Shown: in pieces, positions 1 through 64,000 of the stretch
How positions within the stretch are numbered: position 1 is the stretch's first letter
How the letters are laid out: each line of letters starts with the position of its first letter
DNA from: Chloroflexota bacterium
GTDB lineage: Bacteria; Chloroflexota; Dormibacteria; Dormibacterales; Dormibacteraceae
Length of the DNA stretch: 64,000 bases
Direction of reading: 5' to 3'
NCBI GenBank assembly: GCA_005883575.1
Contig: VBFH01000025.1
Coordinates: 62,001-126,000, forward strand
Translations under genes and position numbers: made by a program
Notes under the pieces: model-generated
Seen by the model: only the letters and a program-made list of their open reading frames with translations
Databases searched by the model: none
Told to the model about the DNA's origin: nothing

Positions 1-1
1 C

Positions 2-391
2 GAGCTCGGCACCGACGTCAACGTGCTCCGCGCCATCGCGCGCGCCGGCGGCGGTGGCGTGATCACCGATGTCACGCAGGCATTCCGCGTCCCGATCCCA
101 CCCACGCGCGCGCCGCTTCCGATCGACGAGCTCCTGCTCGTGCTCGCGATCATCCTGTTCCCCTTCGACGTGGCGTTGCGGCGCCTGATCCTTCGCATCG
201 AGGATGTTCCAGCGTGGCGTGAGGCTTTCAAGCGCAAGCCCGCGCGTGCGCTTGCCGCGGAGGCGACGGTGACCAGGCTGAGGGAACGCGTTGCCGGTTT
301 GCGCTCTGCCCGCGCCGCCAGATCAAGCCCGACCGAACCGAACGCCCCAGACAAGACGCTCGAAGAGCTTCGCGCCCGCCGCCGGCGCTAG
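2..391 (+). CDS. C-terminal end of a large membrane protein, probably a VWA/glutamine-amidotransferase-like protein (5' truncated)
   Basis: The reading frame is open from base 2, so this is the tail of a gene that starts outside the window. What remains is a short soluble stretch (ELGTDVNVLRAIA), one strongly hydrophobic segment (LLLVLAIILFPFDVALRRL) and a basic, Arg-rich cytoplasmic tail ending in RARRRR. A final membrane helix of the form LLLxxxLFPxDVALRRL followed by a charged tail is familiar from long bacterial membrane proteins that carry von Willebrand A and amidotransferase-like domains. The diagnostic domains themselves are outside the window, so the family call is inference. It converges on the phosphoesterase, with a 4-base overlap of the two ends. 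Confidence 0.55.
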   Translation, partial: ELGTDVNVLRAIARAGGGGVITDVTQAFRVPIPPTRAPLPIDELLLVLAIILFPFDVALRRLILRIEDVPAWREAFKRKPARALAAEATVTRLRERVAGLRSARAARSSPTEPNAPDKTLEELRARRRR

Positions 392-1143
392 CCGGCCATC
401 TCGATCTGCTTGGACTCGACTTTGCGCATGAAGTCCATCGCTTCTTCGATACCCGGGGCCTTGAGCACATTCTCGCGCGCGAACTGCTCCGCGTCGTCGG
501 AGTTTTTCGCGCGGATGCGCAGCGCCGCTGCGTCTCGGTCGTATTCCGTGCGCCGCATCTGCACACCAGGACCGAGCAGAGCCCAGTAGGCGCCGGGCTC
601 GCCGTAAGTCATACCGACGCTGCCCGCGTTGATGATCCGCAGCCGATCCACCATGCGGTCGAACTGCATGTGCGTGTGTCCGCAGACCACGAGGTCGGTG
701 TTGACGCCGGACATCAACATCCGCACCCGCTCGGTCGGCGTCTCCTTCGTCATCACATCGGTGTCGTTACGTGGAGTCGCGTGACAGAACATCACGCGCC
801 CTATCCCTTCGACGCCGTCCACCGTCACCGTGTCCTCGAAAGACGCGAGGAAATCGCGCTGCTCCCCATCGATCTGTTTCGCGCACCATCCCGCGAACGG
901 TCCTGGCATCGGTGATGCCTCTTTGCCATCGAACTCTTCGACCAGCCCGCGGTCGGCGTTACCGCGCACAAAACGCGCACCGGGCAGGCCGCGCAAGACG
1001 TCGATGGTCTCGGCGGGCATGGGCCCCGAAGCGACGTCGCCGCAGACAACGATCAGGTCAGGCCGTTCCCGCTCGACCTCAGCCAGCACCGCCTCGAGGG
1101 CGGGCAGATTGCCATGAATGTCCGCAAGAGCCGCAATCTTCAA
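388..1143 (-). CDS. Calcineurin-like metallophosphoesterase (YfcE/MJ0936 type)
   Basis: This 251-residue protein has the full metal-binding signature of small bacterial metallophosphoesterases: DIHGN near residue 8, CGDVASGP, RGNADR, FCHATP and CGHTHMQFDR. These supply the Asp, Asn and His ligands for two divalent metals. The family hydrolyses phosphodiesters or phosphomonoesters, but substrate cannot be read from sequence. The C-terminal 60 residues (RIRAKNSDDAEQFARENVL) form a helical extension. The start overlaps the stop of the upstream 66-residue gene by 4 bases, so the two are probably translated together. Confidence 0.85.
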   Translation of the reverse strand: MKIAALADIHGNLPALEAVLAEVERERPDLIVVCGDVASGPMPAETIDVLRGLPGARFVRGNADRGLVEEFDGKEASPMPGPFAGWCAKQIDGEQRDFLASFEDTVTVDGVEGIGRVMFCHATPRNDTDVMTKETPTERVRMLMSGVNTDLVVCGHTHMQFDRMVDRLRIINAGSVGMTYGEPGAYWALLGPGVQMRRTEYDRDAAALRIRAKNSDDAEQFARENVLKAPGIEEAMDFMRKVESKQIEMAG

Positions 1144-1340
1144 CCGCTCTTGCGGTTTGCCTGAGCTTCGGCCGACGCCTTGTCGGGGTAGGGACCGTCC
1201 AGCCTTACGCCTTCCGCGTGGCCGCTTTCATCAAGCTCCGCGCTCACCACGTACCAACGCTTACCGAGATGGAGGACGCCGTGATGGAGCTCCGCGGTCC
1301 AGCTCTTCGGCGTGATGCCGATGCGCTCACGCTCCCCCAC
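1140..1340 (-). CDS. Small conserved-looking protein of unknown function (66 aa)
   Basis: I do not recognise the family. The protein is soluble, has no signal peptide, and contains an amphipathic beta-rich stretch (HGVLHLGKRWYVVSAELDESG) and a short helix (DKASAEAQANRK). Its stop overlaps the ATG of the phosphoesterase by 4 bases (ATGA), the usual sign of translational coupling. That overlap and the plausible composition are the reasons to treat it as real. The order of the two genes suggests a shared transcript with the phosphoesterase. Confidence 0.55.
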   Translation of the reverse strand: MGERERIGITPKSWTAELHHGVLHLGKRWYVVSAELDESGHAEGVRLDGPYPDKASAEAQANRKSG

Positions 1341-1344
1341 CTCC

Positions 1345-1536
1345 TCAGTCTACGTGCGGACGCCTGCGCACGAAAGGGCCCATCAGCGCCAGGCCGCCGA
1401 AGACGACCGCAAGCACGAGCCCCAGGATCAGGAGCGGCGCGCTCAAGCCGTAGCGAACGGAGCCGATGACAACCACCCCTGCTCCGACGCAGAGGCCCAA
1501 GATCACTCCCCAGAGCCAGGATTGCGGCATAAGCAT
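1345..1536 (-). CDS. Small two-helix membrane protein (63 aa)
   Basis: Read from the internal ATG at 1536, the product has two hydrophobic helices (WLWGVILGLCVGAGVVVIGSV and LLILGLVLAVVFGGLALMG) and ends in a basic tail, RRRPHVD. A longer open frame reaches upstream to 1710, but that part has non-protein-like composition and overlaps the relic and the murI start on the other strand, so I prefer the short form. No family is recognised. It lies 4 bases upstream of the 66-aa gene on the same strand and may be the first gene of that small operon. Confidence 0.5.
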   Translation of the reverse strand: MLMPQSWLWGVILGLCVGAGVVVIGSVRYGLSAPLLILGLVLAVVFGGLALMGPFVRRRPHVD

Positions 1537-1571
1537 AAGTAAGTAACGCGCTGCCAGGTCAAACGGGAGGA

Positions 1572-1691
1572 GTGAAAATCGAGTTTCGAGAGCTCGTCGG
1601 GCGGCGTCGTTTGGCGAGGCGGTTTCAGCCGACGCCGATGCCGGGAGACGTGCTGGCGCGGGTTCTCGAGGCGTTAGCCTACAGACGGTGA
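1572..1691 (+). pseudogene. N-terminal nitroreductase fragment (39 codons) coupled to murI
   Basis: A GTG start 7 bases after a strong Shine-Dalgarno (GGGAGGAG) opens a 39-codon frame that reads KIEFRELVGRRRLARRF and then PGDVLARVLEALAYRR. This closely resembles the first 40 residues of FMN nitroreductases (EFxxxVRRRRxVRxF ... VPxEVLxRILEAA). It then stops, and its TGA overlaps the GTG start of murI (GTGA, 1688-1691). The body of a nitroreductase (about 200 aa) is absent. It is either a relic that survives as a translation leader for murI or a small peptide. The similarity is by eye only. Confidence 0.5.
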
Positions 1692-2479
1692 ACGGCGCGC
1701 CCGTCGGCATCTTCGACTCCGGTGTCGGGGGCCTCTCCGTTCTACGTGAGATCCAGGCTGCGCTTCCGGCGGAGTCCGTTTACTACGTCGCCGACTCGGC
1801 GAACGCGCCGTGGGGCGACAAGCCTCCCGAGTTCGTGCGCGACCGCGGCTTGAAGATCGCCCGCTTCCTGGTAGCGCAAGGCGTCAAGGCCATCGTCATC
1901 GGTTCCAATACAGGCACGGCGGGATCCGCCGAAGCGCTGCGCAGCGACCTGGCGGTGCCGGTCGTCGGCATCGAGCCCGGCATCAAGCCGGCGGTCAACG
2001 CCAGCAAGAGCCGCGTCGTCGGCGCAATCGTGCCCGCCGCGGTCGGCGAGTCGAACCGCCTCGCCTCGCTGCTCGACCGCTTCAGCACGGACGTCCGGGT
2101 CATCATTCAACCGGTGCCCGGCCTGGTCGAGCACGTCGAGGCGGCCGACCTCGACGGTCCCGAGCTGAGGCGCAAGGTCGAGGGCTACCTCCGCCCCATG
2201 CTCGATGCTGGCGCGGACACGATCGTCCTCGGGTCGACGCACTACGTCTTCCTGAAGCCGCTCATCGCCGAGCTGGCGGGACGCCAAGTGGCACTCATCG
2301 AGACCGGCGCCGCGGTGGCTCGCCGGCTGGCGCACGTGCTCGATGAACGCGACCTGCGTGCCGACGGTGAAGCCACCAGCGAGCGCTTCTGGACCAGCGG
2401 CGATCCCAGGACTTCGTCGCGGGTGATGTCCGCGCTGCTGGGTCGACCGATCAACGTCGAGAGGCTGCCCGACCGCTAG
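1688..2479 (+). CDS. murI: Glutamate racemase family protein with both catalytic cysteines replaced by serine
   Basis: The fold and motifs are those of MurI: GIFDSGVGGLSVLREI at the N-terminus, a DSAxxPWGDKP segment, and the two active-site loops. In true MurI the loops are xACNTAS and GCTHYP, and their cysteines do the proton transfers that make D-glutamate for peptidoglycan. Here they read IGSNTGTAG (Ser73, codon tcc) and LGSTHYVF (Ser183, codon tcg). Length (263 aa) is normal. Normal racemisation is therefore doubtful; a binding, regulatory or altered catalytic role is possible. The GTG start overlaps the stop of the preceding nitroreductase fragment. The gene symbol marks family only. Confidence 0.8.
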   Translation: MNGAPVGIFDSGVGGLSVLREIQAALPAESVYYVADSANAPWGDKPPEFVRDRGLKIARFLVAQGVKAIVIGSNTGTAGSAEALRSDLAVPVVGIEPGIKPAVNASKSRVVGAIVPAAVGESNRLASLLDRFSTDVRVIIQPVPGLVEHVEAADLDGPELRRKVEGYLRPMLDAGADTIVLGSTHYVFLKPLIAELAGRQVALIETGAAVARRLAHVLDERDLRADGEATSERFWTSGDPRTSSRVMSALLGRPINVERLPDR

Positions 2480-2505
2480 ATCAACTTCTAGCCAGACAGG
2501 TTTGC

Positions 2506-3672
2506 TCACCCGCCGACCTTCAGGACCAGGCCGATCCCGTACGTGATGCCGCCCACGATCACACCCGCGAGCGTCATCTCCAGGCCCGCCGACCACCACG
2601 TGCGCAAAGTGAAGAGCGCCTTCGACGCGCCCACGAGAAAGTGCGCGATCAGCGACACGATCGCGGCCGTGATCACCCCCGGCGATCCTCGCAGCCAGAA
2701 GAATGGCATGACGGGAACCATTGCCCCGATGAACGTGCTCACGCCCGCGGCGACTGCCGACTGCACCGGGTTGCCACCGCTCTCGAGCCCGCCGAGCTCT
2801 TCCGGCCCGTGCACCTTGAGCAGGGCGTCGGGGTTGCCGGCCAGCTGGTCGGCGAGGCGGTCGGCCATCGCCTTGTCGATGCCTTTGAGCTGATAGAAGA
2901 GCGAAACCTCTTCCTTCTCTTCGTCGGGGTGCTCAGTGATCTCCTGGCGCTCGCGCTCCACGTTGGCCGCCGCGACCTCGCTCTCCGAGCGCTCGGCCAG
3001 GAACGCACCGGTCGCCATCGACAGGCCAGAGGCGATCGCACCGAACAGGCCGGCGGTGAGCACGAAGCTCGAACCACCGGTCGCACCGGACACGCCGGCG
3101 ACGATGCCGAACACCGCCGCCAAACCGTCGTTCGCGCCGTAGATCGCGCCTGAGATCCATCCGGCGCCTGTGCGGTGCCAGGACTCGCGGCCGAGGATTC
3201 GGTTGAGGCGGCTCTGCACGCTCGACGGCGCCGGGCCCGCGCGGTGCGCCACCTCCATCGACTCGAGCGATCTCGAGTGGCCCTCCTCCTCCACGCGAAT
3301 CTCCTCCAGCACGGCATCAGTGTCGGGATCGCCAGTCGAGCGCTTGTAGCGGTCGGTGATCTCGATCTCCTCGGCCGCCTCCATCCGCGCGATGACCGTC
3401 TCGACGGGAGCGAGCCTGGCCTGCAGCCGCTGCAGCAGCGACAGCCTGACCGACGCCTGATCAGGAATCGGCTGGCCCAGCACGCGCAGCCGCTCTTCGA
3501 TCCGCTCCCGGTGCGACTCCTCCGCGGCGGCGATCGCGCGGACGATCTCGGCCCGGCGCGAGTCGCTCATGCGGTCGGCGAGCCGCAGGTACATCTCATG
3601 CGCCCGCACCTCGCCATGCCAGGCCTGGAGCAGACGCTCGACTGCGTCCCCGGATGCAGTTTGCCGAGCCAT
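2506..3672 (-). CDS. Ferritin-like domain fused to VIT1/CCC1 iron/manganese transporter (MbfA type)
   Basis: The protein has 388 residues. The first 160 or so form a rubrerythrin/ferritin-like four-helix region with carboxylate-His pairs (EVRAHEMYL, AAEESHRERIEE, RVEEEGHSRSLE) suited to a di-iron site. The rest is a VIT1/CCC1 transporter with the typical GxIYGANDGLAAVFGIVAG first helix, an SGLSMATGAFLAERSE helix and three C-terminal helices. In known membrane-bound ferritins of this design the soluble domain senses or delivers iron and the membrane domain exports it from the cytoplasm. It is convergent with murI and 12 bases downstream of the sulfite oxidase gene, which it may follow in one transcript. 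Confidence 0.85.
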   Translation of the reverse strand: MARQTASGDAVERLLQAWHGEVRAHEMYLRLADRMSDSRRAEIVRAIAAAEESHRERIEERLRVLGQPIPDQASVRLSLLQRLQARLAPVETVIARMEAAEEIEITDRYKRSTGDPDTDAVLEEIRVEEEGHSRSLESMEVAHRAGPAPSSVQSRLNRILGRESWHRTGAGWISGAIYGANDGLAAVFGIVAGVSGATGGSSFVLTAGLFGAIASGLSMATGAFLAERSESEVAAANVERERQEITEHPDEEKEEVSLFYQLKGIDKAMADRLADQLAGNPDALLKVHGPEELGGLESGGNPVQSAVAAGVSTFIGAMVPVMPFFWLRGSPGVITAAIVSLIAHFLVGASKALFTLRTWWSAGLEMTLAGVIVGGITYGIGLVLKVGG

Positions 3673-3684
3673 CAGAGTGTCAGG

Positions 3685-4827
3685 CTAGCGAGAGTCGGCC
3701 GGAACCTGCGTGGCGTCCGCCCTGCCGACGAGCACGCGGACCCGCTGCACCGCGTTGTTCTGCACCCCTTCCAGGTTCCAGGCCTGGTCTAGGGGCTGCG
3801 TGTTGCCCTCGACGTCGGTCGCTCGAGCGCAGAGCTCGTACTCGCCCGGAGCCCTGGCGTCCCAGCGAAAGGTCCAGCGCCGCCAGGCAAACGGCGAGAA
3901 GGAATCTTCGAGCCTTGCCTGTGACCAGGACTCACCACCGTCCTCACTGAAAGCGACGCCGACGATCGGCGCGTGTCCCGACCACGCCCTACCCTCGATC
4001 ACCTGCTCGGACGGCTCGACAAAACGCGCCCGTGTCATGAAGTCCGGCACGCCGGGGGGCAACATCAGCGCGCGGGGCAGCATGCGCGTCACCGGCGCAC
4101 CCGCGTCATCCCCCGACGTCCGGTAGTGGTATGCGGTCGCCTGCTGGTAGCCCTCAAACGGGCGATCGGTCACGGTGATCGAGCGAAGCCACTTCACGTG
4201 CGTCATGCCATACCAGCCTGGGGCGATGACGCGCAACGGGAATCCATGTTGGGGAGGAAGCGGCCACCCGTTGATCGCGTACACGAGCAGGACCTCGCCG
4301 CGCGAAGCGTCCGCCAGCGGCAGGCTGCGTTCGTAATGCTGATCGACGCCGCCCTGCACTCCGCGGTCCAGCCCGGTGAAAACGACGTCCGCGGCGCCCG
4401 CTCGCACACCGGCTTCCTCCAGGATGGATGCGAGTGGCGTGCCGGTCCACTCGGCAGTCCCGACAGCTTCGCTGAGCCACGGTTGGCTCATCGGTCGCGG
4501 TTGGAGAAGCGCGCGACCATTGCCCGCGCACTCGAGCGTGACGGCGATCGTCGTTGCCGGACGCGCTTTGACGTCATCGAGCGTCAGCCGTAACGGTTTT
4601 GTCACGTGACCGCCAATCACCAGTTCGTACCGCGCCACGTCAACCGACGGTATGTCGAAATGGATCAGGAGGTAGTGCAGTCCCACCGGCGTGATCGCGT
4701 AGCGCAGCGCCTCCAGCGGCATCGAATGATTGCGGACGGCGAGCTGCAGCTCTTCGGGCGTGATGTCAAGGCTCGAGATCAGCGTTCCCGCCGTTCGTGC
4801 GGACGGCGGCGCCGAGGCATTCTCCAC
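3685..4827 (-). CDS. Sulfite oxidase family molybdopterin enzyme
   Basis: A 380-residue molybdopterin oxidoreductase. The Mo-ligating cysteine is in TLECAGNGR (Cys100). The cofactor-binding domain continues with LPPQHGFPLRVIAPGWYGMTHVKWL, and from about residue 265 there is the immunoglobulin-like dimerisation domain (VEPSEQVIEGRAWSGHAPI ... GGESWSQARLEDSFSPFAWRRW). No haem domain and no Tat or Sec signal are seen, so it is probably soluble and cytoplasmic, unlike YedY or SorA. It may oxidise sulfite or another small S- or N-oxide. It is divergent from the acidic protein at 4867, with only 39 bases between start codons. Confidence 0.85.
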   Translation of the reverse strand: MENASAPPSARTAGTLISSLDITPEELQLAVRNHSMPLEALRYAITPVGLHYLLIHFDIPSVDVARYELVIGGHVTKPLRLTLDDVKARPATTIAVTLECAGNGRALLQPRPMSQPWLSEAVGTAEWTGTPLASILEEAGVRAGAADVVFTGLDRGVQGGVDQHYERSLPLADASRGEVLLVYAINGWPLPPQHGFPLRVIAPGWYGMTHVKWLRSITVTDRPFEGYQQATAYHYRTSGDDAGAPVTRMLPRALMLPPGVPDFMTRARFVEPSEQVIEGRAWSGHAPIVGVAFSEDGGESWSQARLEDSFSPFAWRRWTFRWDARAPGEYELCARATDVEGNTQPLDQAWNLEGVQNNAVQRVRVLVGRADATQVPADSR

Positions 4828-4866
4828 GCTTACAGCAGTTTATGCGCGGCAGGGCGTTTTACCAGC

Positions 4867-5274
4867 ATGCAGGACAGAAGCGAGGAGCAGATCATCAGCC
4901 GTCTGCTGGAGCTGGAGAACGAGGGCCAGGCCGAACGGCGCTCGGAGCTGACCGGCGAACGGTTCCTGACCCTGCTCAACGATCCCGACAGCGGCCGCAG
5001 CTACATCCTGAGACACGGCACGGACGAGACCGAGGGCGCGGAGATTCCCAGAGGGACAGAGTTCTACGAATACGCGTCGGCGGATGAGGCGCAGCGGGCC
5101 TTCGACCAGCTTCTCGACGAGTCGAGACGTGCGGGCGAGCTCGTCGAAGAGGACTCGACCGAGGACATCGGCGACTTCGAGTCGGCCGGCGCCGAGATTC
5201 GCGATATGTATGCCGACAGCGACGAGGATGAGCTGACGCAGGACCCGGTCATCAGCGAAGAGGAACAACCCTAG
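4867..5274 (+). CDS. Acidic protein of unknown function (135 aa)
   Basis: No family is recognised. Starting at ATG 4867 (MQDRSEEQIIS), the protein is unusually acidic, with Asp/Glu-rich runs through the C-terminal half (EEDSTEDIGDFES, DSDEDELTQDP, SEEEQP). The first 60 residues have a mixed alpha/beta look (RFLTLLNDPDSGRSYILRHG). No signal peptide or membrane helix is present. The frame is open further upstream to 4606, but that stretch overlaps the sulfite oxidase gene and is not protein-like. Confidence 0.6.
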   Translation: MQDRSEEQIISRLLELENEGQAERRSELTGERFLTLLNDPDSGRSYILRHGTDETEGAEIPRGTEFYEYASADEAQRAFDQLLDESRRAGELVEEDSTEDIGDFESAGAEIRDMYADSDEDELTQDPVISEEEQP

Positions 5275-5350
5275 GCGGTCCTCGCGGATCTCAGCGATCT
5301 CCCAGCATCCTCACAGCACGTAACCAGCGCGATGGCAGACGATTCCCGGC

Positions 5351-6079
5351 ATGTCGAGAAATGTCCTGATCCCGATCGTTGCCGTCGTCGCGCTGGCGCT
5401 GCTCGGCGCGGCCGGCGCGTACGCGTACTTCTTCTCTGGGCTTCGCGCCAGTCCGACGTCGCTCGCGCTCAGCTCGCCCAGCGCCACGCCCGCCGCCAGC
5501 GGATCACCGAGCACGACCACCGCGGGTGCGGGCACGTGGAAGGTCGCCTCCGGCTCGCTCGTCGGCTATCGCGTCAAGGAGCAGTTCGCTGGACAGTCGT
5601 CGACCCACGACGCGGTCGCGCGCACCAGCGAGGTCAGCGGCCAGGTGACGATCACGAAGTCGGGCGACACGTACGAGATGACGTCCGCCAAAATCACCGC
5701 CCAGCTTGCCAACCTCGCGAGCGTCGACACGGTTGCGGGATTCAACGTCAGGACGCGAGACGGCATCGTCCAGCGCTCGCTGGACGTGAGTTCGTTCCCG
5801 ACCGCGGTTTTCGTGGCCCAGTCGGCCGAGCTTCCTCAGGCCGCGGCAACCGGCCAAACCGTGACGGTCTCGGTGCCCGGGCAGCTCACGGTTCACGGAG
5901 TGACCAAGGACGTCACGGCGACCGTGCAGCTGCGCGTCAGCGCCAGCACGGCGCAGCTGGCAGGCTCGATCGTCACCAACATGACCGACTTCGGCATCAG
6001 CCCTCCGCAGGTTTCGATCACGGTCGTCCAGCCGGCGGTGACCATCGAGTTCCAGCTGAACCTGACCTCGGCGTCCTAG
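5351..6079 (+). CDS. Membrane-anchored YceI-family lipid-binding protein
   Basis: The product has 242 residues. An N-terminal signal anchor (VLIPIVAVVALALLGAAGAYAYFF) is followed by a Ser/Thr/Pro/Ala-rich linker and a YceI domain from about residue 62 (GTWKVASGSLVGYRVKE ... QLTVHGVTKDVTATVQLRV ... FGISPP). YceI domains form lipocalin-like barrels that hold long polyprenoid or amide ligands. The anchor places it on the outer face of the membrane. The usual F..H..TR-type motifs are diverged, which is common in actinobacterial and chloroflexal members. It converges on htpX across the palindrome-bearing repeat at 6089-6149. Confidence 0.8.
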   Translation: MSRNVLIPIVAVVALALLGAAGAYAYFFSGLRASPTSLALSSPSATPAASGSPSTTTAGAGTWKVASGSLVGYRVKEQFAGQSSTHDAVARTSEVSGQVTITKSGDTYEMTSAKITAQLANLASVDTVAGFNVRTRDGIVQRSLDVSSFPTAVFVAQSAELPQAAATGQTVTVSVPGQLTVHGVTKDVTATVQLRVSASTAQLAGSIVTNMTDFGISPPQVSITVVQPAVTIEFQLNLTSAS

Positions 6080-6088
6080 GCTTCGCCG

Positions 6089-6149
6089 GATAGTCCGGAC
6101 TAACCGAACTCTGGACTTGCGAGGATCCCAGATAGTCCGGACTAACCGA
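6089..6149. repeat. Two direct copies of a 19-base unit containing a perfect 12-base palindrome
   Basis: The unit gatagtccggactaaccga occurs at 6089-6107 and again at 6131-6149, exactly 42 bases apart. Each copy contains the perfect palindrome TAGTCCGGACTA (6091-6102 and 6133-6144). The 42-base period is four helical turns, so two bound dimers would lie on the same face of the DNA. It sits between the convergent ends of the YceI gene and htpX, where a promoter is not expected, so it may instead act in termination or be a small dispersed repeat. A related partial copy (atagtccgga) occurs near 18098. Confidence 0.75.
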
Positions 6150-6179
6150 GGGCTAGTCGCGCGGCTTCCAGGTCAAGGG

Positions 6180-7055
6180 TCAGGACGCGTGGCGCATGCC
6201 GCCGGCCATCGCCTCGAGGCGGCGGATCCGCTCTTCGATCGGCGGATGGGTGCTGAACAGGCCGGCCCATGCCTGTCCCCGCAACGGGTTGACGATGTAC
6301 AGGTGCGCGAACGCGGGCTGAGCCGTCTGCGACGGCACGACCTCGGTTGCGCGCTCGAGCTTGCGCAGCGCGGAGGCTAACGCAAGCGGGTCGCCCGACA
6401 CCTCAGCTCCCGTGCGATCTGCCTGGTACTCACGCGATCGCGACACCGCGAGCTGGATGAGCAGCGCCGCGATGGGCGCCAGGATGATCATCAGCAAGCC
6501 GACCACTGCGCCGCCCGCTCCCTGCTCGCGATCGTCGCGGCCGCCGTAGCCGCCGCCGAACATCATTCCCCACTGCGCGAACTGCGCGATCAAGGTGATC
6601 GTCCCGGCCAGAACGGCCACCACCGAGCTGATCAGGATGTCGCGGTTGCGGACGTGCCCGAACTCGTGCGCGAGCACGCCGTACAGCTCCTCCTCGTCGA
6701 GGATCCGGAGCAGCCCCTGGTTGACGCAGATCGCGGCGTGGGCGGGGTTGCGCCCGGTGGCGAACGCATTCGGCGAGGGGTCCGGGCTGATGTAGACCCG
6801 CGGCCGGGGAACCTGGTACTGGAGCGCGAGCCGGTCGGCGAGGCGGAAGAGCATCGGCGCCTCCTGCGGCGAGACCTCCTGAGCATGAGCGGAGCCAAGC
6901 GCGATACGGTCGCTGAACCAGTACGCGGCGCCATTCATGACGACCGCGATGCCGAGGAAGATGACCGTGCCCCCGTCACCGAGCCACAGACGTCCGATGA
7001 GCACAAGCAGGACGGTCAACGCGACGAGCAGAACGGCGGTCTTCACCTGGTTCAT
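6180..7055 (-). CDS. htpX: HtpX-type M48 membrane zinc metalloprotease
   Basis: From the ATG at 7055 the protein has 291 residues. It has two N-terminal membrane helices, the zinc motif HEFGH (His130, His134, with Glu131 catalytic), and two more helices around residues 140-210. The third ligand lies in SREYQADRTGAEVSG, and a C-terminal THPPIEERIRRLEAM motif is typical of HtpX. It degrades misfolded membrane proteins at the cytoplasmic face. An upstream in-frame ATG at 7088 would add 11 residues and run into the hairpin at 7074-7100, so I prefer the downstream start. Confidence 0.9.
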   Translation of the reverse strand: MNQVKTAVLLVALTVLLVLIGRLWLGDGGTVIFLGIAVVMNGAAYWFSDRIALGSAHAQEVSPQEAPMLFRLADRLALQYQVPRPRVYISPDPSPNAFATGRNPAHAAICVNQGLLRILDEEELYGVLAHEFGHVRNRDILISSVVAVLAGTITLIAQFAQWGMMFGGGYGGRDDREQGAGGAVVGLLMIILAPIAALLIQLAVSRSREYQADRTGAEVSGDPLALASALRKLERATEVVPSQTAQPAFAHLYIVNPLRGQAWAGLFSTHPPIEERIRRLEAMAGGMRHAS

Positions 7056-7073
7056 ATGGCGATTGTTCCCTGG

Positions 7074-7100
7074 AGGGGGAGCCGCCAATCGGCTCCCCCT
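7074..7100 (-). terminator. Perfect 10-bp hairpin, probable terminator
   Basis: AGGGGGAGCC (7074-7083) pairs exactly with GGCTCCCCCT (7091-7100) across a 7-base loop. It begins 11 bases after the stop codon of the BNR-repeat gene and lies just before htpX. No T tract follows, so it would be an atypical terminator or an mRNA 3'-end stabiliser. Confidence 0.6.
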
Positions 7101-7110
7101 GAGGCCAAGG

Positions 7111-8697
7111 CTACTTCTTGATGCAGGTGCCCGAGGTCTGGTTGGCCGCTCGCAGCTTGTTGACGGTGTTGTCGTCCGCGAACGCGATGTGCGCGCAGCC
7201 TTTCTGGTCGATGGTCTCCATGATGAAGTCGAGCAGGTTGCGGTTGGAGCTCGGCGCCAGGCAGAAGATGCCCAGGTTGCAGATGTCGCCGATGTGCACA
7301 GGTGTCGTGGTGATCTGCGTCACCGCCCACGTCGCCCGGCCGGGGGCGAGGTTCAAGTTCAGCGACTGCGCCGCGTACAGGTTCCAGCTGCACGCCGGCG
7401 GGTAGGTGGTCGGGTTGCCGTTGGCCGGGCCCGGCCCCGCGCAACCGCCGGGGTCGGCCTTGCCAAACGGGTCCGTCGGCAGGATCTCGGTCGTGCGTAG
7501 ATAAGCGACGTCGACCTGGCCGGGGTTGCCCGCGGCGATCGCCGGGAAGAAGTGCGTCCCTCTTTCAGTCACGGGATTGACGCGATAAGCCGTCGCGGCG
7601 CTGCCTGGGATCAATCCTCCGCCTCCATCCCATGTCGCCCCACCGTTGCTCGACCAAACGACGTACATGTCGTACTCGCACGAGGTGTCGAACTGCACCG
7701 TGCCCGCCGTCGACTCCGCGGAGCACGCGGCCGGGTTGGAGTTGAGGTTGATGGCGAACCCGAAGTACGGGTTGCCGGCGGTGTCGAGCGTGAACGAAAC
7801 AAATGGGGTCGACGAGTCGTGGCCGAATCCGGCGTCGAAGGCCTGCTGCGGCGTCCAGGTGCGGCCGCTGTCGTCGGAATAGGAGATCCACATCGTGTGG
7901 AAGGACTGGAGCATCGTCACATTGCAACCGGTCGCGTTCTGTGCGAGGTCGGCGGCGATCCAGGCGACGAAGATCCTTCCCGCGTGCGGGGTGCCCGGAG
8001 GCGCGATGGCCACGCCCGCGGGAACCCTGTTGCAGAGCGTGTAGCCCTGCGCCACGACCGTGCCGCTGACCGCGCCGGGGGTGACGCCAGGGCTCGCCAG
8101 GACTTCCTGCGGCGGGCCGAAGGTTGCGCCACCGTCGTGCGAGATGTTCACCCAGATCTGGCTCGGGCCATAAAAGTCGTGGTACATGAGCACGATTTCT
8201 GCCGACGACGTTTGCGTGCCGGACAGTATCGACGCGGCGACCCAATCCCGGTCGACACCGAACGGGCTGCAGCTGGTCGCGCACTGCGGCAGTGCGCCGG
8301 CGCCATGCGTCCAGGTCATGCCGTGGTCCACCGACTTCCAGACGTCGGCCTGCAGGGGCGCGACGCCTTCGCTTCCGGCAAGGTTGCAGAGGTAGACGGC
8401 GTTCGCCTGGTCGGTGGCGAGACAGTCATCGCCGCTGCGTGGATCAGCGGTCGTCACCTGTCGCCACGTGGCGCCGTGGTTGGTCGAGGTGTACGTGATC
8501 GTGCCCCCGCTTGGCGTCGTGTCGAACAGCTGGCCAAGGCTGTCGGAGACGATCGAAGGTTCGCCGCCGTACGCGCCTACGTTGACGACGTTGTAACCGG
8601 GCGAGGCGGCAACCGCACCCGGCGATGACCCCATCGCACCTGCGATCACCGAAGCGATGCCGGCAGCAGCCAGCAGACCACGTCGAGCCCTATTCAT
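7111..8697 (-). CDS. Secreted BNR/Asp-box repeat protein (sialidase/sortilin-like beta-propeller)
   Basis: A 528-residue exported protein with a clear signal peptide (RRGLLAAAGIASVIAGAMGSSPGAVAA). It carries at least five Asp-box motifs of the form SxDxGxTW: STNHGATW, SVDHGMTW, SHDGGATF, SDDSGRTW and SSNGGATW. These mark the blades of a sialidase-type propeller. No FRIP motif or Arg triad can be identified with confidence, so enzymatic sialidase activity is not supported; a binding or structural role outside the cell is equally likely. Many Cys residues (CATSCSPF, NLAGS, CNLGIFC) suggest disulfides. The gene stands alone, with a hairpin downstream. Confidence 0.8.
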   Translation of the reverse strand: MNRARRGLLAAAGIASVIAGAMGSSPGAVAASPGYNVVNVGAYGGEPSIVSDSLGQLFDTTPSGGTITYTSTNHGATWRQVTTADPRSGDDCLATDQANAVYLCNLAGSEGVAPLQADVWKSVDHGMTWTHGAGALPQCATSCSPFGVDRDWVAASILSGTQTSSAEIVLMYHDFYGPSQIWVNISHDGGATFGPPQEVLASPGVTPGAVSGTVVAQGYTLCNRVPAGVAIAPPGTPHAGRIFVAWIAADLAQNATGCNVTMLQSFHTMWISYSDDSGRTWTPQQAFDAGFGHDSSTPFVSFTLDTAGNPYFGFAINLNSNPAACSAESTAGTVQFDTSCEYDMYVVWSSNGGATWDGGGGLIPGSAATAYRVNPVTERGTHFFPAIAAGNPGQVDVAYLRTTEILPTDPFGKADPGGCAGPGPANGNPTTYPPACSWNLYAAQSLNLNLAPGRATWAVTQITTTPVHIGDICNLGIFCLAPSSNRNLLDFIMETIDQKGCAHIAFADDNTVNKLRAANQTSGTCIKK

Positions 8698-8775
8698 GTT
8701 TCCGCACCCCCCAGAGTTTCGCCGCCCTCAACCTCAGGGCCGCGTACAGCCACCATCAACGTAACAGGCGATAAG

Positions 8776-8799
8776 GCGCGGGGCAAGATTGCCCCGCGC
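8776..8799. terminator. Perfect 9-bp GC hairpin
   Basis: GCGCGGGGC (8776-8784) pairs with GCCCCGCGC (8791-8799) around a 6-base loop. It lies between the start region of the BNR gene and the end of the decayed reading frames at 8805-9073, and could end transcription from the minus strand. There is no poly-T stretch. Confidence 0.5.
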
Positions 8800-8804
8800 T
8801 CTCA

Positions 8805-9073
8805 TCAGGCCGCCCGGGCCTCGACCTCTTCGCTGACCAGGGCCAGACGCCGCGGTCGCACGGCTGTGATCGCGGCCACAAATCCCGTGAGTGCGATCAG
8901 CCCCGCGATGCGTACATCCGTCCCGACCGCCTGCCGCGGTGGTGCAGGATGCCGACGATCGGCATCCACCGCCGGCCCGCGACCAGGAGCACGAGCGTGT
9001 TCACGAACCGGACGAGGAAACGGATGATGCGACGTGATGTTGGGCTCAGGTGGATCGTTCTTTGGTGTTTCAT
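8805..9073 (-). pseudogene. Decayed deazaflavin-dependent nitroreductase-type gene
   Basis: From ATG 9073 the minus strand reads MKHQRTIHLSPTSRRIIRFL, continues LVLLVAGRRWMPIVGILHHRGRRSGRMYASRG, and stops at 8897 after 58 codons. The LLHHRGRRSGRxY block is the hallmark N-terminal motif of F420-dependent (DDN-type) nitroreductases, which normally run to about 130 residues. A different frame then stays open to 8805 with a hydrophobic segment (IAGLIALTGFVAAITAV) and a charged tail. The gene is therefore truncated or frameshifted, possibly joined to a piece of a membrane protein. Family identity is by eye. Confidence 0.5.
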
Positions 9074-9197
9074 GCCCCAAGGACGGGGCAGCGCCGCGTG
9101 GTGTGACCGTTTCGCTCTATGTCACATTCGATGCAGCTATCTCGTCTTGAACTTGGCGAAATGATCGACAGCACAGGTTTCAACCAGGCGTGGGCGG

Positions 9198-9305
9198 AGC
9201 CACGGATTTCTGCTCGACGTCGCGTACCGCTTGCTCGGCAGCAACAGCGACGCCGACGACCTCGTCCAGGAGGTTCGAAACCGCCGAAGTGTCACCCGAT
9301 TCTGA
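9198..9305 (+). pseudogene. Relic of an ECF sigma factor N-terminus
   Basis: A short plus-strand frame reads SHGFLLDVAYRLLGSNSDAD followed by DLVQEV, then loses similarity and stops at 9305. The sequence LxxxAYRxLGSxxDADDxVQE is the region 2 signature of ECF sigma factors of the SigJ-like group. There is an in-frame stop upstream and no start codon close by. It overlaps the 3' end of the HAD gene on the other strand. It is a fragment, not a working gene. Confidence 0.5.
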
Positions 9306-10008
9306 TTCCCAACTCGTCGATGTGGGCGAGCAAGTCTCGGGGATCCTCGTAAACCCGATATGCGCCAGCCGCCTGCAGCTCTTCGCGGCCGTAGCCACCA
9401 GACAACACGCCGATGCCCAGCGCGTGAGCACGCTGCGCGGCCAGCATGTCCCAGACGCTGTCACCGACGACGAAGCTGTCCGCGATCGGCCTGCCGAGGC
9501 CTTCGGCCGCCGTGAGGAACAGATCCGGATTCGGTTTCGCATATGCGACCTGATTCCGGGTGATGACGGGCACTCCGGCCGGGATGTCGAGCAGCTTTAG
9601 CGATGGTCCTGCGGTCGCGTTGCTCCCGCTGGTCGCGATCGTCCACGGGACGCCGGCTTTCGTGAGGACATGCAAGAGCTCCCGCGCCCCCGGGAGAGGA
9701 GCGACCTCGTCGATGCGGCGGCTGTAGCGCTCTTCGTGGAGGGCACGTAATCGGTCCGCTTCGGCCGGCGTCAGGTCGCGGCCGGTCTCCCGCACAAGCG
9801 CGCGCAGAAACAAACCGCCGCTCATGCCGATGCGGCGATGGATGCGCCAGATTGACAGCTCAATGCCGGCCGACGCCAGCGCTTCCTTCCACGCAAGCAC
9901 GTGCTGGTAGACGCTGTCGAGCAGCGTGCCGTCCAGGTCGAAGAGCAGCGCCGGACGATCCGTGGGCACCAACTGGTGCGGATGCCGAACCTTGGGCTGC
10001 ATCGGCAA
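9292..10008 (-). CDS. HAD-superfamily hydrolase (phosphoglycolate phosphatase-like)
   Basis: The 238-residue protein has all four HAD motifs in order: FDLDGTLLDS (nucleophile Asp, motif I), TSGSNA (motif II), the Lys in YAKPNPDLF (motif III) and VGDSVWDMLAA (motif IV). A helical cap domain lies between motifs I and II, as in the beta-phosphoglucomutase/phosphoglycolate phosphatase subfamily. The substrate is a small phosphate ester that cannot be named from sequence. It is divergent from the site-2 protease gene, with about 75 bases between starts. Confidence 0.85.
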   Translation of the reverse strand: MPMQPKVRHPHQLVPTDRPALLFDLDGTLLDSVYQHVLAWKEALASAGIELSIWRIHRRIGMSGGLFLRALVRETGRDLTPAEADRLRALHEERYSRRIDEVAPLPGARELLHVLTKAGVPWTIATSGSNATAGPSLKLLDIPAGVPVITRNQVAYAKPNPDLFLTAAEGLGRPIADSFVVGDSVWDMLAAQRAHALGIGVLSGGYGREELQAAGAYRVYEDPRDLLAHIDELGIRIG

Positions 10009-10082
10009 CTATCTTCGACGATCGAGTTCGACCCGGACGACGACCAGACGCCACAACGGGTGGTCTGTAGACTCGCCTTCGA

Positions 10083-11228
10083 GTGACTCCATCCATCCGG
10101 CTCGGGCGAATCTTCGGGATCGAGGTCGGATTCAACTGGAGCCTGATCTTCATCTTCGCCCTGGTCACCTGGACGCTCGCGACGACCGTCCTTCCCGTCG
10201 ACGCTCCCGGCCACGGGGCGCTCGTCTACTGGGCACTCGCGGTTGCCGGCGCGATCCTCTTTTATCTGTGCTTGCTGGCACATGAGCTGTCGCATGCGCT
10301 GGTGGCGCGCAGCAACGGGCTCAAGGTCGCAGGCATCACGCTGTGGCTCTTCGGAGGAGTTTCGAGACTGGAGGGCGAAGCCGGAAGCGCCCGCGCCGAA
10401 GCGCTGATCGCGGGCGTCGGGCCGCTGACCAGCTTCGCCGTCGCCGCGCTGGCGTTCGGGCTTGCGATCGCGACGTCCGCAAGCGCGCTTACATCCGACC
10501 TCTTCAGCTGGCTCACGTTCGTCAACCTCGCGCTCGGGCTCTTCAACCTGGTGCCCGCGTTTCCACTGGACGGCGGGAGGCTCTTGAGCTCGCTTCTCTG
10601 GTGGAGGTCGGGCAGCCGTCAGCGGGGCGTGCACAACGCGGTGCGCGTGGGCCGCGTCTTCGCGTACCTGATGATCGCGGCGGGCGTGCTCGAGGTGTTC
10701 CTGGGCCAGGCTGTGAGTGGGATCTGGATAGCGTTCGTGGGCTGGTTCCTTCTCTCCGCCGGCTCCGCGGAGGAGGCAGGCTCGACGATTCGGACGTTCT
10801 TACGCAGAGTGCCGGTGTCGACGGCGATGACGTCGCCCGTCGTCACGCTGCCCGACTGGGTGACCGTCCAGACTTTTCTCGAATCGGTAGCACCCGCGCA
10901 CAGCTTCACCACCTACCCGGTCCACGAGGCGTCGGGCGAGCTGACCGGGGTCGTGCGCCTCTCCGACCTCGTGCGCATGCCTGCCGGCGAGCGTTCGACC
11001 AAGCATCTGATCGACGTGGCCAGGCCCATCGCGGAGGTCCCGGTCACCAATCCGCGCGAAGACCTGGCCGCGTTGATCCAGCGGGTCGGCGGCGGAATCG
11101 AGCAGCGAGTCCTTGTGTTCGACGACGGCCAGCTGGTCGGCATCGTGTCGCCGGCGGACGTCGCCCGCGTGCTCACGCTCCGGCAGACCCTGGGCGACGC
11201 ACCTCGGAGCTCACCGCCGGAGGCGTAA
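10083..11228 (+). CDS. Site-2 protease family M50 metallopeptidase with CBS pair
   Basis: A 381-residue intramembrane protease. HELSH (His67, Glu68, His71) and NLVPAFPLDGGR (Asp163) give the zinc site. About six membrane helices fill residues 15-235. From about residue 245 there is a CBS-domain pair (VSTAMTSPVVTLPDW ... YPVHEASGELTGVVRLSDL ... RVLVFDDGQLVGIVSPADVAR), which in this subfamily binds adenine nucleotides and tunes activity. The GTG start at 10083 fits the first helix. It probably cleaves membrane-bound regulators; the target is not apparent from the neighbours. Confidence 0.9.
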   Translation: MTPSIRLGRIFGIEVGFNWSLIFIFALVTWTLATTVLPVDAPGHGALVYWALAVAGAILFYLCLLAHELSHALVARSNGLKVAGITLWLFGGVSRLEGEAGSARAEALIAGVGPLTSFAVAALAFGLAIATSASALTSDLFSWLTFVNLALGLFNLVPAFPLDGGRLLSSLLWWRSGSRQRGVHNAVRVGRVFAYLMIAAGVLEVFLGQAVSGIWIAFVGWFLLSAGSAEEAGSTIRTFLRRVPVSTAMTSPVVTLPDWVTVQTFLESVAPAHSFTTYPVHEASGELTGVVRLSDLVRMPAGERSTKHLIDVARPIAEVPVTNPREDLAALIQRVGGGIEQRVLVFDDGQLVGIVSPADVARVLTLRQTLGDAPRSSPPEA

Positions 11229-11236
11229 GGCAGCGC

Positions 11237-11551
11237 CTATCTCGGCTGGCTCGGCTTCCTCAGGGCTTTCTCGATCTCGTCGGTGACGTCGCGGAAGGTT
11301 TCCCCCAGCGCGGACCCAAAAGACCTCGCCGTCTGCTTCGTACGCGACCGGACCTCGGGATCGCGCGTTGCGGTCTCGAGCGATTTGAAGACAGACTCGG
11401 CGGCCTGCCGCAGCTGCTCCAGCGAACGGTTCAGCTCGGCTGTGTTTTTCGCGTCGTCCGCGTCGCGGTAGTGGCGCTTGAGCTCGCCCGCAAGACCCTG
11501 GATGTCCGCCTCAAAGCGGTCCCACGCCTTCTGGCTTTCCTCTCGTGTCAT
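11237..11551 (-). CDS. Helical protein of unknown function (104 aa)
   Basis: No specific family is recognised. The protein is almost entirely amphipathic helix with heptad-like spacing (EADIQGLAGELKRHYRDADD, LNRSLEQLRQAAESVFKSLE, ALGETFRDVTDEIEKAL) and no membrane segment, so it is probably a coiled coil. It converges on the protease gene with an 8-base gap and lies downstream of glutamate dehydrogenase on the opposite side. Confidence 0.6.
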   Translation of the reverse strand: MTREESQKAWDRFEADIQGLAGELKRHYRDADDAKNTAELNRSLEQLRQAAESVFKSLETATRDPEVRSRTKQTARSFGSALGETFRDVTDEIEKALRKPSQPR

Positions 11552-11588
11552 GACACCAAAGTTATACCGTGCGCCCGCTCGACGGCGG

Positions 11589-12866
11589 TCAGAGGATCAC
11601 GGTGCTGATGCTGCGGCGCGGCGCGACCTCAGCCTCACGGATGGCGGCCGCGATCCGCTGCAGCGCGACCGCGTAGGCGGCCAGGCGCATCGAGATTCCC
11701 TTTTCGTTCGCGAGCTGCGTCACCGCGTCGTAGGCCCGGCGCATGACCACGGCGAGGCGGGCCTCGACCTCCTCGAGCAGCCAGCGCTCAGAGTGCAGGT
11801 CCTGCACCCACTCGAAGTAGCTGACGACCACGCCGCCGGCGTTGGCCAGGATGTCTGGAAGCAGATGCACGCCGCGACGCGCCAGCACCTCGTCCGCCTC
11901 CGGCGTCGTGGGCCCGTTCGCGAGCTCGACGATCCAGCGTGCCTTCACGCGTTCGGCGTTCTCGGCCGTGATCTGTCCTTCGAGCGCGGCGGGGACGAGG
12001 ATGTCGACGTCCTCATAGAGGGGGCTGTCGGCGCGCCTCCGCTCGAAAATCGTCCAGTCGCAAAAATGAGCTTCGCGCTCCTTGTAAGCGACGAGCTCGT
12101 CGACGGGAAGGCCGGAGGGCGCCACAAGCGACGCCGTCGAGTCAGAGGCGGCGACGATCACAGCGCCCGCTTCCTGGAGGAGAAGCGCGGCGTTGGCGCC
12201 TGCGTTGCCGAAGCCCTGGATCGCGACTCGCTTTCCGCGAAGATCCTCATGCGCGGCGTTCATGGCCGCCTCGAGCACGTCGAAACCGCCGCGCGCCGTC
12301 GCCTTGTCCCTCCCCAGCGAACCACCATGCTCGACGGTCTTGCCGGTCACCACCGCGGGATCGGCGAGCCCCGATAGGCGACCGTACTCGTCGGCGAGCC
12401 AGTCCATAACCCGGGAGTCGGTGTTCACGTCCGGCGCGGGGATGTCCACCAGCGGACCGATCACCCGCCAGATGCGCTCGGTGTAGGCGCGCGTCAAGGA
12501 CTCGAGCTCACGCAGCGACAGGAAGTGCGGATCTACTGTGATGCCTCCCTTGCCGCCGCCCATTGGGATGTTGACGACGGCGGTCTTGATGCTCATCCAC
12601 CCGGCGAGCGCCTTGACCTCGTCGAGGCTGACGTTCGGGTGGTAGCGGATGCCTCCCTTGTACGGCCCGCGGGCGGAGCTGTGCTGGACCCGATACCCGG
12701 TCAGCAGCTCACGCCGGCCGTCGTCCCGAACCAGCGGGATCGACACCTGGTGGACCCGCTCCGGCCTCTTGATCCTTTCCAGGAGTGACGGGTCCGTGAT
12801 ACCAGCCACAGCCGACGCGGCGTCGACCGTGGCGCAGAAAAGTGCGTAGGCACCCTCTTCGCCCAT
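11589..12866 (-). CDS. gdhA: Glu/Leu/Phe/Val dehydrogenase, probably NAD(P)-glutamate dehydrogenase
   Basis: At 425 residues it is a normal length for hexameric glutamate dehydrogenases. Visible landmarks are the substrate-site GPYKGGIRYHP, the catalytic-lysine region NIPMGGGKGGI, PAPDVNT, and the Rossmann motif IQGFGNAGANAA starting near residue 218. The C-terminal helix that closes the active site is also present. It links 2-oxoglutarate and ammonia to glutamate in the cytoplasm. The coenzyme choice is uncertain; a Ser-rich segment (ASDSTASL) follows the second strand. It stands alone and is divergent from the Nudix gene. Confidence 0.9.
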   Translation of the reverse strand: MGEEGAYALFCATVDAASAVAGITDPSLLERIKRPERVHQVSIPLVRDDGRRELLTGYRVQHSSARGPYKGGIRYHPNVSLDEVKALAGWMSIKTAVVNIPMGGGKGGITVDPHFLSLRELESLTRAYTERIWRVIGPLVDIPAPDVNTDSRVMDWLADEYGRLSGLADPAVVTGKTVEHGGSLGRDKATARGGFDVLEAAMNAAHEDLRGKRVAIQGFGNAGANAALLLQEAGAVIVAASDSTASLVAPSGLPVDELVAYKEREAHFCDWTIFERRRADSPLYEDVDILVPAALEGQITAENAERVKARWIVELANGPTTPEADEVLARRGVHLLPDILANAGGVVVSYFEWVQDLHSERWLLEEVEARLAVVMRRAYDAVTQLANEKGISMRLAAYAVALQRIAAAIREAEVAPRRSISTVIL

Positions 12867-12985
12867 TGGAGCCCTCCTCTTCGCGGATAGCTGCTCACAT
12901 CATGCAACGCGGGCCGGCGTCGTGCGCGTTGAAGGCGCCACCTTCCCCCGTACCGTGCTGATCTTTGGGGTTAACTTGTCCGCAA

Positions 12986-13453
12986 ATGACATCCGGCAAG
13001 GAATCCGCCGGCCTGCTCCTGTATCGAATTCGCGACGGTAGGCCCGAGGTGCTGCTCGTACATCCCGGCGGGCCCTTCTGGAGAAGGCGAGATGAGGGCG
13101 CGTGGTCGATCCCGAAGGGTGAGATCGAGCCCGGCGAGACGCCGGCGGAGGTGGCGCGCCGGGAGTTTCACGAAGAGCTCGGACAGTGGCCTCCGGACGG
13201 TGAGCTGACGCCGCTCGGCAGCATTCGCCAGGCCGGCGGAAAGGTGGTGCATGCGTGGGCGGCCGAGGGCGACTTCGACATCGAACGGGTTGAGAGCGTG
13301 TCTTTCGAATTGGAGTGGCCGCCCCGGTCCGGTCGGACGCAGCAGTTCCCGGAGGTCGACAAGGCAGGCTGGTTCGACCTTGACGCCGGCCGCCGGATGA
13401 TCCTGGCGGCGCAAAAGACCTTCATCGACCGCCTCGAGGAGGCCAGGCTCTAG
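12986..13453 (+). CDS. Nudix hydrolase
   Basis: The Nudix box is complete, GEIEPGETPAEVARREFHEE followed by LG, so the Glu residues that bind Mg or Mn are in place. The opening SAGLLLYRIRDGRPEVLLVHPGGPFW and the DEGAWSIPKGE segment resemble diadenosine-polyphosphate or mutT-like hydrolases that use the phrase GxWxxPKGE. I start at ATG 12986 (MTSGKES); a TTG at 12965 would add seven residues. It hydrolyses a nucleoside diphosphate linked to another moiety; the substrate is not evident. Confidence 0.88.
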   Translation: MTSGKESAGLLLYRIRDGRPEVLLVHPGGPFWRRRDEGAWSIPKGEIEPGETPAEVARREFHEELGQWPPDGELTPLGSIRQAGGKVVHAWAAEGDFDIERVESVSFELEWPPRSGRTQQFPEVDKAGWFDLDAGRRMILAAQKTFIDRLEEARL

Positions 13454-13867
13454 GTCGGCGTCGTCGCCTTCGCGTGTTCCACCGTGCCGCCGCCGCGAGG
13501 TAGACCGCCATGATCACGTGCATCACCGGCGGGTTGTAGACCTTGGGATCAACGCGCCAGTTCACGGTCAGCTCGAACAGGGCGATGTTGTCGTCCTGGC
13601 CGAGGTAGCGATACCGGCTCCACAGCGGCACGTCGAGCGCGAAGACCGCATCCTCCTCGCCCTGGAGCCGGCTCTGATGCGCCGCCGAGAGGCAATCCCA
13701 CACGCGGGCGTCCGGTCGGGGCTGGTGATGGCCTGGAATGTGCCGGCGCAAGGCGGCGGCTGCGCAGTCGACGCCAGCGCCTGAGTGGTCGGAGAGGCGC
13801 AAGTCGAGATCGCGAGCACCACGAGAGCCAGAAGGCTGGAAACGGGTGAACGTCGAGGTGCATTCAA
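13422..13867 (-). pseudogene. Possible frameshifted lipoprotein gene
   Basis: From a TTG at 13867 one frame reads a lipoprotein-like signal (SPVSSLLALVVLAISTCAS) and goes to PDRTPACGIAS. The continuing protein-like sequence is in another frame: RVWDCLSAAHQSRLQGEEDA, then VPLWSRYRYLGQDDNIALFE, LTVNWRVDPKVYNPP and a hydrophobic VMHVIMAVYLAAA. Joining them needs one frameshift near 13700. Together they would give a lipid-anchored protein of about 140 aa with a C-terminal hydrophobic segment. No family is recognised. It could be decayed, or a sequencing error could be responsible. Confidence 0.35.
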
Positions 13868-13960
13868 TTGGAGAACACGCCCGCGATCTCGCACCGGCTT
13901 CATGTCCGCCGCGGCGAGATCCCCGCGGCCAGTACAAGGGCTGGGCGCGTTTACAGAGGT

Positions 13961-15388
13961 GTGGCGAAGTCGATACCGCTCAAACATGTCGAGTTGGGAA
14001 CGTTCCCGATCAAACGATTCCGGCCGCTTCTCGACGACGACGTGTGGTCTGACCTCGAAACCACCCTGGGCCGCCTGGCTGCTGCGATGCGCGGCCACGT
14101 CGTCTGGAACGTGAACTCGACGGCGCGCGGCGGTGGCGTCGCCGAGATGCTGGCGTCCCTGATTCCCTACAGCCGCGGCGCCGGAATCGATGAGAGATGG
14201 GCCGTGATCGAGGGAACGCCCGACTTCTTCGAGGTGACCAAGAGGCTGCACACGTTCCTGCACGGCGTGCAGCCCGATGGAGCCGCTCTGACCGAGGACG
14301 ACCGACGCGAGTACGAGGCGGCGATGGCACGCAACTCCGCGGCGCTGCTCGAACAGATCCGTCCTGCCGACATCGCGATCCTCCACGACCCGCAGACCGC
14401 CGGCCTGATCCCCGAGCTACGCGCCCACGGCGTGCGGACCATCTGGCGTTCGCACATCGGGGTCGACGAGCCGAACCAGCTCGTACGCGATGCGTGGGGA
14501 TTTCTGCTTCCCTACATCGGGCGGGCGGACGCGGTGGTCTTCTCCCGCCAGAAACATGTCTGGGACGGGCTGGAACGTTCGCGAGTCGAGATCATTCCGC
14601 CCTGCATCGATCCGTTCGCGACCAAGAACCAGGACCTTACCGACGAGTCAGTGAGCGCGATCCTCAAAGCGGCGAAGATCCTCCCATGCAAAGACGGCGC
14701 GGCAACGTTCAAGCACCACGACCGCACGCGCGGCCGGGTGGCGCGGCACGCGCGGCTCGACGATGCGACCCTGCCCTACGAAGCTCAAATCGTGCTGCAG
14801 GTGTCGCGGTGGGACAGGCTCAAGGACCCGATCGGAGTCATGCAAGGTTTTGCGGAGCACGTGGCGCCGCGCACCGACGCATGGCTGGTACTGGCCGGCC
14901 CGGCGGCGACTTCCGTGAACGACGACCCCGAGCAGCCCGAGATCCTCCACGAGCTCGCGGCTCAACGTGAGGGGATGCCGGCCGCGCTGCGAGAAAGGAT
15001 CGTCGTCGCGCAGCTGCCAATGGAGGACACCGACGAAAACGCCGCCATCGTCAACGCGCTCCAGCGCCGGGCGGACGTCGTCGTCCAGAAAAGCATTGCC
15101 GAAGGTTTCGGGTTGACCGTCGCGGAGGCGATGTGGAAGGCCAAGCCAGTGGTGGCGGGCCGGGTCGGCGGCATCGAGGACCAGCTCGAACACGGCAAGA
15201 GCGGGCTTCTGGTCGACGATCCGAGGGATCTCCCCGCGTTTGGTGACGCGGTCGTCAGCCTGCTGACCGACGGCATGAAGGCGAAGACCATCGGTCGCGC
15301 GGCGCGGCGGAGGGTGGTGCGCTTCTTCATCACGCCATGCCATCTCGTGACGCAGGGGCGGCTCCTCACCGATCTCGTGTCTACGTAA
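13961..15388 (+). CDS. GT4 glycosyltransferase, trehalose synthase (TreT)-like
   Basis: The 475-residue product (from GTG 13961) has a GT-B fold. The N-terminal part holds VVWNVNSTARGGGVAEML, the acceptor-site glycine loop of TreT-type trehalose synthases, and HDPQTAGLI and WRSHIGVDEPN follow. The characteristic PPCIDPFATKNQDL and the insert DGAATFKHHDRTRGRVAR are typical of bacterial trehalose synthases. The donor-binding part has LQVSRWDRLKDPIGV and KSIAEGFGLTVAEAMWKAKPVVA, with the E(x7)E sugar-nucleotide motif. It would make trehalose from NDP-glucose and glucose. The frame is open to 13868, but the extra 31 residues look non-coding. Confidence 0.85.
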   Translation: MAKSIPLKHVELGTFPIKRFRPLLDDDVWSDLETTLGRLAAAMRGHVVWNVNSTARGGGVAEMLASLIPYSRGAGIDERWAVIEGTPDFFEVTKRLHTFLHGVQPDGAALTEDDRREYEAAMARNSAALLEQIRPADIAILHDPQTAGLIPELRAHGVRTIWRSHIGVDEPNQLVRDAWGFLLPYIGRADAVVFSRQKHVWDGLERSRVEIIPPCIDPFATKNQDLTDESVSAILKAAKILPCKDGAATFKHHDRTRGRVARHARLDDATLPYEAQIVLQVSRWDRLKDPIGVMQGFAEHVAPRTDAWLVLAGPAATSVNDDPEQPEILHELAAQREGMPAALRERIVVAQLPMEDTDENAAIVNALQRRADVVVQKSIAEGFGLTVAEAMWKAKPVVAGRVGGIEDQLEHGKSGLLVDDPRDLPAFGDAVVSLLTDGMKAKTIGRAARRRVVRFFITPCHLVTQGRLLTDLVST

Positions 15389-15399
15389 CATCGCCATCA

Positions 15400-15735
15400 T
15401 TGGCAGTTACCGTTTTTCCGGCTTGACGAGCTGCCGAAGGACGTGATCTCGCGCGACTTCGCCCTTGAGCAGCATCGCGGGGTGGATGCATGCGTCCTGT
15501 TCGTCGATGCCCCCCCGGGCAGGGACCGCGCCGGCACCCCTACGTCGAGATCCTGATCGTGCTCGAAGGCACTTCGACGGTCGACGATGGCACCTCCAAG
15601 CGCGCGGTCAATGCGGGCGAGATGGCGGTGGTCGATGCGGGCCAGGTCCACACATTCGTCAACTCGGGGGAAGGACGATGCGCCAGATCGACATCCATCT
15701 GTCTTTTACGCTTCAGCACGGAGTGGCTGACCTAG
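15400..15735 (+). pseudogene. Cupin gene with at least four frameshifts
   Basis: Pieces of a single small cupin protein lie in order but in alternating frames: a start-like LAVTV, then RLDELPKDVISRDFALEQHR and GVDACVLFVDAPPGR, then HPYVEILIVLEGTSTVDDG through AVNAGEMAVVDAGQVHTFVN, then MRQIDIHLS, and finally FSTEWLT before a stop at 15735. The pattern HPYxExxxVLEG...VxAGxxxxVxAGxxHxFxNSG is the cupin_2 core. Frame changes fall near 15415, 15535, 15675 and 15695. The genes on both sides are intact, so this looks like genuine decay rather than poor sequence. Confidence 0.65.
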
Positions 15736-15737
15736 CC

Positions 15738-16739
15738 ATGCCGAAACGCGACCCCCACGACCCGGGAGTCGAGCCGGCCCGGCAGCGGGCTGAGGACGCA
15801 GGCGCGGCCTCGCGGTCACCTGTCCGCGTTGGAGGGGGCGAGGCGCGTTTCGGGACCGCAAGCTGGACCGACCCGACGATGACTGCGCCCGGGGTCTTCT
15901 ATCCCAAAGGCGCCGACAGCGCGGAGGAACGCTTGCGATTCTACGCAAGCGAGTTCCCGATTGTCGAGGTGGACGCGACCTACTATGCGCTGCCCAACAA
16001 GCGAACGGCGGAGAGCTGGGTGGAGCGCACACCAAAGGACTTCGTGTTCGACATCAAGGCTCACGCGCTCATGACCGGACAGCCGACCGAGGTGACGCGA
16101 CTGCCCAAGGCGATCAAAGAGGAGCTCCCGGCCGAGCTCAAAGAAAAGAAGCGCATCTATCGCAAAGACATGCCGAAGGAGCTGCTGGACGCCGTCTACG
16201 CGCAGTTTCGCGATGCGCTCCACCCGTTGATCGAAGCCGGGAAGCTGGGCGCGGTCTTCGTCCAGTTTCCGAAGTGGGTGTTCCCCTCCAATGAGGCGCG
16301 TGAGCTCATCCTCGAGACTCGAGAGCGCCTGGGGCTGCCCATCGCGGTTGAGTTCCGCCACGGCAGCTGGTTCAACGAGAAGAACGCGGAGCGCACGGTT
16401 CGATTCCTACAGGACAACAAGATCCCGTACGTCGCGGTCGACGAGCCGCAGGGCTTCAAGAGCTCGGTGCCTCCGGTCATCGTCCCGACGAACGACGAGC
16501 TCGCCGTCTTCCGATTTCACGGCAGAAATGCCGCTAACTGGGAGAAGAAAGACATTCCGCCGTCAGAGCGGTTTCGCTACCTCTATGACGTGGACGAGCT
16601 CGCGGACTGGACTCCCAAGATCGCGAGCGTCGCGAAGGGCACCAAGCAGACGCATGTCGTCTACAACAATTGCTTCTCCAACTACGGGACGACCAACGCG
16701 CGCGAGGCCGCGCGGCTGCTGGCGGAATTGCAGGCTTAA
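15738..16739 (+). CDS. DUF72 family protein (YecE-like)
   Basis: From ATG 15738 the protein has 333 residues. DUF72 landmarks are FGTASWTDPTMTAPGVFYPK, FPIVEVDATYYALPNKRTAESW, FVFDIKAHALMTG, GAVFVQFPKWV, PIAVEFRHGSWF, and the C-terminal VVYNNCFSNYGTTNAREAARLL. The fold is a TIM barrel; its biochemical role is unknown, though conserved Asp/Glu residues suggest an enzyme. The first 40 residues are a hydrophilic, poorly conserved extension. It follows the dead cupin gene and converges on DUF2461 with a shared hairpin between. Confidence 0.85.
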   Translation: MPKRDPHDPGVEPARQRAEDAGAASRSPVRVGGGEARFGTASWTDPTMTAPGVFYPKGADSAEERLRFYASEFPIVEVDATYYALPNKRTAESWVERTPKDFVFDIKAHALMTGQPTEVTRLPKAIKEELPAELKEKKRIYRKDMPKELLDAVYAQFRDALHPLIEAGKLGAVFVQFPKWVFPSNEARELILETRERLGLPIAVEFRHGSWFNEKNAERTVRFLQDNKIPYVAVDEPQGFKSSVPPVIVPTNDELAVFRFHGRNAANWEKKDIPPSERFRYLYDVDELADWTPKIASVAKGTKQTHVVYNNCFSNYGTTNAREAARLLAELQA

Positions 16740-16751
16740 GTTCCCTATCCC

Positions 16752-16777
16752 GCCCTCTCGCCGAACGGGGAGAGGGC
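16752..16777. terminator. Bidirectional hairpin between convergent genes
   Basis: GCCCTCTC (16752-16759) pairs exactly with GAGAGGGC (16770-16777), with a 10-base loop. It sits between the stop of the DUF72 gene and the stop of the DUF2461 gene and is followed by tattt on the plus strand, so it probably ends transcription from both sides. Confidence 0.65.
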
Positions 16778-17409
16778 TATTTGTGATCGAGATGCTTGGC
16801 CAGCCAGGCGTTGAGGTCCGATCCGTCCCGCCATGCTTTCGCCACGCGATCGCGCGCCTGCGGAGTCGCGATCCACTGCTCCACCGGCCACCGCTTCCAG
16901 TAGATCAAGCGCTTGTGGCGCAGTAGGTCGGCCCGCGGGTGGTCTTGCGGGTACGGAGGCGGCACGCGCTTGAGCTCCTGGCCCTCGACGTCGTAGCCCT
17001 TCTTGCGCAGCGCGGACACGATCGCGACCAGCTCTTGCCCCGAGCGGTCGGCCGCGATTGCCTCGCGCAGCCGCTTGAGCTGAACGTCGTCGACCATGTA
17101 GCGCCCGCCGGCCGCCACCAGGCCCTCCGCGTCGAGCGCGAGGTAGCCTCCCCGCTCGACATCGGCGTAGATGTTCAGCTTGTAGGGCGACTTGTCCGCC
17201 GAGAAGCGGATGTCGCGGTTGGGCCGCGAGACGCGGTGGGGCAGTCCGAACTCGGGCTCCAGGTCGGCGAGCAGAGCCAGCATCGGCGCCTTGACCTCGT
17301 CCTCGTACTGGCGGCGGTGGGCCTCGAAGTAAGGCTTGTTGTTGTTGGCGCGCAGGCCAAGGAAAAAACCCTTGAAGTCGCCTTTCCAGCCTTTGAATTG
17401 GCGCGCCAC
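16777..17409 (-). CDS. DUF2461 family protein
   Basis: The 210-residue protein matches the DUF2461 pattern: FKGFFLGLRANNNKPYFEAH (usual F..FL..L..NN...WF...), SRPNRDIRFSADKSPYKLNI (usual RI.RD.RFS.DK.PYK), a GYLALDAEGLVAAGGRYMVD segment in place of GYY...PG....GGG, and EGQELKRVPPPYPQDHPRAD with HKRLIYWKRW. Function in bacteria is unknown. No signal peptide or membrane segment is present. It is convergent with the DUF72 gene. Confidence 0.85.
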   Translation of the reverse strand: MARQFKGWKGDFKGFFLGLRANNNKPYFEAHRRQYEDEVKAPMLALLADLEPEFGLPHRVSRPNRDIRFSADKSPYKLNIYADVERGGYLALDAEGLVAAGGRYMVDDVQLKRLREAIAADRSGQELVAIVSALRKKGYDVEGQELKRVPPPYPQDHPRADLLRHKRLIYWKRWPVEQWIATPQARDRVAKAWRDGSDLNAWLAKHLDHK

Positions 17410-17800
17410 GCGGGCAGATTACTACGCACTGGCGTGGCCGTTGCCCCGGCCACCGGCCAGGCCGAGGAGTTCGGTCAGCCGGCTCAGGCGCTCATCGTCG
17501 AGCTGCTCCGGCCAGACGTCTCCATCGAGCAGCGCCACCGCACATGAATTAAGGAAGAGAGTGGTCGACTACGGATGTGGCTGAAGCGCCGGCTCGCGGC
17601 CCACTCGCAAGCTGCCCGATTTTCTGCGGATCGGGACCTCGTCAGGAGCTCTGTCCCGTCTCTGGATATATCGACAACGCCTCGCCTCATCGCGTTATCC
17701 CGTAGACGTTCGGGCATAGAAATGTGAAGCAGGATCGGTCGGTATCTCCTCCGCTGGCTACGTTGCCTAAACAGAGCCAACAAAAAAGAGGAGAAGGAAG
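17410..17800. other. 390-base stretch without a clear gene
   Basis: No reading frame here has convincing protein character. On the minus strand a 37-codon frame (about 17424-17535, ALLDGDVWPEQLDDERLSRL) looks coding-like and could be a gene tail, but it has no start or recognisable family. On the plus strand the last 100 bases presumably hold the promoter of the 17801 gene; no clear -35/-10 pair was found. Confidence 0.4.
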
Positions 17801-17917
17801 ATGCCGATCACGAACTCAAAAGAGAAATTCGGTCACGAGCTCGCGGAGATGTACGACGCCGAACACCAGTTTCTCCTGGAGCGAATCGCTCCGAGGCTGG
17901 GCAAGGCGGCTGCTTGA
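17801..17917 (+). pseudogene. 38-aa N-terminal fragment of a DUF892 (YciF-type ferritin-like) protein
   Basis: A strong ribosome site (AAGAGGAGAAGGAAG) leads into ATG 17801. The peptide MPITNSKEKFGHELAEMYDA followed by EHQFLLERIAPRLGKAAA reproduces the N-terminus of DUF892 proteins (MPI.N.KE.F.HEL.D.YDAE.Q), then stops; a complete protein has about 165 residues. The stop and the start of the next gene share one base (TGATG). It may be a decayed gene whose translation signals still drive the downstream ORF, or a retained small peptide. Confidence 0.6.
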
Positions 17918-18102
17918 TGCTCGAGGTTGTGATCACCGCTGGCGGTGCGTTCGCCGGAGCTCACGGCGCCGACAGCTCCGGTGGCGTGCAGATCGAGCTG
18001 TGGCAGGTCATCAACCTGATCGGAGCCCCTCTGCTGGCGGTCGTGTTCGCACGGCCCGTCATCGACGACCTGAAGGCCTGGCTCGGGTCGGACCGCAAAT
18101 AG
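17917..18102 (+). CDS. Small membrane-associated protein of unknown function (61 aa)
   Basis: This ATG overlaps the stop of the DUF892 fragment by one base, so translation probably depends on coupling. The product has a hydrophobic start (MLEVVITAGGAFAGAHGA), an amphipathic helix (IELWQVINLIGAPLLAVVFA) and a charged tail (RPVIDDLKAWLGSDRK). One membrane segment is likely. No family is recognised. It converges on the MOSC gene. Confidence 0.5.
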   Translation: MLEVVITAGGAFAGAHGADSSGGVQIELWQVINLIGAPLLAVVFARPVIDDLKAWLGSDRK

Positions 18103-18109
18103 TCCGGAG

Positions 18110-18868
18110 CTAAGCCTTCGCCTCGACGCGGTCGCCGATGGCGATCCTGCCGCTGGTCAGCAATTCAGCGCGTAGACCGGCCCGGTGCACGAGCGGCTCG
18201 ACGATCGGCTTTCCGATCAGGCTCGCAAGGTAGGTGCACGGCTCACACAGCTTGGTCCCGCGCGCCAGAACATCGCCGATCCAGAACTCCTTGCCCACGA
18301 GGTCGTTGAGCCGGACGCCGCGCGTCGTGATGTTGCGGCGCGTCTCCCCCGGCGCCAGTCGGATGCCGAAGTCGCGGGCCAGGTTCTCGATGTTCTCGGC
18401 CTCGATGAGCGTCACGTCTCGACTGGAGCGGTCGTCGCGCCAGGTGCCTTCGCGCCTCGCGTTGCGATCGCCCGCGAGGCCAACTCCGGCGACCGCCTCT
18501 ATCGATGGGACGGCCTGCACGAGCGCGCCGGCGAGCTCCGCGATGTGGATGTGCTCGACGGTGCCCGTCAGCTTCATCGTTTTGAACTGTTGATCGTAGT
18601 CGGGGAAGTAGCGGGGAATCACAGAGAGGTCGAACCGGGGCAGGATGGAGCTCGGCGGCTCGCGCTCGAGCAGGAAGCCAAAGCTTTGCCGGACAAGGTC
18701 TTCGACGTCGGCGACCTCTGCGCCTCGGCCCCACCGTTCGAGGTCGGCCTTCGTGACCCAGACCGCATGCCACGTGCGCTCGCCGGTGTGCTCAACCTGG
18801 ACGTCGCAACTCCAGGCATCACCATCCTGGCGGCATCCCACCTCGACCACCGAGCGAAGCTTAGCCAT
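18110..18868 (-). CDS. MOSC-domain protein with an N-terminal extra domain
   Basis: The start is ATG 18868 (MAKLRSVVEVG), giving 252 residues; the frame is open far upstream but runs over the LuxR gene. Residues from about 97 (MKLTGTVEHIHIAEL) to the end are a MOSC domain: VAGVGLAGDRN, DVTLIEAENIENLARDFGI, APGETRRNITTRGVRLNDLVGKEFWIGDVL and GTKLCEPCTYLA with the conserved cysteine used for sulfur transfer in molybdenum-cofactor sulfurase-type enzymes. Residues 1-95 form a separate small domain with two Cys (VGCRQDGDAWSC). It may be an in-frame fusion of two usually separate genes. Confidence 0.75.
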   Translation of the reverse strand: MAKLRSVVEVGCRQDGDAWSCDVQVEHTGERTWHAVWVTKADLERWGRGAEVADVEDLVRQSFGFLLEREPPSSILPRFDLSVIPRYFPDYDQQFKTMKLTGTVEHIHIAELAGALVQAVPSIEAVAGVGLAGDRNARREGTWRDDRSSRDVTLIEAENIENLARDFGIRLAPGETRRNITTRGVRLNDLVGKEFWIGDVLARGTKLCEPCTYLASLIGKPIVEPLVHRAGLRAELLTSGRIAIGDRVEAKA

Positions 18869-18893
18869 GACCTGAGCCACACTCCTGTGCGAC

Positions 18894-18928
18894 TTAATTA
18901 ACAGACTATCCACCCTTGTGCTGATAAT
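18894..18928 (+). promoter_or_regulatory. Promoter-like element upstream of the LuxR-type regulator
   Basis: The block ttaattaacagactatccac (18894-18913) precedes a good -10-like GATAAT (18923-18928), with TTAACA (18898-18903) as a possible -35 at 19 bases. The TTG start follows at 18941. A closely similar block occurs at 20622, upstream of the signalling operon, so the two transcripts may share a sigma factor or regulator. Confidence 0.5.
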
Positions 18929-18940
18929 TCGTATGTACCC

Positions 18941-20617
18941 TTGGCCGGCCTGAGCTGGAACGATCTCCCAGGCGCCTTTCTCATCTACGATGCCGATGGT
19001 CTGGTGACCGAAGCGAACCAGGCCGCGAGCGAGCTGCTCGGGATGACCAACCAGGAGCTTGTCGGCTCGGCGGCGGAAGATGCGGGTTGGCTCGTCACCG
19101 ATGCGGCGGAGGGGCCGATCAGCGTCCACCCGGTGATCGCCGCCCTGCGCGGCCGGCAGCGGGCGCGGGGTGTGCTCGCGAGGGCGCGAAGACCCGACGG
19201 CGTCGATGTCTGGGTCCAGGTCGACGCCGCTCCGGAGCTGGGCGGTGACGGCGAGGTGACCCGCGTCGTCGCCGGCATCACCGACGTCACCCACCTGATC
19301 TCGCGGAGCCGTCTGAGCGGCCGCAGCGCCGGGGACCACATCGTCGACGAGGTCACCGACCGCCTCGCCGGCGTCCGCCTCGACCCCGGGGCCATCCTGA
19401 CGACGGTCACCAAGTCACTGAGCAGGCTCCGACCGGGGATCTGGGTGGCCTCGGTGATGAGCAAGGACCCGGACACGATGCGCGTCATCGCCACTGACGA
19501 CACCGACGCGGCGGCGACCGCTTACGTCGAGGCAATGCAGCTGTCGGGCATGGTGAGGACGACGCCGATCTCATCCCGTGTCATCGAATCGGGCGAGCCG
19601 CTGCTCCTCCCCACCGTCTCGCTCGACGATCTCCAGGGCATGCTGAACGAGGAGATCCGCCGCTACCTCGATCTCCATCCGTTCGCCGGGGGGGCGACCC
19701 AGCTCGCCGTGCTCGTCGTGCCGATGCGCTCACGTGGCGCGACGATTGGCACACTGGGTCTCTTCGAGCGGCGCGGCTCTAACCCCCTGACTGAGAAGGA
19801 TGTGATCTGGGTGCAGGAGATCGCGGACAGGACCGGCCTCGCCGTCGAGAACGCACAGCTCTACGAGGACGCCGTCCAGCGGCTCGATCGCCTGACCGCC
19901 TTGCAGAGCGTCAGCCTCGCGGTCAGCGCCAGCCCCGACCTGCGTCTGACGCTCAAGGTCATCCTCGACCACATCACCGCGCAGCTGAAGGTGGATGCCG
20001 CGGACGTACTGTTGCTCGACGAGACGGACAACACGCTTGCGCTCTCGGCGAGCACGGGCTTTCTGTCCACGGCCGTGCCCGACTACCGCCTGCCCGTCGA
20101 CGAGGGAGTGCCAGGGCGTGCGGTCATGAGCCGGCGCATCGAAACGGTCACCGCCCTCAGCGCCTTCTCGCAGTTCCGCCGCCGGTCACTTTTCGCGCGC
20201 GAAGGGTTCAAAGCCTACGGCGCGGTCCCGCTCATCAGCCGAGGCAAGCTGCTGGGCGCGCTCGAGGTCTTCCATCGCGCGGCCCTGACCCCGGACCAGG
20301 AGTGGATGGCGTTTCTCGACGCGCTCGGCAGCGTCGCGGCGGTGGCCATCGACAGCGCGACCATGCAGGAACGGCTTCGCCAGCGCCGGTACCTGCCCGA
20401 GGTCCGCAGGGCGGCGCGGGCCGCGCCCCCATTGAGCGCCACCGAAACCGAGATCCTGCGCATGGCCGTCGAGGGGATGACCAACCGCGAGATCGCCGTC
20501 AAGGTGCACCTGAGCCAGAACACGGTCAAGTTCCACATGCGCCAGATCCTGCAGAAAACGGGCGCCTCCAACCGCACCGAGCTCGCTCACCAGGCCGCCA
20601 AAGAGGGCTGGCTGTGA
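18941..20617 (+). CDS. PAS-GAF-GAF-LuxR transcriptional regulator
   Basis: The 558-residue protein starts with a PAS domain (residues 5-125: AFLIYDADGLVTEANQAASE LLGM ... VVAGITDVTHLI). Two GAF-like domains follow (about 150-310 and 325-475; LAVLVVPMRSRGATIGTLGL and YGAVPLISRGKLLGALEVFH are their last strands). It ends in a LuxR/NarL winged helix (496-558: LSATETEILRMAVEGMTNRE, then IAVKVHLSQNTVKFHMRQIL). No receiver domain is present, so it should sense a small molecule or redox state directly. The TTG start is 13 bases after the promoter-like GATAAT. It lies just upstream of the kinase operon on the same strand. Confidence 0.85.
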   Translation: MAGLSWNDLPGAFLIYDADGLVTEANQAASELLGMTNQELVGSAAEDAGWLVTDAAEGPISVHPVIAALRGRQRARGVLARARRPDGVDVWVQVDAAPELGGDGEVTRVVAGITDVTHLISRSRLSGRSAGDHIVDEVTDRLAGVRLDPGAILTTVTKSLSRLRPGIWVASVMSKDPDTMRVIATDDTDAAATAYVEAMQLSGMVRTTPISSRVIESGEPLLLPTVSLDDLQGMLNEEIRRYLDLHPFAGGATQLAVLVVPMRSRGATIGTLGLFERRGSNPLTEKDVIWVQEIADRTGLAVENAQLYEDAVQRLDRLTALQSVSLAVSASPDLRLTLKVILDHITAQLKVDAADVLLLDETDNTLALSASTGFLSTAVPDYRLPVDEGVPGRAVMSRRIETVTALSAFSQFRRRSLFAREGFKAYGAVPLISRGKLLGALEVFHRAALTPDQEWMAFLDALGSVAAVAIDSATMQERLRQRRYLPEVRRAARAAPPLSATETEILRMAVEGMTNREIAVKVHLSQNTVKFHMRQILQKTGASNRTELAHQAAKEGWL

Positions 20618-20621
20618 CCGT

Positions 20622-20657
20622 TTGATTAACAGAACTACCCACCTGGGTAGCGAATTA
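20622..20657 (+). promoter_or_regulatory. Second copy of the promoter-like element, with a palindrome
   Basis: ttgattaacagaactaccca (20622-20641) repeats the block at 18894 with few changes (shared core ATTAACAGA and CTAYCCACC). Here it runs into a perfect inverted repeat CTACCCA-CC-TGGGTAG (20635-20650), followed by GAATTA (20652-20657) in the -10 position. The position and symmetry suggest the promoter and operator of the five-gene signalling operon. The LuxR-type protein next door is the obvious candidate ligand, by inference. Confidence 0.5.
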
Positions 20658-20725
20658 GTCCTACGGGGAGTGAGCCGCCAGGCCATTACTTCTTAATCTC
20701 CAGGCAAAGGAAGCCTGGCTCTTAC

Positions 20726-20872
20726 ATGGCCTTCGTGGCGGCGCGGGCGGGGATCGATGACCTTGATGGTCGGCGCCTCTGTCTGGCCGCGGCCCTGCTG
20801 GTCGCGACCCTGGGCTTCCTGTTGACCCCACCCCTGGCGGGCATCCTGGTCTTGCTCGGCGTCGTGTCATGA
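20726..20872 (+). CDS. Single-helix membrane peptide leading the signalling operon (48 aa)
   Basis: This small gene has one strong membrane segment (LCLAAALLVATLGFLLTPPL followed by AGILVLLGVV) after a soluble start (MAFVAARAGIDDLDGRR). Its stop overlaps the kinase start (ATGA, 20869-20872), so it is translationally coupled. A purine-rich AAAGGAAG lies 14 bases upstream. No family is recognised. It may tether or regulate the kinase-receiver-HD-GYP protein, which has no membrane helix of its own. Confidence 0.6.
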   Translation: MAFVAARAGIDDLDGRRLCLAAALLVATLGFLLTPPLAGILVLLGVVS

Positions 20873-22710
20873 AAGTCCAGGAGGGGGCGACCGTCGGCGC
20901 CTACAAGATCATCGAGCGGATCGGGCGAGGCGGCATGGCCACCGTGTACCGGGCGTACCACCCCGCCCTGGACCGCTTCGTCGCCATCAAGGCTCTGCCC
21001 GATTTCTTCGCCGACGACCCGCTGTACCGCGAGCGGTTCCAGCAGGAGGCCCGCTCGGTGGCACACCTCAAGCACCCCAACATCCTGGAGATCTTCGACT
21101 TCGGGTACGAGGACGGCCTCGCCTACCTCGTCCTCGAGCTGGTCGATGGCGGGACCCTAGCGGACAGGCTCGGGCAGCCGTTGGATCTTCGCGAAGCGGT
21201 ACGCCTGCTGAGCCAGGTGGCCGGCGCGCTCGACCACGCCCATCAGCACGGCATCCTCCACCGCGACATCAAGCCATCCAACATCCTCATCCACACTGAT
21301 GGGACGGCGGTCCTCGCCGACTTCGGCCTGGCGAAGATGGCCGGCTCGCTGCGCAGGCTAACCAGCTCTGGCACGGTGATGGGGACGCCCGAGTACATGT
21401 CGCCGGAACAGGCGGCCGACGAGCCGATCGGACCCGCCTCCGACCTGTACTCATTCGCAGTGGTTGCCTACGAGATGCTGACCGGCCGCGTGCCTTTTCA
21501 CGCCGAGACGCCCGCCGCCATCTTGCTGTCTCACGTCACCAAGGCGATGCCGGCAACACATGAGCTGCGAGGCGAGCTGTCCGCGCACGTCGAAGATGTT
21601 CTGCGGCGCGGCCTTGCGAAAAGTCCCGAGGACCGCTTCTCGTCAGCGGCCGCATTCGTAGCGGCTCTGAAGCCGGCGGCGTGGCCCGGACGCCACAGCG
21701 ACAACGCCAACATGACTCCGGCGACACGGCGCCTTGCGCGCCCTTACCGCACCCCGGCCGTGCTCGTCGTTGATGACGGCGAAGCAAACCGCGAGCTCAT
21801 CGAGGCTTGCCTGGCGGGCGTCGACTGCCATGTCCGTTCGGCGGTCGATGGGGTGAGCGCGCTCAAAGCGGTCGAGGCGTCACCCCCAGACCTCGTCCTG
21901 CTCGACGTCCAGATGCCGGGCATGGACGGATACGAGGTCTGCCGTCGGATCAAGTCGAATCCCGCGTCCAGGCTGATCCCGGTCGTGATGATCACATCGC
22001 TCGACGACACCGACGATCGCGTCCGCGCTCTGGAGGCCGGCGCGGACGACTACATGACCAAACCGGTCGACCGTGTGGAGCTCGTCGCGCGCGTGGCCTC
22101 CGCGCTGCGGCTCAAGAGTCTGTACGACTCGCTGGACAGCGCCGAGCAGGTCATCTTCGCGCTCGCGTCGGCGGTCGAGGCCAAAGATCCGTTCACCGAA
22201 GCCCATACCCAGCGTGTCGCCGAGTCGGCGAGGATGATCGGTGTCCGCCTGGGCCTCGGCCCGTCGCACCTGGACGCGCTCTACCGCGGCGGCCTCATCC
22301 ACGACATCGGCAAGATCGGAATTCCGGACGCCATCCTCCTCAAGCCCGGGCCGCTCGACGCCGACGAACAGATCACGATGCACCTGCATCCGATCATCGG
22401 CGAGAACATCGTCGCGCCCCTTCGTTCCGGGGCGCGCTTGCTGCCCATCATCCGCAACCACCACGAGCATTTCGACGGGACCGGATATCCCGATCGCCTC
22501 TCTGGCGCGGGCATTCCTCAGCTGGCGCGCATCGTTGCGGTCTGCGACGCGTTCGATGCGCTGGTCAACGATCGCCCCTACCGCGCGCGCAAGACGGTCG
22601 AGGAAGCGCTCGCGATCCTTCGCGACGGCGCCGGCCGGCAGTGGGATCCCCAGGTCGTGGAAGTATTCGTCGCCGACGTGCCCGCGTTCGCCTCCCTTGG
22701 GGCGGCCTGA
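20869..22710 (+). CDS. Ser/Thr protein kinase-receiver-HD-GYP fusion
   Basis: Three complete signalling modules lie in one 613-residue soluble protein. Residues 10-268 are a Hanks-type kinase: GRGGMATVY loop, Lys41, HRDIKPSN (131-138), DFG (151-153), MGTPEYMSPEQ. Residues 296-410 are a response-regulator receiver with VVDDGE, Asp346 in LLDVQMPGMDG and Lys398. Residues 425-605 are an HD-GYP domain: EAHTQRV, GLIHDIGKIGIPD, HPIIGENI, RNHHEHFDGTGYP, the pattern of c-di-GMP phosphodiesterases. All key catalytic residues are present. One protein would thus join Ser/Thr phosphorylation, phosphorelay and second-messenger breakdown. It is coupled to the membrane peptide and one base from the histidine kinase gene. 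Confidence 0.92.
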   Translation: MKVQEGATVGAYKIIERIGRGGMATVYRAYHPALDRFVAIKALPDFFADDPLYRERFQQEARSVAHLKHPNILEIFDFGYEDGLAYLVLELVDGGTLADRLGQPLDLREAVRLLSQVAGALDHAHQHGILHRDIKPSNILIHTDGTAVLADFGLAKMAGSLRRLTSSGTVMGTPEYMSPEQAADEPIGPASDLYSFAVVAYEMLTGRVPFHAETPAAILLSHVTKAMPATHELRGELSAHVEDVLRRGLAKSPEDRFSSAAAFVAALKPAAWPGRHSDNANMTPATRRLARPYRTPAVLVVDDGEANRELIEACLAGVDCHVRSAVDGVSALKAVEASPPDLVLLDVQMPGMDGYEVCRRIKSNPASRLIPVVMITSLDDTDDRVRALEAGADDYMTKPVDRVELVARVASALRLKSLYDSLDSAEQVIFALASAVEAKDPFTEAHTQRVAESARMIGVRLGLGPSHLDALYRGGLIHDIGKIGIPDAILLKPGPLDADEQITMHLHPIIGENIVAPLRSGARLLPIIRNHHEHFDGTGYPDRLSGAGIPQLARIVAVCDAFDALVNDRPYRARKTVEEALAILRDGAGRQWDPQVVEVFVADVPAFASLGAA

Positions 22711-22711
22711 G

Positions 22712-25318
22712 GTGAGCAGCGTGAGCCAGTTTGTCGCCTTCTTGCAAGACGCGGTCGCGGTCGCCTTCGTGATCCTCGGAGTCGCGACGGCCGCTCACTG
22801 GCTCAGGCGTCGCGATCGCTCCATGGGCTATCTGGCTCTGGCAATCGTCCTGCTTGCCGCGGTCGCGGGCCTCGGCCGCCTCCAAGCGCATCTGCCCTTC
22901 ATGATTCCGCTGCTGAGCGACATCAACCTGCTGGCCTTCGCCGGCTGCGGATACGCGCTTCTCCGCTATCGAGACACCCTGATCCCCCTCCCTCGGCGCT
23001 GGCACGCCGTCGCGATCGCTTCGTTGGCGATAGCCAGCGTCTTACTCGTCGCCGCCGGAGCGATCGGCGCGCCGAGGCCGTGGCTCATCTCCATCGCCCT
23101 CGCATGGTTCGCCGTCTGGGGACTCTGCGTCGTCGAGCCCATCGTCCGGTTCTGGCTGGTGGCACGACAGCTGCCCTCCGTGCAGGCGTGGCGCTTGCGC
23201 TCGCTCAGCCTGGGGTTCGGCGGGCTGCTGGCCCTCCTGCTGTTCGCAATCTCGGTCGGCTCGTTCGTGCGCCAGCCGGCCACGCAGGTCGTGATCGAGC
23301 TTGTCGCTCTCGCCATCGTCCCGCTTCTGTACGCCAGCTTCGCCCCACCCTCGTGGCTGCGCCGGCAGTGGCGCGCCGAGGAAGAAGAGAGCCTGCGCGC
23401 GTTCATGGAGCAGCTCCTGCTCAGCGATGACCGTGACGTCCTCGCCAGGCGGGCGCTCGAGCTCGGGACGCGTCTGGTCGGCGGCGCCGCCGGCGCCCTC
23501 TACGACGCATCGGGAGCTGTCACGACCAGCCTTGGCATGGAGCAGGCGCAGGTCGTCGAGCTCGGCAGCCGACTCGGAAACATGGCGCGGGGCGTGAGCC
23601 GGGTGGTGGTCGCGGGACTCGAGCGAACGGCGCTGGCCGTGCCGGTTTCGGGCCTCTCCTCGAGGACTGTCGTCGTGCTCGCCGGCCCATTCACGCCGGG
23701 CTTTGGCGAGGACGAGGTGAATCGCATGCAGCAGCTCATGAGCGCTTTCGTGACTGCGCTCGACCGCCGCCACCTGATCGTGGAGCTGGAGCAAGCCAAC
23801 GCGGCGCTCAAGGAGGCGAACCGTCACAAGAGCGTCTTTCTCGCCAATATGAGCCACGAGCTGCGCACGCCGCTGAACGCGATCATCGGATTCTCCGAGC
23901 TCCTGACCGATGCGCGCGACGGCCAGTTCGACGACGCGACGCAAAAGCGATTCATCGGACAGATCCTCACCAGCGGCAAGCACCTGCTCGGCCTGATCAA
24001 CGACATCCTGGACCTCTCCAAGGTCGAAGCCGGCCAGATGGAGCTGCGGCTGCAGACGGTTTCCGTGGCCGAGGCGGTGGACCAGGTCATCAAGACAGTC
24101 GAGCCTCTCGTCGCCAAGAAGAACATCACGCTGCGGTCGAATCCACACAGCGTCGAACAGGTGCTGGCGGACGCCGGCAAGCTCAAGCAGATGCTGCTGA
24201 ACCTCGTCTCGAACGCCATCAAGTTCACGCCCGAAGGCGGAACCGTGACGATCGACGTACGGCGGGGCAGAGACACCGTCCAGTTCGCGGTTGCAGACAC
24301 CGGGATCGGGATCGCCCCCGCGGACCAGAAGCAGATCTTCCAGGAATTCCATCAGATCGACCACGGCCCCGGTCGCAAGCACGAGGGGACTGGCTTGGGC
24401 CTGGCGCTGACCAGGCGATTCGCGCTGCTCCATGGCGGTGATGTCGACGTGACGAGCCGGGTCAACAAGGGCAGCGTCTTCACCTTGACCCTCCCGCTCC
24501 GCGGCGCGGGGACTCCCCGGGTCGAGCACGCCTCCCCCGCGGCGAAGAACGGAGATGGTACGGGCCCGCTCGTGCTCGTGGTCGAGGACGATCCCGCCGC
24601 GGCGGAGCTCCTCACGCGCCAGCTGGTGGACGCGGGTTATCGCACCGAGCTCGCGCGCACCGGCACCGAAGCGCTGGCCAAAGCCAGGCAGCTGCAGCCC
24701 GCGGCGATCACGCTCGACATCATCCTGCCCGAGGTCGACGGGTGGGAGGTCATCACCCAGCTGAAGAGCGATCAGTCCACGAGCGGCATCCCGATCGTGG
24801 TCGTCAGCGTGGTCGACAACCCGGAGCTTGGCATCTCGCTCGGCGCCATCGACTACTTCGTCAAACCGGTCGACGGAAGAGAGCTGGTGAAGCGCTTGAG
24901 CGGGTTCCACCTGGAGCGCACTCCGGGCAAGGACGAGATTCGCGTGCTGGTCGTGGACGACGAGCCGGCGAACCGCACCTGGCTCGCCAAGACGCTGGAG
25001 CCCGCCGGCTTCACCGTGGTGCCGGCTTCAGGTGGCCGCGAAGCGATCCAGCTGGCCCGGTCGATCAAACCTGACTTCGTCGTGCTCGATCTGATGATGC
25101 CGGAGGTCACCGGATTCGACGTTGTCGAGGCCCTTCGGGCGGACGAATCCACCAGGGATGTGCCGATCATGGTCCTCACCGCGACGAACCTGACCGAGGC
25201 CGACAAGCGCCTGCTCAACGGACGGGTGTCCCAGATCCTGAGCCGCGGCTCATTGCCGAACTCAGACATCGTCGGCATGCTCAAGCGTGTGGTCGCCCAT
25301 CGGAACGGTGCTGCGTGA
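22712..25318 (+). CDS. Membrane hybrid histidine kinase with two C-terminal receivers
   Basis: Translated from GTG 22712 (868 aa), one base after the preceding stop. Residues 5-215 hold about seven membrane helices (sensor). Residues 225-345 are a diverged GAF-like domain, and a short coiled coil (VELEQANAALKEANRHK) follows. HisKA has His382 in NMSHELRTPLNAIIGFSEL; the HATPase has LLNLVSNAIKFTPEGG, DTGIGIA and GTGLGLAL. Receiver 1 (620-730) has Asp669 and KP at 718-719. Receiver 2 (743-860) has Asp793 but no clear conserved Lys (ILSRGS). The two receivers and the downstream lone receivers suggest a multistep relay that feeds the kinase-receiver-HD-GYP protein. Confidence 0.9.
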   Translation: MSSVSQFVAFLQDAVAVAFVILGVATAAHWLRRRDRSMGYLALAIVLLAAVAGLGRLQAHLPFMIPLLSDINLLAFAGCGYALLRYRDTLIPLPRRWHAVAIASLAIASVLLVAAGAIGAPRPWLISIALAWFAVWGLCVVEPIVRFWLVARQLPSVQAWRLRSLSLGFGGLLALLLFAISVGSFVRQPATQVVIELVALAIVPLLYASFAPPSWLRRQWRAEEEESLRAFMEQLLLSDDRDVLARRALELGTRLVGGAAGALYDASGAVTTSLGMEQAQVVELGSRLGNMARGVSRVVVAGLERTALAVPVSGLSSRTVVVLAGPFTPGFGEDEVNRMQQLMSAFVTALDRRHLIVELEQANAALKEANRHKSVFLANMSHELRTPLNAIIGFSELLTDARDGQFDDATQKRFIGQILTSGKHLLGLINDILDLSKVEAGQMELRLQTVSVAEAVDQVIKTVEPLVAKKNITLRSNPHSVEQVLADAGKLKQMLLNLVSNAIKFTPEGGTVTIDVRRGRDTVQFAVADTGIGIAPADQKQIFQEFHQIDHGPGRKHEGTGLGLALTRRFALLHGGDVDVTSRVNKGSVFTLTLPLRGAGTPRVEHASPAAKNGDGTGPLVLVVEDDPAAAELLTRQLVDAGYRTELARTGTEALAKARQLQPAAITLDIILPEVDGWEVITQLKSDQSTSGIPIVVVSVVDNPELGISLGAIDYFVKPVDGRELVKRLSGFHLERTPGKDEIRVLVVDDEPANRTWLAKTLEPAGFTVVPASGGREAIQLARSIKPDFVVLDLMMPEVTGFDVVEALRADESTRDVPIMVLTATNLTEADKRLLNGRVSQILSRGSLPNSDIVGMLKRVVAHRNGAA

Positions 25319-25716
25319 CCGGGCGAAACCTGATCCTGGTCGTCGAAGACAACGAGGCCAACCAGATGCTCACGCGTGCGGTGCTCGAGCTCGAAGGCTA
25401 CTCCGTCGCGGTCGCCGGCTCGGCACCTGAGGCGCTGGACCGGCTGCGCGACGCGACGCCGGACCTGATCTTGATGGACATCCAGCTCCCCGGCGAGGAT
25501 GGGCTTTCGCTGGCCCGCCGCCTGAAGGCGAATCCAGCGAGCTCCATGATCCCGGTCGTCGCGCTGACCGCGCACGCGATGACCGGCGACCGCGAGGAGG
25601 CGCTGCATGCGGGTTGCGTCGGCTACATCTCCAAGCCGATCGATACGCGCACGTTTGGCGCCGCGGTAGGCCGGTTTCTGCAGATGAACGGCGACGAGCG
25701 CCTGGTGGCTGGATGA
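25315..25716 (+). CDS. Stand-alone response-regulator receiver (133 aa)
   Basis: A CheY-like receiver with VVEDNEANQ, the phospho-acceptor Asp in LILMDIQLPGEDG, ALTAHAM and ISKPID. It has no output domain, like the last component of hybrid kinases (DivK type). The GTG start overlaps the histidine kinase stop by 4 bases (GTGA) and its own stop overlaps the next start (ATGA), so it is produced together with both. It probably shuttles phosphoryl groups in this relay. Confidence 0.9.
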   Translation: MTGRNLILVVEDNEANQMLTRAVLELEGYSVAVAGSAPEALDRLRDATPDLILMDIQLPGEDGLSLARRLKANPASSMIPVVALTAHAMTGDREEALHAGCVGYISKPIDTRTFGAAVGRFLQMNGDERLVAG

Positions 25717-26081
25717 ACGGCCGCATCCTGGTCGCGGACGACGATCCCGCCAGCGCGGAGCTTCTCACGTACTGCCTGGAGGCAGACGGCTTCACCGTCG
25801 TCACCGCTCCGGACGGAAATCAAGCCCTCGAGATGGGCACGACCGGAGACTTTCAGCTGGTCATCCTCGACGTGCACATGCCGATGTACGACGGCGTCGA
25901 GGTGCTGGAGATGTTGCGCAAGCGGCACGTTCTCCATCCGATCAAGGTCATCGCGCTCACAGGCGATCTGTCCGAAAAGGTGCGGCATGCGCTCGAAGGT
26001 GGACGCATCGATTCCTTCCTGACCAAGCCCGTCGACCTCGTAGTGCTGCGCGAAGAGGTCCGGCGCCTGACAGCGGCATAG
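25713..26081 (+). CDS. Stand-alone response-regulator receiver (122 aa)
   Basis: The start is ATG 25713, overlapping the stop of the previous receiver (ATGA). It carries VADDDPASAE, the acceptor Asp in VILDVHMPMYDG, ALTGDLS and LTKPVD, so it is a complete receiver without an output domain. It is the last gene of the coupled series 20726-26081. Two adjacent lone receivers with different alpha4-beta5 surfaces suggest two branches of the relay. It converges on the sugar isomerase gene. Confidence 0.9.
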   Translation: MNGRILVADDDPASAELLTYCLEADGFTVVTAPDGNQALEMGTTGDFQLVILDVHMPMYDGVEVLEMLRKRHVLHPIKVIALTGDLSEKVRHALEGGRIDSFLTKPVDLVVLREEVRRLTAA

Positions 26082-26127
26082 CACGGTCATGACCCCGGCG
26101 CTGATCGCCCTCGAAGAGGTCGCCTCG

Positions 26128-27120
26128 TCACCATGTGCGGGTGACTTTCTGGATCGTTCGCGGTTGATCGGGGTCGACGCCGCGCGCGACCGCGACGTCG
26201 AGTGCGAGGAGCTGGCCGAGCACCGCGAGCGGGACGGGGGTCAGCTCCTCCGGCAGACCTGAGAGGTCGAACAGATGCAGGACGTGGCATCCCTTGGCCT
26301 CCAGTCGCGCCCGGATCGAGTCAAGGTCCGCCGCGACGAGGCCTCCCCCATCGACGAGCACGATCGGCAGGCCCGCCTCGACGATCGCGATTGGGCCGTG
26401 CTCGAAATCGGCCACGGACCAAGCACGTGCGAGCACATAGCTCGTCTCGCTGAGCTTCAGCGCGATCTCCTCGGCGGTCGAGAAGTTGAAGCCGCGGCCG
26501 AGCACGACAGCTCTCGGTCCGATGAGCGGAGGCACGAGCGATTCGACCTCGCTTTCCCGATCGAGCGCGCCGCTGATGGCTTCCGGTGCGCGCTTCAGCG
26601 CCGCCCCGAACGCCGGGTCAGGATCCAGCGCCTGCGAGATGAGCGCCATCGCCAGCAAGCTCGCCGTGTAAGTCTTCGATGCCGGCACGCTGACCTCCGA
26701 TCCCGCCTCCAGGGGGAGCACGAGCTCGGCGGCGCTCGCCAGCTTCGATCCTGCTTCGTTGGTGATCGCGAGCGTCAGCGAGCCCTGGCGTCGCGCCTCC
26801 TCGATGACCGCGATCACGTCGGGCGATTCGCCGGACTGCGAGATGCCGATGACGCACTGGCCGTCAAGCCGTGGCGGACGCGCGTAGTGCGTGAACAGCG
26901 ACGGCGCAGCGAGCGCCACCAGCGCCCGGTTCCGCGCGCCGAAGAGATACTTGGCATAGAGCGCCGCGTGGTCTGAGCTGCCGCGTGCGGCGATCACGAA
27001 TCCGCGTGGGGCGGTCTGGCGAATACGTCCCGCCATCTCCGCGGCGCGGCCCATGCCAAGGTCGAGGAGCCGAGCCGCCACCTGGGGCTGCTCGGCGATC
27101 TCGGCGCGGAACCTGTTCAT
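26128..27120 (-). CDS. Double-SIS sugar-phosphate isomerase/deaminase (GlmS C-domain/AgaS-like)
   Basis: From ATG 27120 the protein has 330 residues and two SIS domains. The first has FVIAARGSSDHAALYAKYLF, GISQSGESPDVIAVIEEAR and ITNEAGSKLA; the second has VVLGRGFNFSTAEEIALKLSE and VADFEHGPIAIVE. This is the isomerase half of GlmS without the glutaminase half, as in amino-sugar-phosphate deaminases. In this operon it should convert glucosamine-6-phosphate to fructose-6-phosphate and ammonia. The start overlaps the kinase stop (ATGA). It is the last gene of the amino-sugar operon. Confidence 0.85.
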   Translation of the reverse strand: MNRFRAEIAEQPQVAARLLDLGMGRAAEMAGRIRQTAPRGFVIAARGSSDHAALYAKYLFGARNRALVALAAPSLFTHYARPPRLDGQCVIGISQSGESPDVIAVIEEARRQGSLTLAITNEAGSKLASAAELVLPLEAGSEVSVPASKTYTASLLAMALISQALDPDPAFGAALKRAPEAISGALDRESEVESLVPPLIGPRAVVLGRGFNFSTAEEIALKLSETSYVLARAWSVADFEHGPIAIVEAGLPIVLVDGGGLVAADLDSIRARLEAKGCHVLHLFDLSGLPEELTPVPLAVLGQLLALDVAVARGVDPDQPRTIQKVTRTW

Positions 27121-27974
27121 CGACGCAGCAGTCCCGCGGCGAGACGAAGCGCACCCTCGACCGGAGGCTCCTCCAGCCGAATGCACCGCATCGCCAGCCG
27201 CTCCCGAACCGCGAACTCCAGGTTCGGCTGGTTGAGGAGCAGCCCACCGGCCAGGGCCACTGGTCCATCGTCACCAAGCGCGTGCTCGACTTCGCGCGCG
27301 AGCTGGGACAGCGAGGCCGCGGCTCGCTCGACGATGTCCGCCGCGCCGCCGTCGGTGCTCGCCGTTTCGAACACCGCTAACGCCAGCGCCGCCCATTGCA
27401 TCGGCTCGCGCATGGCGTGAAGGGCGGCGATCATCTGCCGGGCGTCAGCGACGCCGCACGCGCGCAGCAACGCCTCGCCGAGCGCACCGAGCTGTGCTCC
27501 CGAGTCCACGCGGCGCATCACCTCCCGCGCCGCCTCGCGGGTGATCCAGGCGCCGCTGCCGTCATCGCCGATCATCCAGCCCCAACCACCGCGTTGGGCC
27601 TCCCGTCCGTCGGGGGTGCGGCCGTAGGCGACGGAGCCGGTGCCCGCGACAAGCGCGATGCCGGCGTCCAGGCCGGCGGCCGCCAGGACAAGTCGGGCGT
27701 CGTGCACCACGCTCAAACGGCAGCCCGGCAGCATGCGCTCGAGCAAGGCCTCGAGTCGCCGGCGCGCCGCGGGCACCTCTGCCCCGGCCGCGCCGGCGCA
27801 GCATGCCTCGGGGTGCATCGCGCCGAATGGGGAAAGCAGTGACGACAGGCGCTCGTCGACGAGGCCGGACTCGAGTGTGGCGACGTTGGCGCCGGGACCT
27901 TCGACGTCGATCACGTCGTGCCCGTCGCCGCGCAGACGCGCCCTGCTGGCGGAACCACCGATGTCCAAGCCCAA
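27117..27974 (-). CDS. BadF/BadG-type N-acetylglucosamine kinase-like ATPase
   Basis: The 285-residue sugar kinase has the ASKHA nucleotide-binding pattern: LLGLDIGGSASRARLRG (phosphate 1), ALVAGTGSVAYGR (phosphate 2), GGWGWMIGDDGSGAWITREA and ALAGGLLLNQP (adenosine). This is the layout of eukaryotic-type GlcNAc kinases. I use TTG 27974, which places DIGG near the N-terminus, 11 bases after the nagA stop; the frame is open to 28373 but overlaps nagA. It would phosphorylate GlcNAc or MurNAc released by NagZ and imported by the ABC system. Confidence 0.8.
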   Translation of the reverse strand: MGLDIGGSASRARLRGDGHDVIDVEGPGANVATLESGLVDERLSSLLSPFGAMHPEACCAGAAGAEVPAARRRLEALLERMLPGCRLSVVHDARLVLAAAGLDAGIALVAGTGSVAYGRTPDGREAQRGGWGWMIGDDGSGAWITREAAREVMRRVDSGAQLGALGEALLRACGVADARQMIAALHAMREPMQWAALALAVFETASTDGGAADIVERAAASLSQLAREVEHALGDDGPVALAGGLLLNQPNLEFAVRERLAMRCIRLEEPPVEGALRLAAGLLRR

Positions 27975-27985
27975 AAGAACGGGAC

Positions 27986-29116
27986 CTAGGAAGTGCGCCG
28001 GTATTTGACCACTCCTCGGATCATCGTCAGCCGCGGCCGTAGCTCCGCGTCGAGGACCACGAGGTCTGCGCACGCGCCTTCCCCGATCCGGCCCAGGCGC
28101 CGCTCGCCCAGCACTCGCGCCGGGGCCGCCGACGCCAAGCCGATCGCACGCGCGGGGTTCATTCCGGGCAGCCTGGCCATCAGGCGTACGAGGTCCGGCA
28201 TGGTCGCGGCGCTGCCGGCGAGCGTACCATCCTGCAAGCGCACCACCCTGCCGTCGCTGATCACGGGGCGGCCCGAAAGCTCGTACGTCCCAGGTGCCGC
28301 GCCCGCGGCCGAGGTCTGGTCGGTGGTCAGAGCGATGCGCGAGGCGCCCTTGACGCGCACGAGCTGCTCGCATACCGACCGATGCACGTGCTCGCCGTCG
28401 GCGATCAGGCCGGTGGTCACGCGCGGATCGAGAAGAAGCGCGAGGGCGATCCCCGGCCGGCGGTGGTGGACGGGCGGCATCGCGTTGTAGATGTGCGTTG
28501 CGAATGAGACGCCGGCGGCGATCGCCTTGCGCCCCTGCTCAAAGTCCGCGCCGGTGTGTCCGGCGGCGACGACGATGCCGGCGCGGTGCAGTCGCTCGAT
28601 CGCCGCGAGCGCCCCGGGCAGCTCGGGCGCCAGCGTGATAAGCCTGGGCCGCGCCGCCTCGACCACGTCGACGTTCTCAGGCGTCGGGTCGGCGAGGTGC
28701 GCTCGGAGGTGGGCGCCGCGAAACGAGGCATTGAGAAACGGTCCCTCGATGTGCGCCCCGAGCACTCGCGCTCCGGGCGCCTCGGCGGCCGCCCCAACGG
28801 CGGCGGCGAAACCTGCGCCCACCTGGAGGGGGGCGGAGATGATCGTCGGCAGGAACGCGGTCACCCCCGTCGCCGGCAGGGCGTCGGAGATGGCCGCGAT
28901 CGCATCCGCCCCGGCCGCGGCGTCTTGACCGGCGTAGCCGTTGACCTGCAGGTCGATGAATCCCGGCGCGATCATCTCGCCCGGACCGGCGATCAGCTCT
29001 TCGTCGGGACGCTGCGGCGGCGGGCCGCTGCCGACCCATGTGATCATCTCGCCCTCGACGAGCACGGAATTGGCGGCGCCGGCTCCCAGCAGCGGACCGC
29101 GAAGCAGCGTTCTCAA
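27986..29116 (-). CDS. nagA: N-acetylglucosamine-6-phosphate deacetylase
   Basis: A 376-residue amidohydrolase. Visible are APGFIDLQVNGYAGQD (the NagA form of the metal HxH motif, here with Gln), HIEGPFLN, AGHTGADFEQG, ATHIYNAMPPVHHRRPG, IADGEHVH and the catalytic Asp in ALTTDQTSAAG. It removes the acetyl group from GlcNAc-6-phosphate, giving glucosamine-6-phosphate for the SIS enzyme. The TTG start overlaps the murQ stop (TTGA). A single metal site is expected from the Gln in place of the first histidines. Confidence 0.92.
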   Translation of the reverse strand: MRTLLRGPLLGAGAANSVLVEGEMITWVGSGPPPQRPDEELIAGPGEMIAPGFIDLQVNGYAGQDAAAGADAIAAISDALPATGVTAFLPTIISAPLQVGAGFAAAVGAAAEAPGARVLGAHIEGPFLNASFRGAHLRAHLADPTPENVDVVEAARPRLITLAPELPGALAAIERLHRAGIVVAAGHTGADFEQGRKAIAAGVSFATHIYNAMPPVHHRRPGIALALLLDPRVTTGLIADGEHVHRSVCEQLVRVKGASRIALTTDQTSAAGAAPGTYELSGRPVISDGRVVRLQDGTLAGSAATMPDLVRLMARLPGMNPARAIGLASAAPARVLGERRLGRIGEGACADLVVLDAELRPRLTMIRGVVKYRRTS

Positions 29117-29892
29117 GGCTTCCGCGCCTCGGCCAGCACGGCTTTCATGTCGCCGCCCGCGGCCTCGAGCCTCGCGCGCGCCTCGTCGATCGACAGGCCG
29201 GCGAGGTCGGCGACGATCCTCGCCGCTCTGTCGCGCAGCTTCTCATTGGACGCGACGACTCCGACCATGCGCCCCCGGTGGGTGTGGCCGAGGCTCGTGA
29301 ACACCGCCGTGCTGATCATGTTGAGCACCACCTTCTGCACCGTGCCGGACTTCAAGCGGGTCGAGCCGGCGATGACCTCCGGCCCCGTCTCGACCTCGAT
29401 CGCGATGTCGACTCCGCGGTTCATCCGTGAGAGCCGGTTGCACGTGATTGCGATGGTCAGCGATCCGCGCGCAGTTGCCTCCTCGAGCGCGCCGAGGACA
29501 TAGGCGGTGCGTCCGCTCGCGCTGACGCCCACAGCCACGTCGCGTGGGCCGATCAATGCATCTGCCACCGCCGACCGTCCCGCGGCGCGGTCGTCCTCGC
29601 GGCCGTCGGCGACCGTATGCGCCTGGACCAGGGAGTCCGCGACGCCGAAGGTTGCCGGACACTCGGCGGCGTCCATCGCCGCGACCAGTCCGCTGGTGCC
29701 TGCGCCGAAGTAGTGCAAGCGGCCGCCGGAGCGCAGGCGGCCGGCGATCGCTTCGACCGCCTCAGCGATGTGCTCGAGTTGCGGTCCGATTGCGTCGAGG
29801 GCGTTGCGGTCGTCTGCGTGCATCAGAGTCACGAACTCGAGCGCGCTCATGTCGTCGAGCTCGTCGGCTCGAGGATGCGGCTCCTCGCTCAT
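29113..29892 (-). CDS. murQ: N-acetylmuramic acid 6-phosphate etherase
   Basis: From ATG 29892 (MSEEPHPRADELDDMSALEF) the protein has 259 residues. The SIS fold shows GRLHYFGAGTSGLVAAMDAAE, the MurQ-specific ECPATFGV, VGVSASGRTAYVLGALEEA and LKSGTVQKVVLNMISTAV. The C-terminal helix bundle (AGLSIDEARARLEAAGGDMK) is also conserved. It cleaves the lactyl ether of MurNAc-6-phosphate to GlcNAc-6-phosphate, feeding NagA directly. There is a 189-base gap to nagZ upstream, so a second promoter is possible. Slightly shorter than E. coli MurQ at the N-terminus. Confidence 0.92.
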   Translation of the reverse strand: MSEEPHPRADELDDMSALEFVTLMHADDRNALDAIGPQLEHIAEAVEAIAGRLRSGGRLHYFGAGTSGLVAAMDAAECPATFGVADSLVQAHTVADGREDDRAAGRSAVADALIGPRDVAVGVSASGRTAYVLGALEEATARGSLTIAITCNRLSRMNRGVDIAIEVETGPEVIAGSTRLKSGTVQKVVLNMISTAVFTSLGHTHRGRMVGVVASNEKLRDRAARIVADLAGLSIDEARARLEAAGGDMKAVLAEARKP

Positions 29893-30081
29893 CGGACGAT
29901 GACCGACCTGCCGCGGACGGCGAGAGATTCGGTGATCCAAGCGCCCGAGATGCTAGGGGCCGACGAGTATCGCAGCGAACGCATCGTGCATGCGCGAGCG
30001 AGAGGTACAGGAGGAAACAACGCAGATCGGGCGCTGGGGCGGCGCCGGAGATCCGCCGGACGTGGCGGGGCGGTCATCCTG

Positions 30082-31485
30082 TCATCCTGTCATCAACTCC
30101 GCAGCCGCATCCGCGCACACGCGCGCGGAGCCGTGGGTGGCGATGTAGGCCTTGGCTGCTTGCGGGCGGCACACGGGTACTCCCATCTCGACCACCACCG
30201 CGTCGGGACGGCGGCTGAGCAGCGCGTCGACCTGAAGGCGATTCTCCGGTTGGCGATGCAGATCGCGGACCACGATGACGAGGTCTTTGCCGGCAACCTC
30301 GGTGACGGTCTCGACGACCCGGACTCCACGCCTGGCCAGGGCGGTGGCCGCGCCCCACGGCACATCCCCGGCCGCAATCGATGCTGGTGGCTCGAAACGG
30401 ATCACCGCCACGTCGCCGCCCACCCGCACGGCGCCGTCCGCGCGGATCGCACGCCGCGCCGCCTCGAGCCCGATTTCGTCACCATCCCGCCGGTCCGCGA
30501 TTTGCTTCTCCTTGAATGGGGAAGCGAGTGCGCCGACGCGCGTCGCGGCTTCGGCAAGGCGTCCTTCTGTGAGCCTGCCCCGCTCGACCGCGGCCGTGAT
30601 GGCCGCGACGATCTCATCGACGACACCTTCGTCGCAGAGACCGCCGCCGACGCACAGGCCGTCGCACCCTGCGGCGAGGGCGAGGACCGCTCGATCGCCA
30701 AGGCCGTGGCGTTCGGCGAGACCTCGCATCTCGAGGCCGTCCGTGACCGCGACGCCCTGGAACCCAAGCTCATCGCGCAGGAGGCCGGTCATGAGCTTCG
30801 AGCTGAGCGTCGCCGGCCCTTCGTCGATCGTCGGGACGGCGATGTGCGCGCTCATGATCGCCCGCACGCCGGAGTCGATCGCAGCCCTGAACGGATCCAG
30901 CGCGCGCACGTGAGGGTCCTCGCCGGCGACCGGCAGTGCCAGGTGTGAGTCCACGGACGTATCCCCGTGCCCGGGGAAATGCTTGGCGCATGCGGCGACA
31001 CCCGCACCCTGCATGCCTGTGATCCACGCGGCGGTGTGCTGCGCGACGGCTCGCGGATCTGAGCCGAACGATCGCACACCGATGACCGGATTCAAGGGGT
31101 TCGTGTTCACATCCGCGACCGGCGCCAGGTTGAGGTCGATGCCGAGGCCGGCGAGCCGGCCGCCGAGCGCGGAAGCCACCGCGGTGGTGAGCGAGGGATC
31201 CGCAGCGACGCCAAGGGCGAGGTTGCCAGGATATGAGCTGCCCGTCTTCGCCTCCAGACGAGTGACGTCGCCACCCTCTTCGTCGATCGCGACCACCAGC
31301 TCGGGCCGCTCGGTATGGAGCGCGGCCGTCAGCCTCGTGACCTGCGCGTCGGTCTCGACGTTGCGGCCGAAGAGGACGATCCCGCCCAGCCCCTGGGCCG
31401 CGCGGCGGCGCACCCATTCGGGCGGGGTCGTGCCCACGAAACCCGGAAACAGGCAGCGCAGCGCCAGGGCTTCCACCGAGGTCAC
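30082..31485 (-). CDS. nagZ: Glycoside hydrolase family 3 beta-N-acetylhexosaminidase (NagZ type)
   Basis: From GTG 31485 the product has 467 residues. The NagZ signature KHFPGHGDTSVDSH carries the Asp/His acid-base pair of the mobile loop, and the nucleophile Asp is in VAVTDGLEMRGLAERHG. AIDEEGGDVTRL and APVADVNTNPLNPVIGVRSFG match the barrel strands. A C-terminal domain of about 130 residues (from ARRAIRADGAVRV) makes it longer than E. coli NagZ, as in Gram-positive members. There is no signal peptide, so it acts inside the cell on imported muropeptide sugars. The start overlaps the permease stop (GTGA). Confidence 0.88.
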   Translation of the reverse strand: MTSVEALALRCLFPGFVGTTPPEWVRRRAAQGLGGIVLFGRNVETDAQVTRLTAALHTERPELVVAIDEEGGDVTRLEAKTGSSYPGNLALGVAADPSLTTAVASALGGRLAGLGIDLNLAPVADVNTNPLNPVIGVRSFGSDPRAVAQHTAAWITGMQGAGVAACAKHFPGHGDTSVDSHLALPVAGEDPHVRALDPFRAAIDSGVRAIMSAHIAVPTIDEGPATLSSKLMTGLLRDELGFQGVAVTDGLEMRGLAERHGLGDRAVLALAAGCDGLCVGGGLCDEGVVDEIVAAITAAVERGRLTEGRLAEAATRVGALASPFKEKQIADRRDGDEIGLEAARRAIRADGAVRVGGDVAVIRFEPPASIAAGDVPWGAATALARRGVRVVETVTEVAGKDLVIVVRDLHRQPENRLQVDALLSRRPDAVVVEMGVPVCRPQAAKAYIATHGSARVCADAAAELMTG

Positions 31486-32387
31486 CCCTTCACCGCCCCC
31501 GCGGTCAAGCCGCCGGCCAAGTATCGCTGGAGGATGAGGAAGAAGGCCACCACCGGCAGGCCGGTCAGGGTCGCCGCGGCCATCAGCGGCCCCCACTCCG
31601 GACCGTGGTTGGTGGTGAAAGACGCCAGCCACACCGTCAGCGTTTGGTTATGCGGGCTGGAGAGTAGGACGTAGGCGATGATGTACTCGTTCCAGGCCTG
31701 GATGAAGCCGAAGATGGCAGTCGCCACCAGGCCCGGCCCGACCAGGGGGAACGTGATCCGGAAGAATGCGCTCGTCCGGGTGCAGCCGTCGATCATGGCC
31801 GCCTCTTCGAGCTCAACCGGGATGTTGGCGACAAATCCGCGCAGCGTCCAGATCATGAAAGGAAGGACGACGGCGAGGTAGATCGCGATCACGCCCGGTA
31901 GCGCGTCGACCTGGCCGGCGCTGTCGAGCAACATGTAGAGAGGAATGATCAGCGCGTTCAGCGGCACCATCTGGACGCCGATGATCATCACCAGGAACGC
32001 GGTGCGGCCCCGGAAGCCGAAACGCGCCGTGCCCACCGCGGCCAGAAAGGCGATCACCAGCGCGAGCGCGAGCATGACGCCGACGATGACCAGGCTGTTG
32101 CGTACGTCGTCAAGGAAGAATGGGCGCGCGATCGCGTCCTTGAAGTTGTCGAGGGTGAAAGGCGCCGGGAACCACTTCGGCTGGAGGGTGAGGATGTCGC
32201 GACCCGGTTTGAAGGCAGTGATGATCATCCAGTAGATCGGGAAAAGCATCACCGCGGCGACCCCGATCCCCGTCGCGTCGTAGACGAGCTGTTTGAGGCC
32301 GCGCGGGACCATGACCCGAGCGGCTGCCTCGGTCGCCGTGCGCGCGCGGCCGGCCTGGACGCCCTGCGCGGTCCCGGGCGCGATCAA
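31482..32387 (-). CDS. ABC sugar transporter permease (MalG type)
   Basis: Six membrane helices and the EAA loop (VNIPVELEEAAMIDGCTRTS) identify the second permease of a CUT1 carbohydrate importer. The TTG at 32387 overlaps the stop of the first permease (TTGA), giving 301 residues; ATG 32312 (MVPRGLKQ) is an alternative that would skip a 25-residue hydrophilic leader. No ATP-binding subunit is encoded in the operon, so a shared MsiK-like ATPase elsewhere is likely, as in Streptomyces. Confidence 0.88.
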   Translation of the reverse strand: MIAPGTAQGVQAGRARTATEAAARVMVPRGLKQLVYDATGIGVAAVMLFPIYWMIITAFKPGRDILTLQPKWFPAPFTLDNFKDAIARPFFLDDVRNSLVIVGVMLALALVIAFLAAVGTARFGFRGRTAFLVMIIGVQMVPLNALIIPLYMLLDSAGQVDALPGVIAIYLAVVLPFMIWTLRGFVANIPVELEEAAMIDGCTRTSAFFRITFPLVGPGLVATAIFGFIQAWNEYIIAYVLLSSPHNQTLTVWLASFTTNHGPEWGPLMAAATLTGLPVVAFFLILQRYLAGGLTAGAVKG

Positions 32388-33334
32388 GCGATCTCCGCCT
32401 GCCGGACGGTCTCCCTCACGTAGAAGAGGGTGACCACGATCAGGACCAGGACCATCAGCACCGCGATCGTCGCCCCCAGCCCGTACTGCGAGACCCCGAA
32501 CGACTCCCGGTACGAGTAGATTGCGATCGTGTAGTAGTCGGCGCTCGGGCGCTGGTTCAGCAGCACGTAGATCTGGTTGAAGACTCCAAAGTCCCAGATC
32601 GTCGATAGGCAAGTCACGATCAGGAAGATGGGCTTGAGCATCGGCGCAGTGACGAAGCGAAATCTCTGCCACGGGCCGGCGCCGTCCACCTCCGCGGCGT
32701 CGAGGAGCTCACCTGGCACCTGGAGCAGGCCGGCGAACACGGTGATGGTGACGAACGGGATGGCTCCCCACACCACGACGAGGACCAGCACGCCGAGCCC
32801 CTGCACCGGGTTGTCGAACCAGTTGTGGTGGATGAAGTTCCCCAGATGGAGCTGGGTGAGCAGGTAGTTGATGACTCCGAACTCGTAGTCGAACATCCAC
32901 TGCCAGATGTCCACAGTCACGATCACGGGCGTCGCCCAGACAAACACGAGCGCGCTCATGACGACCACGCTGACCGCGCGCCGGACCTTGAGCAAGAGCA
33001 AGGCGATGAGCGTGCTCAAAAGGATGGTCAGGGCGACGCATGTGAAGGTGAAGGCCAGAGACCGGAAGATGACCTGGCGAAAGAGTGGATCGGCGAGGAT
33101 CGCCTGGTAGTTGCCCAGGCCGACCCACTCGCCCTGGTGCGCGATCAGCTCGCGCAGGCCGTAATGCTGCAAAGAGAGCCAGACCAGCATGCCGAGCGGA
33201 AAGGCCAGGACTCCGGCGATCACCGCCACGCTCGGGGTGATCAGCGCGTATGGAAACAGCTGTCCGCTGAGCCATCGCCGCCTCAGGAAGGAGGAGGCCG
33301 GCTCGAGGTCAGGCGCTGCCGCCGCCGTTGCCAT
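32384..33334 (-). CDS. ABC sugar transporter permease (MalF type)
   Basis: A 316-residue inner-membrane permease with six helices, the first after a 25-residue cytoplasmic N-terminus (LFPYALITPSVAVIAGVLAF). The EAA loop reads QVPGELLDAAEVDGAGPWQR. The pairing with a MalG-type gene and a solute-binding lipoprotein gene is the standard CUT1 arrangement. It lies 26 bases after the binding protein gene in the same operon. Confidence 0.9.
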   Translation of the reverse strand: MATAAAAPDLEPASSFLRRRWLSGQLFPYALITPSVAVIAGVLAFPLGMLVWLSLQHYGLRELIAHQGEWVGLGNYQAILADPLFRQVIFRSLAFTFTCVALTILLSTLIALLLLKVRRAVSVVVMSALVFVWATPVIVTVDIWQWMFDYEFGVINYLLTQLHLGNFIHHNWFDNPVQGLGVLVLVVVWGAIPFVTITVFAGLLQVPGELLDAAEVDGAGPWQRFRFVTAPMLKPIFLIVTCLSTIWDFGVFNQIYVLLNQRPSADYYTIAIYSYRESFGVSQYGLGATIAVLMVLVLIVVTLFYVRETVRQAEIA

Positions 33335-33360
33335 CGAACCAGCCCCCTTGTATCTGGTTT

Positions 33361-34650
33361 TTAGCCGCCGCCGTTCAGGATCGTGGTGATCCTGTCGCTA
33401 GCGGACTTGGTCGCATCCGCGACCCCCATCTGCTTGGTGAATATCTTGACGAGCATGTCCGGAAGCACGTTCGCGTTCTCGACGCTGGCCCAGTTTTGCG
33501 AGTTCGGCACGAACTTGCTGTTCTTGGCCGCGCTGAAGAATATCGAGTTGATGCCCGTGCCGAGGCTGAGCATCGAGGTCGTGTTGGGGATTACCCCGCC
33601 GACTGTCGCCATCTCGGCCATGTGCTTGTTGCCGGTGAGAGTGGCGATCCAGGCGTTCGCCAGGTCCTGGTGCTTGCTGCGCGAAGCGACGCCCAGGTCG
33701 GAGCCGCCGAGGAACACCGGGGCGGTCTGGCCCGCGTTGTGGCTCGGGATCGGGAACGCGCCCAGCTGGTCCTTGAGCGCCGGGTTGCCGGCCTTCGGGT
33801 CGGTGATGACGCCGACCTCCCAACCGTTGGCGATGATCATCGCGATGTGGCCCTGCGCGAAGGCAGCGTCCTGCTTGGCCTCGTCGCCGGTCTTGTCCGC
33901 GCGCGAAAGCTTGCTGACCAGGTTGCTGAGTGTCGTCAGGCCCTGCTGCGAGCTGGACGAGCTCAGTGCGCCCGACCACTTGCCGCCCGACTGGGTGGCG
34001 ATGTCGCCACCGAAGTCCCACACGAAGGGAAGTGCTGCGTACCAGTACTTACCGGGGTAGTAGAGCGCCGAGAAGCTCGGATCGGACTTGTGCGCGTCCA
34101 TGAGCTTCTGCCCAACCGTGAGCAGGCCGTCCATGCTGTCAGGAGGCGTGACGCCTGCCGAGGCGAAGAAGTCCTTGCGGTAGATGATGGCGCGGCTGCC
34201 CGCGTAGTAAGGGACGCAGTAGAGCTTGCCGGCCTGGGTGCAGGAGTCGGTCAGGGACTGCAGCCAGGTGGCGGAGTTGTCGAAGCCCGTCTTCTTGCCT
34301 GTGATGTCCTCGAGCGCCCCGGCCGCGGCGTACTTGGCCACCAGCGTGTTGCCGAGCTCCACGACATCCGGCGGTGTGTTGCCGGGTAGGGCGGTGTCGA
34401 GCTTGGTGCCGATATCGCCCCACTGCTGGATCTCGACGTTGACGGTCACGTTCGGATACTTGGACTTGAAATCCGCGTTGACCTCGTCGATCACGCTCTG
34501 CGGCGCGCTTCCGTTCATGAGCCAGACGGTGAGGGTGGCGGTTTGATTCGACGAGTTGTTGTTGCTGCTGCCGCTGCTGCCGCCACAGGCGGCGGCGAGG
34601 ACCGCGACGGCAACCGAGACGACGGTCACCCATGACTTCCTGAACATCAT
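33361..34650 (-). CDS. ABC sugar-binding lipoprotein
   Basis: The 429-residue protein has a lipoprotein signal (VVSVAVAVLAAACGG; Cys near residue 22) and a Ser/Asn-rich tether. The mature part is a type I carbohydrate-binding protein: TLTVWLMNGSAPQSVIDEVN, PDVVELGNTLVAKYAAAGAL, LYCVPYYAGSRAIIYRKDFF and AFAQGHIAMIIANGWEVG. The context (NagZ, MurQ, NagA) suggests GlcNAc, chitobiose or muropeptide sugars as ligand. Its ATG follows the GntR stop codon directly. Confidence 0.9.
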   Translation of the reverse strand: MMFRKSWVTVVSVAVAVLAAACGGSSGSSNNNSSNQTATLTVWLMNGSAPQSVIDEVNADFKSKYPNVTVNVEIQQWGDIGTKLDTALPGNTPPDVVELGNTLVAKYAAAGALEDITGKKTGFDNSATWLQSLTDSCTQAGKLYCVPYYAGSRAIIYRKDFFASAGVTPPDSMDGLLTVGQKLMDAHKSDPSFSALYYPGKYWYAALPFVWDFGGDIATQSGGKWSGALSSSSSQQGLTTLSNLVSKLSRADKTGDEAKQDAAFAQGHIAMIIANGWEVGVITDPKAGNPALKDQLGAFPIPSHNAGQTAPVFLGGSDLGVASRSKHQDLANAWIATLTGNKHMAEMATVGGVIPNTTSMLSLGTGINSIFFSAAKNSKFVPNSQNWASVENANVLPDMLVKIFTKQMGVADATKSASDRITTILNGGG

Positions 34651-35472
34651 CTAGGCGTTTTTCCCCCTATGTCTTGAATGCGGCGCCGGTGCGCCATCTT
34701 GATGGTCGCCTCCACCTTGCTTCGTCGCCGCCGAAGAGCCGCGCAAGGCGCCGGCCGAGCGTCCGTTGCGGCTTCTCTGCGGTACGAGGTCGGCGACCAG
34801 GCGATAACGGTCGCCGCGGTAGATGGAGCGGACGAACTCGACGACCCGCCCTGACGCGGATACGGTCGTCCGCTCGAACAAAAAGGCAGGAGTGTGCAGC
34901 GGAACCCCGAGAACCTCCGACTCTTCCTCGTTGGTCACGGTGGGCTCGATGGACTGGGAGCCGGAGGCGATGGTGATGCCGTAGCGATCGCGCAGCAGCT
35001 CGTAGAAGGAGTGGTCTTCGAAGTCGGCCCGCGTCAGGCCGGGGACGAGCGCCTCGGGGACGTGCAGGACCTCCATCGCCATCGGCTTCGAGTCGGCGAG
35101 ACGGAGACGCTTGACCCGGACCAGGCGCGCCTCGGGGGAGACCTCGAGGCGGTGGGCAAGCCGGGCGCCGGCGAGGGTTGTGGTCAATTCGAGCGTGCGG
35201 CTGCCGGGCGTCATCCCACGCCGCTTCATGTCGTCGCTGAACGAGGTCAGCGTCAGCGGCTGGGCAATCTTGGGCTCGGTGACGTAGGTGCCGCTGCCGT
35301 GGCGGCGGTCGAGGTAGCCGTCGCGGACGAGCTCGTCCAGCGCGGCGCGGACCGTGAGGCGGGAGACGCCAAGGTCGATCGCGAGCTGGCGCTCGGCCGG
35401 GATGGGCAGGCCGACCTCTAGCGTCTCGACCAGGTCGAGGACGCGGTCGCGGGTCTCTTCCTGCTTACTCAT
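34651..35472 (-). CDS. GntR/HutC-family regulator, DasR-like
   Basis: From ATG 35472 (MSKQEETRDRVLDLVETLEV) the protein has 273 residues. The N-terminal winged helix is IPAERQLAIDLGVSRLTVRA followed by ALDELVRDGYLDRRHGSGTYV; the UTRA effector domain runs from about residue 95 to 235 and includes FERTTVSASGRVVEFVRSIYRGDRYRL. HutC/DasR proteins bind amino-sugar phosphates. The first gene of the operon, it is preceded by a DasR-like palindrome at 35531 and a half-site next to its start codon, so autoregulation is likely. Confidence 0.88.
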   Translation of the reverse strand: MSKQEETRDRVLDLVETLEVGLPIPAERQLAIDLGVSRLTVRAALDELVRDGYLDRRHGSGTYVTEPKIAQPLTLTSFSDDMKRRGMTPGSRTLELTTTLAGARLAHRLEVSPEARLVRVKRLRLADSKPMAMEVLHVPEALVPGLTRADFEDHSFYELLRDRYGITIASGSQSIEPTVTNEEESEVLGVPLHTPAFLFERTTVSASGRVVEFVRSIYRGDRYRLVADLVPQRSRNGRSAGALRGSSAATKQGGGDHQDGAPAPHSRHRGKNA

Positions 35473-35475
35473 TGG

Positions 35476-35486
35476 AAGTGGTATAG
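35476..35486 (-). promoter_or_regulatory. Operator half-site at the GntR start codon
   Basis: AAGTGGTATAG (35476-35486) repeats one arm of the palindrome at 35531-35548. On the coding (minus) strand it reads CTATACCACTT and lies within the leader of the GntR gene, 4 bases before its start codon, a good position for repression. Confidence 0.45.
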
Positions 35487-35530
35487 CCCTCTGTCGAGCA
35501 CGACGCCGGCAAGTAAAGCACAGATCGGGC

Positions 35531-35548
35531 AAGTGGTCAATACCACTT
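35531..35548. promoter_or_regulatory. DasR-type operator palindrome
   Basis: AAGTGGTCAATACCACTT is a perfect inverted repeat (AAGTGGT, 4-base spacer, ACCACTT). It resembles the dre sites bound by actinobacterial DasR (AGTGGTCTAGACCACT). It lies 59 bases upstream of the GntR start and heads the whole amino-sugar operon. Confidence 0.7.
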
Positions 35549-35580
35549 TTCAGATCAGCTCCGAATGTGCGGCCTTTTAG

Positions 35581-35600
35581 GTATCACCGCTCGGCGATAC
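35581..35600. repeat. Inverted repeat in the gap between the GntR and GlsB-like genes
   Basis: GTATCACCGCTCGGCGATAC pairs over 8 of 9 positions. It could be an operator for either divergent gene. The remainder of the 357-base gap (35473-35829) contains the DasR-type site, this repeat and a 5'-leader hairpin, but no reading frame with protein character. Confidence 0.4.
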
Positions 35601-35792
35601 CATTGCCCCTACGCGATCGACGAGTGCTCCTGGGTGACGCCCAGACTTCGCCTCCTCCCGGCCCGCCCGGAGGCGGCATGCCACGTCGCCTCCTCCGACC
35701 TGGACGACTCGCGAGAGGTCGCCCGGCCGGCGCACATCTAGAGCGGACGGGGCGCTCAGGTAGTCCCGCCGACCGCCGGGTTTAACTGGTAA

Positions 35793-35807
35793 GGCCGCGA
35801 TGCGGCC
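35793..35807 (+). promoter_or_regulatory. Hairpin in the leader of the GlsB-like gene
   Basis: GGCCGC (35793-35798) pairs with GCGGCC (35802-35807) over a 3-base loop. It ends 9 bases before a TGGAGG ribosome site, and could influence initiation or mRNA stability. Confidence 0.4.
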
Positions 35808-35829
35808 ATACCTAGCTGGAGGTTCGGAA

Positions 35830-36090
35830 ATGCATCTGATCGGGTTTCTCATCATGGGGGCCATCGTCGGTTGGCTCGCCGGGAAGATCATGAGCGGCCA
35901 TGGCTACGGGATCATCTGGGACATCGTCCTGGGCATCGTCGGGTCGTTCCTCGGAGGATTCATCTTCTCGCTGATCTTTGGCACGGCGCCGACCGGTCTT
36001 GTGATCTCGTTCATCGTTGCGCTGATCGGCGCGATCGTGCTCGTCGCGATCGTGCACATGATCAGGCGGGAGCCGATGCGAGCGGCTTGA
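35830..36090 (+). CDS. GlsB/YeaQ/YmgE family membrane protein (transglycosylase-associated)
   Basis: The 86-residue protein has three glycine-rich membrane helices: FLIMGAIVGWLAGKIMSG, DIVLGIVGSFLGGFIFSLIF and GLVISFIVALIGAIVLVAIV. This matches the GlsB/YeaQ family, small stress-induced membrane proteins of unknown mechanism; the historical name transglycosylase-associated does not imply enzyme activity. The ATG 35830 follows TGGAGG at a normal distance. Confidence 0.9.
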   Translation: MHLIGFLIMGAIVGWLAGKIMSGHGYGIIWDIVLGIVGSFLGGFIFSLIFGTAPTGLVISFIVALIGAIVLVAIVHMIRREPMRAA

Positions 36091-36152
36091 CCGGGATCGT
36101 CAGCAAGGTTCAGACGAGCGCCGCCGCGGCGCTCGTTTTATTTTGGTCGTCG

Positions 36153-37094
36153 ATGGACCGGCGGCGGCTCGGCTCTTCCGACCTGGAAGTCTCTCGGCTC
36201 TCGCTCGGCTCCTGGCGAACCTACGAGCGCATTCCCAAGGACGCCGGCGTGGCCGTGATGCGCAAGGCACGCGAGGAGGGCATCAACTTTCTCGACGACG
36301 CCCGCTACAACGACGAGACCGGCGAGGCACCTCTCAAAACCGGCTACTCGGAGGTGGTGTTCGGCGAGCTGTTTCGCGCCGCGGGCTGGAAACGCGATCA
36401 GGTGATCCTAGCCAACAAGCTGTGGTGGGAGTTCTGGCCCGAGCAAAGCGCGGCCCAGGAGCTGGATGCATCCCTGCAGCGGATGCGCATCGACCACATC
36501 GACCTCGCCTACGCCGCCGAGCCTCCGGAAGGTTTTGCTCTGGAGCAGCTTGTCGAGGACGTCACGGCGCTGATCACCGCGGGCAAGCTGCGCGCCTGGG
36601 GCGTGCTGAACTGGCGGCCCTCGTTGATCGCCGACGCGGCGCGAATCGCGTCCCGCGCCGGTGTAGCCGGGCCTTGCGCCGCCCAGCTGCCTTACAGCCT
36701 CGTCCTGCGGTCGCCTGTCGAGGATGCAGAAATGGTGCAGGCGCTGGAAGAGGCGAAGGTGAGCGTCGTCGCCTCCTACACCCTGTACGGCGGCGCGCTC
36801 ACCGGCAAGTACTCGCAGCCCGGAGCCGAGGGACGCGTCACCGCGCGTATCGACGAGCGCGATTACTCCCGCGCCCGGAGCGTGGGGGAAGAGCTGAGCA
36901 GGTTCGCGCGCAAACACCAGGCGAGGCCGGCGGCGATGGCCGTCGCCTTTGCCCTCCTCAACTCGCATGTCGCGAGCGTCTTGTTCGGCGCCACCCGGCC
37001 GGAGCAGGTCGAAGAGAACATCGGCGCGATCGGGATCCTGGCCGCGCTCGATCAGGCGACCATCGAGGGGCTGAAGCTAATCGGAGCGCGGTAG
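36153..37094 (+). CDS. Aldo/keto reductase family protein lacking the usual active-site His
   Basis: At 313 residues it has the AKR barrel with RRRLGSSDLEVSRLSLGSW at the start and a C-terminal NADPH-binding segment (VLFGATRPEQVEENIGAI). The Asp and Tyr of the tetrad appear in NFLDDARYND (one residue shorter than the usual FDTAxxYG), and Lys in ILANKLWW. At the position where most relatives have DLxxxH, this protein reads IDLAYAAEPPEG, with no histidine. It may be an altered or weak reductase. The ATG 36153 is preceded by tttggtcgtcg without a clear ribosome site. Confidence 0.8.
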   Translation: MDRRRLGSSDLEVSRLSLGSWRTYERIPKDAGVAVMRKAREEGINFLDDARYNDETGEAPLKTGYSEVVFGELFRAAGWKRDQVILANKLWWEFWPEQSAAQELDASLQRMRIDHIDLAYAAEPPEGFALEQLVEDVTALITAGKLRAWGVLNWRPSLIADAARIASRAGVAGPCAAQLPYSLVLRSPVEDAEMVQALEEAKVSVVASYTLYGGALTGKYSQPGAEGRVTARIDERDYSRARSVGEELSRFARKHQARPAAMAVAFALLNSHVASVLFGATRPEQVEENIGAIGILAALDQATIEGLKLIGAR

Positions 37095-37107
37095 CAGCGC
37101 CGATAAT

Positions 37108-37740
37108 GTGCACCCCGTGCCTTCGCTGACGACGTTCCTGCTCTTCGCGTTCGCGACGTTCCTACTGACGGCCTCGCCAGGACCGGGTGTGCTCTACGTC
37201 ATGGCTCGCAGCGTCGCCCAGGGCCGTGCCGCCGGGTTCGCTTCCATGTTCGGGATCGAGGCCGGTGAGGTCGTGTGGATCGCCGCCGCAGCGACCGGCG
37301 TGGCCGCGCTGCTGTCGGCCTCGACAGCCGCGCTGGTGTTCTTGCGCTGGGGCGGCGCCGCCTACCTCGTCTTTCTGGGCGTCCAGCGCTGGCGGCACGC
37401 CGAGGCGCCGGCCGCACCCGCCCGCGCAGCGCTAGGTCGCATCTTCGGGCAGGGCTTCATCACACAGCTGCTCAACCCCAAGGTCGCGGTCTTCTTTGTC
37501 GCGTTTCTTCCCCAGTTCCTCAACCCGCATGATTCCATCGCGCCCCAGGTAGCCGCGCTTGGCGCCGTCTACATCGTCATTGCAGTCGCAGTCGACGCCT
37601 CGTACGTCATCGCCGCGACTGCAATCTCTCGCCGCTTCCCGCGGAGTCGGGTGGCGCAAAAACGAACTGGCCGAGCCGCAGCGGCGACGTACGTCGCGCT
37701 TGGCGCCGCTGCGGCCGCGACCGGACTCGAAACGCCATGA
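37108..37740 (+). CDS. LysE/RhtB family exporter
   Basis: A 210-residue membrane protein with six helices and the LysE signature near the N-terminus: LTASPGPGVLYVMARSVAQG RAAGF. The second half has FGQGFITQLLNPKVAVFFVAFLPQF, also conserved. Members export amino acids such as lysine, homoserine or threonine. The end overlaps the CorA start (ATGA), so the two membrane transporters are coexpressed. GTG 37108 or GTG 37117 may be the start. Confidence 0.88.
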   Translation: MHPVPSLTTFLLFAFATFLLTASPGPGVLYVMARSVAQGRAAGFASMFGIEAGEVVWIAAAATGVAALLSASTAALVFLRWGGAAYLVFLGVQRWRHAEAPAAPARAALGRIFGQGFITQLLNPKVAVFFVAFLPQFLNPHDSIAPQVAALGAVYIVIAVAVDASYVIAATAISRRFPRSRVAQKRTGRAAAATYVALGAAAAATGLETP

Positions 37741-38699
37741 GGACGCTGCTGACAATCACGGGCAAGACCGCCTCGGCACACGTTAAGGACATCACGAAGT
37801 GCTTCAGCGAGGCCAAGCAGGCGGGTTTCTGGCTCGACATCGAGGCGCCGGACGATGATGACTATCGCCTGCTGGAGGACACCTTCAAGTTCCACGCCCT
37901 GACCATCGAGGACATCCGGCACCAGAATCAGCGACCAAAGGTCGACGAGTACACCGACTACAACTTCACGGTCATCTTCGTGGCGGTCTGGGAAAACGAT
38001 GACATCGCACTGCGGGAGCAGCACCTTTTCGTCGGTGCCAACTACCTGATCACGGTCCACCAGGAGCCGTCGCCCCAGCTGGCCGAGCTTCAGGATCGGA
38101 TCCACAAGAGCCCGGAGCTGACGCACGGAAAGCCTGCCTTTCTCACCTACCTCGCGATTGACACCCTGGTCGACGCGTCGTTTCCCGTGCTTGACAAGCT
38201 GGACGACGAGGTCGACGCGCTGGAAGACGAGATCACCGAGAAGGCAACCCAGGAGCAGCTCACCCGGATCTATCACCTGAAGCACACCGTCACAGAATTG
38301 CGGAGATTCCTGGGCGCCCAGCGCGACGTCTTCCAGGCCCTGATCACGCACGGCATCCACCTGCAGCAGCAGGACATGACCCTCTACTACCGAGACGTCT
38401 ACGACCACATCGTCCGGCAGTACGAGACAGTCGACTCGCTGCGCGACCTGCTCACCGGGGCGATGGACGTCTACCTGTCGACGGTTTCGAACCGTCTCAA
38501 CCAGACCACCAAAGCACTTACCGTGATCGCGAGCCTTTTCCTTCCCTTGAGCTTCCTCACTGGGTTCTTCGGCATGAACTTCTCCTATCTGGTCAACATC
38601 CTCGAAAGCCCCTACAGCGCGTTCGCGCTCGGGCTCGGGACGATGGTCATAGCCACCCTCATCCAGCTCTGGCTGTTCAGGCGCCGCGGCTGGCTCTGA
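37737..38699 (+). CDS. corA: CorA-type Mg2+/Co2+ channel
   Basis: The 320-residue protein has a large acidic cytoplasmic N-domain and two C-terminal membrane helices. The pore motif GMNF lies between SLFLPLSFLTGFF and the second helix, and EDIRHQNQRPKVDEYTDYNF corresponds to the N-terminal funnel. It ends in the basic RRRGWL common to CorA. Import of divalent cations, mainly Mg2+, is expected. It is coupled to the LysE gene and 3 bases before the methyltransferase gene. Confidence 0.92.
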   Translation: MRTLLTITGKTASAHVKDITKCFSEAKQAGFWLDIEAPDDDDYRLLEDTFKFHALTIEDIRHQNQRPKVDEYTDYNFTVIFVAVWENDDIALREQHLFVGANYLITVHQEPSPQLAELQDRIHKSPELTHGKPAFLTYLAIDTLVDASFPVLDKLDDEVDALEDEITEKATQEQLTRIYHLKHTVTELRRFLGAQRDVFQALITHGIHLQQQDMTLYYRDVYDHIVRQYETVDSLRDLLTGAMDVYLSTVSNRLNQTTKALTVIASLFLPLSFLTGFFGMNFSYLVNILESPYSAFALGLGTMVIATLIQLWLFRRRGWL

Positions 38700-38702
38700 G
38701 CA

Positions 38703-39350
38703 ATGAGAGATTGCTGCTCGCCCAAAGGCTACCGATGGGTCTTCAGCGAGCGCAGCGCTCGCGCCGAGGCGCGGCGCTACCGGCGTAAGGGCCTTGATCC
38801 GACGTCGCGGCGGATCGTCGATTACCTGAAGACACAGGGAGTCGAGGGGCGCACCGTGCTCGAGGTCGGCGGGGGGATCGGCGCGATCCAGATCGAGCTG
38901 CTGAAGGCCGGCGCAGCGCGAGCGGTCAGCGTCGAGCTCACGCCGACCTATGAGGACGTGGCGAAGGGGCTGCTGGAAGAGGAAGGAATGTCAGATCGCG
39001 TCGACCGCAAGGTGATGGACTTCGCGCAGACGCCTGGCGCGGTCGAAGGCGCCGACATCGTGATCCTGAACCGCGTCATCTGCTGCTACCCCGACATGCC
39101 GCGCCTGGCGGGCGCGGCCGCCGACCACGCGCGGCGGCTGCTGCTGTTGAGCTACCCGCGGCGCACCTGGTGGCTCGCCGTCGGCCTCACCTTCGCCAAC
39201 TGGCTGCTGCGGCTGACGCGCCGCGAGTTCCACATCTTTCTTCATCCGCCACAGAGGATCATCGCGACCTCCGAACGCCGAGGGCTGCAAACGGTTCTCA
39301 GCCAGCGAGGCATCGTCTGGACGGTCGCCGCCTTGCGCCGAACGGCCTAG
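38703..39350 (+). CDS. SAM-dependent methyltransferase (class I)
   Basis: The 215-residue enzyme has a Rossmann SAM site, GRTVLEVGGGIGAIQIELLK, and motif II AVSVELTPTYEDVAK. NRVICCYPDMPRLAGAAADH and LLLLSYPRRTWW resemble the methyltransferase that acts on Mg-protoporphyrin (BchM type), but no other tetrapyrrole genes are near, so the substrate is open. The N-terminus has two Cys (MRDCCSPKGYRWVF). It is adjacent to CorA and convergent with threonine synthase (4-base overlap). Confidence 0.8.
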   Translation: MRDCCSPKGYRWVFSERSARAEARRYRRKGLDPTSRRIVDYLKTQGVEGRTVLEVGGGIGAIQIELLKAGAARAVSVELTPTYEDVAKGLLEEEGMSDRVDRKVMDFAQTPGAVEGADIVILNRVICCYPDMPRLAGAAADHARRLLLLSYPRRTWWLAVGLTFANWLLRLTRREFHIFLHPPQRIIATSERRGLQTVLSQRGIVWTVAALRRTA

Positions 39351-40519
39351 CGAAGACCGGGGATCACCCTCTCCTTCCAGAATTCGACATCGTTGGGGAT
39401 CGGCCGCGGCACGGCGATGACCGGTGGTTCCGACTTGAACCCCGCGCCCGTGTCGAACAGCACAACCCTCCCCTCTGGTTCGATGACCCGTGACTCCATG
39501 AGCATCTTCAAGCCGGCCGCGGCGGCTGCGGTTTCCAGGCTGGCGTAACCCAGGCCGAGACGTCCGAGTCTCCCCTGCGTCTCGACGATGTCGCGCTCAG
39601 GCACGGCCACCGCCCCGCCGCCGGATTTGCGCAGGCAGTCGAGGATCAAGAAATCGCCGACCGCCGACGGCACGCGCAGACCGGCCGCGGCCGTGGCGGC
39701 TCTATCCCATGGTTTCGCGAAGCGATCGCCGGCGTTGTAGGCCAGCACGATGGGGGCACAGCCCTCCGCCTGGACCGAGAACATGCGCGGACGGCGGGTG
39801 CCGATCATGTCCAACGCCTCCAGCTCCTCGAACGCCTTCCACATCCCGACGATGCCGGTGCCTCCGCCGGTGGGATACACGATCGCATCGGGCAGTTGCC
39901 AGCCGAGCTGCTCGGCAAGCTCGAAGCCCATGGTCTTCTTGCCTTCGACGCGGTACGGCTCCTTCAGCGTGCTGAGGTCGATGGCGCCGAGCTCGTCGCG
40001 AATCACGCCGGCCAGGCGTCCGCAGTCTGAGATCAACCCCTCCAGAAGCAGGAGGCCGGCGCCTGTGGCCAGGACCTCGACCTGGTTTTGCGCCGGCGCG
40101 TCGGCGGGCATGATCACCGTCGCTCGCACGCCGGCGGCCGCAGAGTACGCGGCCAGCGCGCCGCCGGCGTTGCCGGCGGACGCCGCCACCAGGTGCTTGG
40201 CGCCCAGCTCGACCGCGCGGCCGACCGCCACCGCCATCCCGCGCGCCTTGAAGGATCCGGTGGGGTTGAGGCTTTCGCGCTTCACGCTCATGTTGGTCAG
40301 GCCGAGCCACGACCCCAGGTGACGAGCGGGCTGCAGCGGAGTTTCGCCCTCGCCCAGATAGATGATGAAAGCCTGGCTGCGCACCGGCAGGAGCTCAGCC
40401 CAACGCCACAGCCTTCCAGATCGGCGAGTGGCCATCTGCTCGCAGCCAATCGTCTGCCGCGCGCGGGCAAGGTCATACCGCGCGAGCAGCGGGCGCTGAT
40501 CGATGGGGTCGAGCCCCAT
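39347..40519 (-). CDS. thrC: Threonine synthase (PLP-dependent)
   Basis: The catalytic Lys lies in LNPTGSFKARGMAVA and the phosphate-binding loop in ASAGNAGGALAAYSAAAG. YPTGGGTGIVGMWKAFEELE and VPSAVGDFLILDCLRKSGG follow; all are typical. It converts O-phosphohomoserine to threonine. From ATG 40519 the protein has 390 residues. Homology appears to extend upstream (SHLEGGLSGRRYEADAL), where family members begin with a Cys-containing LxCxxCG; here the cysteines are absent and no ATG, GTG or TTG starts this segment, though a CTG at 40573 would. The start is uncertain. Confidence 0.85.
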   Translation of the reverse strand: MGLDPIDQRPLLARYDLARARQTIGCEQMATRRSGRLWRWAELLPVRSQAFIIYLGEGETPLQPARHLGSWLGLTNMSVKRESLNPTGSFKARGMAVAVGRAVELGAKHLVAASAGNAGGALAAYSAAAGVRATVIMPADAPAQNQVEVLATGAGLLLLEGLISDCGRLAGVIRDELGAIDLSTLKEPYRVEGKKTMGFELAEQLGWQLPDAIVYPTGGGTGIVGMWKAFEELEALDMIGTRRPRMFSVQAEGCAPIVLAYNAGDRFAKPWDRAATAAAGLRVPSAVGDFLILDCLRKSGGGAVAVPERDIVETQGRLGRLGLGYASLETAAAAAGLKMLMESRVIEPEGRVVLFDTGAGFKSEPPVIAVPRPIPNDVEFWKERVIPGLR

Positions 40520-40596
40520 CAGCGCGTCGGCTTCATACCTCCGCCCGGACAGGCCACCTTCGAGGTGGCTCAGCGTGGAGCCGGTTTCTGCTCGCT

Positions 40597-41457
40597 TCAG
40601 GCGAAGCGTTGAACGAATGCGAGCGCTGTGTCCGCGACCTCCTTCCATCCGCTGTCGATCGTCAGCGCATGGCCGCGTCCCGCGATCTTTTTGATTTCGG
40701 TCACGCCCGGATTGCGCTTCTGGCGCTTGAAGGACGCGTTGGCGATCGCCCACGGGACGGTGTTGTCCTTCTCGCCATCGATGATCAGCAGCGGCCCGCG
40801 GTCCGGGTTGGTGGTGTCGACCTTGGCCTCGGTCCACGGGTTCAGGTTCGCCGCCGCGGCCTGGAAGATCGGAGCGCCGGAGGCGGGGACGGCAAAGGTT
40901 TCGTAGAGCTGCCTGGCCTCCTCCTGGCTGACCGCGTTCGCGAAAGCGAAGCGGAACTGCTCATACGTCAGCGGGATGGCCTTGCTGCGATTGGCGGGGT
41001 TGCTGAGCACCGGCGACGCTGACTTGAGCGCCGAGATGGGAAGCGGCAGCACCCCGCGAAACGGTGCCGGGTCGATCGCCACGGTGACCGCCGCGAGGCC
41101 TCGGCCGGCGATGATCTGGGCAAGCAGTCCGCCAAACGAATGGCCGATCACCGCCGGCTTCTTCTGCAGCCGGGTGACGATCGAGGCGACATGGTCGGCC
41201 ACCTGGCCAACGGTCTTGCCGGCAAACACCTCCGGATGCGCCTTTGCCTCAGCGACACTTTGCGGGTCGTCTGGCCAGCCGGGCTCGACGGCCGAATACC
41301 CGGATTTCTCGAAGAGAGCCGCCCAGCGGTCCCAGCTGCTCGGCAGAAGCCAAAGTCCGTGGATGAAGACGACCGGCGTGCGGCCAGTGGTGTTGGCGCG
41401 CTCGATCTGCTCGGCCTCGTGCTCGGTGATTCCGCTTTCGGCGGCGATGGTGTTCAT
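40597..41457 (-). CDS. Alpha/beta hydrolase
   Basis: From ATG 41457 the protein has 286 residues. The oxyanion segment is VVFIHGLWLLPSSWDRW, the nucleophile is Ser in AVIGHSFGGLLAQI, the acid is Asp in LLIIDGEKDNTVP and the base is His in IAGRGHALTIDSGW. It is therefore a complete serine hydrolase of the esterase/lipase-like group. The substrate is not evident. It ends just before the threonine synthase region on the same strand. It has no signal peptide, so it is cytoplasmic. Confidence 0.88.
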   Translation of the reverse strand: MNTIAAESGITEHEAEQIERANTTGRTPVVFIHGLWLLPSSWDRWAALFEKSGYSAVEPGWPDDPQSVAEAKAHPEVFAGKTVGQVADHVASIVTRLQKKPAVIGHSFGGLLAQIIAGRGLAAVTVAIDPAPFRGVLPLPISALKSASPVLSNPANRSKAIPLTYEQFRFAFANAVSQEEARQLYETFAVPASGAPIFQAAAANLNPWTEAKVDTTNPDRGPLLIIDGEKDNTVPWAIANASFKRQKRNPGVTEIKKIAGRGHALTIDSGWKEVADTALAFVQRFA

Positions 41458-41586
41458 GGCGGGCTCCTTCGCGTCGTCTTCCACCCCAATCCGCGGAACC
41501 CGCACCCATCGTAGTCGCTCCACGCAGCCTGGCCAGGGAGCGCTCACCGGGCGCTGCCGGTCCTGCCTGCTGTAGCCTCAGGCGAA

Positions 41587-42948
41587 GTGGTCGACCCCGA
41601 AGCCGTCTATCGCCAGACCACACCGCGATCTCGCGCCCTCCATGAGCGCGCGGCCATGGTGATGCCGGGCGGGACCACTCGCACGACGACGTACTTCCAC
41701 CCGTACCCGCTGTACATCGAGCGCGGCGAGGGGTGCCGTGTCTGGGACGTCGACGGCACCGAGCGGATCGACATGCTCGGCAACTACACGGCCTTGATCC
41801 TCGGCCACTCACATCCCAAGATCGTCGAGGCGATCCGACGGCAGGCGGCACGCGGGACGGGCTTCGCCGCCGCGAACCCGATCGAGGTCGAGCTTGCAAC
41901 CCTCTTGTGCGAGCGCGTGCCCAGCCTGGAGGCGGTCCGGTTCTGCAACTCCGGAACCGAGGCGACGATGTTTGCGATGCGCCTGGCTCGGGCCTTTACC
42001 GGACGGCCCAAGATCGCGCGCATCGAGGGCGGATACCACGGCACTCACGACTATGCCGAGGTCAGCACTCACCCCGTGGTGTCTGAGGCCGGGCCGCCCG
42101 AGGCGCCGCAAGCGATGGCGGACTCGATGGGCACCCCCGACTGGGCGCTCGATCAGGTGATCGTTCTTCCATTCAACAATCCCGACGCGGCCGAGCGGAT
42201 CATCCGGCGCGAAAAGTCCCAGCTTGCCGCCGTGATCCTGGAACCGATCATCGGGGCCGGCGGGGTGATCCCCGCGACCATCGAATTCTTGCAGCGACTC
42301 CGAGATGTGACGCGCGAGCTCGGCATCCTGTTGATCTTCGACGAGGTAATCTCGCTGCGCGTCGCGCCCGGCGGCGCTCAGCAGCTGTACGACGTCACGC
42401 CCGACCTGACCACGCTGGGCAAGATCATCGGCGGGGGACTTCCGGTGGCCGCGTTCGGCGGGCGGGCGGACGTGATGGAGATGCTCGACCCTCGGCGCGA
42501 GCCGAACATCGCCCAGGGCGGGACGTACAACGGCAACCCTCTCGGCATGGCCGCCGGCCTCGCAGCGATGACAGAGCTCACGCCCGACGTCTACGACGAC
42601 TTGAACAGGAAGGGCGCTCGCGTCTGCGAGCAGCTTACGGAGGTGTTTGCCTCGCACCACGTGCCGGTTCAGGTCAACAGCGCAGGCTCGCTTCTCGCGC
42701 TGCATTTCACCGACAAGCCGGTGGTGGACTACCGGACGATGGCCGCGGCCGACAAGAAGCAGGCGCGCGACCTGTTTCTCGGTCTCGTCAATCACGGTGT
42801 GCTGATGGCGCCGCGAGCCATGGGAGCGCTGTCCACGCCGATGGGCGAGGACGACATCCAGCAGTTCGTCGACGCGGTCGAAGCGGTTGTGGCCGAGCAG
42901 CGCCGGCGATGGGAATCCAGGGAACCGAACGCGCGCGCCTCGCGTTAG
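41587..42948 (+). CDS. Class III aminotransferase (glutamate-1-semialdehyde aminomutase-like)
   Basis: This PLP enzyme (453 aa, GTG start) has MPGGTTRTTTYFHPYPLYIERGEG, a CNSGTEATMFAMRLARAFTG phosphate site, GGYHGTHDYAEVS, LLIFDEVIS with the cofactor-binding Asp, and the Schiff-base Lys in TTLGKIIGGGLPVAAFGG. The MPGGxxR start and GGxPVAAFGG are shared with HemL and with amino acid aminomutases. The lack of heme neighbours and the sequence PDLTTLGK leave the substrate open. Adjacent GH3 lipoprotein follows after 12 bases. Confidence 0.85.
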   Translation: MVDPEAVYRQTTPRSRALHERAAMVMPGGTTRTTTYFHPYPLYIERGEGCRVWDVDGTERIDMLGNYTALILGHSHPKIVEAIRRQAARGTGFAAANPIEVELATLLCERVPSLEAVRFCNSGTEATMFAMRLARAFTGRPKIARIEGGYHGTHDYAEVSTHPVVSEAGPPEAPQAMADSMGTPDWALDQVIVLPFNNPDAAERIIRREKSQLAAVILEPIIGAGGVIPATIEFLQRLRDVTRELGILLIFDEVISLRVAPGGAQQLYDVTPDLTTLGKIIGGGLPVAAFGGRADVMEMLDPRREPNIAQGGTYNGNPLGMAAGLAAMTELTPDVYDDLNRKGARVCEQLTEVFASHHVPVQVNSAGSLLALHFTDKPVVDYRTMAAADKKQARDLFLGLVNHGVLMAPRAMGALSTPMGEDDIQQFVDAVEAVVAEQRRRWESREPNARASR

Positions 42949-42960
42949 TACTTTCCCTAG

Positions 42961-44013
42961 ATGACCACACGGATCGCCGCCTTCTTTCTGCTCGCTGTGA
43001 TGGTGGCGTGCGGTGGACAGCCGACCGCAAGGACCTCTCCGCCACCCACCCCGGTTGCGACCGCCTCGGCAGGGCTCTCCCTCGACGAGGAGGTCGGGGC
43101 GGTGATGATGGTCGGATTCGAGGGACCGCTGACCGACGCGGTGCTCGCGGACTGGAGCCGGCACCAGTTCGGCGGCCTGTTGATCGTGAACCGCAACGGC
43201 AACGCGAGATCGGATTCCGGCCTCAGCACGCTGGTTCGCGACCTGCGCGCCGTGTCGCGCCATCGCCTCATCGCGGCGACCGACCAGGAGGGAGGTGGTG
43301 TCTGCCTCGCCGCTGCGTCGGTTCCGTGCGCTCCGATGCCGGTCGGCGAGTCCGCGACCACCGGGATGGCGACCGCTCTGCGCACGCTCGGGTTCGACCT
43401 CGACCTCGGACCCGTCTCCGATGTCTGCTCGAGCTCCTCCTCGGTGATGTGGGGACGCTGCTACGGGACCACGCCTGGGTCGGTCGCGCCTGCGGTGGGC
43501 TCGGTGGTGGACGGCATCCACGCGGCCCACATGCTCTCCGCGGCCAAGCATTTCCCCGGGCATGGCGACACCACCGTCAGCTCGGAGACGCAGCTGCCGC
43601 GAATCGATGAGTCCCTGGCCACGATCCGCGCGCGCGACCTCCCGTCGTTTGCGGCAGCGATCGCGCACGGCACGGATTTCGTCCTCCTCGGCCACCTCTT
43701 CTTTCCGGCGCTCGACCCGCACAGGTCAGCGGACCTCTCGCCCGCGACGGTGAAGGTGCTTCGGACTGAGCTCGGCTTCAAGGGCGCCATCCTTTCCGAC
43801 GACATGGAGATGGGCGCGATCACCGCGAGCACGCCCACCCCTGACGCCGCGGTCCAGTTTCTGATCGCCGGCGGAGACATGGTGATGGTCGCCCACGACC
43901 TCGCGGTCGCAGACGCGACCTACGACGCGATCAAGAATGCGGTCGAGTCGGGCCGCCTGCCTCGCGCGAGACTCGACGAGGCGGTGGCGGCCCTGACCAT
44001 GCTGTCCGGCTAG
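42961..44013 (+). CDS. GH3-family lipoprotein (extracellular NagZ-like)
   Basis: A 350-residue protein with a lipoprotein signal (RIAAFFLLAVMVACGG) and a Pro/Thr-rich tether. The GH3 barrel shows AKHFPGHGDTTVSSE (NagZ-type acid-base loop) and ILSDDMEMGAI with the nucleophile Asp. Conserved ATDQEGGGVC replaces the usual DQEGGxVxRL, and the extra Cys residues (VCLAAASVPC, VCSSSSS, GRCYG) suggest disulfides. It would release amino sugars outside the cell, whereas the NagZ at 30082 has no signal. Confidence 0.85.
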   Translation: MTTRIAAFFLLAVMVACGGQPTARTSPPPTPVATASAGLSLDEEVGAVMMVGFEGPLTDAVLADWSRHQFGGLLIVNRNGNARSDSGLSTLVRDLRAVSRHRLIAATDQEGGGVCLAAASVPCAPMPVGESATTGMATALRTLGFDLDLGPVSDVCSSSSSVMWGRCYGTTPGSVAPAVGSVVDGIHAAHMLSAAKHFPGHGDTTVSSETQLPRIDESLATIRARDLPSFAAAIAHGTDFVLLGHLFFPALDPHRSADLSPATVKVLRTELGFKGAILSDDMEMGAITASTPTPDAAVQFLIAGGDMVMVAHDLAVADATYDAIKNAVESGRLPRARLDEAVAALTMLSG

Positions 44014-44522
44014 CGGCTCGAGGCCGCGGCCACACCAACCTCGTCGAGCTTGCCGGTGCGGACGTCGTAGACGAAACCGCGCACGCTGGACTTGTTCGGG
44101 ATGAACGGGCTTGCCTTGATGCGCGCGATCGACTGCTTGACGTCGCCTTCGAGGTCCGAGAAGGCCTCCAGAGCAAACGCAGGCCGGATCCCGACCTCAG
44201 ATTCGATCTGCTTCTTCAAGTCGTCGTCCTTGAACGTCAGCATCCCGCAGTCGGTGTGGTGGATGAGGATGATCTCCTTGGTCCCGAGCAGGCGCTGGGA
44301 GATGGCGAGCGAGCGGATCGCGTCGTCGGTCGCCACGCCTCCGGCGTTGCGGATGACGTGCGCGTCGCCTTCCTGCAGGCCGAGGATCTTGTGCACGTCG
44401 AGGCGCGCGTCCATGCACGCGAGCACCGCCACGTGCTTGGCCGGCGGGAGAGGAAGGTCACCGTTCTTGAACGAGCTTGCGTACGACTGGTTGTTGCGGA
44501 CGAATTCGTCGGTAACGCTCAT
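44010..44522 (-). CDS. Beta-class carbonic anhydrase
   Basis: At 170 residues this is a short type II beta-carbonic anhydrase. The zinc ligands appear in VAVLACMDARLD (Cys, with the Asp-Arg dyad) and LIHHTDCGM (His and Cys). The RNAGGVATDDAIRSLAISQ motif of the family is present. It interconverts CO2 and bicarbonate in the cytoplasm. It is convergent with the GH3 gene, with 4 bases shared by the stops. Confidence 0.92.
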   Translation of the reverse strand: MSVTDEFVRNNQSYASSFKNGDLPLPPAKHVAVLACMDARLDVHKILGLQEGDAHVIRNAGGVATDDAIRSLAISQRLLGTKEIILIHHTDCGMLTFKDDDLKKQIESEVGIRPAFALEAFSDLEGDVKQSIARIKASPFIPNKSSVRGFVYDVRTGKLDEVGVAAASSR

Positions 44523-44690
44523 TGCACATGCCTCCTGTGAAATCAGTCAGTCGGAAATTTCGAGAGTGAGTTCCGGCTAACTACAGAGGCAGGTGCTGCA
44601 GCCCGCGTGATCGATCGCGCGTCGCCACGTGAGGATGCGAACGGCCATCGATGCGCCCACAGCCGCTCCAAGGTAGCAGTTGGACGGTGG

Positions 44691-46790
44691 TTAATGCTTC
44701 TTCTTCCGGCGGCCGCCACCGCTCGGTGAAGGGGAGGTCTGTGTCACGGGCGGGCTCGTCGGCGCGGTCCCTGGAAGGTAGTAGTTGTCGTAGGCGTAGA
44801 CGATGCCCTGCGGTGGGCTGTACCACTGCTCCGCGCCCAGCACCGGCAGCGCGTGAGTGAGGAAAGTGTGCCAGGCGGGGACGGCAACGAGGTAGCTGTC
44901 CGAGCCTTCGATCATCTTGACCCGCCAGTCGGGGTTCCCCATCCACACCGCGACCGCGATCTTCGGCGTAAAGCCGACGGTCCACGCGTCGGCGAAGCTG
45001 TCTGAGGTTCCCGTCTTGACGGCCACCTGCCATCCAGGGATGACGAGCTGGGAGTTGCGCCCGAAGATCATGGAGCGGTTTTCGTCCTTGGACAGCATCG
45101 TCGCCATGATGAAGGCGACCTTCGGATCGACGGCTTGCTGCGCCTTGTCGGCGTGCTGGTAGATCGTCGCGCCACCCCTCTGGACTCTGACGATCGCAAA
45201 CGGTTGGTGGAGCGTGCCCTGGGCGGCGAGAACGGATGCGCCGGTTGCCATCTGCAGCGGTGTCTCGCCATAACCGCCCAGCGTCAGCGACGGGCCGAAG
45301 CTGTTGAGGTCGTCGCTGTTCGTGAAGCTGCCGTCCGGGTGCTGCTGCCACGGCGGCGCGCCCATCGACCGCGCCATCTGCACCACATTCGGAACTCCGA
45401 CGCCAAGCTCCACCTTGACCGCCGGGATGTTCAGCGAGTTGCCGATGCAGACCTGCACCTGGCAGGTGCCGTGATACGTCTGGTCGTAGTTCTGCGGTTT
45501 GTAGATCGTCTGAGATCCGGGGTCGCGGTACTGAAACGGCCCATCCTGGATCGGCGTCGTCATCGTGAAGTGGCCGCTAGTGATCGCCGCGGTGTAGGTG
45601 AAGATCTTCATCGACGACCCCGGATTGCGCGGCGGCCAGACGGCGAGGTTGTACTGTCCGCCGTCCGTGTTGGGGTTGGCCGAAGAGACCATCGCGATGA
45701 TCGCGCCTGACGTCGGCTCAATGGCGACGAGCGAGCCCTGCTGCACGCGCCGCCATGCGATGTCCGCCTGAGTCAGGCTGATCGCATCCTGGGCGATCGT
45801 CTGCAGAGTCATGTTCAGGGTGGTGTACACGCGAAGGCCTCCGCCGTACGTGACGTTGCTGCCGAATTTCTGCTTCAGCTGCCCTGTTACGTAGCTGACA
45901 AAGCCTGGCGCGTACACCGTGCTGACCGGCCTGAACATGTGCGAGGGCGGACTGAGGTCTTCCTTGAAAGCCTTGTCAGCCTCGGCTTGCGAGATCTTTC
46001 CGTCGCTGACCATGGCCGCGAGCACCTCGTGCTGGCGAGCCTTGGCCGCCTGCCAGTTTCGGAAGGGGCTGTAGAGGGTCGGACCGCGTACGAGACCGGC
46101 AAGCATCGACGCTTGCGCGAGGTCGAGGTTGCTCGTCTTCTTATGGAAGAAGATGGCCGACGCGGCGGCGCTGCCCACCGCGGAGTTGCCGAACGAAATG
46201 CTGTTCAGATACATCTCGAGGATCTGCGACTTCGAGTAGCGGCGCTCGACGGCGAACGAGAGCAACGCCTCAGTCAGCTTGCGCTGGAGGGTTGGTTGGT
46301 CGCCCAGCAACCGGACCTTGACCAGCTGCTGCGTGATAGTGGAGGCGCCCTGCACAGTGTCGTGCGCCTTGAGGTCGACGATCGCCGCGCGCGCAATCCC
46401 GGCGGGGTCGATTCCCGGCTCGGAATAAAAGTTGCGGTCCTCGATCGCGAGGAGTGCCTCGGGCAGCGTGGTTCCCATCGCGGACAGCGGCTCGTAGTAA
46501 TGCTGGTAGCCGGGTGGGTGCAGGTCGGCGATCGCTGTGGTGCCGTCGCTCGCGTAGAGGATCGTGTCCGCCGGAACGTCGCTGTCGAGCTGCGAGACAT
46601 CCGGCAGCGGCGCCGCATAGGCGACATACCACGGCGACGTGAAGGCCGCGGGCACGGCGAGGGCAAGCAGCAGCACAATTCGAAACACCAAGCCGCCGCG
46701 CTGCCGGTTGAGTTTGTTCTTCAGGTTGCGCGGCGTCGAGCCACGCGGCCAAACTTGGTCTGGCTTATCGAACGGATCGATGTCGCCCAT
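44691..46790 (-). CDS. Class A penicillin-binding protein (PBP1A/PonA type)
   Basis: At 699 residues this bifunctional cell-wall synthase has a cytoplasmic N-terminus, one membrane helix (FRIVLLLALAVPAAF) and a GT51 glycosyltransferase (AIEDRNFYSEPGIDP, GASTITQQLVK, RKLTEALLSFAVERRYSKSQ, EMYLNSISFGN). The transpeptidase has the SxxK serine in NPGSSMKIFTY, GNSLN and KTGTSDSFADAW. Cys in HGTCQVQVCIGNSLN may form a disulfide. The C-terminal tail is Pro/Ser-rich and ends in GGGRRKKKH. It polymerises and cross-links peptidoglycan at the outer face of the membrane. Confidence 0.93.
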   Translation of the reverse strand: MGDIDPFDKPDQVWPRGSTPRNLKNKLNRQRGGLVFRIVLLLALAVPAAFTSPWYVAYAAPLPDVSQLDSDVPADTILYASDGTTAIADLHPPGYQHYYEPLSAMGTTLPEALLAIEDRNFYSEPGIDPAGIARAAIVDLKAHDTVQGASTITQQLVKVRLLGDQPTLQRKLTEALLSFAVERRYSKSQILEMYLNSISFGNSAVGSAAASAIFFHKKTSNLDLAQASMLAGLVRGPTLYSPFRNWQAAKARQHEVLAAMVSDGKISQAEADKAFKEDLSPPSHMFRPVSTVYAPGFVSYVTGQLKQKFGSNVTYGGGLRVYTTLNMTLQTIAQDAISLTQADIAWRRVQQGSLVAIEPTSGAIIAMVSSANPNTDGGQYNLAVWPPRNPGSSMKIFTYTAAITSGHFTMTTPIQDGPFQYRDPGSQTIYKPQNYDQTYHGTCQVQVCIGNSLNIPAVKVELGVGVPNVVQMARSMGAPPWQQHPDGSFTNSDDLNSFGPSLTLGGYGETPLQMATGASVLAAQGTLHQPFAIVRVQRGGATIYQHADKAQQAVDPKVAFIMATMLSKDENRSMIFGRNSQLVIPGWQVAVKTGTSDSFADAWTVGFTPKIAVAVWMGNPDWRVKMIEGSDSYLVAVPAWHTFLTHALPVLGAEQWYSPPQGIVYAYDNYYLPGTAPTSPPVTQTSPSPSGGGRRKKKH

Positions 46791-46942
46791 CCCGATGCGA
46801 TCTATCGCCCGCTTCGTTCCAGTCGTCGACCCTCATGAAGATCAAAACGCTCCCGCGCAACCGAGTATTGAAACCTCGATGCCGCTGAATTCAAAAGCTA
46901 ATGTAACAACACGCGCGATCAGCGTGCTCCAAACTGCTCAGG

Positions 46943-47245
46943 GTGCGCGGATTCGTTCTCGGTTTGATCCTCGTCGTGGCCCTGATGCTGACCGTGCTCT
47001 CGCGCCGGCCGGGAGGCTTCCGCCGCCAGCTCCGCCTCGTCGGCCGCCGCCTCAAGGTCTTTCTGTGGCTTGGCGGCATTTACATCGCGGGCTCGATGGT
47101 TATTCGCCTGGTCTTTCCATCTGGTCCCGTAGCGGACTATGGACCGCCGGCGCTCGCGATACTGCTCGTGGCGGTCTTCGTCGTCGTCGGCCAGGATCCG
47201 GCATCAACGCCCTCAGAGTCTCCGCCTGGCTCGCGAGCGCCGTGA
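46943..47245 (+). CDS. Membrane protein of unknown function (100 aa)
   Basis: The product has three hydrophobic stretches (FVLGLILVVALMLTVL, LKVFLWLGGIYIAGSMVI and ALAILLVAVFVVV) with a basic loop between them (SRRPGGFRRQLRLVGRRLK), so the orientation is probably N-out/loop-in. It ends in a Ser/Pro-rich tail. No family is recognised. The GTG start at 46943 is divergent from the PBP gene. Confidence 0.55.
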   Translation: MRGFVLGLILVVALMLTVLSRRPGGFRRQLRLVGRRLKVFLWLGGIYIAGSMVIRLVFPSGPVADYGPPALAILLVAVFVVVGQDPASTPSESPPGSRAP

Positions 47246-47256
47246 CCCGGCCGGAG

Positions 47257-47466
47257 CTACATGTTCGGGCAGTTGTGCGTCGTGGATCCGCTCGACGGAG
47301 TTGGATTCGGCGACGGCGAGGCCGCGAAAACCGGTGAGGCGAGGAAAAGAGCCACGAGGGCGCTGATCGCGACGATCAATGCCAAGCCGAGCTTGCGCCA
47401 CGGCCTCGACTTCGCCGCGACAGGGACTTCATGCGGTGACTGTGCCGGTTGCTCGTCTTCGCTCAC
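47257..47466 (-). CDS. Small secreted or membrane-anchored peptide (69 aa)
   Basis: The start is GTG 47466 (VSEDEQPAQSPHEVPVAAKS). A basic patch (RPWRK) precedes one hydrophobic helix (LGLALIVAISALVALFLASP, ending VFA), then an outside tail rich in Ser, Pro and Thr (SPSPNPTPSSGSTTHNCPNM). A cleavage site after FAA is plausible, giving a 25-residue peptide, or it stays as an anchor. An unusually perfect ribosome site precedes it. No family is recognised. Confidence 0.6.
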   Translation of the reverse strand: MSEDEQPAQSPHEVPVAAKSRPWRKLGLALIVAISALVALFLASPVFAASPSPNPTPSSGSTTHNCPNM

Positions 47467-47470
47467 CTTG

Positions 47471-47483
47471 CGATCACCTCCTT
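47471..47483 (-). promoter_or_regulatory. Full-length Shine-Dalgarno match
   Basis: The minus strand carries AAGGAGGTGATCG upstream of the GTG start at 47466. AAGGAGGTGATC is complementary to the entire 3' end of 16S rRNA, far longer than the usual 4-6 base match in this window. It supports the choice of start and implies strong initiation. Confidence 0.8.
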
Positions 47484-47534
47484 GCAATGGGTTTGCTCCC
47501 AGTGTGGGGAGGCAAGCTCAGAGCAAGCTTGGAG

Positions 47535-47555
47535 CGCCCTCATAAAAGAGGCGCA
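47535..47555 (-). terminator. Hairpin after the zinc-finger gene
   Basis: GCGCCCTC (47535-47542) pairs with GAGGCGC (47549-47555), with one bulged base and an A/T-rich loop. It lies 3 bases beyond the stop of the zinc-finger gene, between it and the small secreted peptide. No T tract follows. Confidence 0.4.
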
Positions 47556-47557
47556 GC

Positions 47558-47809
47558 TCAGTAAGGGTGGGACTGTTCCCACGCGGCCTGGCATCTGACG
47601 CATCTGATCGCAGTAGGCAGCGCCTCCAACCGCTCCTCTCCGATGCCACCTCCGCAGTCCTGGCAGCGTCCATATCTCGGATCCTCGGGGCTGCTCGCCG
47701 CGGCCAAAGCCTCGTCGCGTCCGCGGTCCAGAATCCTCTCGATCGCCGTGGCGACAGCCTGGTCGCTCAGGGCTTGCGTTGTGTCTGCATCGCGAAAGCC
47801 CCGGCTCAC
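47558..47809 (-). CDS. DksA/TraR-type zinc-finger protein (83 aa)
   Basis: A small protein with the C4 zinc finger of the DksA/TraR family: YGRCQDCGGGIGEERLEALP followed by TAIRCVRCQ. The helical part before it (DQAVATAIERILDRGRDEAL) resembles the C-terminal helix of DksA. It is shorter than DksA and lacks the coiled-coil tip, as in TraR-like members. It may bind RNA polymerase near the secondary channel. The GTG start is 9 bases after the stop of the aminotransferase-like gene on the same strand. Confidence 0.85.
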   Translation of the reverse strand: MSRGFRDADTTQALSDQAVATAIERILDRGRDEALAAASSPEDPRYGRCQDCGGGIGEERLEALPTAIRCVRCQAAWEQSHPY

Positions 47810-47818
47810 GACCTCACC

Positions 47819-49060
47819 TTACCGCGGCGACCGCGGCAGCAGGGGCAGTGAATGGGCGTCTTGACCTTCCAGCGCCGAGCTGAGCCTGTCGAGCGAACCG
47901 GGCGGCAGCTCGGGATACGCGGGCAGGAACACGAGCCGCGACAGGAGCTCTCGCGCACACCGTGGCTCGAGGTCCGGCCGGGAGGCTGGAGCAGGGATGG
48001 CGGTCACGCTGCTGGCCGAGCGAGCGGCGTCGAATCCCGCGGCTCTTACAGCGTCGATCAAACCGTCCGGCTGATCGATCACGACCGGGAACAGCCAGTG
48101 GCTGTGGTCGAGCGCGAAGCCGCCGACGTGCAGGCCGGAGGGAAGCAGTGCCGCCAATCGTTTGCCCGACGCAGATCGCGCCTGCAGGCGCGCGTGGTCG
48201 AAGGTCCCGAGGCGGTGGCGGAGAAATCTCAAAAGCGGAGCGCTCGGGCGCTGCTCGAGACGTCCGACAAGCTCTTCAGTCGACCCGGCCGGAAACGAGT
48301 GCGCGGCGCTGTTCACAAAGCGATCAAAGTCCCTGCCCATCGCGCGCGAAACGCGCGCCACGGCTGTGTAAAGAAGCGGGCGCGTGAACGCCACGAACGC
48401 GGCCGTCTGGACGATGCGCCGGAGATGAGCGCGACGGGTCTGCAGCGGCCATCCCCGCTGGACGGCTCGCATGCGGTCGAGCAAGGCGGGGTCGCGGACC
48501 GTCAACAGCGCGCCCCCCATGGCGGTCGCGGTCTTCAGGATGCCGAAGCTGAACATCGAGACTTGGGCCGTTGGGTCGCCGGTGTCGGGCGGTCCCTGAA
48601 ACGACTGCGCGCAGTCCTCCACCAGCACCAGCCGGTGGCGCCGGCACATCTCGGCCAGCGGAGCCAGGTCGACGCGACCGCCGAAGAGGTGCGCGACCAC
48701 CAGCATGCGGCTCTTTTCCGTGATGGCCCGCGCGAGGAGCTCGGGGTGAGGCGAAAGCGTTGCGGGGTCGAGATCAACGGGGACCGGGACGAGACCGTGG
48801 TGCTTGGCCAGGCGCGGCATATCCGGATGAGTCACGGCTGAGAACAGAACCTCACTTCCGCGTGGAAGCGCCAGGGCGCTCAGCAGCAGGTGGAAGCCGC
48901 TGCGCACCGAGTAGCACGCGAGCGCGGCTCCCTGCGCCGACCAGAGCCGCTCAACATCGGTCGCCGCCTGCCAGTCGCCGGACGCGCTCATCGTGGAGAT
49001 CGCATAGGCCAGGTGCCGGAGCTTGATATCGAGCCGGTGTCGTGCATAAAGGCGCTTCAT
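47819..49060 (-). CDS. DegT/DnrJ/EryC1-type PLP aminotransferase-like protein
   Basis: At 413 residues, with the fold-type I pattern: ACYSVRSGFHLLLSALALPRG (usual S.T.AL..AL), VLFSAVTHPDMPRL, LVEDCAQSFQG (cofactor-binding Asp and Gln) and the Schiff-base Lys in MFSFGILKTATAMGGALL. The variation GILKTATAMGG from SFxxxKxxxxGEGG marks an outlying subgroup. These enzymes aminate nucleotide sugars or act as dehydratases. No sugar-nucleotide genes are near. Stop to start distance to the zinc-finger gene is 9 bases. Confidence 0.8.
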   Translation of the reverse strand: MKRLYARHRLDIKLRHLAYAISTMSASGDWQAATDVERLWSAQGAALACYSVRSGFHLLLSALALPRGSEVLFSAVTHPDMPRLAKHHGLVPVPVDLDPATLSPHPELLARAITEKSRMLVVAHLFGGRVDLAPLAEMCRRHRLVLVEDCAQSFQGPPDTGDPTAQVSMFSFGILKTATAMGGALLTVRDPALLDRMRAVQRGWPLQTRRAHLRRIVQTAAFVAFTRPLLYTAVARVSRAMGRDFDRFVNSAAHSFPAGSTEELVGRLEQRPSAPLLRFLRHRLGTFDHARLQARSASGKRLAALLPSGLHVGGFALDHSHWLFPVVIDQPDGLIDAVRAAGFDAARSASSVTAIPAPASRPDLEPRCARELLSRLVFLPAYPELPPGSLDRLSSALEGQDAHSLPLLPRSPR

Positions 49061-49231
49061 GGCGCCAGATTCCGATCAAGCCGATATCGGAGTCAGTCTC
49101 TCCTAGGTCTCACTTTCGGTATCAGGTTGGATCGCGTCGATTTCCAGTGACCACGCCGAAATCGGGCCGTCAGCCGTTTCTTAACCGACCGGGTCCTCGA
49201 TCGCGGCCGAATCTTCGGGAGGGAGCTTCTC

Positions 49232-49774
49232 ATGCAGATACGCCTGCCTCAGACAAGGGGGCCCGTGGTGACCGTGTTTGGAGGGGTCCTCGTCGGGGCC
49301 TTTCTCGCGGGCGCGGGTCCACAGATGGATAGGCTGTGGGACCGGCCCTCGTGCGCGGAGACCGTGATGAAGGCGGTTTCGACGGATAAGACCGTGTCCG
49401 GAAGCTACGGCTGCTTCGACACCAACCTTCAAACAGGGCTGCAGACGATCGGCATCGACTCCGACAACGCGTTCGCGCTCAAAGTCGGCCAGAACGGTGA
49501 GTATCACTACGTCCACAAGACGGCGGACGGAGGGTATGTCTACGAATACGACCGGCCGACGCGGCCCCACGACAAGGTGCAGGGGGCGATTTCCGCGCTG
49601 GGCCTGCCGAGGACATCGCGCGACGTGGAGCGTGGCGACCTTTCCGCCGCCTGGCATGAAAGGCATGACCTCGGCGCCGCCTGGGCCGAGATCACGGGGC
49701 AAACCCAGCGTGCGCACAGCCAGCTGTTCACCTTCTATCTCGACGGCAGCGGCAAGATCTCCGCGGTCAAGTAG
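49232..49774 (+). CDS. Membrane-anchored protein of unknown function (180 aa)
   Basis: No family is recognised. The N-terminus has a signal-anchor (GPVVTVFGGVLVGAFLAGAG), and the rest is a soluble alpha/beta domain probably outside the cell: SCAETVMKAVSTDKTVSGSY, GCFDTNLQTG, YHYVHKTADGGYVYEYDRPT and a last strand, SQLFTFYLDGSGKISAVK. The two Cys residues are suited to a disulfide. The start has a GGGAGGGAG ribosome site 10 bases upstream. Confidence 0.6.
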   Translation: MQIRLPQTRGPVVTVFGGVLVGAFLAGAGPQMDRLWDRPSCAETVMKAVSTDKTVSGSYGCFDTNLQTGLQTIGIDSDNAFALKVGQNGEYHYVHKTADGGYVYEYDRPTRPHDKVQGAISALGLPRTSRDVERGDLSAAWHERHDLGAAWAEITGQTQRAHSQLFTFYLDGSGKISAVK

Positions 49775-49798
49775 CCCGATTTCGCGCTAGACTCAAAG

Positions 49799-49814
49799 CC
49801 GAACGTGCGTTCGG
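49799..49814. repeat. Perfect inverted repeat at the start of the HNH-type gene
   Basis: CCGAACG-TG-CGTTCGG pairs exactly over 7 bases. It overlaps the proposed GTG start at 49805 and could be an operator, or a sign that the true start is further downstream. Confidence 0.5.
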
Positions 49815-50419
49815 TTGGGGGTCGGTTGCCCGATCGTTTGCGGATTGGGGGCGGCGCCCGTGCCGTCGTCCTCCGAAGGTGCGGGGGCGCATGCGAGAGG
49901 TGCGGACTCGAATGGCCGTGGGCGCTCTACCTCTTCCGCGTGGACGAGACCGGACCGGCCGCAGCTGCGAACCTGGTGGCGATCTGCGCCGCCTGCTCGG
50001 ATGGACGCGCCGGCGCCTTCGCGCCGCTCCTTAGCGAGCCTTCGCTGCGCGAACGCCTGCGCGAAGCCAACAACCGCCGCACGGGCGCGGCCAGGCTGAC
50101 GCCGGCGCGCAGGCGGAGGCTGATCGCGGAACGCGGCGGCTGCTGCCAGACCTGCGGCATCTCCGGCGCGGAACGTCAGCTCGACGTCCACCACCTGCTC
50201 GGCGTGCTTCGAGGGGGCGATGACTCCGAGGCCAACCTCATGGTGCTGTGCTTCGCCTGCCACCGTCACCTCCAGCCATGCGCCGCCGGGTGCGGCCGTT
50301 GGGCGAGAAAGCCCGCATCCGTCTGCAGACGCTGTCAAGTCCGAACCCGGCTTCAGGATCTCTACCCGACGCTGTCGTTGGAGGAGATCAAAGCGCGCCA
50401 TCCGAGCCTCATGGCGTAG
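49805..50419 (+). CDS. Tandem HNH-like zinc protein
   Basis: Two Cys4-type HNH-like modules lie in tandem in 204 residues. The first is ACERCGLEWPWALYLFRVDE then NLVAICAACSDGR, in which the central HH is replaced (FRV). The second has GGCCQTCGISGAERQLDVHH, a LGVLRGGDDSEANLMVLC stretch and FACHRHL, which retains the DVHH-N-H core of HNH nucleases. A third Cys cluster (CAAGCGRWARKPASVCRRC) follows. Nuclease activity is possible only for module 2. The GTG start is uncertain because of the palindrome; a downstream TTG is possible. Confidence 0.7.
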   Translation: MRSVGGRLPDRLRIGGGARAVVLRRCGGACERCGLEWPWALYLFRVDETGPAAAANLVAICAACSDGRAGAFAPLLSEPSLRERLREANNRRTGAARLTPARRRRLIAERGGCCQTCGISGAERQLDVHHLLGVLRGGDDSEANLMVLCFACHRHLQPCAAGCGRWARKPASVCRRCQVRTRLQDLYPTLSLEEIKARHPSLMA

Positions 50420-50452
50420 GGAGAACCTCGATCTGCGACTGGTCCATCTCGT

Positions 50453-51844
50453 TCAGCGCGCCAGGGACAGGACGTCACCGAGGACGAATCCGTGTTCGGT
50501 GATCTCGTACCGGTGGACGATCGGACGGTGCTGCATCGCGCGCGTCTTGAGGATCGTGAGGGCTCGCACCAGCTCGGGCCCGTCCTGGACGTACTGGAGA
50601 AGGATCACGTTGTCGGCGAGGTGTGAGATCCCCTGGTCCGAGATTCGATGCAGCTCGAAGAGCTCAGGGATCTCGACGATGAACATCAAGCTGATCCCGG
50701 CGCGCGTGAAGCGCTGCGTCACTGAAAAAACCCACTCCCGGAATCGAACCGGATCGCCCGCCCCGATCTCCAGGTCGGGGAGGCTGTCGATGACGATCCG
50801 CTTCGCGCCTGTCCTCTCGACGAGCTCCAGAAGCTCATACACCCATTCGTCGATGTTCATGCCGACCACGCCGCGAGACAGGAGGTGGACGTCCGGATTG
50901 TCGACCGACCAGCCAAAGCTGCTCACGATCCGTTCCAGCTGAGTCTCGTTCTCGTGAAAGGTCGCGAGGATACCGGGTTCTCCGGCTTGGGCGCCGTGAT
51001 AAATGAAGTGAAGACCCATCAGCGTCTTGCCGATTCCCGATGGGCCGGCTATCAAAGTCGTCGCCCCCGCCCAGAACCCACCTTCGCCCAGAAGTTCGTC
51101 CAGAGCCGCGATTCCCGTCGCGGTGTGCTCGCGCCTGAGCTGATAACGCGAATCGACATGGTCCTCCGCCAGGCGGGGGAAAACTTCGAGGCCCCCATCT
51201 GAGATGCGGTACGTGTGCTCGCCCGATCGGTATCCGCTGCCGCGCAGCTTCAAAACCTGGATTACGCGGACCTCGCGCTCGGCCATCTGCTTGATATCGA
51301 GGTCGACGATCGCGTCGGCAATCGCAAACTCCGCTTCCACCTGCGCGTGCTCTCGCGTGTACGGCGCGTTCCAGATAGACGTTGCCGCGGCGGCCGTGAG
51401 GCGCCGAACAAGTCCGTACAGAAACTGCCGGAAAGCGCCGATGTCTCCAGCCATCGCGTGGAAGGCCCGGAAGCTGTCGAGGACGACGATCCCGGGCCGC
51501 GCCTGCCGCAGGTGACCGTCGATCGCATGCAGGACCTCATCAAGCCCGCTCTCACCTAGCTGTTGGCCGATGTCCTCGTAGACGACGCGGCCGTCGCGCA
51601 GCGCCGTGCGGTCGAAGAACGTCAGCGATTCCCCGTAGCGAAGAATCTTGTCGAGAGGTTCCGACAGTGTCGAGAGGTACAGGGCGGGTTTTTCGACCGT
51701 GGCGTTCCGAAAAGCCACCTGCTGGCTCAGGATCGTCTTGCCGCTGCCGGGGACACCGACGATCAGGTTGATCGCGTTCTTCAGCAAGCCGCCGCTGAGG
51801 ATCTCGTCGAGTCTTTTGACTCCGGTCGGAATACGCTCGTTCAA
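50453..51844 (-). CDS. Double-domain KaiC-like ATPase
   Basis: Two RecA-like KaiC domains fill 463 residues. Domain 1 (1-230) starts ERIPTGVKRLDEILSGGLLK and has Walker A GVPGSGKT and Walker B IVVLDSF. Domain 2 (245-463) starts TATGIAALDELLGEGGFWAG and has Walker A GPSGIGKT and Walker B RIVIDSLPD. Catalytic Glu pairs are not obvious beside domain 1 Walker A (LYLSTLSEPLDK carries one). It is shorter than cyanobacterial KaiC (about 519 aa) and lacks the C-terminal tail with the autophosphorylation ST pair. KaiA/KaiB are absent. It shares 4 bases with the MerR-receiver gene and so is translationally coupled to it. Confidence 0.88.
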   Translation of the reverse strand: MNERIPTGVKRLDEILSGGLLKNAINLIVGVPGSGKTILSQQVAFRNATVEKPALYLSTLSEPLDKILRYGESLTFFDRTALRDGRVVYEDIGQQLGESGLDEVLHAIDGHLRQARPGIVVLDSFRAFHAMAGDIGAFRQFLYGLVRRLTAAAATSIWNAPYTREHAQVEAEFAIADAIVDLDIKQMAEREVRVIQVLKLRGSGYRSGEHTYRISDGGLEVFPRLAEDHVDSRYQLRREHTATGIAALDELLGEGGFWAGATTLIAGPSGIGKTLMGLHFIYHGAQAGEPGILATFHENETQLERIVSSFGWSVDNPDVHLLSRGVVGMNIDEWVYELLELVERTGAKRIVIDSLPDLEIGAGDPVRFREWVFSVTQRFTRAGISLMFIVEIPELFELHRISDQGISHLADNVILLQYVQDGPELVRALTILKTRAMQHRPIVHRYEITEHGFVLGDVLSLAR

Positions 51845-52515
51845 CGCTGGAGGCGCGGCTCGCGCGAACGGTCCACCAGCGCGCTGGTGCCCAGCAGGTC
51901 GCGCACGGTGGAGACGAGGGCCAGCGGCTCGAGCGGTTTGCGCATGAACGCAGCCGCGCCCGAGCGAATCGCCTCGTCTGCGCTGTCGATCGCGGACACC
52001 GCGACGACGTGCGCCGTCTGCCTCGCGGCGAACTCATTGAGAAGACGAAAGCCCGCGCCGCCGGAGATCAAGAGATCGATGAGGACGATCTGGGGCGATC
52101 GCTCCTCGAAGTGCAGCCGGGCTTGGGTGGCATCGAGGGCGACCACGACGTCGCAGCCCTCTGTGCGCAGGAAATATTCGGCCAGGTCCGCCGCGTAGCT
52201 GTCCCGCTCAGCTATCAAGACCAGCGGTCTGACCTCGTGGGTGGATCCGGAGCCGACCGGCAGATGACCCGCGCCAAGGTCCTCGGACAGAAGCCGGTGC
52301 GCGTCCGCGGCGCTCATGCCGGACTCGATCTGAGACTTGATGAAGCGCAACTTCTCGACCTGCCCACGCGAGTAGAGGCGGTGCGAGCCCTCGCTGCGTC
52401 TCGGGCTGATGAGCGAGTAGCGATCCTCCCAGGCACGTAGAGTCGAGGCTGGGATGTCGAGCATCCGCGCCACCGCACCGATCGAGTAGATGGGCTGATC
52501 CTGCTCGCCGGCCAT
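51841..52515 (-). CDS. MerR-type DNA-binding domain fused to a receiver domain
   Basis: From ATG 52515 (224 aa). Residues 8-75 are a MerR winged helix: IYSIGAVARMLDIPASTLRA, then WEDRYSLISPRRSEGSHRLY and QVEKLRFIKSQIESGMSAAD. Residues 95-215 are a receiver: VLIAERDSYAADLAEYFL, the Asp in IVLIDLLISGGAGF (acceptor position), VSAID and MRKPLE. The MerR part resembles the CarH/LitR/MlrA group, with a receiver replacing the cobalamin domain. The gene is the first of a two-gene operon with the KaiC-like ATPase; its own upstream region contains inverted repeats. Confidence 0.88.
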   Translation of the reverse strand: MAGEQDQPIYSIGAVARMLDIPASTLRAWEDRYSLISPRRSEGSHRLYSRGQVEKLRFIKSQIESGMSAADAHRLLSEDLGAGHLPVGSGSTHEVRPLVLIAERDSYAADLAEYFLRTEGCDVVVALDATQARLHFEERSPQIVLIDLLISGGAGFRLLNEFAARQTAHVVAVSAIDSADEAIRSGAAAFMRKPLEPLALVSTVRDLLGTSALVDRSREPRLQR

Positions 52516-52538
52516 GCCTGAAACCTCACAATATAGCT

Positions 52539-52598
52539 TATGCAGAGTTGTTGCATAGATTTTCGGATCGTGATAGTTTTTTGAACAGCAACAACTGC
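52539..52598. promoter_or_regulatory. Inverted repeats in the divergent MerR-receiver/receiver promoter region
   Basis: TATGCA (52539-52544) and TGCATA (52552-52557) form an exact palindrome around a 7-base spacer. GCAGAGTTGTTGC (52542-52554) is matched in inverted order by GCAACAACTGC (52588-52598). On the minus strand a TATATT -10-like element lies just downstream of the palindrome. The A/T-rich tract gatagttttttgaac between them is unusual for this window. Autoregulation by the MerR-type protein is the likely use. Confidence 0.55.
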
Positions 52599-52734
52599 GG
52601 AGGCATTGCGAAATGTAACGCAGGTGTCGGCTTCGGAGACGAATGGAGGGTTCAGCCGGGGCCTGGCGGCGATGGGGCGCAAGAGCGGGCGGCGAGAGCG
52701 GGCGCCGCGCGCCGCCGGGGCCGCCGGCTGAAAC

Positions 52735-53169
52735 ATGATGCTGGGGGCGATTCGACCTGTGAAGGAAGGGGAGCCGGCCGGGGGGAGATCGGTGATCCTG
52801 GTCGACGACGATGTCACGACGGCGGAGATGTACCGTGTCGGGCTCGAGGCGTTCGGCTTCAGCGTGACCGTTGCCCATGACGCGGAGGAGATGTTCCGCA
52901 ACATCGACGGTCAGGTGCCCGACATCCTCGTCCTCGATTGGCACCTGCCTGGCATGCATGGTGATGAGATCCTGCATCACATCCGCCTGGACGAACGGAC
53001 CAGGGCGCTCCCTGTTTTCATGCTGAGCAACTACCCCGGGGGGAAGGACGGCGAGATCGACCGCGTGTTCCTGGCAGGGGCGCTGGCCTGGCTCGAGAAG
53101 GTCAAGACGCCGCCGGCGTTGCTCGCCGAGAAGCTCACCGAAGCCCTGAGACCCGCGCCAGGCTCATAA
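52735..53169 (+). CDS. Response-regulator receiver (144 aa)
   Basis: A lone receiver with VILVDDDVTTAEMY, the acceptor Asp in ILVLDWHLPGMHGDE, MLSNYP and, at the usual Lys position, WLEKVK. The Trp in LDWHLPG is seen in receivers that work with circadian-type or photosensory systems. It has a 20-residue N-terminal extension. Divergent from the MerR-receiver/KaiC operon across the repeats at 52539-52598, so the two are probably co-regulated. Confidence 0.85.
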   Translation: MMLGAIRPVKEGEPAGGRSVILVDDDVTTAEMYRVGLEAFGFSVTVAHDAEEMFRNIDGQVPDILVLDWHLPGMHGDEILHHIRLDERTRALPVFMLSNYPGGKDGEIDRVFLAGALAWLEKVKTPPALLAEKLTEALRPAPGS

Positions 53170-53226
53170 AGACCAAGCCTGGCGGATCGCCTGGATCTCG
53201 CCAGGGCGACCGGATGAGCCACGCGG

Positions 53227-53469
53227 CTACGAGAAACGGCGGATGAACATGAACATCGCCGGCACCCACTGCTCGTCGACGACCGGCCGGCGGCGGACGC
53301 GGCGGCGCAGGAACCCCCACACGGCAAGCTCGCCAGACCGCGTCGGGTTGGCCTTGTCCTCGAGCGCCAGCTCCCGCGACAGTCCGTCGTCGCCGTCGAG
53401 CGGCGCGAAGATCGAGTACATGCTTTTCCGCTCGAGGCTGCGCAGGTCCCTCTCTTCGAGACGGCTCAT
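53227..53469 (-). CDS. Basic small protein of unknown function (80 aa)
   Basis: From ATG 53469 (MSRLEERDLRSLERKSMYSI). The second half is strongly basic (WGFLRRRVRRRPVVDEQWVP) and ends in a hydrophobic AMFMFIRRFS. No family is recognised. A longer frame to 53736 overlaps the ECF sigma gene and is not protein-like. The gene is divergent from the sigma gene, with 82 bases between starts. Confidence 0.45.
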   Translation of the reverse strand: MSRLEERDLRSLERKSMYSIFAPLDGDDGLSRELALEDKANPTRSGELAVWGFLRRRVRRRPVVDEQWVPAMFMFIRRFS

Positions 53470-53551
53470 CGGATTGATTGTGACACCACGGTCGCGGGGT
53501 GACACCCTCGTCTGAGTTCCGCCCGTAGTAGAGGTATGGGATGGCATGTAG

Positions 53552-54097
53552 GTGACGAGCGGCGATCGAGAGCAGGCTCTCATCGCTCGCGCCACGGCGG
53601 GTGATCGATCGGCGTACGAGCGCCTCCTCGAACCCACCGTCCGCCCGGCCACGAGGCTTGCGTTTGCCATGCTGCACGATCGGTCGGAGGCCGAGGACGT
53701 GTTCCAGGAGTCGGCCCTCAAGGCCTGGCGACACATGCGAAGCCTTCGCCCAGGCAGTCCCTTTCAACCGTGGTTCATGGGCATCGTCGCCAACCAGTGC
53801 CGTGAGGTCCGCAGGGGTAGGTGGTGGCGATTGATCCGAGTCCCGGATGTGGCCGCGCCTGAGCCGGCCGACGAGACGGCGGCCTGGCTGGAGGGCGAGG
53901 AGCTGCTTCGCGCAGTGGGGCTGCTTCCGCACGACCAGCGCGTGGCCGTGATTCTCCATTTCCACCTCGACATGCCGCTGAGCGATGTCGCGCTTGCCCT
54001 GGGCATTACGCAGGCCGGCGTGAAGACGCGGATCAACCGCACGCTCAAACGCCTGCGCCCGGCGATCGGAGCTGCTGAGGTCAAGATCGATGGCTGA
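53552..54097 (+). CDS. ECF-family RNA polymerase sigma factor
   Basis: At 181 residues it has region 2 (ARATAGDRSAYERLLEPTVR, LAFAMLHDRSEAEDVFQESA, LKAWRHMRSLRPGSPFQPWF) and region 4 (LPHDQRVAVILHFHLDMPLS followed by DVALALGITQAGVKTRINRT). It directs RNA polymerase to alternative promoters. The last 8 bases overlap the start of the next gene, which encodes a membrane protein with an intracellular N-terminus, the arrangement of ECF sigma/anti-sigma pairs. The GTG start lacks a clear ribosome site. Confidence 0.9.
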   Translation: MTSGDREQALIARATAGDRSAYERLLEPTVRPATRLAFAMLHDRSEAEDVFQESALKAWRHMRSLRPGSPFQPWFMGIVANQCREVRRGRWWRLIRVPDVAAPEPADETAAWLEGEELLRAVGLLPHDQRVAVILHFHLDMPLSDVALALGITQAGVKTRINRTLKRLRPAIGAAEVKIDG

Positions 54098-55745
54098 AGA
54101 GACGCTTCGTCGCAACCTTTATGAGGCCTTCGACCCGGGACCCGGCTTTCCGAATCCCTTGCTTCTTTCGCGAACCATGGCCGCCCTCGAGGCGGCGGAG
54201 CCTGCGGCGGATCGCCGACCGTCGCGAGGAAGGAGCGGCTCGCCGCGACGCGGCATCGTGAGCCTGAGCCCGGCGGACACGACCGGCCGTCTGGTCGCGG
54301 CCGCACTCGTCCTCCTCCTGCTGCTCGCTTCCGTAGGCGCGGTCCTGCTCATCCAGCACTACCTCCTGTCGCCGACGCCTGCTCGGTGGAGCGGCTGCGG
54401 AGGAAGCTTCCAATGCGCGTCGATAACGGTGCCGCTGGACTACTCCAACCGCAGCCCCGGCTCGATCGAGATCGCGACCATCCGCAAGCCCGCGACCGAC
54501 TCATCGCACCGGATCGGATCGCTGATCCTGGACCCGGGTGGGCCGGGAATATCCGGGATCGACTATCTGCGTCAGGACTCCGTCTCCTACGAGAGCCTGA
54601 ACAAGCGATTCGACCTGGTCGGCTTCGACCAGCGCGGGGTCGGGCGTAGCGCATCGGTGCGATGCCTGACCAACGCGCAGATCGATGCGCTCATCCAGGT
54701 CGACACGGTGCTCGACGACCCGCGAGAGAAGCAGATCTACATCGAGGCGAGCACGAGCATGGCCCAGGCGTGCGAGCAGACGAGCGCCAGGCTTCTTCCA
54801 TTCGTGGACACCGCCAGCGCTGCGCGCGACCTGGACGCGATCCGCGCCGCACTCGGTGACTCGAAGCTCACCTACCTGGGGTTCGGTTACGGATCGTTTC
54901 TCGGCGAGACCTACGCGCACCTCTTCCCCACTCACGTCCGCGCGCTCGTTTTCGACGGAGTCGCGGACCCGGCGCTCGGCGTTGGCGATGAGCTGCTCGC
55001 GCGCGCCATGGGCTTTGAGGCCAACCTGCAGGCATTCCTCGCCGACTGCCGCAGCATCGCGGTCTGTGCGTTCGGCCAGGCGGGTGACCCGGGACCCAGG
55101 TTGGCAGGGTTGATCCAGAAGCTCGACCAGAGCCCGTTGCCCGTCGGGCCGAGAAGCCTCGGCGGGCGGCTCGCCATCGCCGGCCTGATCGTCGGGCTCG
55201 ATCCCCGCCGCTGGCGCGACCTGGACGGAGCGCTGAACGACGCCGCCAACGGCGACGGCCAAGCGCTGCTCGCGCTGGCGGACGTTGCCTACGGCCGACG
55301 CGCAGATGGCTCGTATCTATATCTGCCGGAAGCTCAAACGGCGATCACCTGCGTGGACCAGGCGGTGCCGTCCGACCTGGCCTTCTACGACCAGCTCGGC
55401 CCGGCGCTGGTCAAGGCCTCTCCGATCTTTGGGCCGGCGTTTCAGTACGCCCCACTCGATTGCTCGCTGTGGCCGGTCAAGTCGAAGCGCACGGCTGGCG
55501 CTCTGACGGCGACGGGCGCGCCTCCCATCCTGCTATTGGGCGGCACGCAAGACCCGTCCTGGCCGTACGCGTGGGCGCAAGCGGTGAACTCGCAGCTTGC
55601 AAGGTCCGTACTCCTCACGCGCAATGGTTATGGGTTCCTGTCGTATTTCCGCAGCCTGTGCGTAAGCCTGGCGGTGAACGCTTACCTCACCCAGCTCGCG
55701 CTTCCGCCTGCTGGCACCGTCTGTGCCTCCGACTACCCGGCGTAG
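54090..55745 (+). CDS. Membrane-anchored alpha/beta-hydrolase-like protein lacking the nucleophile; candidate anti-sigma factor
   Basis: The first 66 residues are intracellular (RRNLYEAFDPGPGFPNPLLL; anti-sigma-like position), and residues 67-92 are a membrane helix. The outer part (98-551) follows the tripeptidyl aminopeptidase/proline iminopeptidase fold: VPLDYSN, LDPGGPGISG, FDLVGFDQRGVGRS and LLLGGTQDPSWPYAWA with the acid Asp. But the nucleophile elbow, normally GxSYGxxxG, reads GFGYGSFLG (Gly266), and the final His region reads TRNGYGFLSYF. So it is probably a binding domain rather than an enzyme. It overlaps the sigma gene by 8 bases. Confidence 0.8.
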   Translation: MAEETLRRNLYEAFDPGPGFPNPLLLSRTMAALEAAEPAADRRPSRGRSGSPRRGIVSLSPADTTGRLVAAALVLLLLLASVGAVLLIQHYLLSPTPARWSGCGGSFQCASITVPLDYSNRSPGSIEIATIRKPATDSSHRIGSLILDPGGPGISGIDYLRQDSVSYESLNKRFDLVGFDQRGVGRSASVRCLTNAQIDALIQVDTVLDDPREKQIYIEASTSMAQACEQTSARLLPFVDTASAARDLDAIRAALGDSKLTYLGFGYGSFLGETYAHLFPTHVRALVFDGVADPALGVGDELLARAMGFEANLQAFLADCRSIAVCAFGQAGDPGPRLAGLIQKLDQSPLPVGPRSLGGRLAIAGLIVGLDPRRWRDLDGALNDAANGDGQALLALADVAYGRRADGSYLYLPEAQTAITCVDQAVPSDLAFYDQLGPALVKASPIFGPAFQYAPLDCSLWPVKSKRTAGALTATGAPPILLLGGTQDPSWPYAWAQAVNSQLARSVLLTRNGYGFLSYFRSLCVSLAVNAYLTQLALPPAGTVCASDYPA

Positions 55746-55767
55746 GCTCGGTAACCTTCGTGGGGTG

Positions 55768-56004
55768 ATGCGGGCCGGGGAATTTCTCGTCCTGAAGAAA
55801 GTTGCCGACGATGCGCCGTCGGTGAGTTCGCGATCGGCACCATCGTCGGGCTCTCTCGGCGTGCATATCGGGTTTGGCGATCCGTGTGGCTTCGAGACGG
55901 GCGCCGACTGGGACTGTCCATCACACATCGACGCGCCGGCGTCCCACGCGACCGTTTCGGTGGACGGTCGTCCGATCATGGAGAACGGCCGGTTTCTGGT
56001 CTGA
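55768..56004 (+). pseudogene. C-terminal fragment of an M29-type aminopeptidase
   Basis: The 78-residue product reads LGVHIGFGDPCGFETGADWD, then SHIDAPASHATVSVDGRPIM and ENGRFLV. The order HIxFGD...G....HxD......V.VDG..I...G is that of the last 60 residues of thermophilic (M29) aminopeptidases, which hold metal-binding His and Asp. The N-terminal 300 residues are missing. It is probably the remains of a gene whose front was lost when the adjacent genes were joined. Family match is by eye. Confidence 0.45.
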
Positions 56005-56015
56005 CGGAGGAAGGA

Positions 56016-56798
56016 TTGGCGCGCAGGCCTGACGAGGTGGCGTTTGAGATCTGGCGTCGATTACGCCTGGCTCGCGGCGAGTCGGTCAACGTCATCGACC
56101 TCTACGAGCTGGTGGCGCGGCCCCGACGGCTCCGGCCGGAGGAACTGCCTGTCGAGGAGCGCCAGGCGCTCGGCGCGCGGGCGCTCGAGGTCATGTATCC
56201 GGGATTTGAGTTCGGGCCGAACAGCGGGCGGCCGGAGACCGAGCCCATCGTGCTCGCTCCATACGATCCGAACTGGCCCCTCGAGTTCGAAGCTTGGAGG
56301 CAGAAGCTGCTCTCAGCCCTGCCGAAAGCACCGAGCCGGATCGAGCACGTAGGATCCACGGCGGTGCCCGAAATGCCGGCCAAGCCCGTGGTCGACATCC
56401 AGGTCAGCGTTGGCGACCTCGAGGACGAGATGAGCTACGCGCCCGCGATCGAGTCTCTCGGTGTGCAGCTCAGAAGCCGCGACGAGGACCACCGCTACTT
56501 CCGGCCCTTCGCGGGCCGCCCCCGCGAGGTCCACATCCACGTTTGCCGAGCGGGAGGGGAATGGGAGGTGCGTCATCTGCTCTTTCGCGACTACCTGCGC
56601 GCGAGCCCGGACGCCAGGCGCGACTACCTGGAAGCCAAAGTGGCCGCCGCGGCGCGATGGCCCGACGACCGGATGGCCTACACCGACGCGAAGAGCGAGG
56701 TCATCGGCAAGCTGATGGACGAGGCTGAGCGGTGGCGGCTCAAGCGATCCTCAGACCGATCCCAAACGTCGCCCGATATCCGCTCGCGGTCGGCGTGA
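56016..56798 (+). CDS. GrpB/UPF0157 family nucleotidyltransferase-like protein
   Basis: The TTG start at 56016 is close to a GGAGGAAGG ribosome site (260 aa). Residues from about 75 are GrpB: IVLAPYDPNWPLEFEAWRQK, IEHVGSTAVPEMPAKPVVDI (the GST..PG...KP.ID pattern of minimal nucleotidyltransferases), FRPFAGRPREVHIHVCRAGG and LLFRDYLRASPDARRDYLEA. A 70-residue N-terminal extension (EVAFEIWRRLRLARGESVNV) is not usual for the family. Function in bacteria is not known. The 3' end overlaps the dioxygenase gene on the other strand by 59 bases. Confidence 0.85.
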   Translation: MARRPDEVAFEIWRRLRLARGESVNVIDLYELVARPRRLRPEELPVEERQALGARALEVMYPGFEFGPNSGRPETEPIVLAPYDPNWPLEFEAWRQKLLSALPKAPSRIEHVGSTAVPEMPAKPVVDIQVSVGDLEDEMSYAPAIESLGVQLRSRDEDHRYFRPFAGRPREVHIHVCRAGGEWEVRHLLFRDYLRASPDARRDYLEAKVAAAARWPDDRMAYTDAKSEVIGKLMDEAERWRLKRSSDRSQTSPDIRSRSA

Positions 56799-57483
56799 GA
56801 GTCGCCAGAAGCATTGCGCCGCTGTTGCTGTTCGAGGTGTAGACCATGTCGGCCGCGTTCCGCGTGTCCCGGCTGCCTCGCGAGCTGTACGGCGACTGCT
56901 TGAAGACCATATCCGAGATCGCGTCGTCGAAAAAGATCTGCGACGTGAACTCGAAGGTCTTGTGCGAACCAGTAAACGTCCGGACCTTGAAATGGATGTG
57001 GACCGCGCGGCCCTGGTACCAGCCTGGATAGATGGTCGCGAATGTGACGGCGCCGTTCGAATCCGTCACCTGGTACCCGCGCAGGAAGCGCTTGCCGACC
57101 GTGCTCTCAGCGCTGACGTCCGAATAGACACCGAGCGCGTCGCAGTGCCAGACGTCGACCTGCGCACCCTGGAGCGCCGTGCACGACGTTCCCACCCCGG
57201 CCACGTTGAGAGTGAGGGTCAGCGGCACACCCGGCCGCACCGATCCGTCGGATGGATCGACCCTGATATCGGATCTGTTCAGCCGGTCGTCGACGAAGTA
57301 AGGCCCCTCCGTCTCGGCAGGCGTGACGATACAGGCAGGCGTCGCCACCGGTGTGCCGGCTGCGGTGACCGAGGGGGATGAAGCCGGGGTCGTGCTGGAT
57401 CGGGCAGACCCATCGGTGCACGCCGCGAGCACCATTCCGAGCCCGGCAAGCAGCATCCTGCGCCGTGAGAGGGTCGCGTTCAT
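56740..57483 (-). CDS. Intradiol dioxygenase-like lipoprotein (Tat-type signal)
   Basis: From ATG 57483 (247 aa). The N-terminus SRRRMLLAGLGMVLAACTDG combines a Tat twin-arginine-like motif with a lipobox Cys. After a Ser/Thr-rich tether the catalytic core shows TEGPYFVDD (Tyr ligand), DVWHCDALGVYSD, FATIYPGWYQGRAVHIHFKV (Tyr, His and His ligands of non-haem Fe(III)), matching the protocatechuate 3,4-dioxygenase fold. Tat export fits a folded metalloenzyme. The substrate is an aromatic diol by family; many exported members are uncharacterised. Confidence 0.88.
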   Translation of the reverse strand: MNATLSRRRMLLAGLGMVLAACTDGSARSSTTPASSPSVTAAGTPVATPACIVTPAETEGPYFVDDRLNRSDIRVDPSDGSVRPGVPLTLTLNVAGVGTSCTALQGAQVDVWHCDALGVYSDVSAESTVGKRFLRGYQVTDSNGAVTFATIYPGWYQGRAVHIHFKVRTFTGSHKTFEFTSQIFFDDAISDMVFKQSPYSSRGSRDTRNAADMVYTSNSNSGAMLLATLTPTASGYRATFGIGLRIA

Positions 57484-57672
57484 AAGGGTCTCCAAGCTGC
57501 TCACGCGCTGAGTATCAGCTCCCAGTCTTGGAGTCTGCTCCGAGCCGGCTGAGCCCAACTTCACACGGCATTCCAAGGCCGTCTTGAGGTTCGTCGAAGA
57601 GGATTGCGCAGGGGCCTCGAGGGCACTCCACGTCCGGCAGGCAAGACAGAGTCCCGCATATGAGGGCGTTGC

Positions 57673-58476
57673 ATGATCAGCGATCACGCGGACGCGTACG
57701 TAGCCAAGGTCAGCGGCGAGCAGGTTCGTCGCTCCGAGCTCGGGACCAAGGCAGTCTGGTTCTTCCGTGCGCTGCTGTTGATCCCGTTCGTGCTCATGGG
57801 CCCTGAGGTCGTGTCGGCGATCGCGGGGCGACCGGACGGAATCGCCAACGTCTCGGCCTCGGTCGCCGACGTTCTCGGCACGTCGACGTTTTTGATCTTC
57901 ATCATGATGCTGGCCGTCACACCCGTCCACACGATCACCGGGTGGCGCTGGCACGTGATTCTTCGCCGCGACTACGGGATCGCGATGTTCGCGACGGCCG
58001 CAACCGACCTGACGCTGGCCGCGACCACGACCGGCGACACGTTTCCGGGCACAGTGCTGACCCGTGTCGGCGGGCACACGTTTCTTGTCGCCGGGACACT
58101 GTCCACCCTGCTGTTGGTCCCGCTCGTCGTGACGGCGAACCGCCGGGCCCAGCTGTGGCTTGGCCGGCACTGGAAGTCCGTGCAGCGGCTGACCTACGTC
58201 GTGTGGGGAACGATTTTGATTCACCTTTTCCTTCTGTTCGGTCTCGGCACCGTCTTCCTGTACGCCGTCGCCGTCAGCCTGCCGCTTGCTCTCATGCGTG
58301 TCCCGTGGGTGCGGCGCTGGTGGGATTCGGCCAGGCGGGCCGGCACCCACCGGACGCTTCGCATCGTCGCGGTGGTCGTGCTGATCGGGATCTTCGCCCT
58401 GGGCTACGTCCCGCTGGCGCACGAGCTCGCGGACAAAGGAGCTGCCGCCTTCGTGCAGAACCCGGTCCGTGACTGA
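57673..58476 (+). CDS. Ferric reductase-like transmembrane protein (MsrQ-related)
   Basis: At 267 residues it has six or seven membrane helices and the MsrQ layout: LAVTPVHTITGWRWHVILRR, DYGIAMFATAATDLTLAATT, GGHTFLVAGTLSTLLLVPLV and LGRHWKSVQRLTYVVWGTIL IHL. MsrQ relays electrons via haem to the periplasmic methionine sulfoxide reductase MsrP. Here some histidines usual for haem binding are replaced: the segment normally ending in H has ATDLTL, and the WxxLHR segment reads WKSVQR. The function is therefore uncertain. No msrP is near. Confidence 0.75.
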   Translation: MISDHADAYVAKVSGEQVRRSELGTKAVWFFRALLLIPFVLMGPEVVSAIAGRPDGIANVSASVADVLGTSTFLIFIMMLAVTPVHTITGWRWHVILRRDYGIAMFATAATDLTLAATTTGDTFPGTVLTRVGGHTFLVAGTLSTLLLVPLVVTANRRAQLWLGRHWKSVQRLTYVVWGTILIHLFLLFGLGTVFLYAVAVSLPLALMRVPWVRRWWDSARRAGTHRTLRIVAVVVLIGIFALGYVPLAHELADKGAAAFVQNPVRD

Positions 58477-58765
58477 CCGCCCGGTGCGGCGGCGCCGCGC
58501 CAAACAATGGATGGACGGAGTAACGACCGTGTGCGTGGTGGTCGCGGTCGCGATTGGCACCAGCCAGCTCGTGAAGGAGGGGCTGCAGGAGTTTCTCTAC
58601 CGGCCGCCGGGCGTGGGCGCCTCGCCCTCGGAGACCGAGACGGCGGGCAGCCCCGCCGCGGCGCAGCCGCCCCAGGTCGCGGAGATCATCCCAGCCGCTC
58701 CCGCGGCGACGCCACGAACAATGCAGCGAAGCCGCCACCACCACCATGCCGCGCAATACCGCTAG
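58469..58765 (+). CDS. Small membrane protein with a His-rich tail (98 aa)
   Basis: From GTG 58469, overlapping the previous stop by 8 bases. A basic start (DRPVRRRRAKQWMDG) leads into one membrane helix (VTTVCVVVAVAIGTSQLV), then a Pro/Ala-rich tail ending in QRSRHHHHAAQYR. The four consecutive His residues could bind metal or haem. No family is recognised. Coupling to the MsrQ-like gene and the next membrane gene (20-base overlap) suggests that the three work together. Confidence 0.55.
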   Translation: MTDRPVRRRRAKQWMDGVTTVCVVVAVAIGTSQLVKEGLQEFLYRPPGVGASPSETETAGSPAAAQPPQVAEIIPAAPAATPRTMQRSRHHHHAAQYR

Positions 58766-59231
58766 GTCCCGGGTCGGTGTCGCGCTGGTGGTCGCGCTCG
58801 GCTTCTACGCGCTCAGTGACATTCTGCTTTGGCAGCGAATCTTCGAGGCGCACGACCTGTCGATGTTCGACCCTGAGTACCAGACCGGCCACGTCGCGAT
58901 CCTGGTTGGGATGATGGCTCTGGGCGCCGTGCTCCTGCTCGATTCTGGTCTGTGGGCGCTGTGGTTTCAGGGCGCGCTCTACACGCTCGCGTTTGGAGGC
59001 GCCGAGGACATCCTCTACTACTGGCTCGATGGGAGACAGATACCGGGCGTTCTCCCATGGCTCGATCGCTCGCGCCTCATTTTCGTCCGGCCGCAACGTG
59101 GCGACGTCACCAGTCTCGAGCTCCTGGCGTCGGCGATCTTTTGGGTGATGGTGTGGGTCGGCCTGCTGGTCGTGCTCCCCAGGATTGCCCTGCCGCTGCG
59201 CCGCGGGGCTCGGTTAACCGCGAAACGCTGA
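58746..59231 (+). CDS. Four-helix membrane protein of unknown function (161 aa)
   Basis: The product has four predicted helices (VGVALVVALGFYALSDILLW; HVAILVGMMALGAVLLLDSG; LWFQGALYTLAFGGAEDILY; ELLASAIFWVMVWVGLLVVL). Acidic residues face the membrane in SDILL and GAEDILYYW, and a short His/Asp motif, FEAHDLSMFDPEYQTGH, lies in the first loop. No family is recognised. The 20-base overlap with the previous gene is longer than usual. Convergent with the M23 gene (18-base overlap). Confidence 0.6.
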   Translation: MPRNTARSRVGVALVVALGFYALSDILLWQRIFEAHDLSMFDPEYQTGHVAILVGMMALGAVLLLDSGLWALWFQGALYTLAFGGAEDILYYWLDGRQIPGVLPWLDRSRLIFVRPQRGDVTSLELLASAIFWVMVWVGLLVVLPRIALPLRRGARLTAKR

Positions 59232-60476
59232 CGGTGAGCCAGGCGGGAGGTAAGGCGTCGGATCCACCGGCTTCTGGCCGATGCGGAGCTCGAAGTGGAG
59301 ATGCGGCCCCGTCGAGTTGCCCGTCGATCCTTCGAGGCCGACAGCGGTGCCCTGGGTGATCGACTGGCCGACCTTCACCAGGGCCGTCGAGAGGTGGCCG
59401 TACAGCGTGTCGAATCCTCCCGCGTGCGCCACGACGACGTAGTTGCCGTAGCCGCTGCTGGAGCTGCCGACAAGCGCGACCACGCCGTCATCGGCAGCGA
59501 ACACCGGCGATCCAAAGGGCTCCACCATATCGATCCCGGTGTGGAAGTGCGGATAGTTGCCGTACGGAGGCTCGAACCAGTACGTGGAGGGACCGAAAGA
59601 CTGGGAGATCTGCGCGCTCGGCTCGGGCCAGATGAAGCGGTACTTGGTCGAGTGGCCGGCGCTGGGCGGAATCTGGCCGACGTTGTTCGACTGGAGCCAG
59701 AGCTGCAGCTGGGCCCACACCGCTTGCATGGCGGCGGCGATGATCGCGTCCTGCTGCTGCTGGAGCATGTCGGTCACGGCCTGCGCCAGCTGCGTGGACT
59801 GCATTTTCAGCCGCGCCAGCTCGTAGCGCGTTTGTGCGATCTTCAGCTCGAGCTGCGCCATCGACTTCTCCTGCTGCGCCTCCAGGGCACGCAGCTGCGC
59901 AAGCTGCGTGTCGAGCTGGTCGCGCTGAGTTATCTCCTCGTCGCGAGCGGCCTGCTCCAGCTCACGTAGTCTCTGAAGCTCGGCGAGGTCTTTTTCGAGC
60001 GACGATTTGATCTCGGTGGCGCGTGAGCCGGCGACGTTGAGATCCGCGATCCGGGTGAACAGGTCGCTCAAGCTGCGTGACTGCGCGAGCACCACCAGGA
60101 CAGAGCCGGGCGACTCGTAGACGGCGCGGGCCAGCTGCCGGAGCTGCGCGCGCTCGATTTCGATACGTGACGAGAGCAGGGTCTCCCGCATCTGCGCCTC
60201 CGCGATCTGCCTGTCCAGGTCCGCGATCTTCGCCTCGACATCGGCGATCTTTGCCTGGACCTTCGTCTGCTGGGCGGCGTTGTCCTGGAGAGACTTCTGG
60301 AGCTGCTGCTGCGCCGCCATCGCATCGGCCAGGTTGCTCCCGAGCTGGGCTCGGATCTGGTTGATGATCGCCAGCTGCTCTTGCGGGTTGGGCGCCGCGC
60401 TGTCCGCCACGGCGCCGGTTCGGTCGGCGCTCAGGATGAGCAAGGCGAGCGCAACCGCGATCAGCGTGCGCCTCAC
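59214..60476 (-). CDS. Secreted coiled-coil M23 peptidase (EnvC-like), FtsEX partner
   Basis: The 420-residue protein has a signal peptide (LIAVALALLILSADRTGAVA), about 200 residues of coiled coil (AAQQQLQKSLQDNAAQQTKV ... QMRETLLSSRIEIERAQLRQ ... AQLELKIAQTRYELARLKMQ) and a C-terminal M23 domain: PHFHTGIDMVEPFG (HxxxD), VVVAHAGGFDTLYGHLS and GPHLHFELRIG (HxH), so the zinc site is complete. Such proteins are opened by the FtsEX complex and cut peptidoglycan cross-links at division. The GTG start overlaps the ftsX stop by 4 bases. Confidence 0.9.
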   Translation of the reverse strand: MRRTLIAVALALLILSADRTGAVADSAAPNPQEQLAIINQIRAQLGSNLADAMAAQQQLQKSLQDNAAQQTKVQAKIADVEAKIADLDRQIAEAQMRETLLSSRIEIERAQLRQLARAVYESPGSVLVVLAQSRSLSDLFTRIADLNVAGSRATEIKSSLEKDLAELQRLRELEQAARDEEITQRDQLDTQLAQLRALEAQQEKSMAQLELKIAQTRYELARLKMQSTQLAQAVTDMLQQQQDAIIAAAMQAVWAQLQLWLQSNNVGQIPPSAGHSTKYRFIWPEPSAQISQSFGPSTYWFEPPYGNYPHFHTGIDMVEPFGSPVFAADDGVVALVGSSSSGYGNYVVVAHAGGFDTLYGHLSTALVKVGQSITQGTAVGLEGSTGNSTGPHLHFELRIGQKPVDPTPYLPPGSPSAFRG

Positions 60477-61420
60477 GACTCCATGTGCCTCCGCAGGGTC
60501 ATCAGGGATGATCCGGAGCCGAGACTCAGGCCGGTCAGAAGTACGATCCCCGCCGCGACCGCGACGACCGCGGCGGTGACACCCGGAGCAAACTGCGTGA
60601 AGCTGCCGGACCCCAGGGCGATGGCCGCGCTGGCCAGCGCAAATGTGATCAGGCCCGCAACCGTGCCCGCCAGCGCGCCTGTGATCGCGCCCTCGATCAC
60701 GAATGGGCCACGCACCATCCAGCGAGGCGCGCCTACCAGCTGCATGATCGTGATCTCGTCGCGCCGGGCGTGGATGGCCGCCTTGATGCTGTTCATCGTC
60801 ACGGTGATGGCGACGAATCCGAGCAGCCCCAGGAACGCGAGCCCCGCTACCGCGATGCCGAACAGAACCGCCTGCAGACGCTGATAGGCGCCCCGGTCGT
60901 AGGAAGTCGGTTGGACCGGATCGACGACACTCTCGTCGCGGACCAGGGCGTCGATCCCCGCGACGTCATCGATGCTCTTGGCCTGAACGTCGAGGCTCGC
61001 GGGAAAGGGGTTGCTTTCGGTCGAGCCCGCGAGCTCGGGCAGGCCGGGAATGCTCTTCGCCCGCGAAAGGGCGTCGTCCTTCGAGACGTAGACGACCCCG
61101 GCCACGCGAGGGTCTGCGGCGAGGCGCTTCCACAGCGCGGCTACGTCTTCCTGAGCGGCGTCATCGCGCAGATAGATGTGGAGGAGGGACGCCTGGCTGG
61201 CCTCGATCTGCTCCAGGTTGTGAAGGGTGAACCCGGTCAGGCCGATCAGTCCTGACATCAAGAGCAGCAGCGTCATCGAGATGAGGGCAGGCGCCGTGCT
61301 GCCGATGTTCCGCGCCCAGTTCCTGGCCGCGCCCTGAAAGAGATAGCGCACGAGATTCGCGGCCACGACTTGGATCAACCGTCGTCGTGGAAAGCGGCCT
61401 TTCACGACAACGCCAGCCAC
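60473..61420 (-). CDS. ftsX: Cell-division ABC-type protein FtsX
   Basis: At 315 residues the protein has four membrane helices: one near residue 45 (APALISMTLLLLMSGLIGLT) and three in the C-terminal half (VLFGIAVAGLAFLGLLGFVA; GALAGTVAGLITFALASAAI; VTAAVVAVAAGIVLLTGLSL). Between the first and second is a large extracellular loop (residues 70-185) that activates the peptidoglycan hydrolase. The MKxxGAPxWMVRGPFxxEG sequence (LVGAPRWMVRGPFVIEGAIT) is diagnostic. The 5' end overlaps ftsE by 19 bases. Confidence 0.92.
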   Translation of the reverse strand: MAGVVVKGRFPRRRLIQVVAANLVRYLFQGAARNWARNIGSTAPALISMTLLLLMSGLIGLTGFTLHNLEQIEASQASLLHIYLRDDAAQEDVAALWKRLAADPRVAGVVYVSKDDALSRAKSIPGLPELAGSTESNPFPASLDVQAKSIDDVAGIDALVRDESVVDPVQPTSYDRGAYQRLQAVLFGIAVAGLAFLGLLGFVAITVTMNSIKAAIHARRDEITIMQLVGAPRWMVRGPFVIEGAITGALAGTVAGLITFALASAAIALGSGSFTQFAPGVTAAVVAVAAGIVLLTGLSLGSGSSLMTLRRHMES

Positions 61421-62133
61421 GCCATCCTCCCCGTCTGTCCCGCCGGCTGATCACGCACCAGGCGCCCACAAACCAGGGTCACCACACGGCGCTTGAGGCG
61501 GGTGACGATCTCGACGTTGTGGGTGGCGACCAGGACCGCCGTGCCCCAGGCCGCGATGTCCTCGAACAGGTCCATGATCTCCCAGGCTGTGTCCTGGTCG
61601 AGGTTGCCGGTCGGTTCGTCGGCGATCAGCACCGGGGGCTGGGCGACGACCGCTCGCGCGATCGCCACGCGCTGCTGCTGACCGCCCGAGAGCTGGTGAG
61701 GAAAGGCCCTGCCCCGGTCACCCAGCCCCACCGCCTCCAGGGCGTCGAGCGCGCGGTCACGAGCCTCTTCGTCCGAAACGCGGAGGTCGCCCACCTGAAG
61801 TCCGAAGGCCACGTTCTCGAGCGCTGTCAGGCGGGGCAGGAGCTTGTAATCCTGGAAGACGACGCCGACGCGACGTCGGAGCTCGGCGATCCGCGACGTC
61901 TTCAGCTCGTGGGCTGCGATCCCGGCCACCGAGACCTGACCGCTGGTGGGCCGGATCTCCCGGTTGATCAGCCGCAGGAGCGTCGTCTTGCCGGACCCGC
62001 TGGGGCCGACGAGAAAGGTCAGCTCTCCCGCATGCAGGGCCAGGTCGACGCGATCGAGCGCAAGCCGGGACCCATAGGCGCGAGTTACCCCGGTGAGCTC
62101 AACGATCGGGCGCAGTTCGACGGCTGGACGCAC
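61402..62133 (-). CDS. ftsE: Cell-division ATP-binding protein FtsE
   Basis: This 243-residue ABC ATPase has Walker A GPSGSGKTT, the FtsE Q-loop FQDYKLLPRLTALENVAFGL, the signature LSGGQQQRVAIARAV, Walker B PVLIADEPTGNLD and switch His in VATHNVEIV. RRVGVVFQDYKLL is the pattern that separates FtsE from other small ABC proteins. It powers the FtsX conformational change at the septum. First gene of the ftsE-ftsX-M23 operon; GTG start. Confidence 0.94.
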   Translation of the reverse strand: MRPAVELRPIVELTGVTRAYGSRLALDRVDLALHAGELTFLVGPSGSGKTTLLRLINREIRPTSGQVSVAGIAAHELKTSRIAELRRRVGVVFQDYKLLPRLTALENVAFGLQVGDLRVSDEEARDRALDALEAVGLGDRGRAFPHQLSGGQQQRVAIARAVVAQPPVLIADEPTGNLDQDTAWEIMDLFEDIAAWGTAVLVATHNVEIVTRLKRRVVTLVCGRLVRDQPAGQTGRMAWLALS

Positions 62134-62457
62134 TTCTCCGATTGCGGTAACGGAGAGTTCAGAGGAACCCTGCGATCATCGCGGCGTGCGCTTCAGGTCA
62201 GCGCCGGCGAGCTACCTTTCGAGCTCCGCGCGGACGTGATCCAGGACCTGATTGCGTTAACGCGGCGAGGGCTGACTACACGAAGCTTGGAGACGCATGC
62301 AGGCCCGCTCGGCATCTCATCCTGGAGATAGACGTGGCGCCAGCGCTGGTCGTTCCGGGCATCTCCGCGCCTGGCCCAGACCTGGGTCAAATGTCCCCTT
62401 GTGGTCCGCTATGGACTCACAAAGACTATGGACATTAGCCAACCGAACGGGATACCT
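62134..62457. other. 324-base gap with no convincing gene
   Basis: The space between divergent ftsE and the 62458 gene holds the two promoters. A plus-strand frame ending at 62331 has a coding-like last part (LQVSAGELPFELRADVIQDL, IALTRRGLTTRSLETHAGPL) without a start of its own; it may be a relic. GTG 62401 and ATG 62428 are alternative starts for the downstream gene. Confidence 0.4.
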
Positions 62458-63567
62458 ATGAAAAAACAGGCCGAGGAGCCCGGCCCGGAGCCGCAGTGGT
62501 CTGGCGATGGCCAGTGGTGGTGGGACGGCACCAAGTGGACACAGATGTGGAAGCCTCCGCGCGGCCTCGAGTGGGACGGCAAAACATGGGTTCGGGCCGA
62601 AGAAGAGCCCGCCGAGGAGGAGGAGCAGCCGGCAGAGAGGGACGTGGTCCTTCCGATGCCCATCGTGCCGCCAAATGCCGGCGCTACTCGCCGTGCGCCG
62701 CGCGCGAACCGGATCAGCCATGAAGCAGTTGTGCCCGCCAGGGACCGGGCGACCCCGCCCGCACCGGCACTGCCCGCACCACCGGCGCCGCGGGCCGGCG
62801 GCCGCAGAGTCGGCTACCGTGAGCCCCGGATCGTTTCCCAGCCACACCCAGCTGAGCCGGCCGCTGCTGTGCGGCCCGCGCCACGGGCCGCCCCGACCCC
62901 GACGCCGCCAGCACGTCGGACCTCCAAGCGCACGACGTTGCTGATCGCCGTCGCCCTGGTCATGGTGATGGCAGGCATCTTCAGCGTCGCGGTCACGGGC
63001 ACGCTGGGGAGGCTCATTGGCGATCAAGGCGCCTCGCAGTCGGGTGCGCCGCGGACCGGCCCGCTCACTCCGGTTCAGATCGCGAAGGCGCTCAAGGGCC
63101 GTCAGTTCACCAGGGACGTGGTCCCCCCAGAGCTCGCCGACTCCGCTCCTCTGCGAGACGTTTTTGTGCTCGACTCAGCTCCCGGCCTCATCGGCCAGGC
63201 CAGCACCACCACCTCGGACCTGGGTGCCACGGTCACGTTCTATGTCTTTTCCGATCCTCTCTGGGCAGAAGCCTTCGTCGAGAAGCCGCCGACACCATAT
63301 GGATGCGGCCGGTGTTCGTCCGTGGGCGATCCGACTGATGTTCAAGGCGTCGGTAAGAAGGCGACGAGCTACGTCGTGTATGGCAAGAAGACGAAGGGCG
63401 AAAGCTGGGTCGCGACGACCACATACGTCCTGAGCGGGTCAGTGGTGATCGCCGGTGTGTATTACCCGTTCAACATCGCCAACCCTTCCCCATCGCCCAC
63501 GGACCTGTCTCTGGCGACGGCCTACTCGAAGGCGGGGCTGCAGCTCTTGAGGAAGATCTCGGCCTGA
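62458..63567 (+). CDS. Single-pass membrane protein with a W-rich N-terminal motif
   Basis: From ATG 62458 (369 aa). The N-terminus has a DUF2510-like tryptophan motif, SGDGQWWWDGTKWTQMWKPP, then RGLEWDGKTWVRAEEE, found at the cytoplasmic end of many membrane proteins of high-GC Gram-positives. A Pro/Ala-rich low-complexity linker, a basic patch (RRTSKRTT) and one helix (LLIAVALVMVMAGIFSVAVT) follow. The outside domain has FYVFSDPLWAEAFVEKPPTP, YGCGRCSS (CxxC) and VLSGSVVIAGVYYPF. No catalytic motif is seen. Function unknown. Confidence 0.75.
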   Translation: MKKQAEEPGPEPQWSGDGQWWWDGTKWTQMWKPPRGLEWDGKTWVRAEEEPAEEEEQPAERDVVLPMPIVPPNAGATRRAPRANRISHEAVVPARDRATPPAPALPAPPAPRAGGRRVGYREPRIVSQPHPAEPAAAVRPAPRAAPTPTPPARRTSKRTTLLIAVALVMVMAGIFSVAVTGTLGRLIGDQGASQSGAPRTGPLTPVQIAKALKGRQFTRDVVPPELADSAPLRDVFVLDSAPGLIGQASTTTSDLGATVTFYVFSDPLWAEAFVEKPPTPYGCGRCSSVGDPTDVQGVGKKATSYVVYGKKTKGESWVATTTYVLSGSVVIAGVYYPFNIANPSPSPTDLSLATAYSKAGLQLLRKISA

Positions 63568-63576
63568 CCTGTACCG

Positions 63577-64000
63577 CTAAGAGCTCTTGATCAGCGCTGC
63601 GAGCGCATCCAGGTAGGTAGACCCGTAACGCTTGCTCGGCTCCAGGTAGGTATTTTCGACGAACTCGTTCCAGCTGATGCCGAACCACCCATCTGGTCGG
63701 GTTGCGCCGTTGAGCTGCCAGAGCTTGGTCAGGGTTTGCGTTCCTTTTCTCTGTACGCAGCCTCCTCCCATCAGCTGCTTGTTGTAGCCGGCGATGAAGG
63801 GGGCAAACCAGCTCTTCCCGTCGGCGTGCACCTGGCTAGCGAGGTCACTCACCGCAGACCCCGCGCGAGAGTTGTTCCAGGGGTCTTGCGTCGACCAGTA
63901 GTAGCTGGTCCCGTCGAGGTACTGTCCGTCGTTCGGCCAGGACATCGCGGTCTCGTCGCCAAGCAGATATACGTACGGCTCGACCGCTCGCGAGACGGCT
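63577..64000 (-). CDS. C-terminal part of a glycoside hydrolase-like protein (5' end outside the window)
   Basis: The frame stays open from 63577 through the window edge at 64000 (141 residues visible). It reads LLGDETAMSWPNDGQYLDGT, ADGKSWFAPFIAGYNKQL, PDGWFGISWNEFVENTYLEP followed by SKRYGSTYLDALAAL. The phrase SWNEFxENTxxEPSxxYGxxYL is characteristic of GH99/GH71-like and WbsX-type catalytic barrels, where the NE and following Glu are near the active site. Substrate is unknown. Convergent with the W-rich membrane protein gene. Confidence 0.65.
   Translation of the reverse strand, partial: AVSRAVEPYVYLLGDETAMSWPNDGQYLDGTSYYWSTQDPWNNSRAGSAVSDLASQVHADGKSWFAPFIAGYNKQLMGGGCVQRKGTQTLTKLWQLNGATRPDGWFGISWNEFVENTYLEPSKRYGSTYLDALAALIKSS

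Follow-up and report, generated by a model that had tools for sequence, protein, structure and literature searches.

The described systems closest to the one analyzed here are NarL/NarP of Escherichia coli, which use TACYYMT heptamers in 7-2-7 sites, and the PimM-type PAS-LuxR regulators of Streptomyces. In the available excerpt of PMC9314961, a single NarL site at -66.5 or at -44.5 suffices for activation, and the known activator sites of FNR are placed at -41.5 and -61.5 in the excerpted text of PMC4886647. PimM-type regulators are described as activators in the accessible part of PMC6448028, and they bind CTVGGGAWWTCCCBAG, a palindrome-like sequence of 16 bp located in the -35 region (excerpt of PMC9774167).

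Here we examine a luxR gene and the kinase operon behind it in a 64,000-nucleotide stretch of DNA (the window) from an uncultured lineage. No published study of this luxR-kinase system in Dormibacterota/Dormibacteraeota was found in open-access full texts. For a gene set that combines Ser/Thr kinase, two-component and HD-GYP components, we predict which sequence serves as operator, how the promoter is laid out and which protein regulates it; the dyad promoter would be of the NarL/PimM-like kind, which is already known. Comparing relatives also tells a true operator from a look-alike.

Two resembling sites in the window

A first-pass annotation had paired a site before luxR (site 1) with a site before the kinase operon (site 2), and re-reading the window DNA confirms its sequences and coordinates for both. 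The core ATTAACAGA occurs at 18897-18905 and 20625-20633, followed by a second block, CTATCCACC at 18906-18914 in site 1 and CTACCCACC at 20635-20643 in site 2: both elements are present as claimed, but the spacing is unequal, site 2 having one extra base between core and block. The palindrome at site 2, dyad CTACCCACCTGGGTAG at 20635-20650 (CTACCCA-CC-TGGGTAG), is indeed perfect, and in this exact form it has a single occurrence in the 3.6-Mb genome. Each composite pattern matches once in the 64-kb window, where 0.01 and 0.02 matches are expected, and the genome-wide motif search that had been proposed, run with the joint pattern ATTAACAGA-N(0-1)-CTAYCCA, returns 2 matches in all 3.6 Mb, which are the two sites themselves (reversed control: 0). 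Taken alone and with ≤1 mismatch, the parts are not unusual in the window: ATTAACAGA is found 2 times vs 1.7 expected, and CTAYCCACC 12 times vs 13.5 expected.

A -10-like hexamer had also been placed after each site. This stands for site 1, where GATAAT occupies 18923-18928 and TTAACA suits the -35 role, but in site 2 the hexamer at the same spacing, CGAATT, is a poor one, and TAATCT (Table 1) is the -10-like element with better conservation. Exact TTAACA-N19-GATAAT occurs in 9 of 17 genus genomes at 10 places: 9 precede the luxR ortholog, and the tenth lies close to the end of a G009 contig. A relaxed form is present in 10/16 orthologs. The shorter variant TTAACA-N17/18-GATAAT had given 0 matches in the window's own genome because the actual spacing is 19. 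Site 1 is the predicted promoter of luxR itself and has no dyad operator.

The luxR gene begins with TTG 12 nt past this -10 (18923-18941). An in-frame GTG or TTG follows a -10-like hexamer at 7-12 nt in 12 of the 16 orthologs, and therefore the luxR mRNA may be nearly leaderless. On the other side lies a divergent gene (18110-18868) that starts ~30 bp from the luxR promoter and carries a MOSC domain, which by Pfam spans only residues 160-260 of the scanned ORF.

Table 1. Features of the luxR-kinase locus, in window positions
Feature	Position	Strand	Remarks
luxR promoter (site 1)	18898..18928	+	TTAACA 18898-18903, 19-bp spacer, GATAAT 18923-18928; predicted start ~18935
CTATCCACC block in site-1 spacer	18906..18914	+	single half-site
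luxR gene	18941..20617	+	PAS-GAF-GAF-GerE (LuxR-type HTH) by Pfam; 15 genus orthologs; probable operator binder
TTGATTAACAGAA stretch before dyad (shared core at site 2)	20622..20634	+	TTAACA in 13/16 genus loci
Main operator (predicted), CTACCCA-CC-TGGGTAG	20635..20650	+	centre 20642.5, ~ -63.5 from predicted start; kept with ≤2 mismatches in 16/16 genus loci
Weak second operator copy	20656..20671 (limits approximate)	+	centre 20-21 bp past that of the main operator, about -43 to -42
Probable -10 of kinase operon, TAATCT	20694..20699	+	predicted start ~20706
Small ORF	20726..20872	+	48 aa, one hydrophobic stretch; stop overlaps kinase start (ATGA)
Ser/Thr kinase-REC-HD-GYP protein	20869..22710	+	Pfam Pkinase, Response_reg, HD_5
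Hybrid histidine kinase, two REC domains	22711..25318	+	Pfam HisKA, HATPase_c, Response_reg x2 in ORF 22241-25318; putative start
REC protein	25315..25716	+	Pfam Response_reg
Second REC protein	25713..26081	+	Pfam Response_reg; start inferred at MNGRILVADD in ORF 25614-26081

Conservation of the dyad and promoter geometry

Homologs of luxR (E ≤ 1e-40) occur in 24 of the 61 genomes searched, all in the same family; none of the 24 genomes that represent other families of the class has one. The comparison takes in the window and its 15 orthologs, together 16 genus loci, plus a further 18 homologs, with expected dyad counts taken from dinucleotide shuffles. Left out of the dyad counts are L031, where the homolog is cut by a contig end, and L081 and L082, which have no luxR hit; genome G015 has no full-length ortholog and contributes no row to the 16 genus loci. 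Where a homolog aligned only from GAF onward, its upstream region is the 250 bp before the first aligned residue, which may be partly intragenic.

The dyad lies directly after luxR, 17 nt downstream of its stop codon. Within 90 bp of that stop, TACCC-N4-GGGTA is exact in 14 of the 16 genus loci (0.003 expected) and present with ≤2 mismatches in all 16 (1.0 expected). Downstream of luxR in the 18 more distant homologs it is exact in 3 (0 expected) and present with ≤2 mismatches in 8 (0.56 expected), so that 10 have no dyad at this threshold. At L006 both arms are altered together (CTATCC/GGATAG). Upstream of luxR, at ≤2 mismatches, the dyad is found in 0/16 genus loci (0.65 expected) and in 1/17 other homologs (0.69 expected), the denominator being 17 since L080 has too short an upstream sequence. 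The 17 genus genomes together hold 14 exact CTACCCNNNNGGGTAG sites, namely 12 at the luxR ortholog, 1 after a luxR paralog in G010 and 1 in G015. With 1 mismatch the reversed control is the commoner, at 11-32 per genome vs 1-4 for the dyad.

Two of the dyads deserve separate mention. The G015 site (L087:2381-2396, on G015:C194) is the sole exact CTACCCNNNNGGGTAG of the genus genomes without an adjoining luxR of the family, and sits at the 5' end of an ORF that by eye resembles an XRE-type regulator. In L082:1423-1438 (G009:C352) a CTACCCGATCGGGTAC dyad stands ahead of a histidine kinase like that beside the L030 luxR paralog, and no luxR of the family was found within the 2.8 kb read there.

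Conservation in the genus extends well beyond the palindrome. A block of ~78 bp around the dyad has a mean majority fraction of 0.80-0.88, against 0.51-0.58 in the flanks, and terminates at TANNCT. The distance of this element from the dyad centre is 51 bp at 14 of the 16 genus loci and 52 bp at L007; L006 has TAATGT at 51 bp. A second operator copy at +20/+21, with ≤4/10 mismatches and weak on its own, is seen in 11/16 genus loci and is not listed for L006, L012, L013, L019 and L020. Clearer second copies are found at +22 in L021, L022, L030 and L077. L021, L022 and L069, from another genus, carry further dyads at +22 and +43 (2-4/10 mismatches) and have TANNCT at 73-74, i.e., 51-52 from the second dyad, and the paralogs L030, L077 and L079 combine a second copy at +22 with GATAAC/CATAAC at 52, a [GC]ATAAC that was spotted by eye first and measured afterwards. 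For the 12 other loci aligned for geometry the anchors were placed by hand, guided by the dyad scan and by visual inspection: degenerate dyads underlie those of L025-L027 and L078, -10 or operator anchors are hand-set in L023 and L025-L027, and L023 offers other TA...T candidates.

Around the dyad the genus also keeps TTAACA and AATT, which a promoter at that place would need. The site-2 TTAACA stands ~68 bp before the probable -10, and by eye GGRTTA is seen 22 bp from the dyad; the TTGATTAACAGAA stretch may be what is left of a third operator copy, 22 bp upstream.

If the first T of the -10 is at -12, the two operators would be centred near -63.5 and -42, a spacing that would fit an activator-dependent (class I/II) promoter, which has operators near -61 and/or -42 and a weak or absent -35, provided that TAATCT is the -10. 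By hand count, the consensus hexamers 16-18 bp before TAATCT match TTGACA at 2-3 of 6 positions, and a sigma-70 scan restricted to spacers of 16-18 reports no promoter within 18700-21000. By-eye readings of site 2 as sigma-B-like or ECF-like were dropped because the left dyad arm is conserved equally to the right. Inspection of the leader by eye for a conserved RNA stem found none.

From the site-2 promoter block we built a sequence-only model and scored 147-150 candidates per genome. It gives one strong match each in 16 of the 17 genus genomes, always at this promoter, and in G015 a weak match only (E 0.056). The weak matches (E 0.05-0.28) are G004:C34, G015:C162 and G009:C218.

LuxR as candidate activator, and the alternatives

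Among the six proteins scanned with Pfam, LuxR alone has a DNA-binding domain: a C-terminal GerE HTH (PF00196, residues 497-551, 63.3 bits against a cut-off of 23.5), which identifies a LuxR/NarL-type (GerE) factor and matches 43 PDB sequences, NarL included. No REC domain of the kind that defines NarL/FixJ response regulators is found in it by Pfam, which reports PAS and GAF only, and the NCBIfam NarL model scores 30.1 bits where its cut-off is 250. Homologs of luxR adjoin the dyad at the paralogs too, with a histidine kinase downstream. Aligned to the NarL helix, the recognition helix SQNTVKFHMRQ has Lys/Arg at the positions of Lys188 and Lys192, the two NarL residues that contact guanines. 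Specificity in this family is said to be set by helix alpha9 and the preceding loop (accessible part of PMC3246441). Helix and dyad both differ in L023 (SQHT; CCGCCC-N4-GGGCGG) and in L025 (SQST; TTGACC-N4-GGTCAA), which is suggestive of co-change. A simple helix-operator rule is contradicted by L024, L029 and L080, which keep the SQNT recognition helix and lack the dyad, and by L028, which has a different helix (TENT) and a near-consensus dyad.

The presumed target genes travel together. The luxR, kinase-REC-HD-GYP and hybrid kinase genes are adjacent in L035-L041 (7/7) and in L084, and the first REC gene comes next in L035-L040 and L084, the L041 sequence ending inside the hybrid kinase gene; no kinase gene was found downstream in L083. 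The small ORF has no NCBIfam match; the overlap of its stop with the kinase start is kept in 16/16 genus loci, suggesting a coupled membrane protein. The protein encoded next (20869-22710) joins a Ser/Thr kinase, a REC domain and an HD-GYP-type HD domain in one chain.

The best explanation overall, to which we assign a probability of about two in three, is that the dyad is an operator bound by LuxR for activation of the kinase operon. Dimers of the LuxR HTH would bind TACCC-N4-GGGTA (~ -63) as the main operator and, more weakly, the copy ~21 bp downstream (~ -42, over the -35 place), both on one helix face. Thus bound, and with a signal sensed by its PAS and GAF domains, LuxR would recruit RNA polymerase to a promoter with TAATCT as its -10 and no recognisable -35, switching on the genes for the small membrane protein, the Ser/Thr kinase-REC-HD-GYP protein, the hybrid histidine kinase and the two REC proteins. 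Site 2 is then probably a conserved docking site through which LuxR switches on the neighbouring signalling genes. The model builds on the dyad, its conservation, the TANNNT spacing, the tandem copies in other genera, the synteny and the single strong match per genome. Against it weigh the weakness of the second copy in this genus, the 10 distant homologs without the dyad, the SQNT helix kept by L024, L029 and L080 in its absence, the hand-set anchors, the conserved TTAACA and AATT, and the G009:C352 dyad. What we infer from sequence is binding by LuxR, activation as its mode of control, a single operon and the point where transcription starts.

Some of the same features could be read otherwise. 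LuxR might instead act as a repressor, since the dyad fills the 19-bp spacer of TTAACA-N19-CGAATT at site 2, the spacing of the luxR promoter, and would block polymerase there until the signal comes. The TTAACA of 13/16 genus loci and the AATT of most would fit this, but the hexamer at 19-bp spacing is poor, L006 and L008 keep the dyad after losing TTAACA, which is also not seen at the corresponding place in L021, L022 and L069, and the conserved stretch up to TANNCT would be left unexplained; on balance repression seems rather unlikely. We consider it quite improbable that another DNA-binding protein occupies the dyad. Adjacency is no proof of binding by the neighbouring LuxR, the G009:C352 dyad has no luxR of the family within the 2.8 kb read, and one exact G015 dyad lies elsewhere, yet a luxR of the family is the recurring neighbour at the 16 genus loci and at paralogs L030, L077 and L079, and the remaining five proteins scanned have no DNA-binding domain. 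That the dyad works as an RNA hairpin, e.g., a luxR terminator or leader element, is very unlikely: its place just past the luxR stop codon, a possible 6-bp stem and the paired change in L006 are consistent with a hairpin, but no T run follows, the terminator scan lists nothing there, Rfam yields no family and three chance matches only, and the 22-bp tandem copies and fixed TANNNT distance in other genera suit protein binding.

The first-pass annotation had gone further, suggesting one regulator for both sites and possible autoregulation by LuxR. Its palindrome before the kinase operon is a likely operator and LuxR the best candidate binder, but shared control finds no support in the comparison, because none of the other 15 orthologs has the CTATCCA block: exact CTAYCCA occurs upstream of luxR in none of them, with 1-mismatch forms in L017, L019 and L020. 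The missing upstream dyads speak against shared control as well, and the site-2 promoter model, run on its own genome, does not report site 1 at E ≤ 1. In the window species alone, LuxR could still control itself by binding the CTATCCA half-site in the luxR promoter, which would be compatible with activation of the kinase operon and which we find very doubtful. The spacer matches CTACCCACC at 8/9 positions, with a probability of ~0.001 per random 19-bp spacer (the others match at 3 to 5, with 9 of 16 spacers compared), and a half-site between -35 and -10 is well placed for repression; against this, the right half-site is missing and the offset differs by 1 base from site 2. The CTATCCACC block is probably coincidental, and the annotation probably paired a real operator with a promoter merely resembling one, the likeness being mostly coincidence.

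Activation by LuxR may also be part of a broader pattern, which we put forward tentatively as possible: the PAS-GAF-GAF LuxR of each genus genome would be a dedicated switch with the neighbouring kinase operon as its single strong target, helix and operator having co-changed with the geometry fixed (≤3 operators at ~22-bp intervals, with the -10 a further 51-52 bp away). If true, the family offers a set of natural variants from which the DNA code of LuxR-type HTH domains could be read.

Comparison with PimM-type regulators and NarL/NarP

The comparison with PimM-type regulators covers domain layout and operator. They share PAS and a LuxR HTH with the regulator studied here, and their 16-bp site, as given in the excerpt of PMC9774167, is in the same frame as CTACCCANNTGGGTAG. 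However, the triplet is reversed here (CCCA..TGGG), so that CTACCCANNTGGGTAG misses the consensus CTVGGGAWWTCCCBAG quoted in that excerpt, and two GAF stretches separate the PAS from the HTH, where a PimM-type protein has one PAS and the HTH only. The target also differs, being a signalling operon here and antibiotic genes there.

NarL/NarP differ in that the regulator here has PAS-GAF-GAF in place of REC, and the half-sites are 2 bp closer than in a 7-2-7 site when TACCCAT is counted as the heptamer. The likeness lies in the LuxR-type HTH, with Lys/Arg matching Lys188/Lys192, and in the half-site TACCCA, which fits the TACYYM of the consensus in the excerpt of PMC4886647. The predicted geometry is similar as well: the NarL sites at -66.5 and -44.5, as the excerpt of PMC9314961 has them, are close to the -63.5 and ~ -42 proposed here.

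Follow-up and report, generated by a model that had tools for sequence, protein, structure and literature searches.

What role can a hydrolase play when its gene directly follows that of an ECF sigma factor and its catalytic residues are gone? This question is raised by a gene pair in the stretch of DNA analyzed here, 64,000 nucleotides from a soil bacterium of the Chloroflexota (contig VBFH01000025.1), which we refer to as the window. A sequence-only reading had placed a catalytically dead hydrolase in the anti-sigma position and had proposed that it would bind a peptide or ester ligand rather than cut it. Our analyses favor, with a probability of roughly 0.8, a self-activating ECF sigma factor paired with a membrane-anchored anti-sigma factor, in which the dead hydrolase would serve as a receptor only.

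Organization of the sigma factor locus

The sigma factor gene (53552-54097, + strand) has a GTG start and encodes 181 amino acids with sigma2 and sigma4 domains. The product scored above the Pfam cut-offs for Sigma70_r2 (45 bits) and Sigma70_r4_2 (39 bits) and above the cut-off for TIGR02937, and its length of about 180 residues with these two domains alone makes it a member of the ECF group. Orthologues with 69-81% identity are present in five other genomes. Neither an RsgI N-terminal domain nor a SigI-type sigma factor was matched at the locus by Pfam or NCBIfam, the sigma factor being of the ECF type. The second gene (54090-55745, + strand, ATG start, 551 amino acids) encodes a putative anti-sigma factor with an inactive Hip1/TAP-type alpha/beta hydrolase as its outer domain. 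Both reading frames overlap by 8 bases (ATGGCTGA, 54090-54097, + strand), an arrangement found in all six orthologous loci, through which the sigma factor and membrane protein genes are likely translationally coupled; the pair also appears to be co-transcribed. An adjacent gene, a single membrane helix, a positively charged inner flank and a cysteine-rich outer domain together give the second protein the layout of a membrane-anchored anti-sigma factor. Coordinates, Pfam matches and the AF2 model agree with the overlap, the intracellular N-terminus, the one helix and the outer alpha/beta hydrolase that the sequence-only reading had described, although the topology itself is a prediction.

Upstream of the sigma factor gene lies a divergent gene for 80 amino acids (53227-53469, - strand, MSRLEERDLRSLERKSMYSIFAPLDG...) without any Pfam match. 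Copies with 77-84% identity stand beside the sigma factor gene in the genomes G004, G005 and G014, three of the four genomes that carry the hydrolase fusion hold weaker paralogues at other sites, and the gene was not seen beside the sigma loci with a propeller protein described below. In addition, genes for a KaiC-type ATPase, a MerR-plus-receiver protein and a single receiver protein (50453-53169) adjoin the sigma operon and are kept beside the sigma factor gene in G005 and G014.

A conserved, probable promoter upstream of the sigma factor gene

A probable autoregulatory ECF promoter is located at 53500-53527 (+ strand), with a -35-like TGACACC (53500-53506), a 16-base gap and a -10-like CCGTA (53523-53527). 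The pattern TGACACCCT-N13-[CT]CCGTAG recurs with constant spacing upstream of the sigma factor gene in all six orthologous loci; two of them, from G026 and G033, cannot be aligned with the other loci elsewhere in their upstream DNA, yet the promoter spacing is identical. Exact TGACACC-N16-CCGTA was detected at the sigma factor gene in each of the six carriers, with one further exact site each in G026 and G033, and in one of 36 non-carrier genomes of the family. As the promoter precedes the sigma factor gene in every carrier and is rare elsewhere, it points to self-activation, and self-activation with a small regulon would be the simplest reading of this distribution. With one mismatch allowed, the match frequency in carriers was about the same as that in non-carriers and that of control patterns, and the promoter-pattern search revealed no regulon beyond the sigma operon itself. 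Two look-alike sites with a 17-base gap, in G004 and G014, were discarded, since they differ at every third base and thus resemble coding sequence. A second TGACACC (53481-53487) is found 19 bases upstream of the first; it is kept in G014 and degenerate in G004 and G005.

A Hip1-type outer domain without catalytic serine and histidine

Residues 98-546 of the membrane protein (54381-55727, + strand) form a predicted extracytoplasmic alpha/beta hydrolase domain with ten conserved cysteines. Pfam recognized Abhydrolase_1 (66 bits) and the TAP-like Abhydrolase_4 (75 bits), both above cut-off, and the nearest solved proteins are those of Mycobacterium tuberculosis Hip1/CaeA (E = 7e-64 over residues 104-545). 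An AF2 model built on 34 related sequences (mean pLDDT 86.7) was matched by Foldseek to Hip1 9md8 in the outer domain, with an E-value of 1.7e-36, a TM-score of 0.88 by target length and an rmsd of 2.4 Å. Hip1 is an active protease with the triad Ser228, Asp463 and His490, for which p-nitrophenyl butyrate and azocasein were used as substrates (PMC4022732).

While the fold and the conserved cysteines place the domain with the Hip1/TAP proteins, the Ser-Asp-His triad has become Gly266, Asp488 and Phe516. The nucleophile elbow reads G-F-G-Y-G-S, and the GGT codon of Gly266 (54885-54887, + strand) aligns with Hip1 Ser228; this assignment, as well as the missing final histidine, had been anticipated by the sequence-only reading, and we find Phe516 (55635-55637, + strand) at the position of Hip1 His490. 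Of the former triad only the acid is kept, as Asp488 (55551-55553, + strand), which corresponds to Hip1 Asp463.

We searched 61 genomes, including that of the window, and found hydrolase homologues in 28. Full-length fusions behind an orthologous sigma factor gene occur in four genomes of one genus (G000, i.e. the window, G014, G004 and G005); the G005 fusion is split over two contigs, and these four are the only sigma-linked dead copies known. All four carry the same Ser-to-Gly exchange and keep the aspartate, and the histidine is replaced by Phe, Thr, Val or Ala. By contrast, the nucleophile is Ser in 28/28 and the catalytic His is present in 29/29 free-standing homologues. The lipobox cysteine is found in all 21 free homologues that include this region and in none of the fusions, whereas the ten cysteines occupy identical positions in fusions and active relatives. 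Among the active domains, the four dead ones group as a single clade (100/100 support). Given the E-value of the Hip1 match and the same loss in three orthologues, the loss of serine and histidine is not a chance effect. Free active TAP homologues are present in all four fusion genomes as well; besides, nearby duplicates of free TAP-like hydrolases were noted in G018 and G008 (L047, L050).

Compared with the window, dN/dS of the dead domain is 0.22 (G005), 0.34 (G014) and 0.32 (G004). The free enzymes have values of 0.09-0.16 and the sigma factor has 0.18-0.26; the dead domain is therefore maintained, under somewhat relaxed constraint. That the second gene is a decaying hydrolase copy which came to stand beside the sigma factor by chance would be in line with the loss of the active-site residues and with a dN/dS roughly double the free-enzyme values. 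However, the frame is open in all four orthologues with dN/dS of 0.22-0.34 and intact cysteines, the 8-base overlap is constant and the N-terminus is common to the propeller versions, so that a pseudogene is rejected and we give this explanation hardly any weight. A catalytically dead hydrolase under purifying selection is thus indeed the outer domain of the protein in the anti-sigma position, as first proposed.

Alpha/beta hydrolase folds are able to host unusual chemistry, and with Asp488 retained, the outer domain might still be an enzyme that uses a different nucleophile or base. Ser269, a candidate for a replacement nucleophile, turned out to be the ordinary elbow +3 residue, a position held by Thr in two of the four fusions and almost throughout the active relatives. 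Furthermore, the fusions share no histidine near the site, the sole shared one (H140) preceding strand 143-148, and the only newly shared serines are S125 and S164. We therefore consider an alternative enzyme highly improbable, if slightly less so than a decaying copy, and favor a domain that serves as a receptor only.

Conservation of the former pocket and of other surfaces

The three full-length fusions were compared with 388 triplets of active relatives that diverge to the same degree; the resulting counts are not probabilities, because only three fusions enter and the triplets overlap. Identity among the fusions was 0.49 in the oxyanion loop (0.65-0.92 in the active triplets) and 0.60 in the nucleophile elbow (0.77-0.96), in both cases below all 388 triplets, and in the Asp/Thr loop it was below or equal to that of all but a few; taken together, these three segments are less conserved in the fusions than in 385-388 of the 388 triplets. 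G014 has a broken oxyanion GGPG motif, and G004 has lost the motif by deletion. In addition, the threonine that follows the catalytic aspartate (Hip1 Thr466 by position) is exchanged for a bulky aromatic residue in all four fusions (W, W, Y and W), Trp491 (55560-55562, + strand) in the window. The most conserved outer stretch among the fusions is a helix formed by residues 241-255 (54810-54854, + strand), a candidate contact surface; over residues 237-256 the fusions reach an identity of 0.90, above all 388 free triplets (0.55-0.83).

It is the walls of the former active site that have lost conservation, and the proposed binding of a peptide or ester in the dead pocket is not borne out by these comparisons. 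If the pocket continued to bind substrates of the ancestral kind, either a peptide N-terminus or an ester, and to report their presence, this would be in line with the retained fold, Asp488 and ten cysteines, and would have a precedent in RsgI6, whose GH10 domain is hardly active yet still binds its polysaccharide (PMC4711584). Against it stand the low identities of the oxyanion loop and elbow, the broken or deleted GGPG motif and the aromatic residues at position 491, as well as the observation that no target promoter, even with one mismatch, lies at the free TAP-type paralogues of contigs C62 and C52. We consider such pocket binding unlikely, though it deserves more weight than an alternative enzyme. 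Given pocket walls that lack conservation, a ligand in the pocket is no likelier than a contact at some other site of the domain, which may involve a protein, and the signal is probably something other than a classical active-site ligand.

Exchange of outer domains on one sigma lineage

In two other genera, represented by G033 and G026, sigma orthologues with 70-72% identity are followed by an overlapping gene whose product begins with MA[ED]ETLR.NL...FDPGP..P.PLLLSRTMA.L and continues with the same membrane helix. Their outer parts are a PD40 (WD40-like) or a Ycf48/BNR propeller, with PD40 and PSII_BNR above the Pfam cut-offs. Between hydrolase and propeller versions, pairwise similarity amounts to 0.67-0.74 in the sigma factor and 0.32-0.44 in the N-terminus but drops to 0.02-0.03 in the outer part. 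Since orthologous sigma factor, N-terminus, helix and promoter are kept with an unrelated beta-propeller, the outer domain has been swapped just outside the membrane.

The conserved core of the putative cytoplasmic anti-sigma domain, residues 1-34 (MAEETLRRNLYEAFDPGPGFPNPLLLSRTMAALE, 54090-54191, + strand), is kept in all six sigma-orthologue loci whatever the outer domain, and AF2 predicts two helices there with low confidence (2-13 and 23-36). No anti-sigma domain was recognized in residues 1-60 by Pfam or NCBIfam. Class I anti-sigma domains have four helices and often a zinc motif, whereas the inner segment here is shorter, with two low-confidence helices in 63 residues, and the absence of cysteine from residues 1-63 leaves no zinc motif. 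A search of 400 genomes of the phylum returned matches to the N-terminal segment from the host family only. Being kept with the sigma factor across exchanged outer domains, the N-terminus gains support as the anti-sigma part, and there is indirect support that it, rather than the outer domain, travels with the sigma lineage. The single transmembrane helix (residues 64-92 in the AF2 model; 54279-54365, + strand) fits the same pattern: the membrane block of the fusions has a similarity of 0.40 to that of the propeller relatives, compared with 0.19 for shuffles and 0.18 for the signal peptides of free enzymes. Judged from these similarities, the helix is part of the anti-sigma module and not of the hydrolase. 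This puts the junction close to residues 93-98, immediately beyond the membrane on the outer side; at this point an already existing anti-sigma module gained a mature hydrolase domain.

The next sigma factor out, from G022, has 52% identity and is accompanied by a Vgb-lyase-type propeller; this protein in the anti-sigma position (L104, 744-2039) belongs to the virginiamycin B lyase family (Vgb_lyase 206 bits) and stands beside the nearest paralogous sigma factor. About 35 more distant ECF genes in the host family share the layout of a short N-terminus, a helix at about 45-65 and an outer domain. Among the 40 pairs scanned, outer domains include 14 of AMIN-like and 10 of BNR/Ycf48 type besides the Vgb type, hydrolase domains being confined to the present sigma orthologue group, and sigma similarity correlates more closely with similarity in the N-terminus (Spearman 0.50) than with similarity in the outer part (0.34). 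This family-wide expansion of ECF pairs (L104-L143) carries no anti-sigma domain known to Pfam. The sigma tree of the six loci supports the hydrolase group with 26/32 and leaves the order of exchange unsettled, so that "propeller first" has its sole basis in the related pairs, all of which lack a hydrolase. Tentatively, and with a good deal less confidence than for the pair as such, we speculate that one sigma lineage has exchanged its receptor, which is a beta-propeller of one of two kinds or a dead Hip1-type hydrolase, and that the latter senses via a surface other than the pocket, for which helix 241-255 is a candidate, perhaps through a protein partner such as an active lipoprotein paralogue.

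Proposed mechanism and comparison with known systems

We propose that residues 1-60 of the second protein hold the sigma factor inside the cell, that residues 64-92 span the membrane and that residues 98-546 lie outside. This outer part would derive from a lipoprotein hydrolase of the Hip1/TAP type and, with nucleophile and catalytic base lost, would act only as a receptor. When the signal meets the outer domain, the anti-sigma part may be cleaved or rearranged, two modes of release that have been reviewed (PMC8103513), and the freed sigma factor would then transcribe its own operon from TGACACC-N16-CCGTA. The receptor would be an exchangeable module, because two other genera run the same sigma factor, anti-sigma segment, helix and promoter with a beta-propeller. 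M50 site-2-type proteases are encoded in the host genome, but likewise in all 14 control genomes, and therefore say little about regulated intramembrane proteolysis.

A close parallel is Tt-RpoE1/Tt-TolB of Thermoanaerobacter tengcongensis, where an ECF sigma factor is likewise followed immediately by a single-pass protein with a large outer domain and a very short N-terminus, residues 1-39 of which bind Tt-RpoE1 by two-hybrid (PMC3397946). That pair is autoregulated from tGTTAC-N16-CGTC, a promoter with the same 16-base gap and CGTC as its -10 element. Unlike here, the outer part of Tt-TolB is of the TolB type rather than a hydrolase, and no sensor exchange on one sigma lineage was described.

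The membrane protein could instead be a positive co-regulator or a simple tether of the sigma factor, or its dead domain could report on active lipoprotein paralogues by pairing with them. Free active TAP homologues accompany all four fusions, and the top-conserved outer surface is a helix distant in sequence from the catalytic residues, as would suit a protein-protein contact. On the other hand, layout and N-terminal length match those of Tt-TolB, a demonstrated inhibitor of its sigma factor (PMC3397946), the free homologues are mostly found in genomes without this sigma factor, and the propeller carriers need no hydrolase sensor. We regard these roles as improbable, more so than ligand binding in the old pocket, and retain the anti-sigma factor with a receptor-only hydrolase as the preferred reading.

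SigI6/RsgI6 of Clostridium thermocellum (PMC4711584) also combines an anti-sigma factor with a degenerate enzyme as outer sensor, the GH10 domain of very low activity in RsgI6. There, however, the sigma factor is of the SigI type, the N-terminus is that of RsgI and the carbohydrate enzyme keeps substrate binding, whereas the present pair has an ECF sigma factor and an alpha/beta hydrolase with both catalytic residues gone and relaxed pocket walls. With Hip1/CaeA (Rv2224c) and Streptomyces tripeptidyl peptidases the outer domain shares the fold, the disulfide cysteines and the catalytic Asp (5ugq, 7sfm, 9md8), but the counterparts of Ser228 and His490 in the active protease Hip1 (PMC4022732) are replaced here and the domain is fused to an anti-sigma module. 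RsiV/SigV of Bacillus subtilis (PMC4183432, PMC5014341) likewise uses the outer domain of an anti-sigma factor as receptor for an outside molecule, although that domain is unrelated, binds lysozyme, triggers regulated proteolysis and is not such an enzyme relic. In the literature searched, we found no paper in which an anti-sigma factor carries an alpha/beta hydrolase or a tripeptidyl aminopeptidase domain. Sensors derived from degenerate enzymes are already known from RsgI6; what is new here is an ECF anti-sigma factor with an inactive Hip1-type hydrolase as receptor, in a lineage with exchanged receptors.

Anti-sigma factors with a known input come from few families. The present locus offers a clear example of an enzyme converted into a receptor, in which the lipobox and both catalytic residues were lost within one clade while active sisters persist in the same genomes. 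Moreover, with the same sigma factor, inner segment and promoter joined to three outer domains, these natural chimeras allow a direct test of whether the outer domain by itself defines the signal, and of which surface passes it through the membrane.
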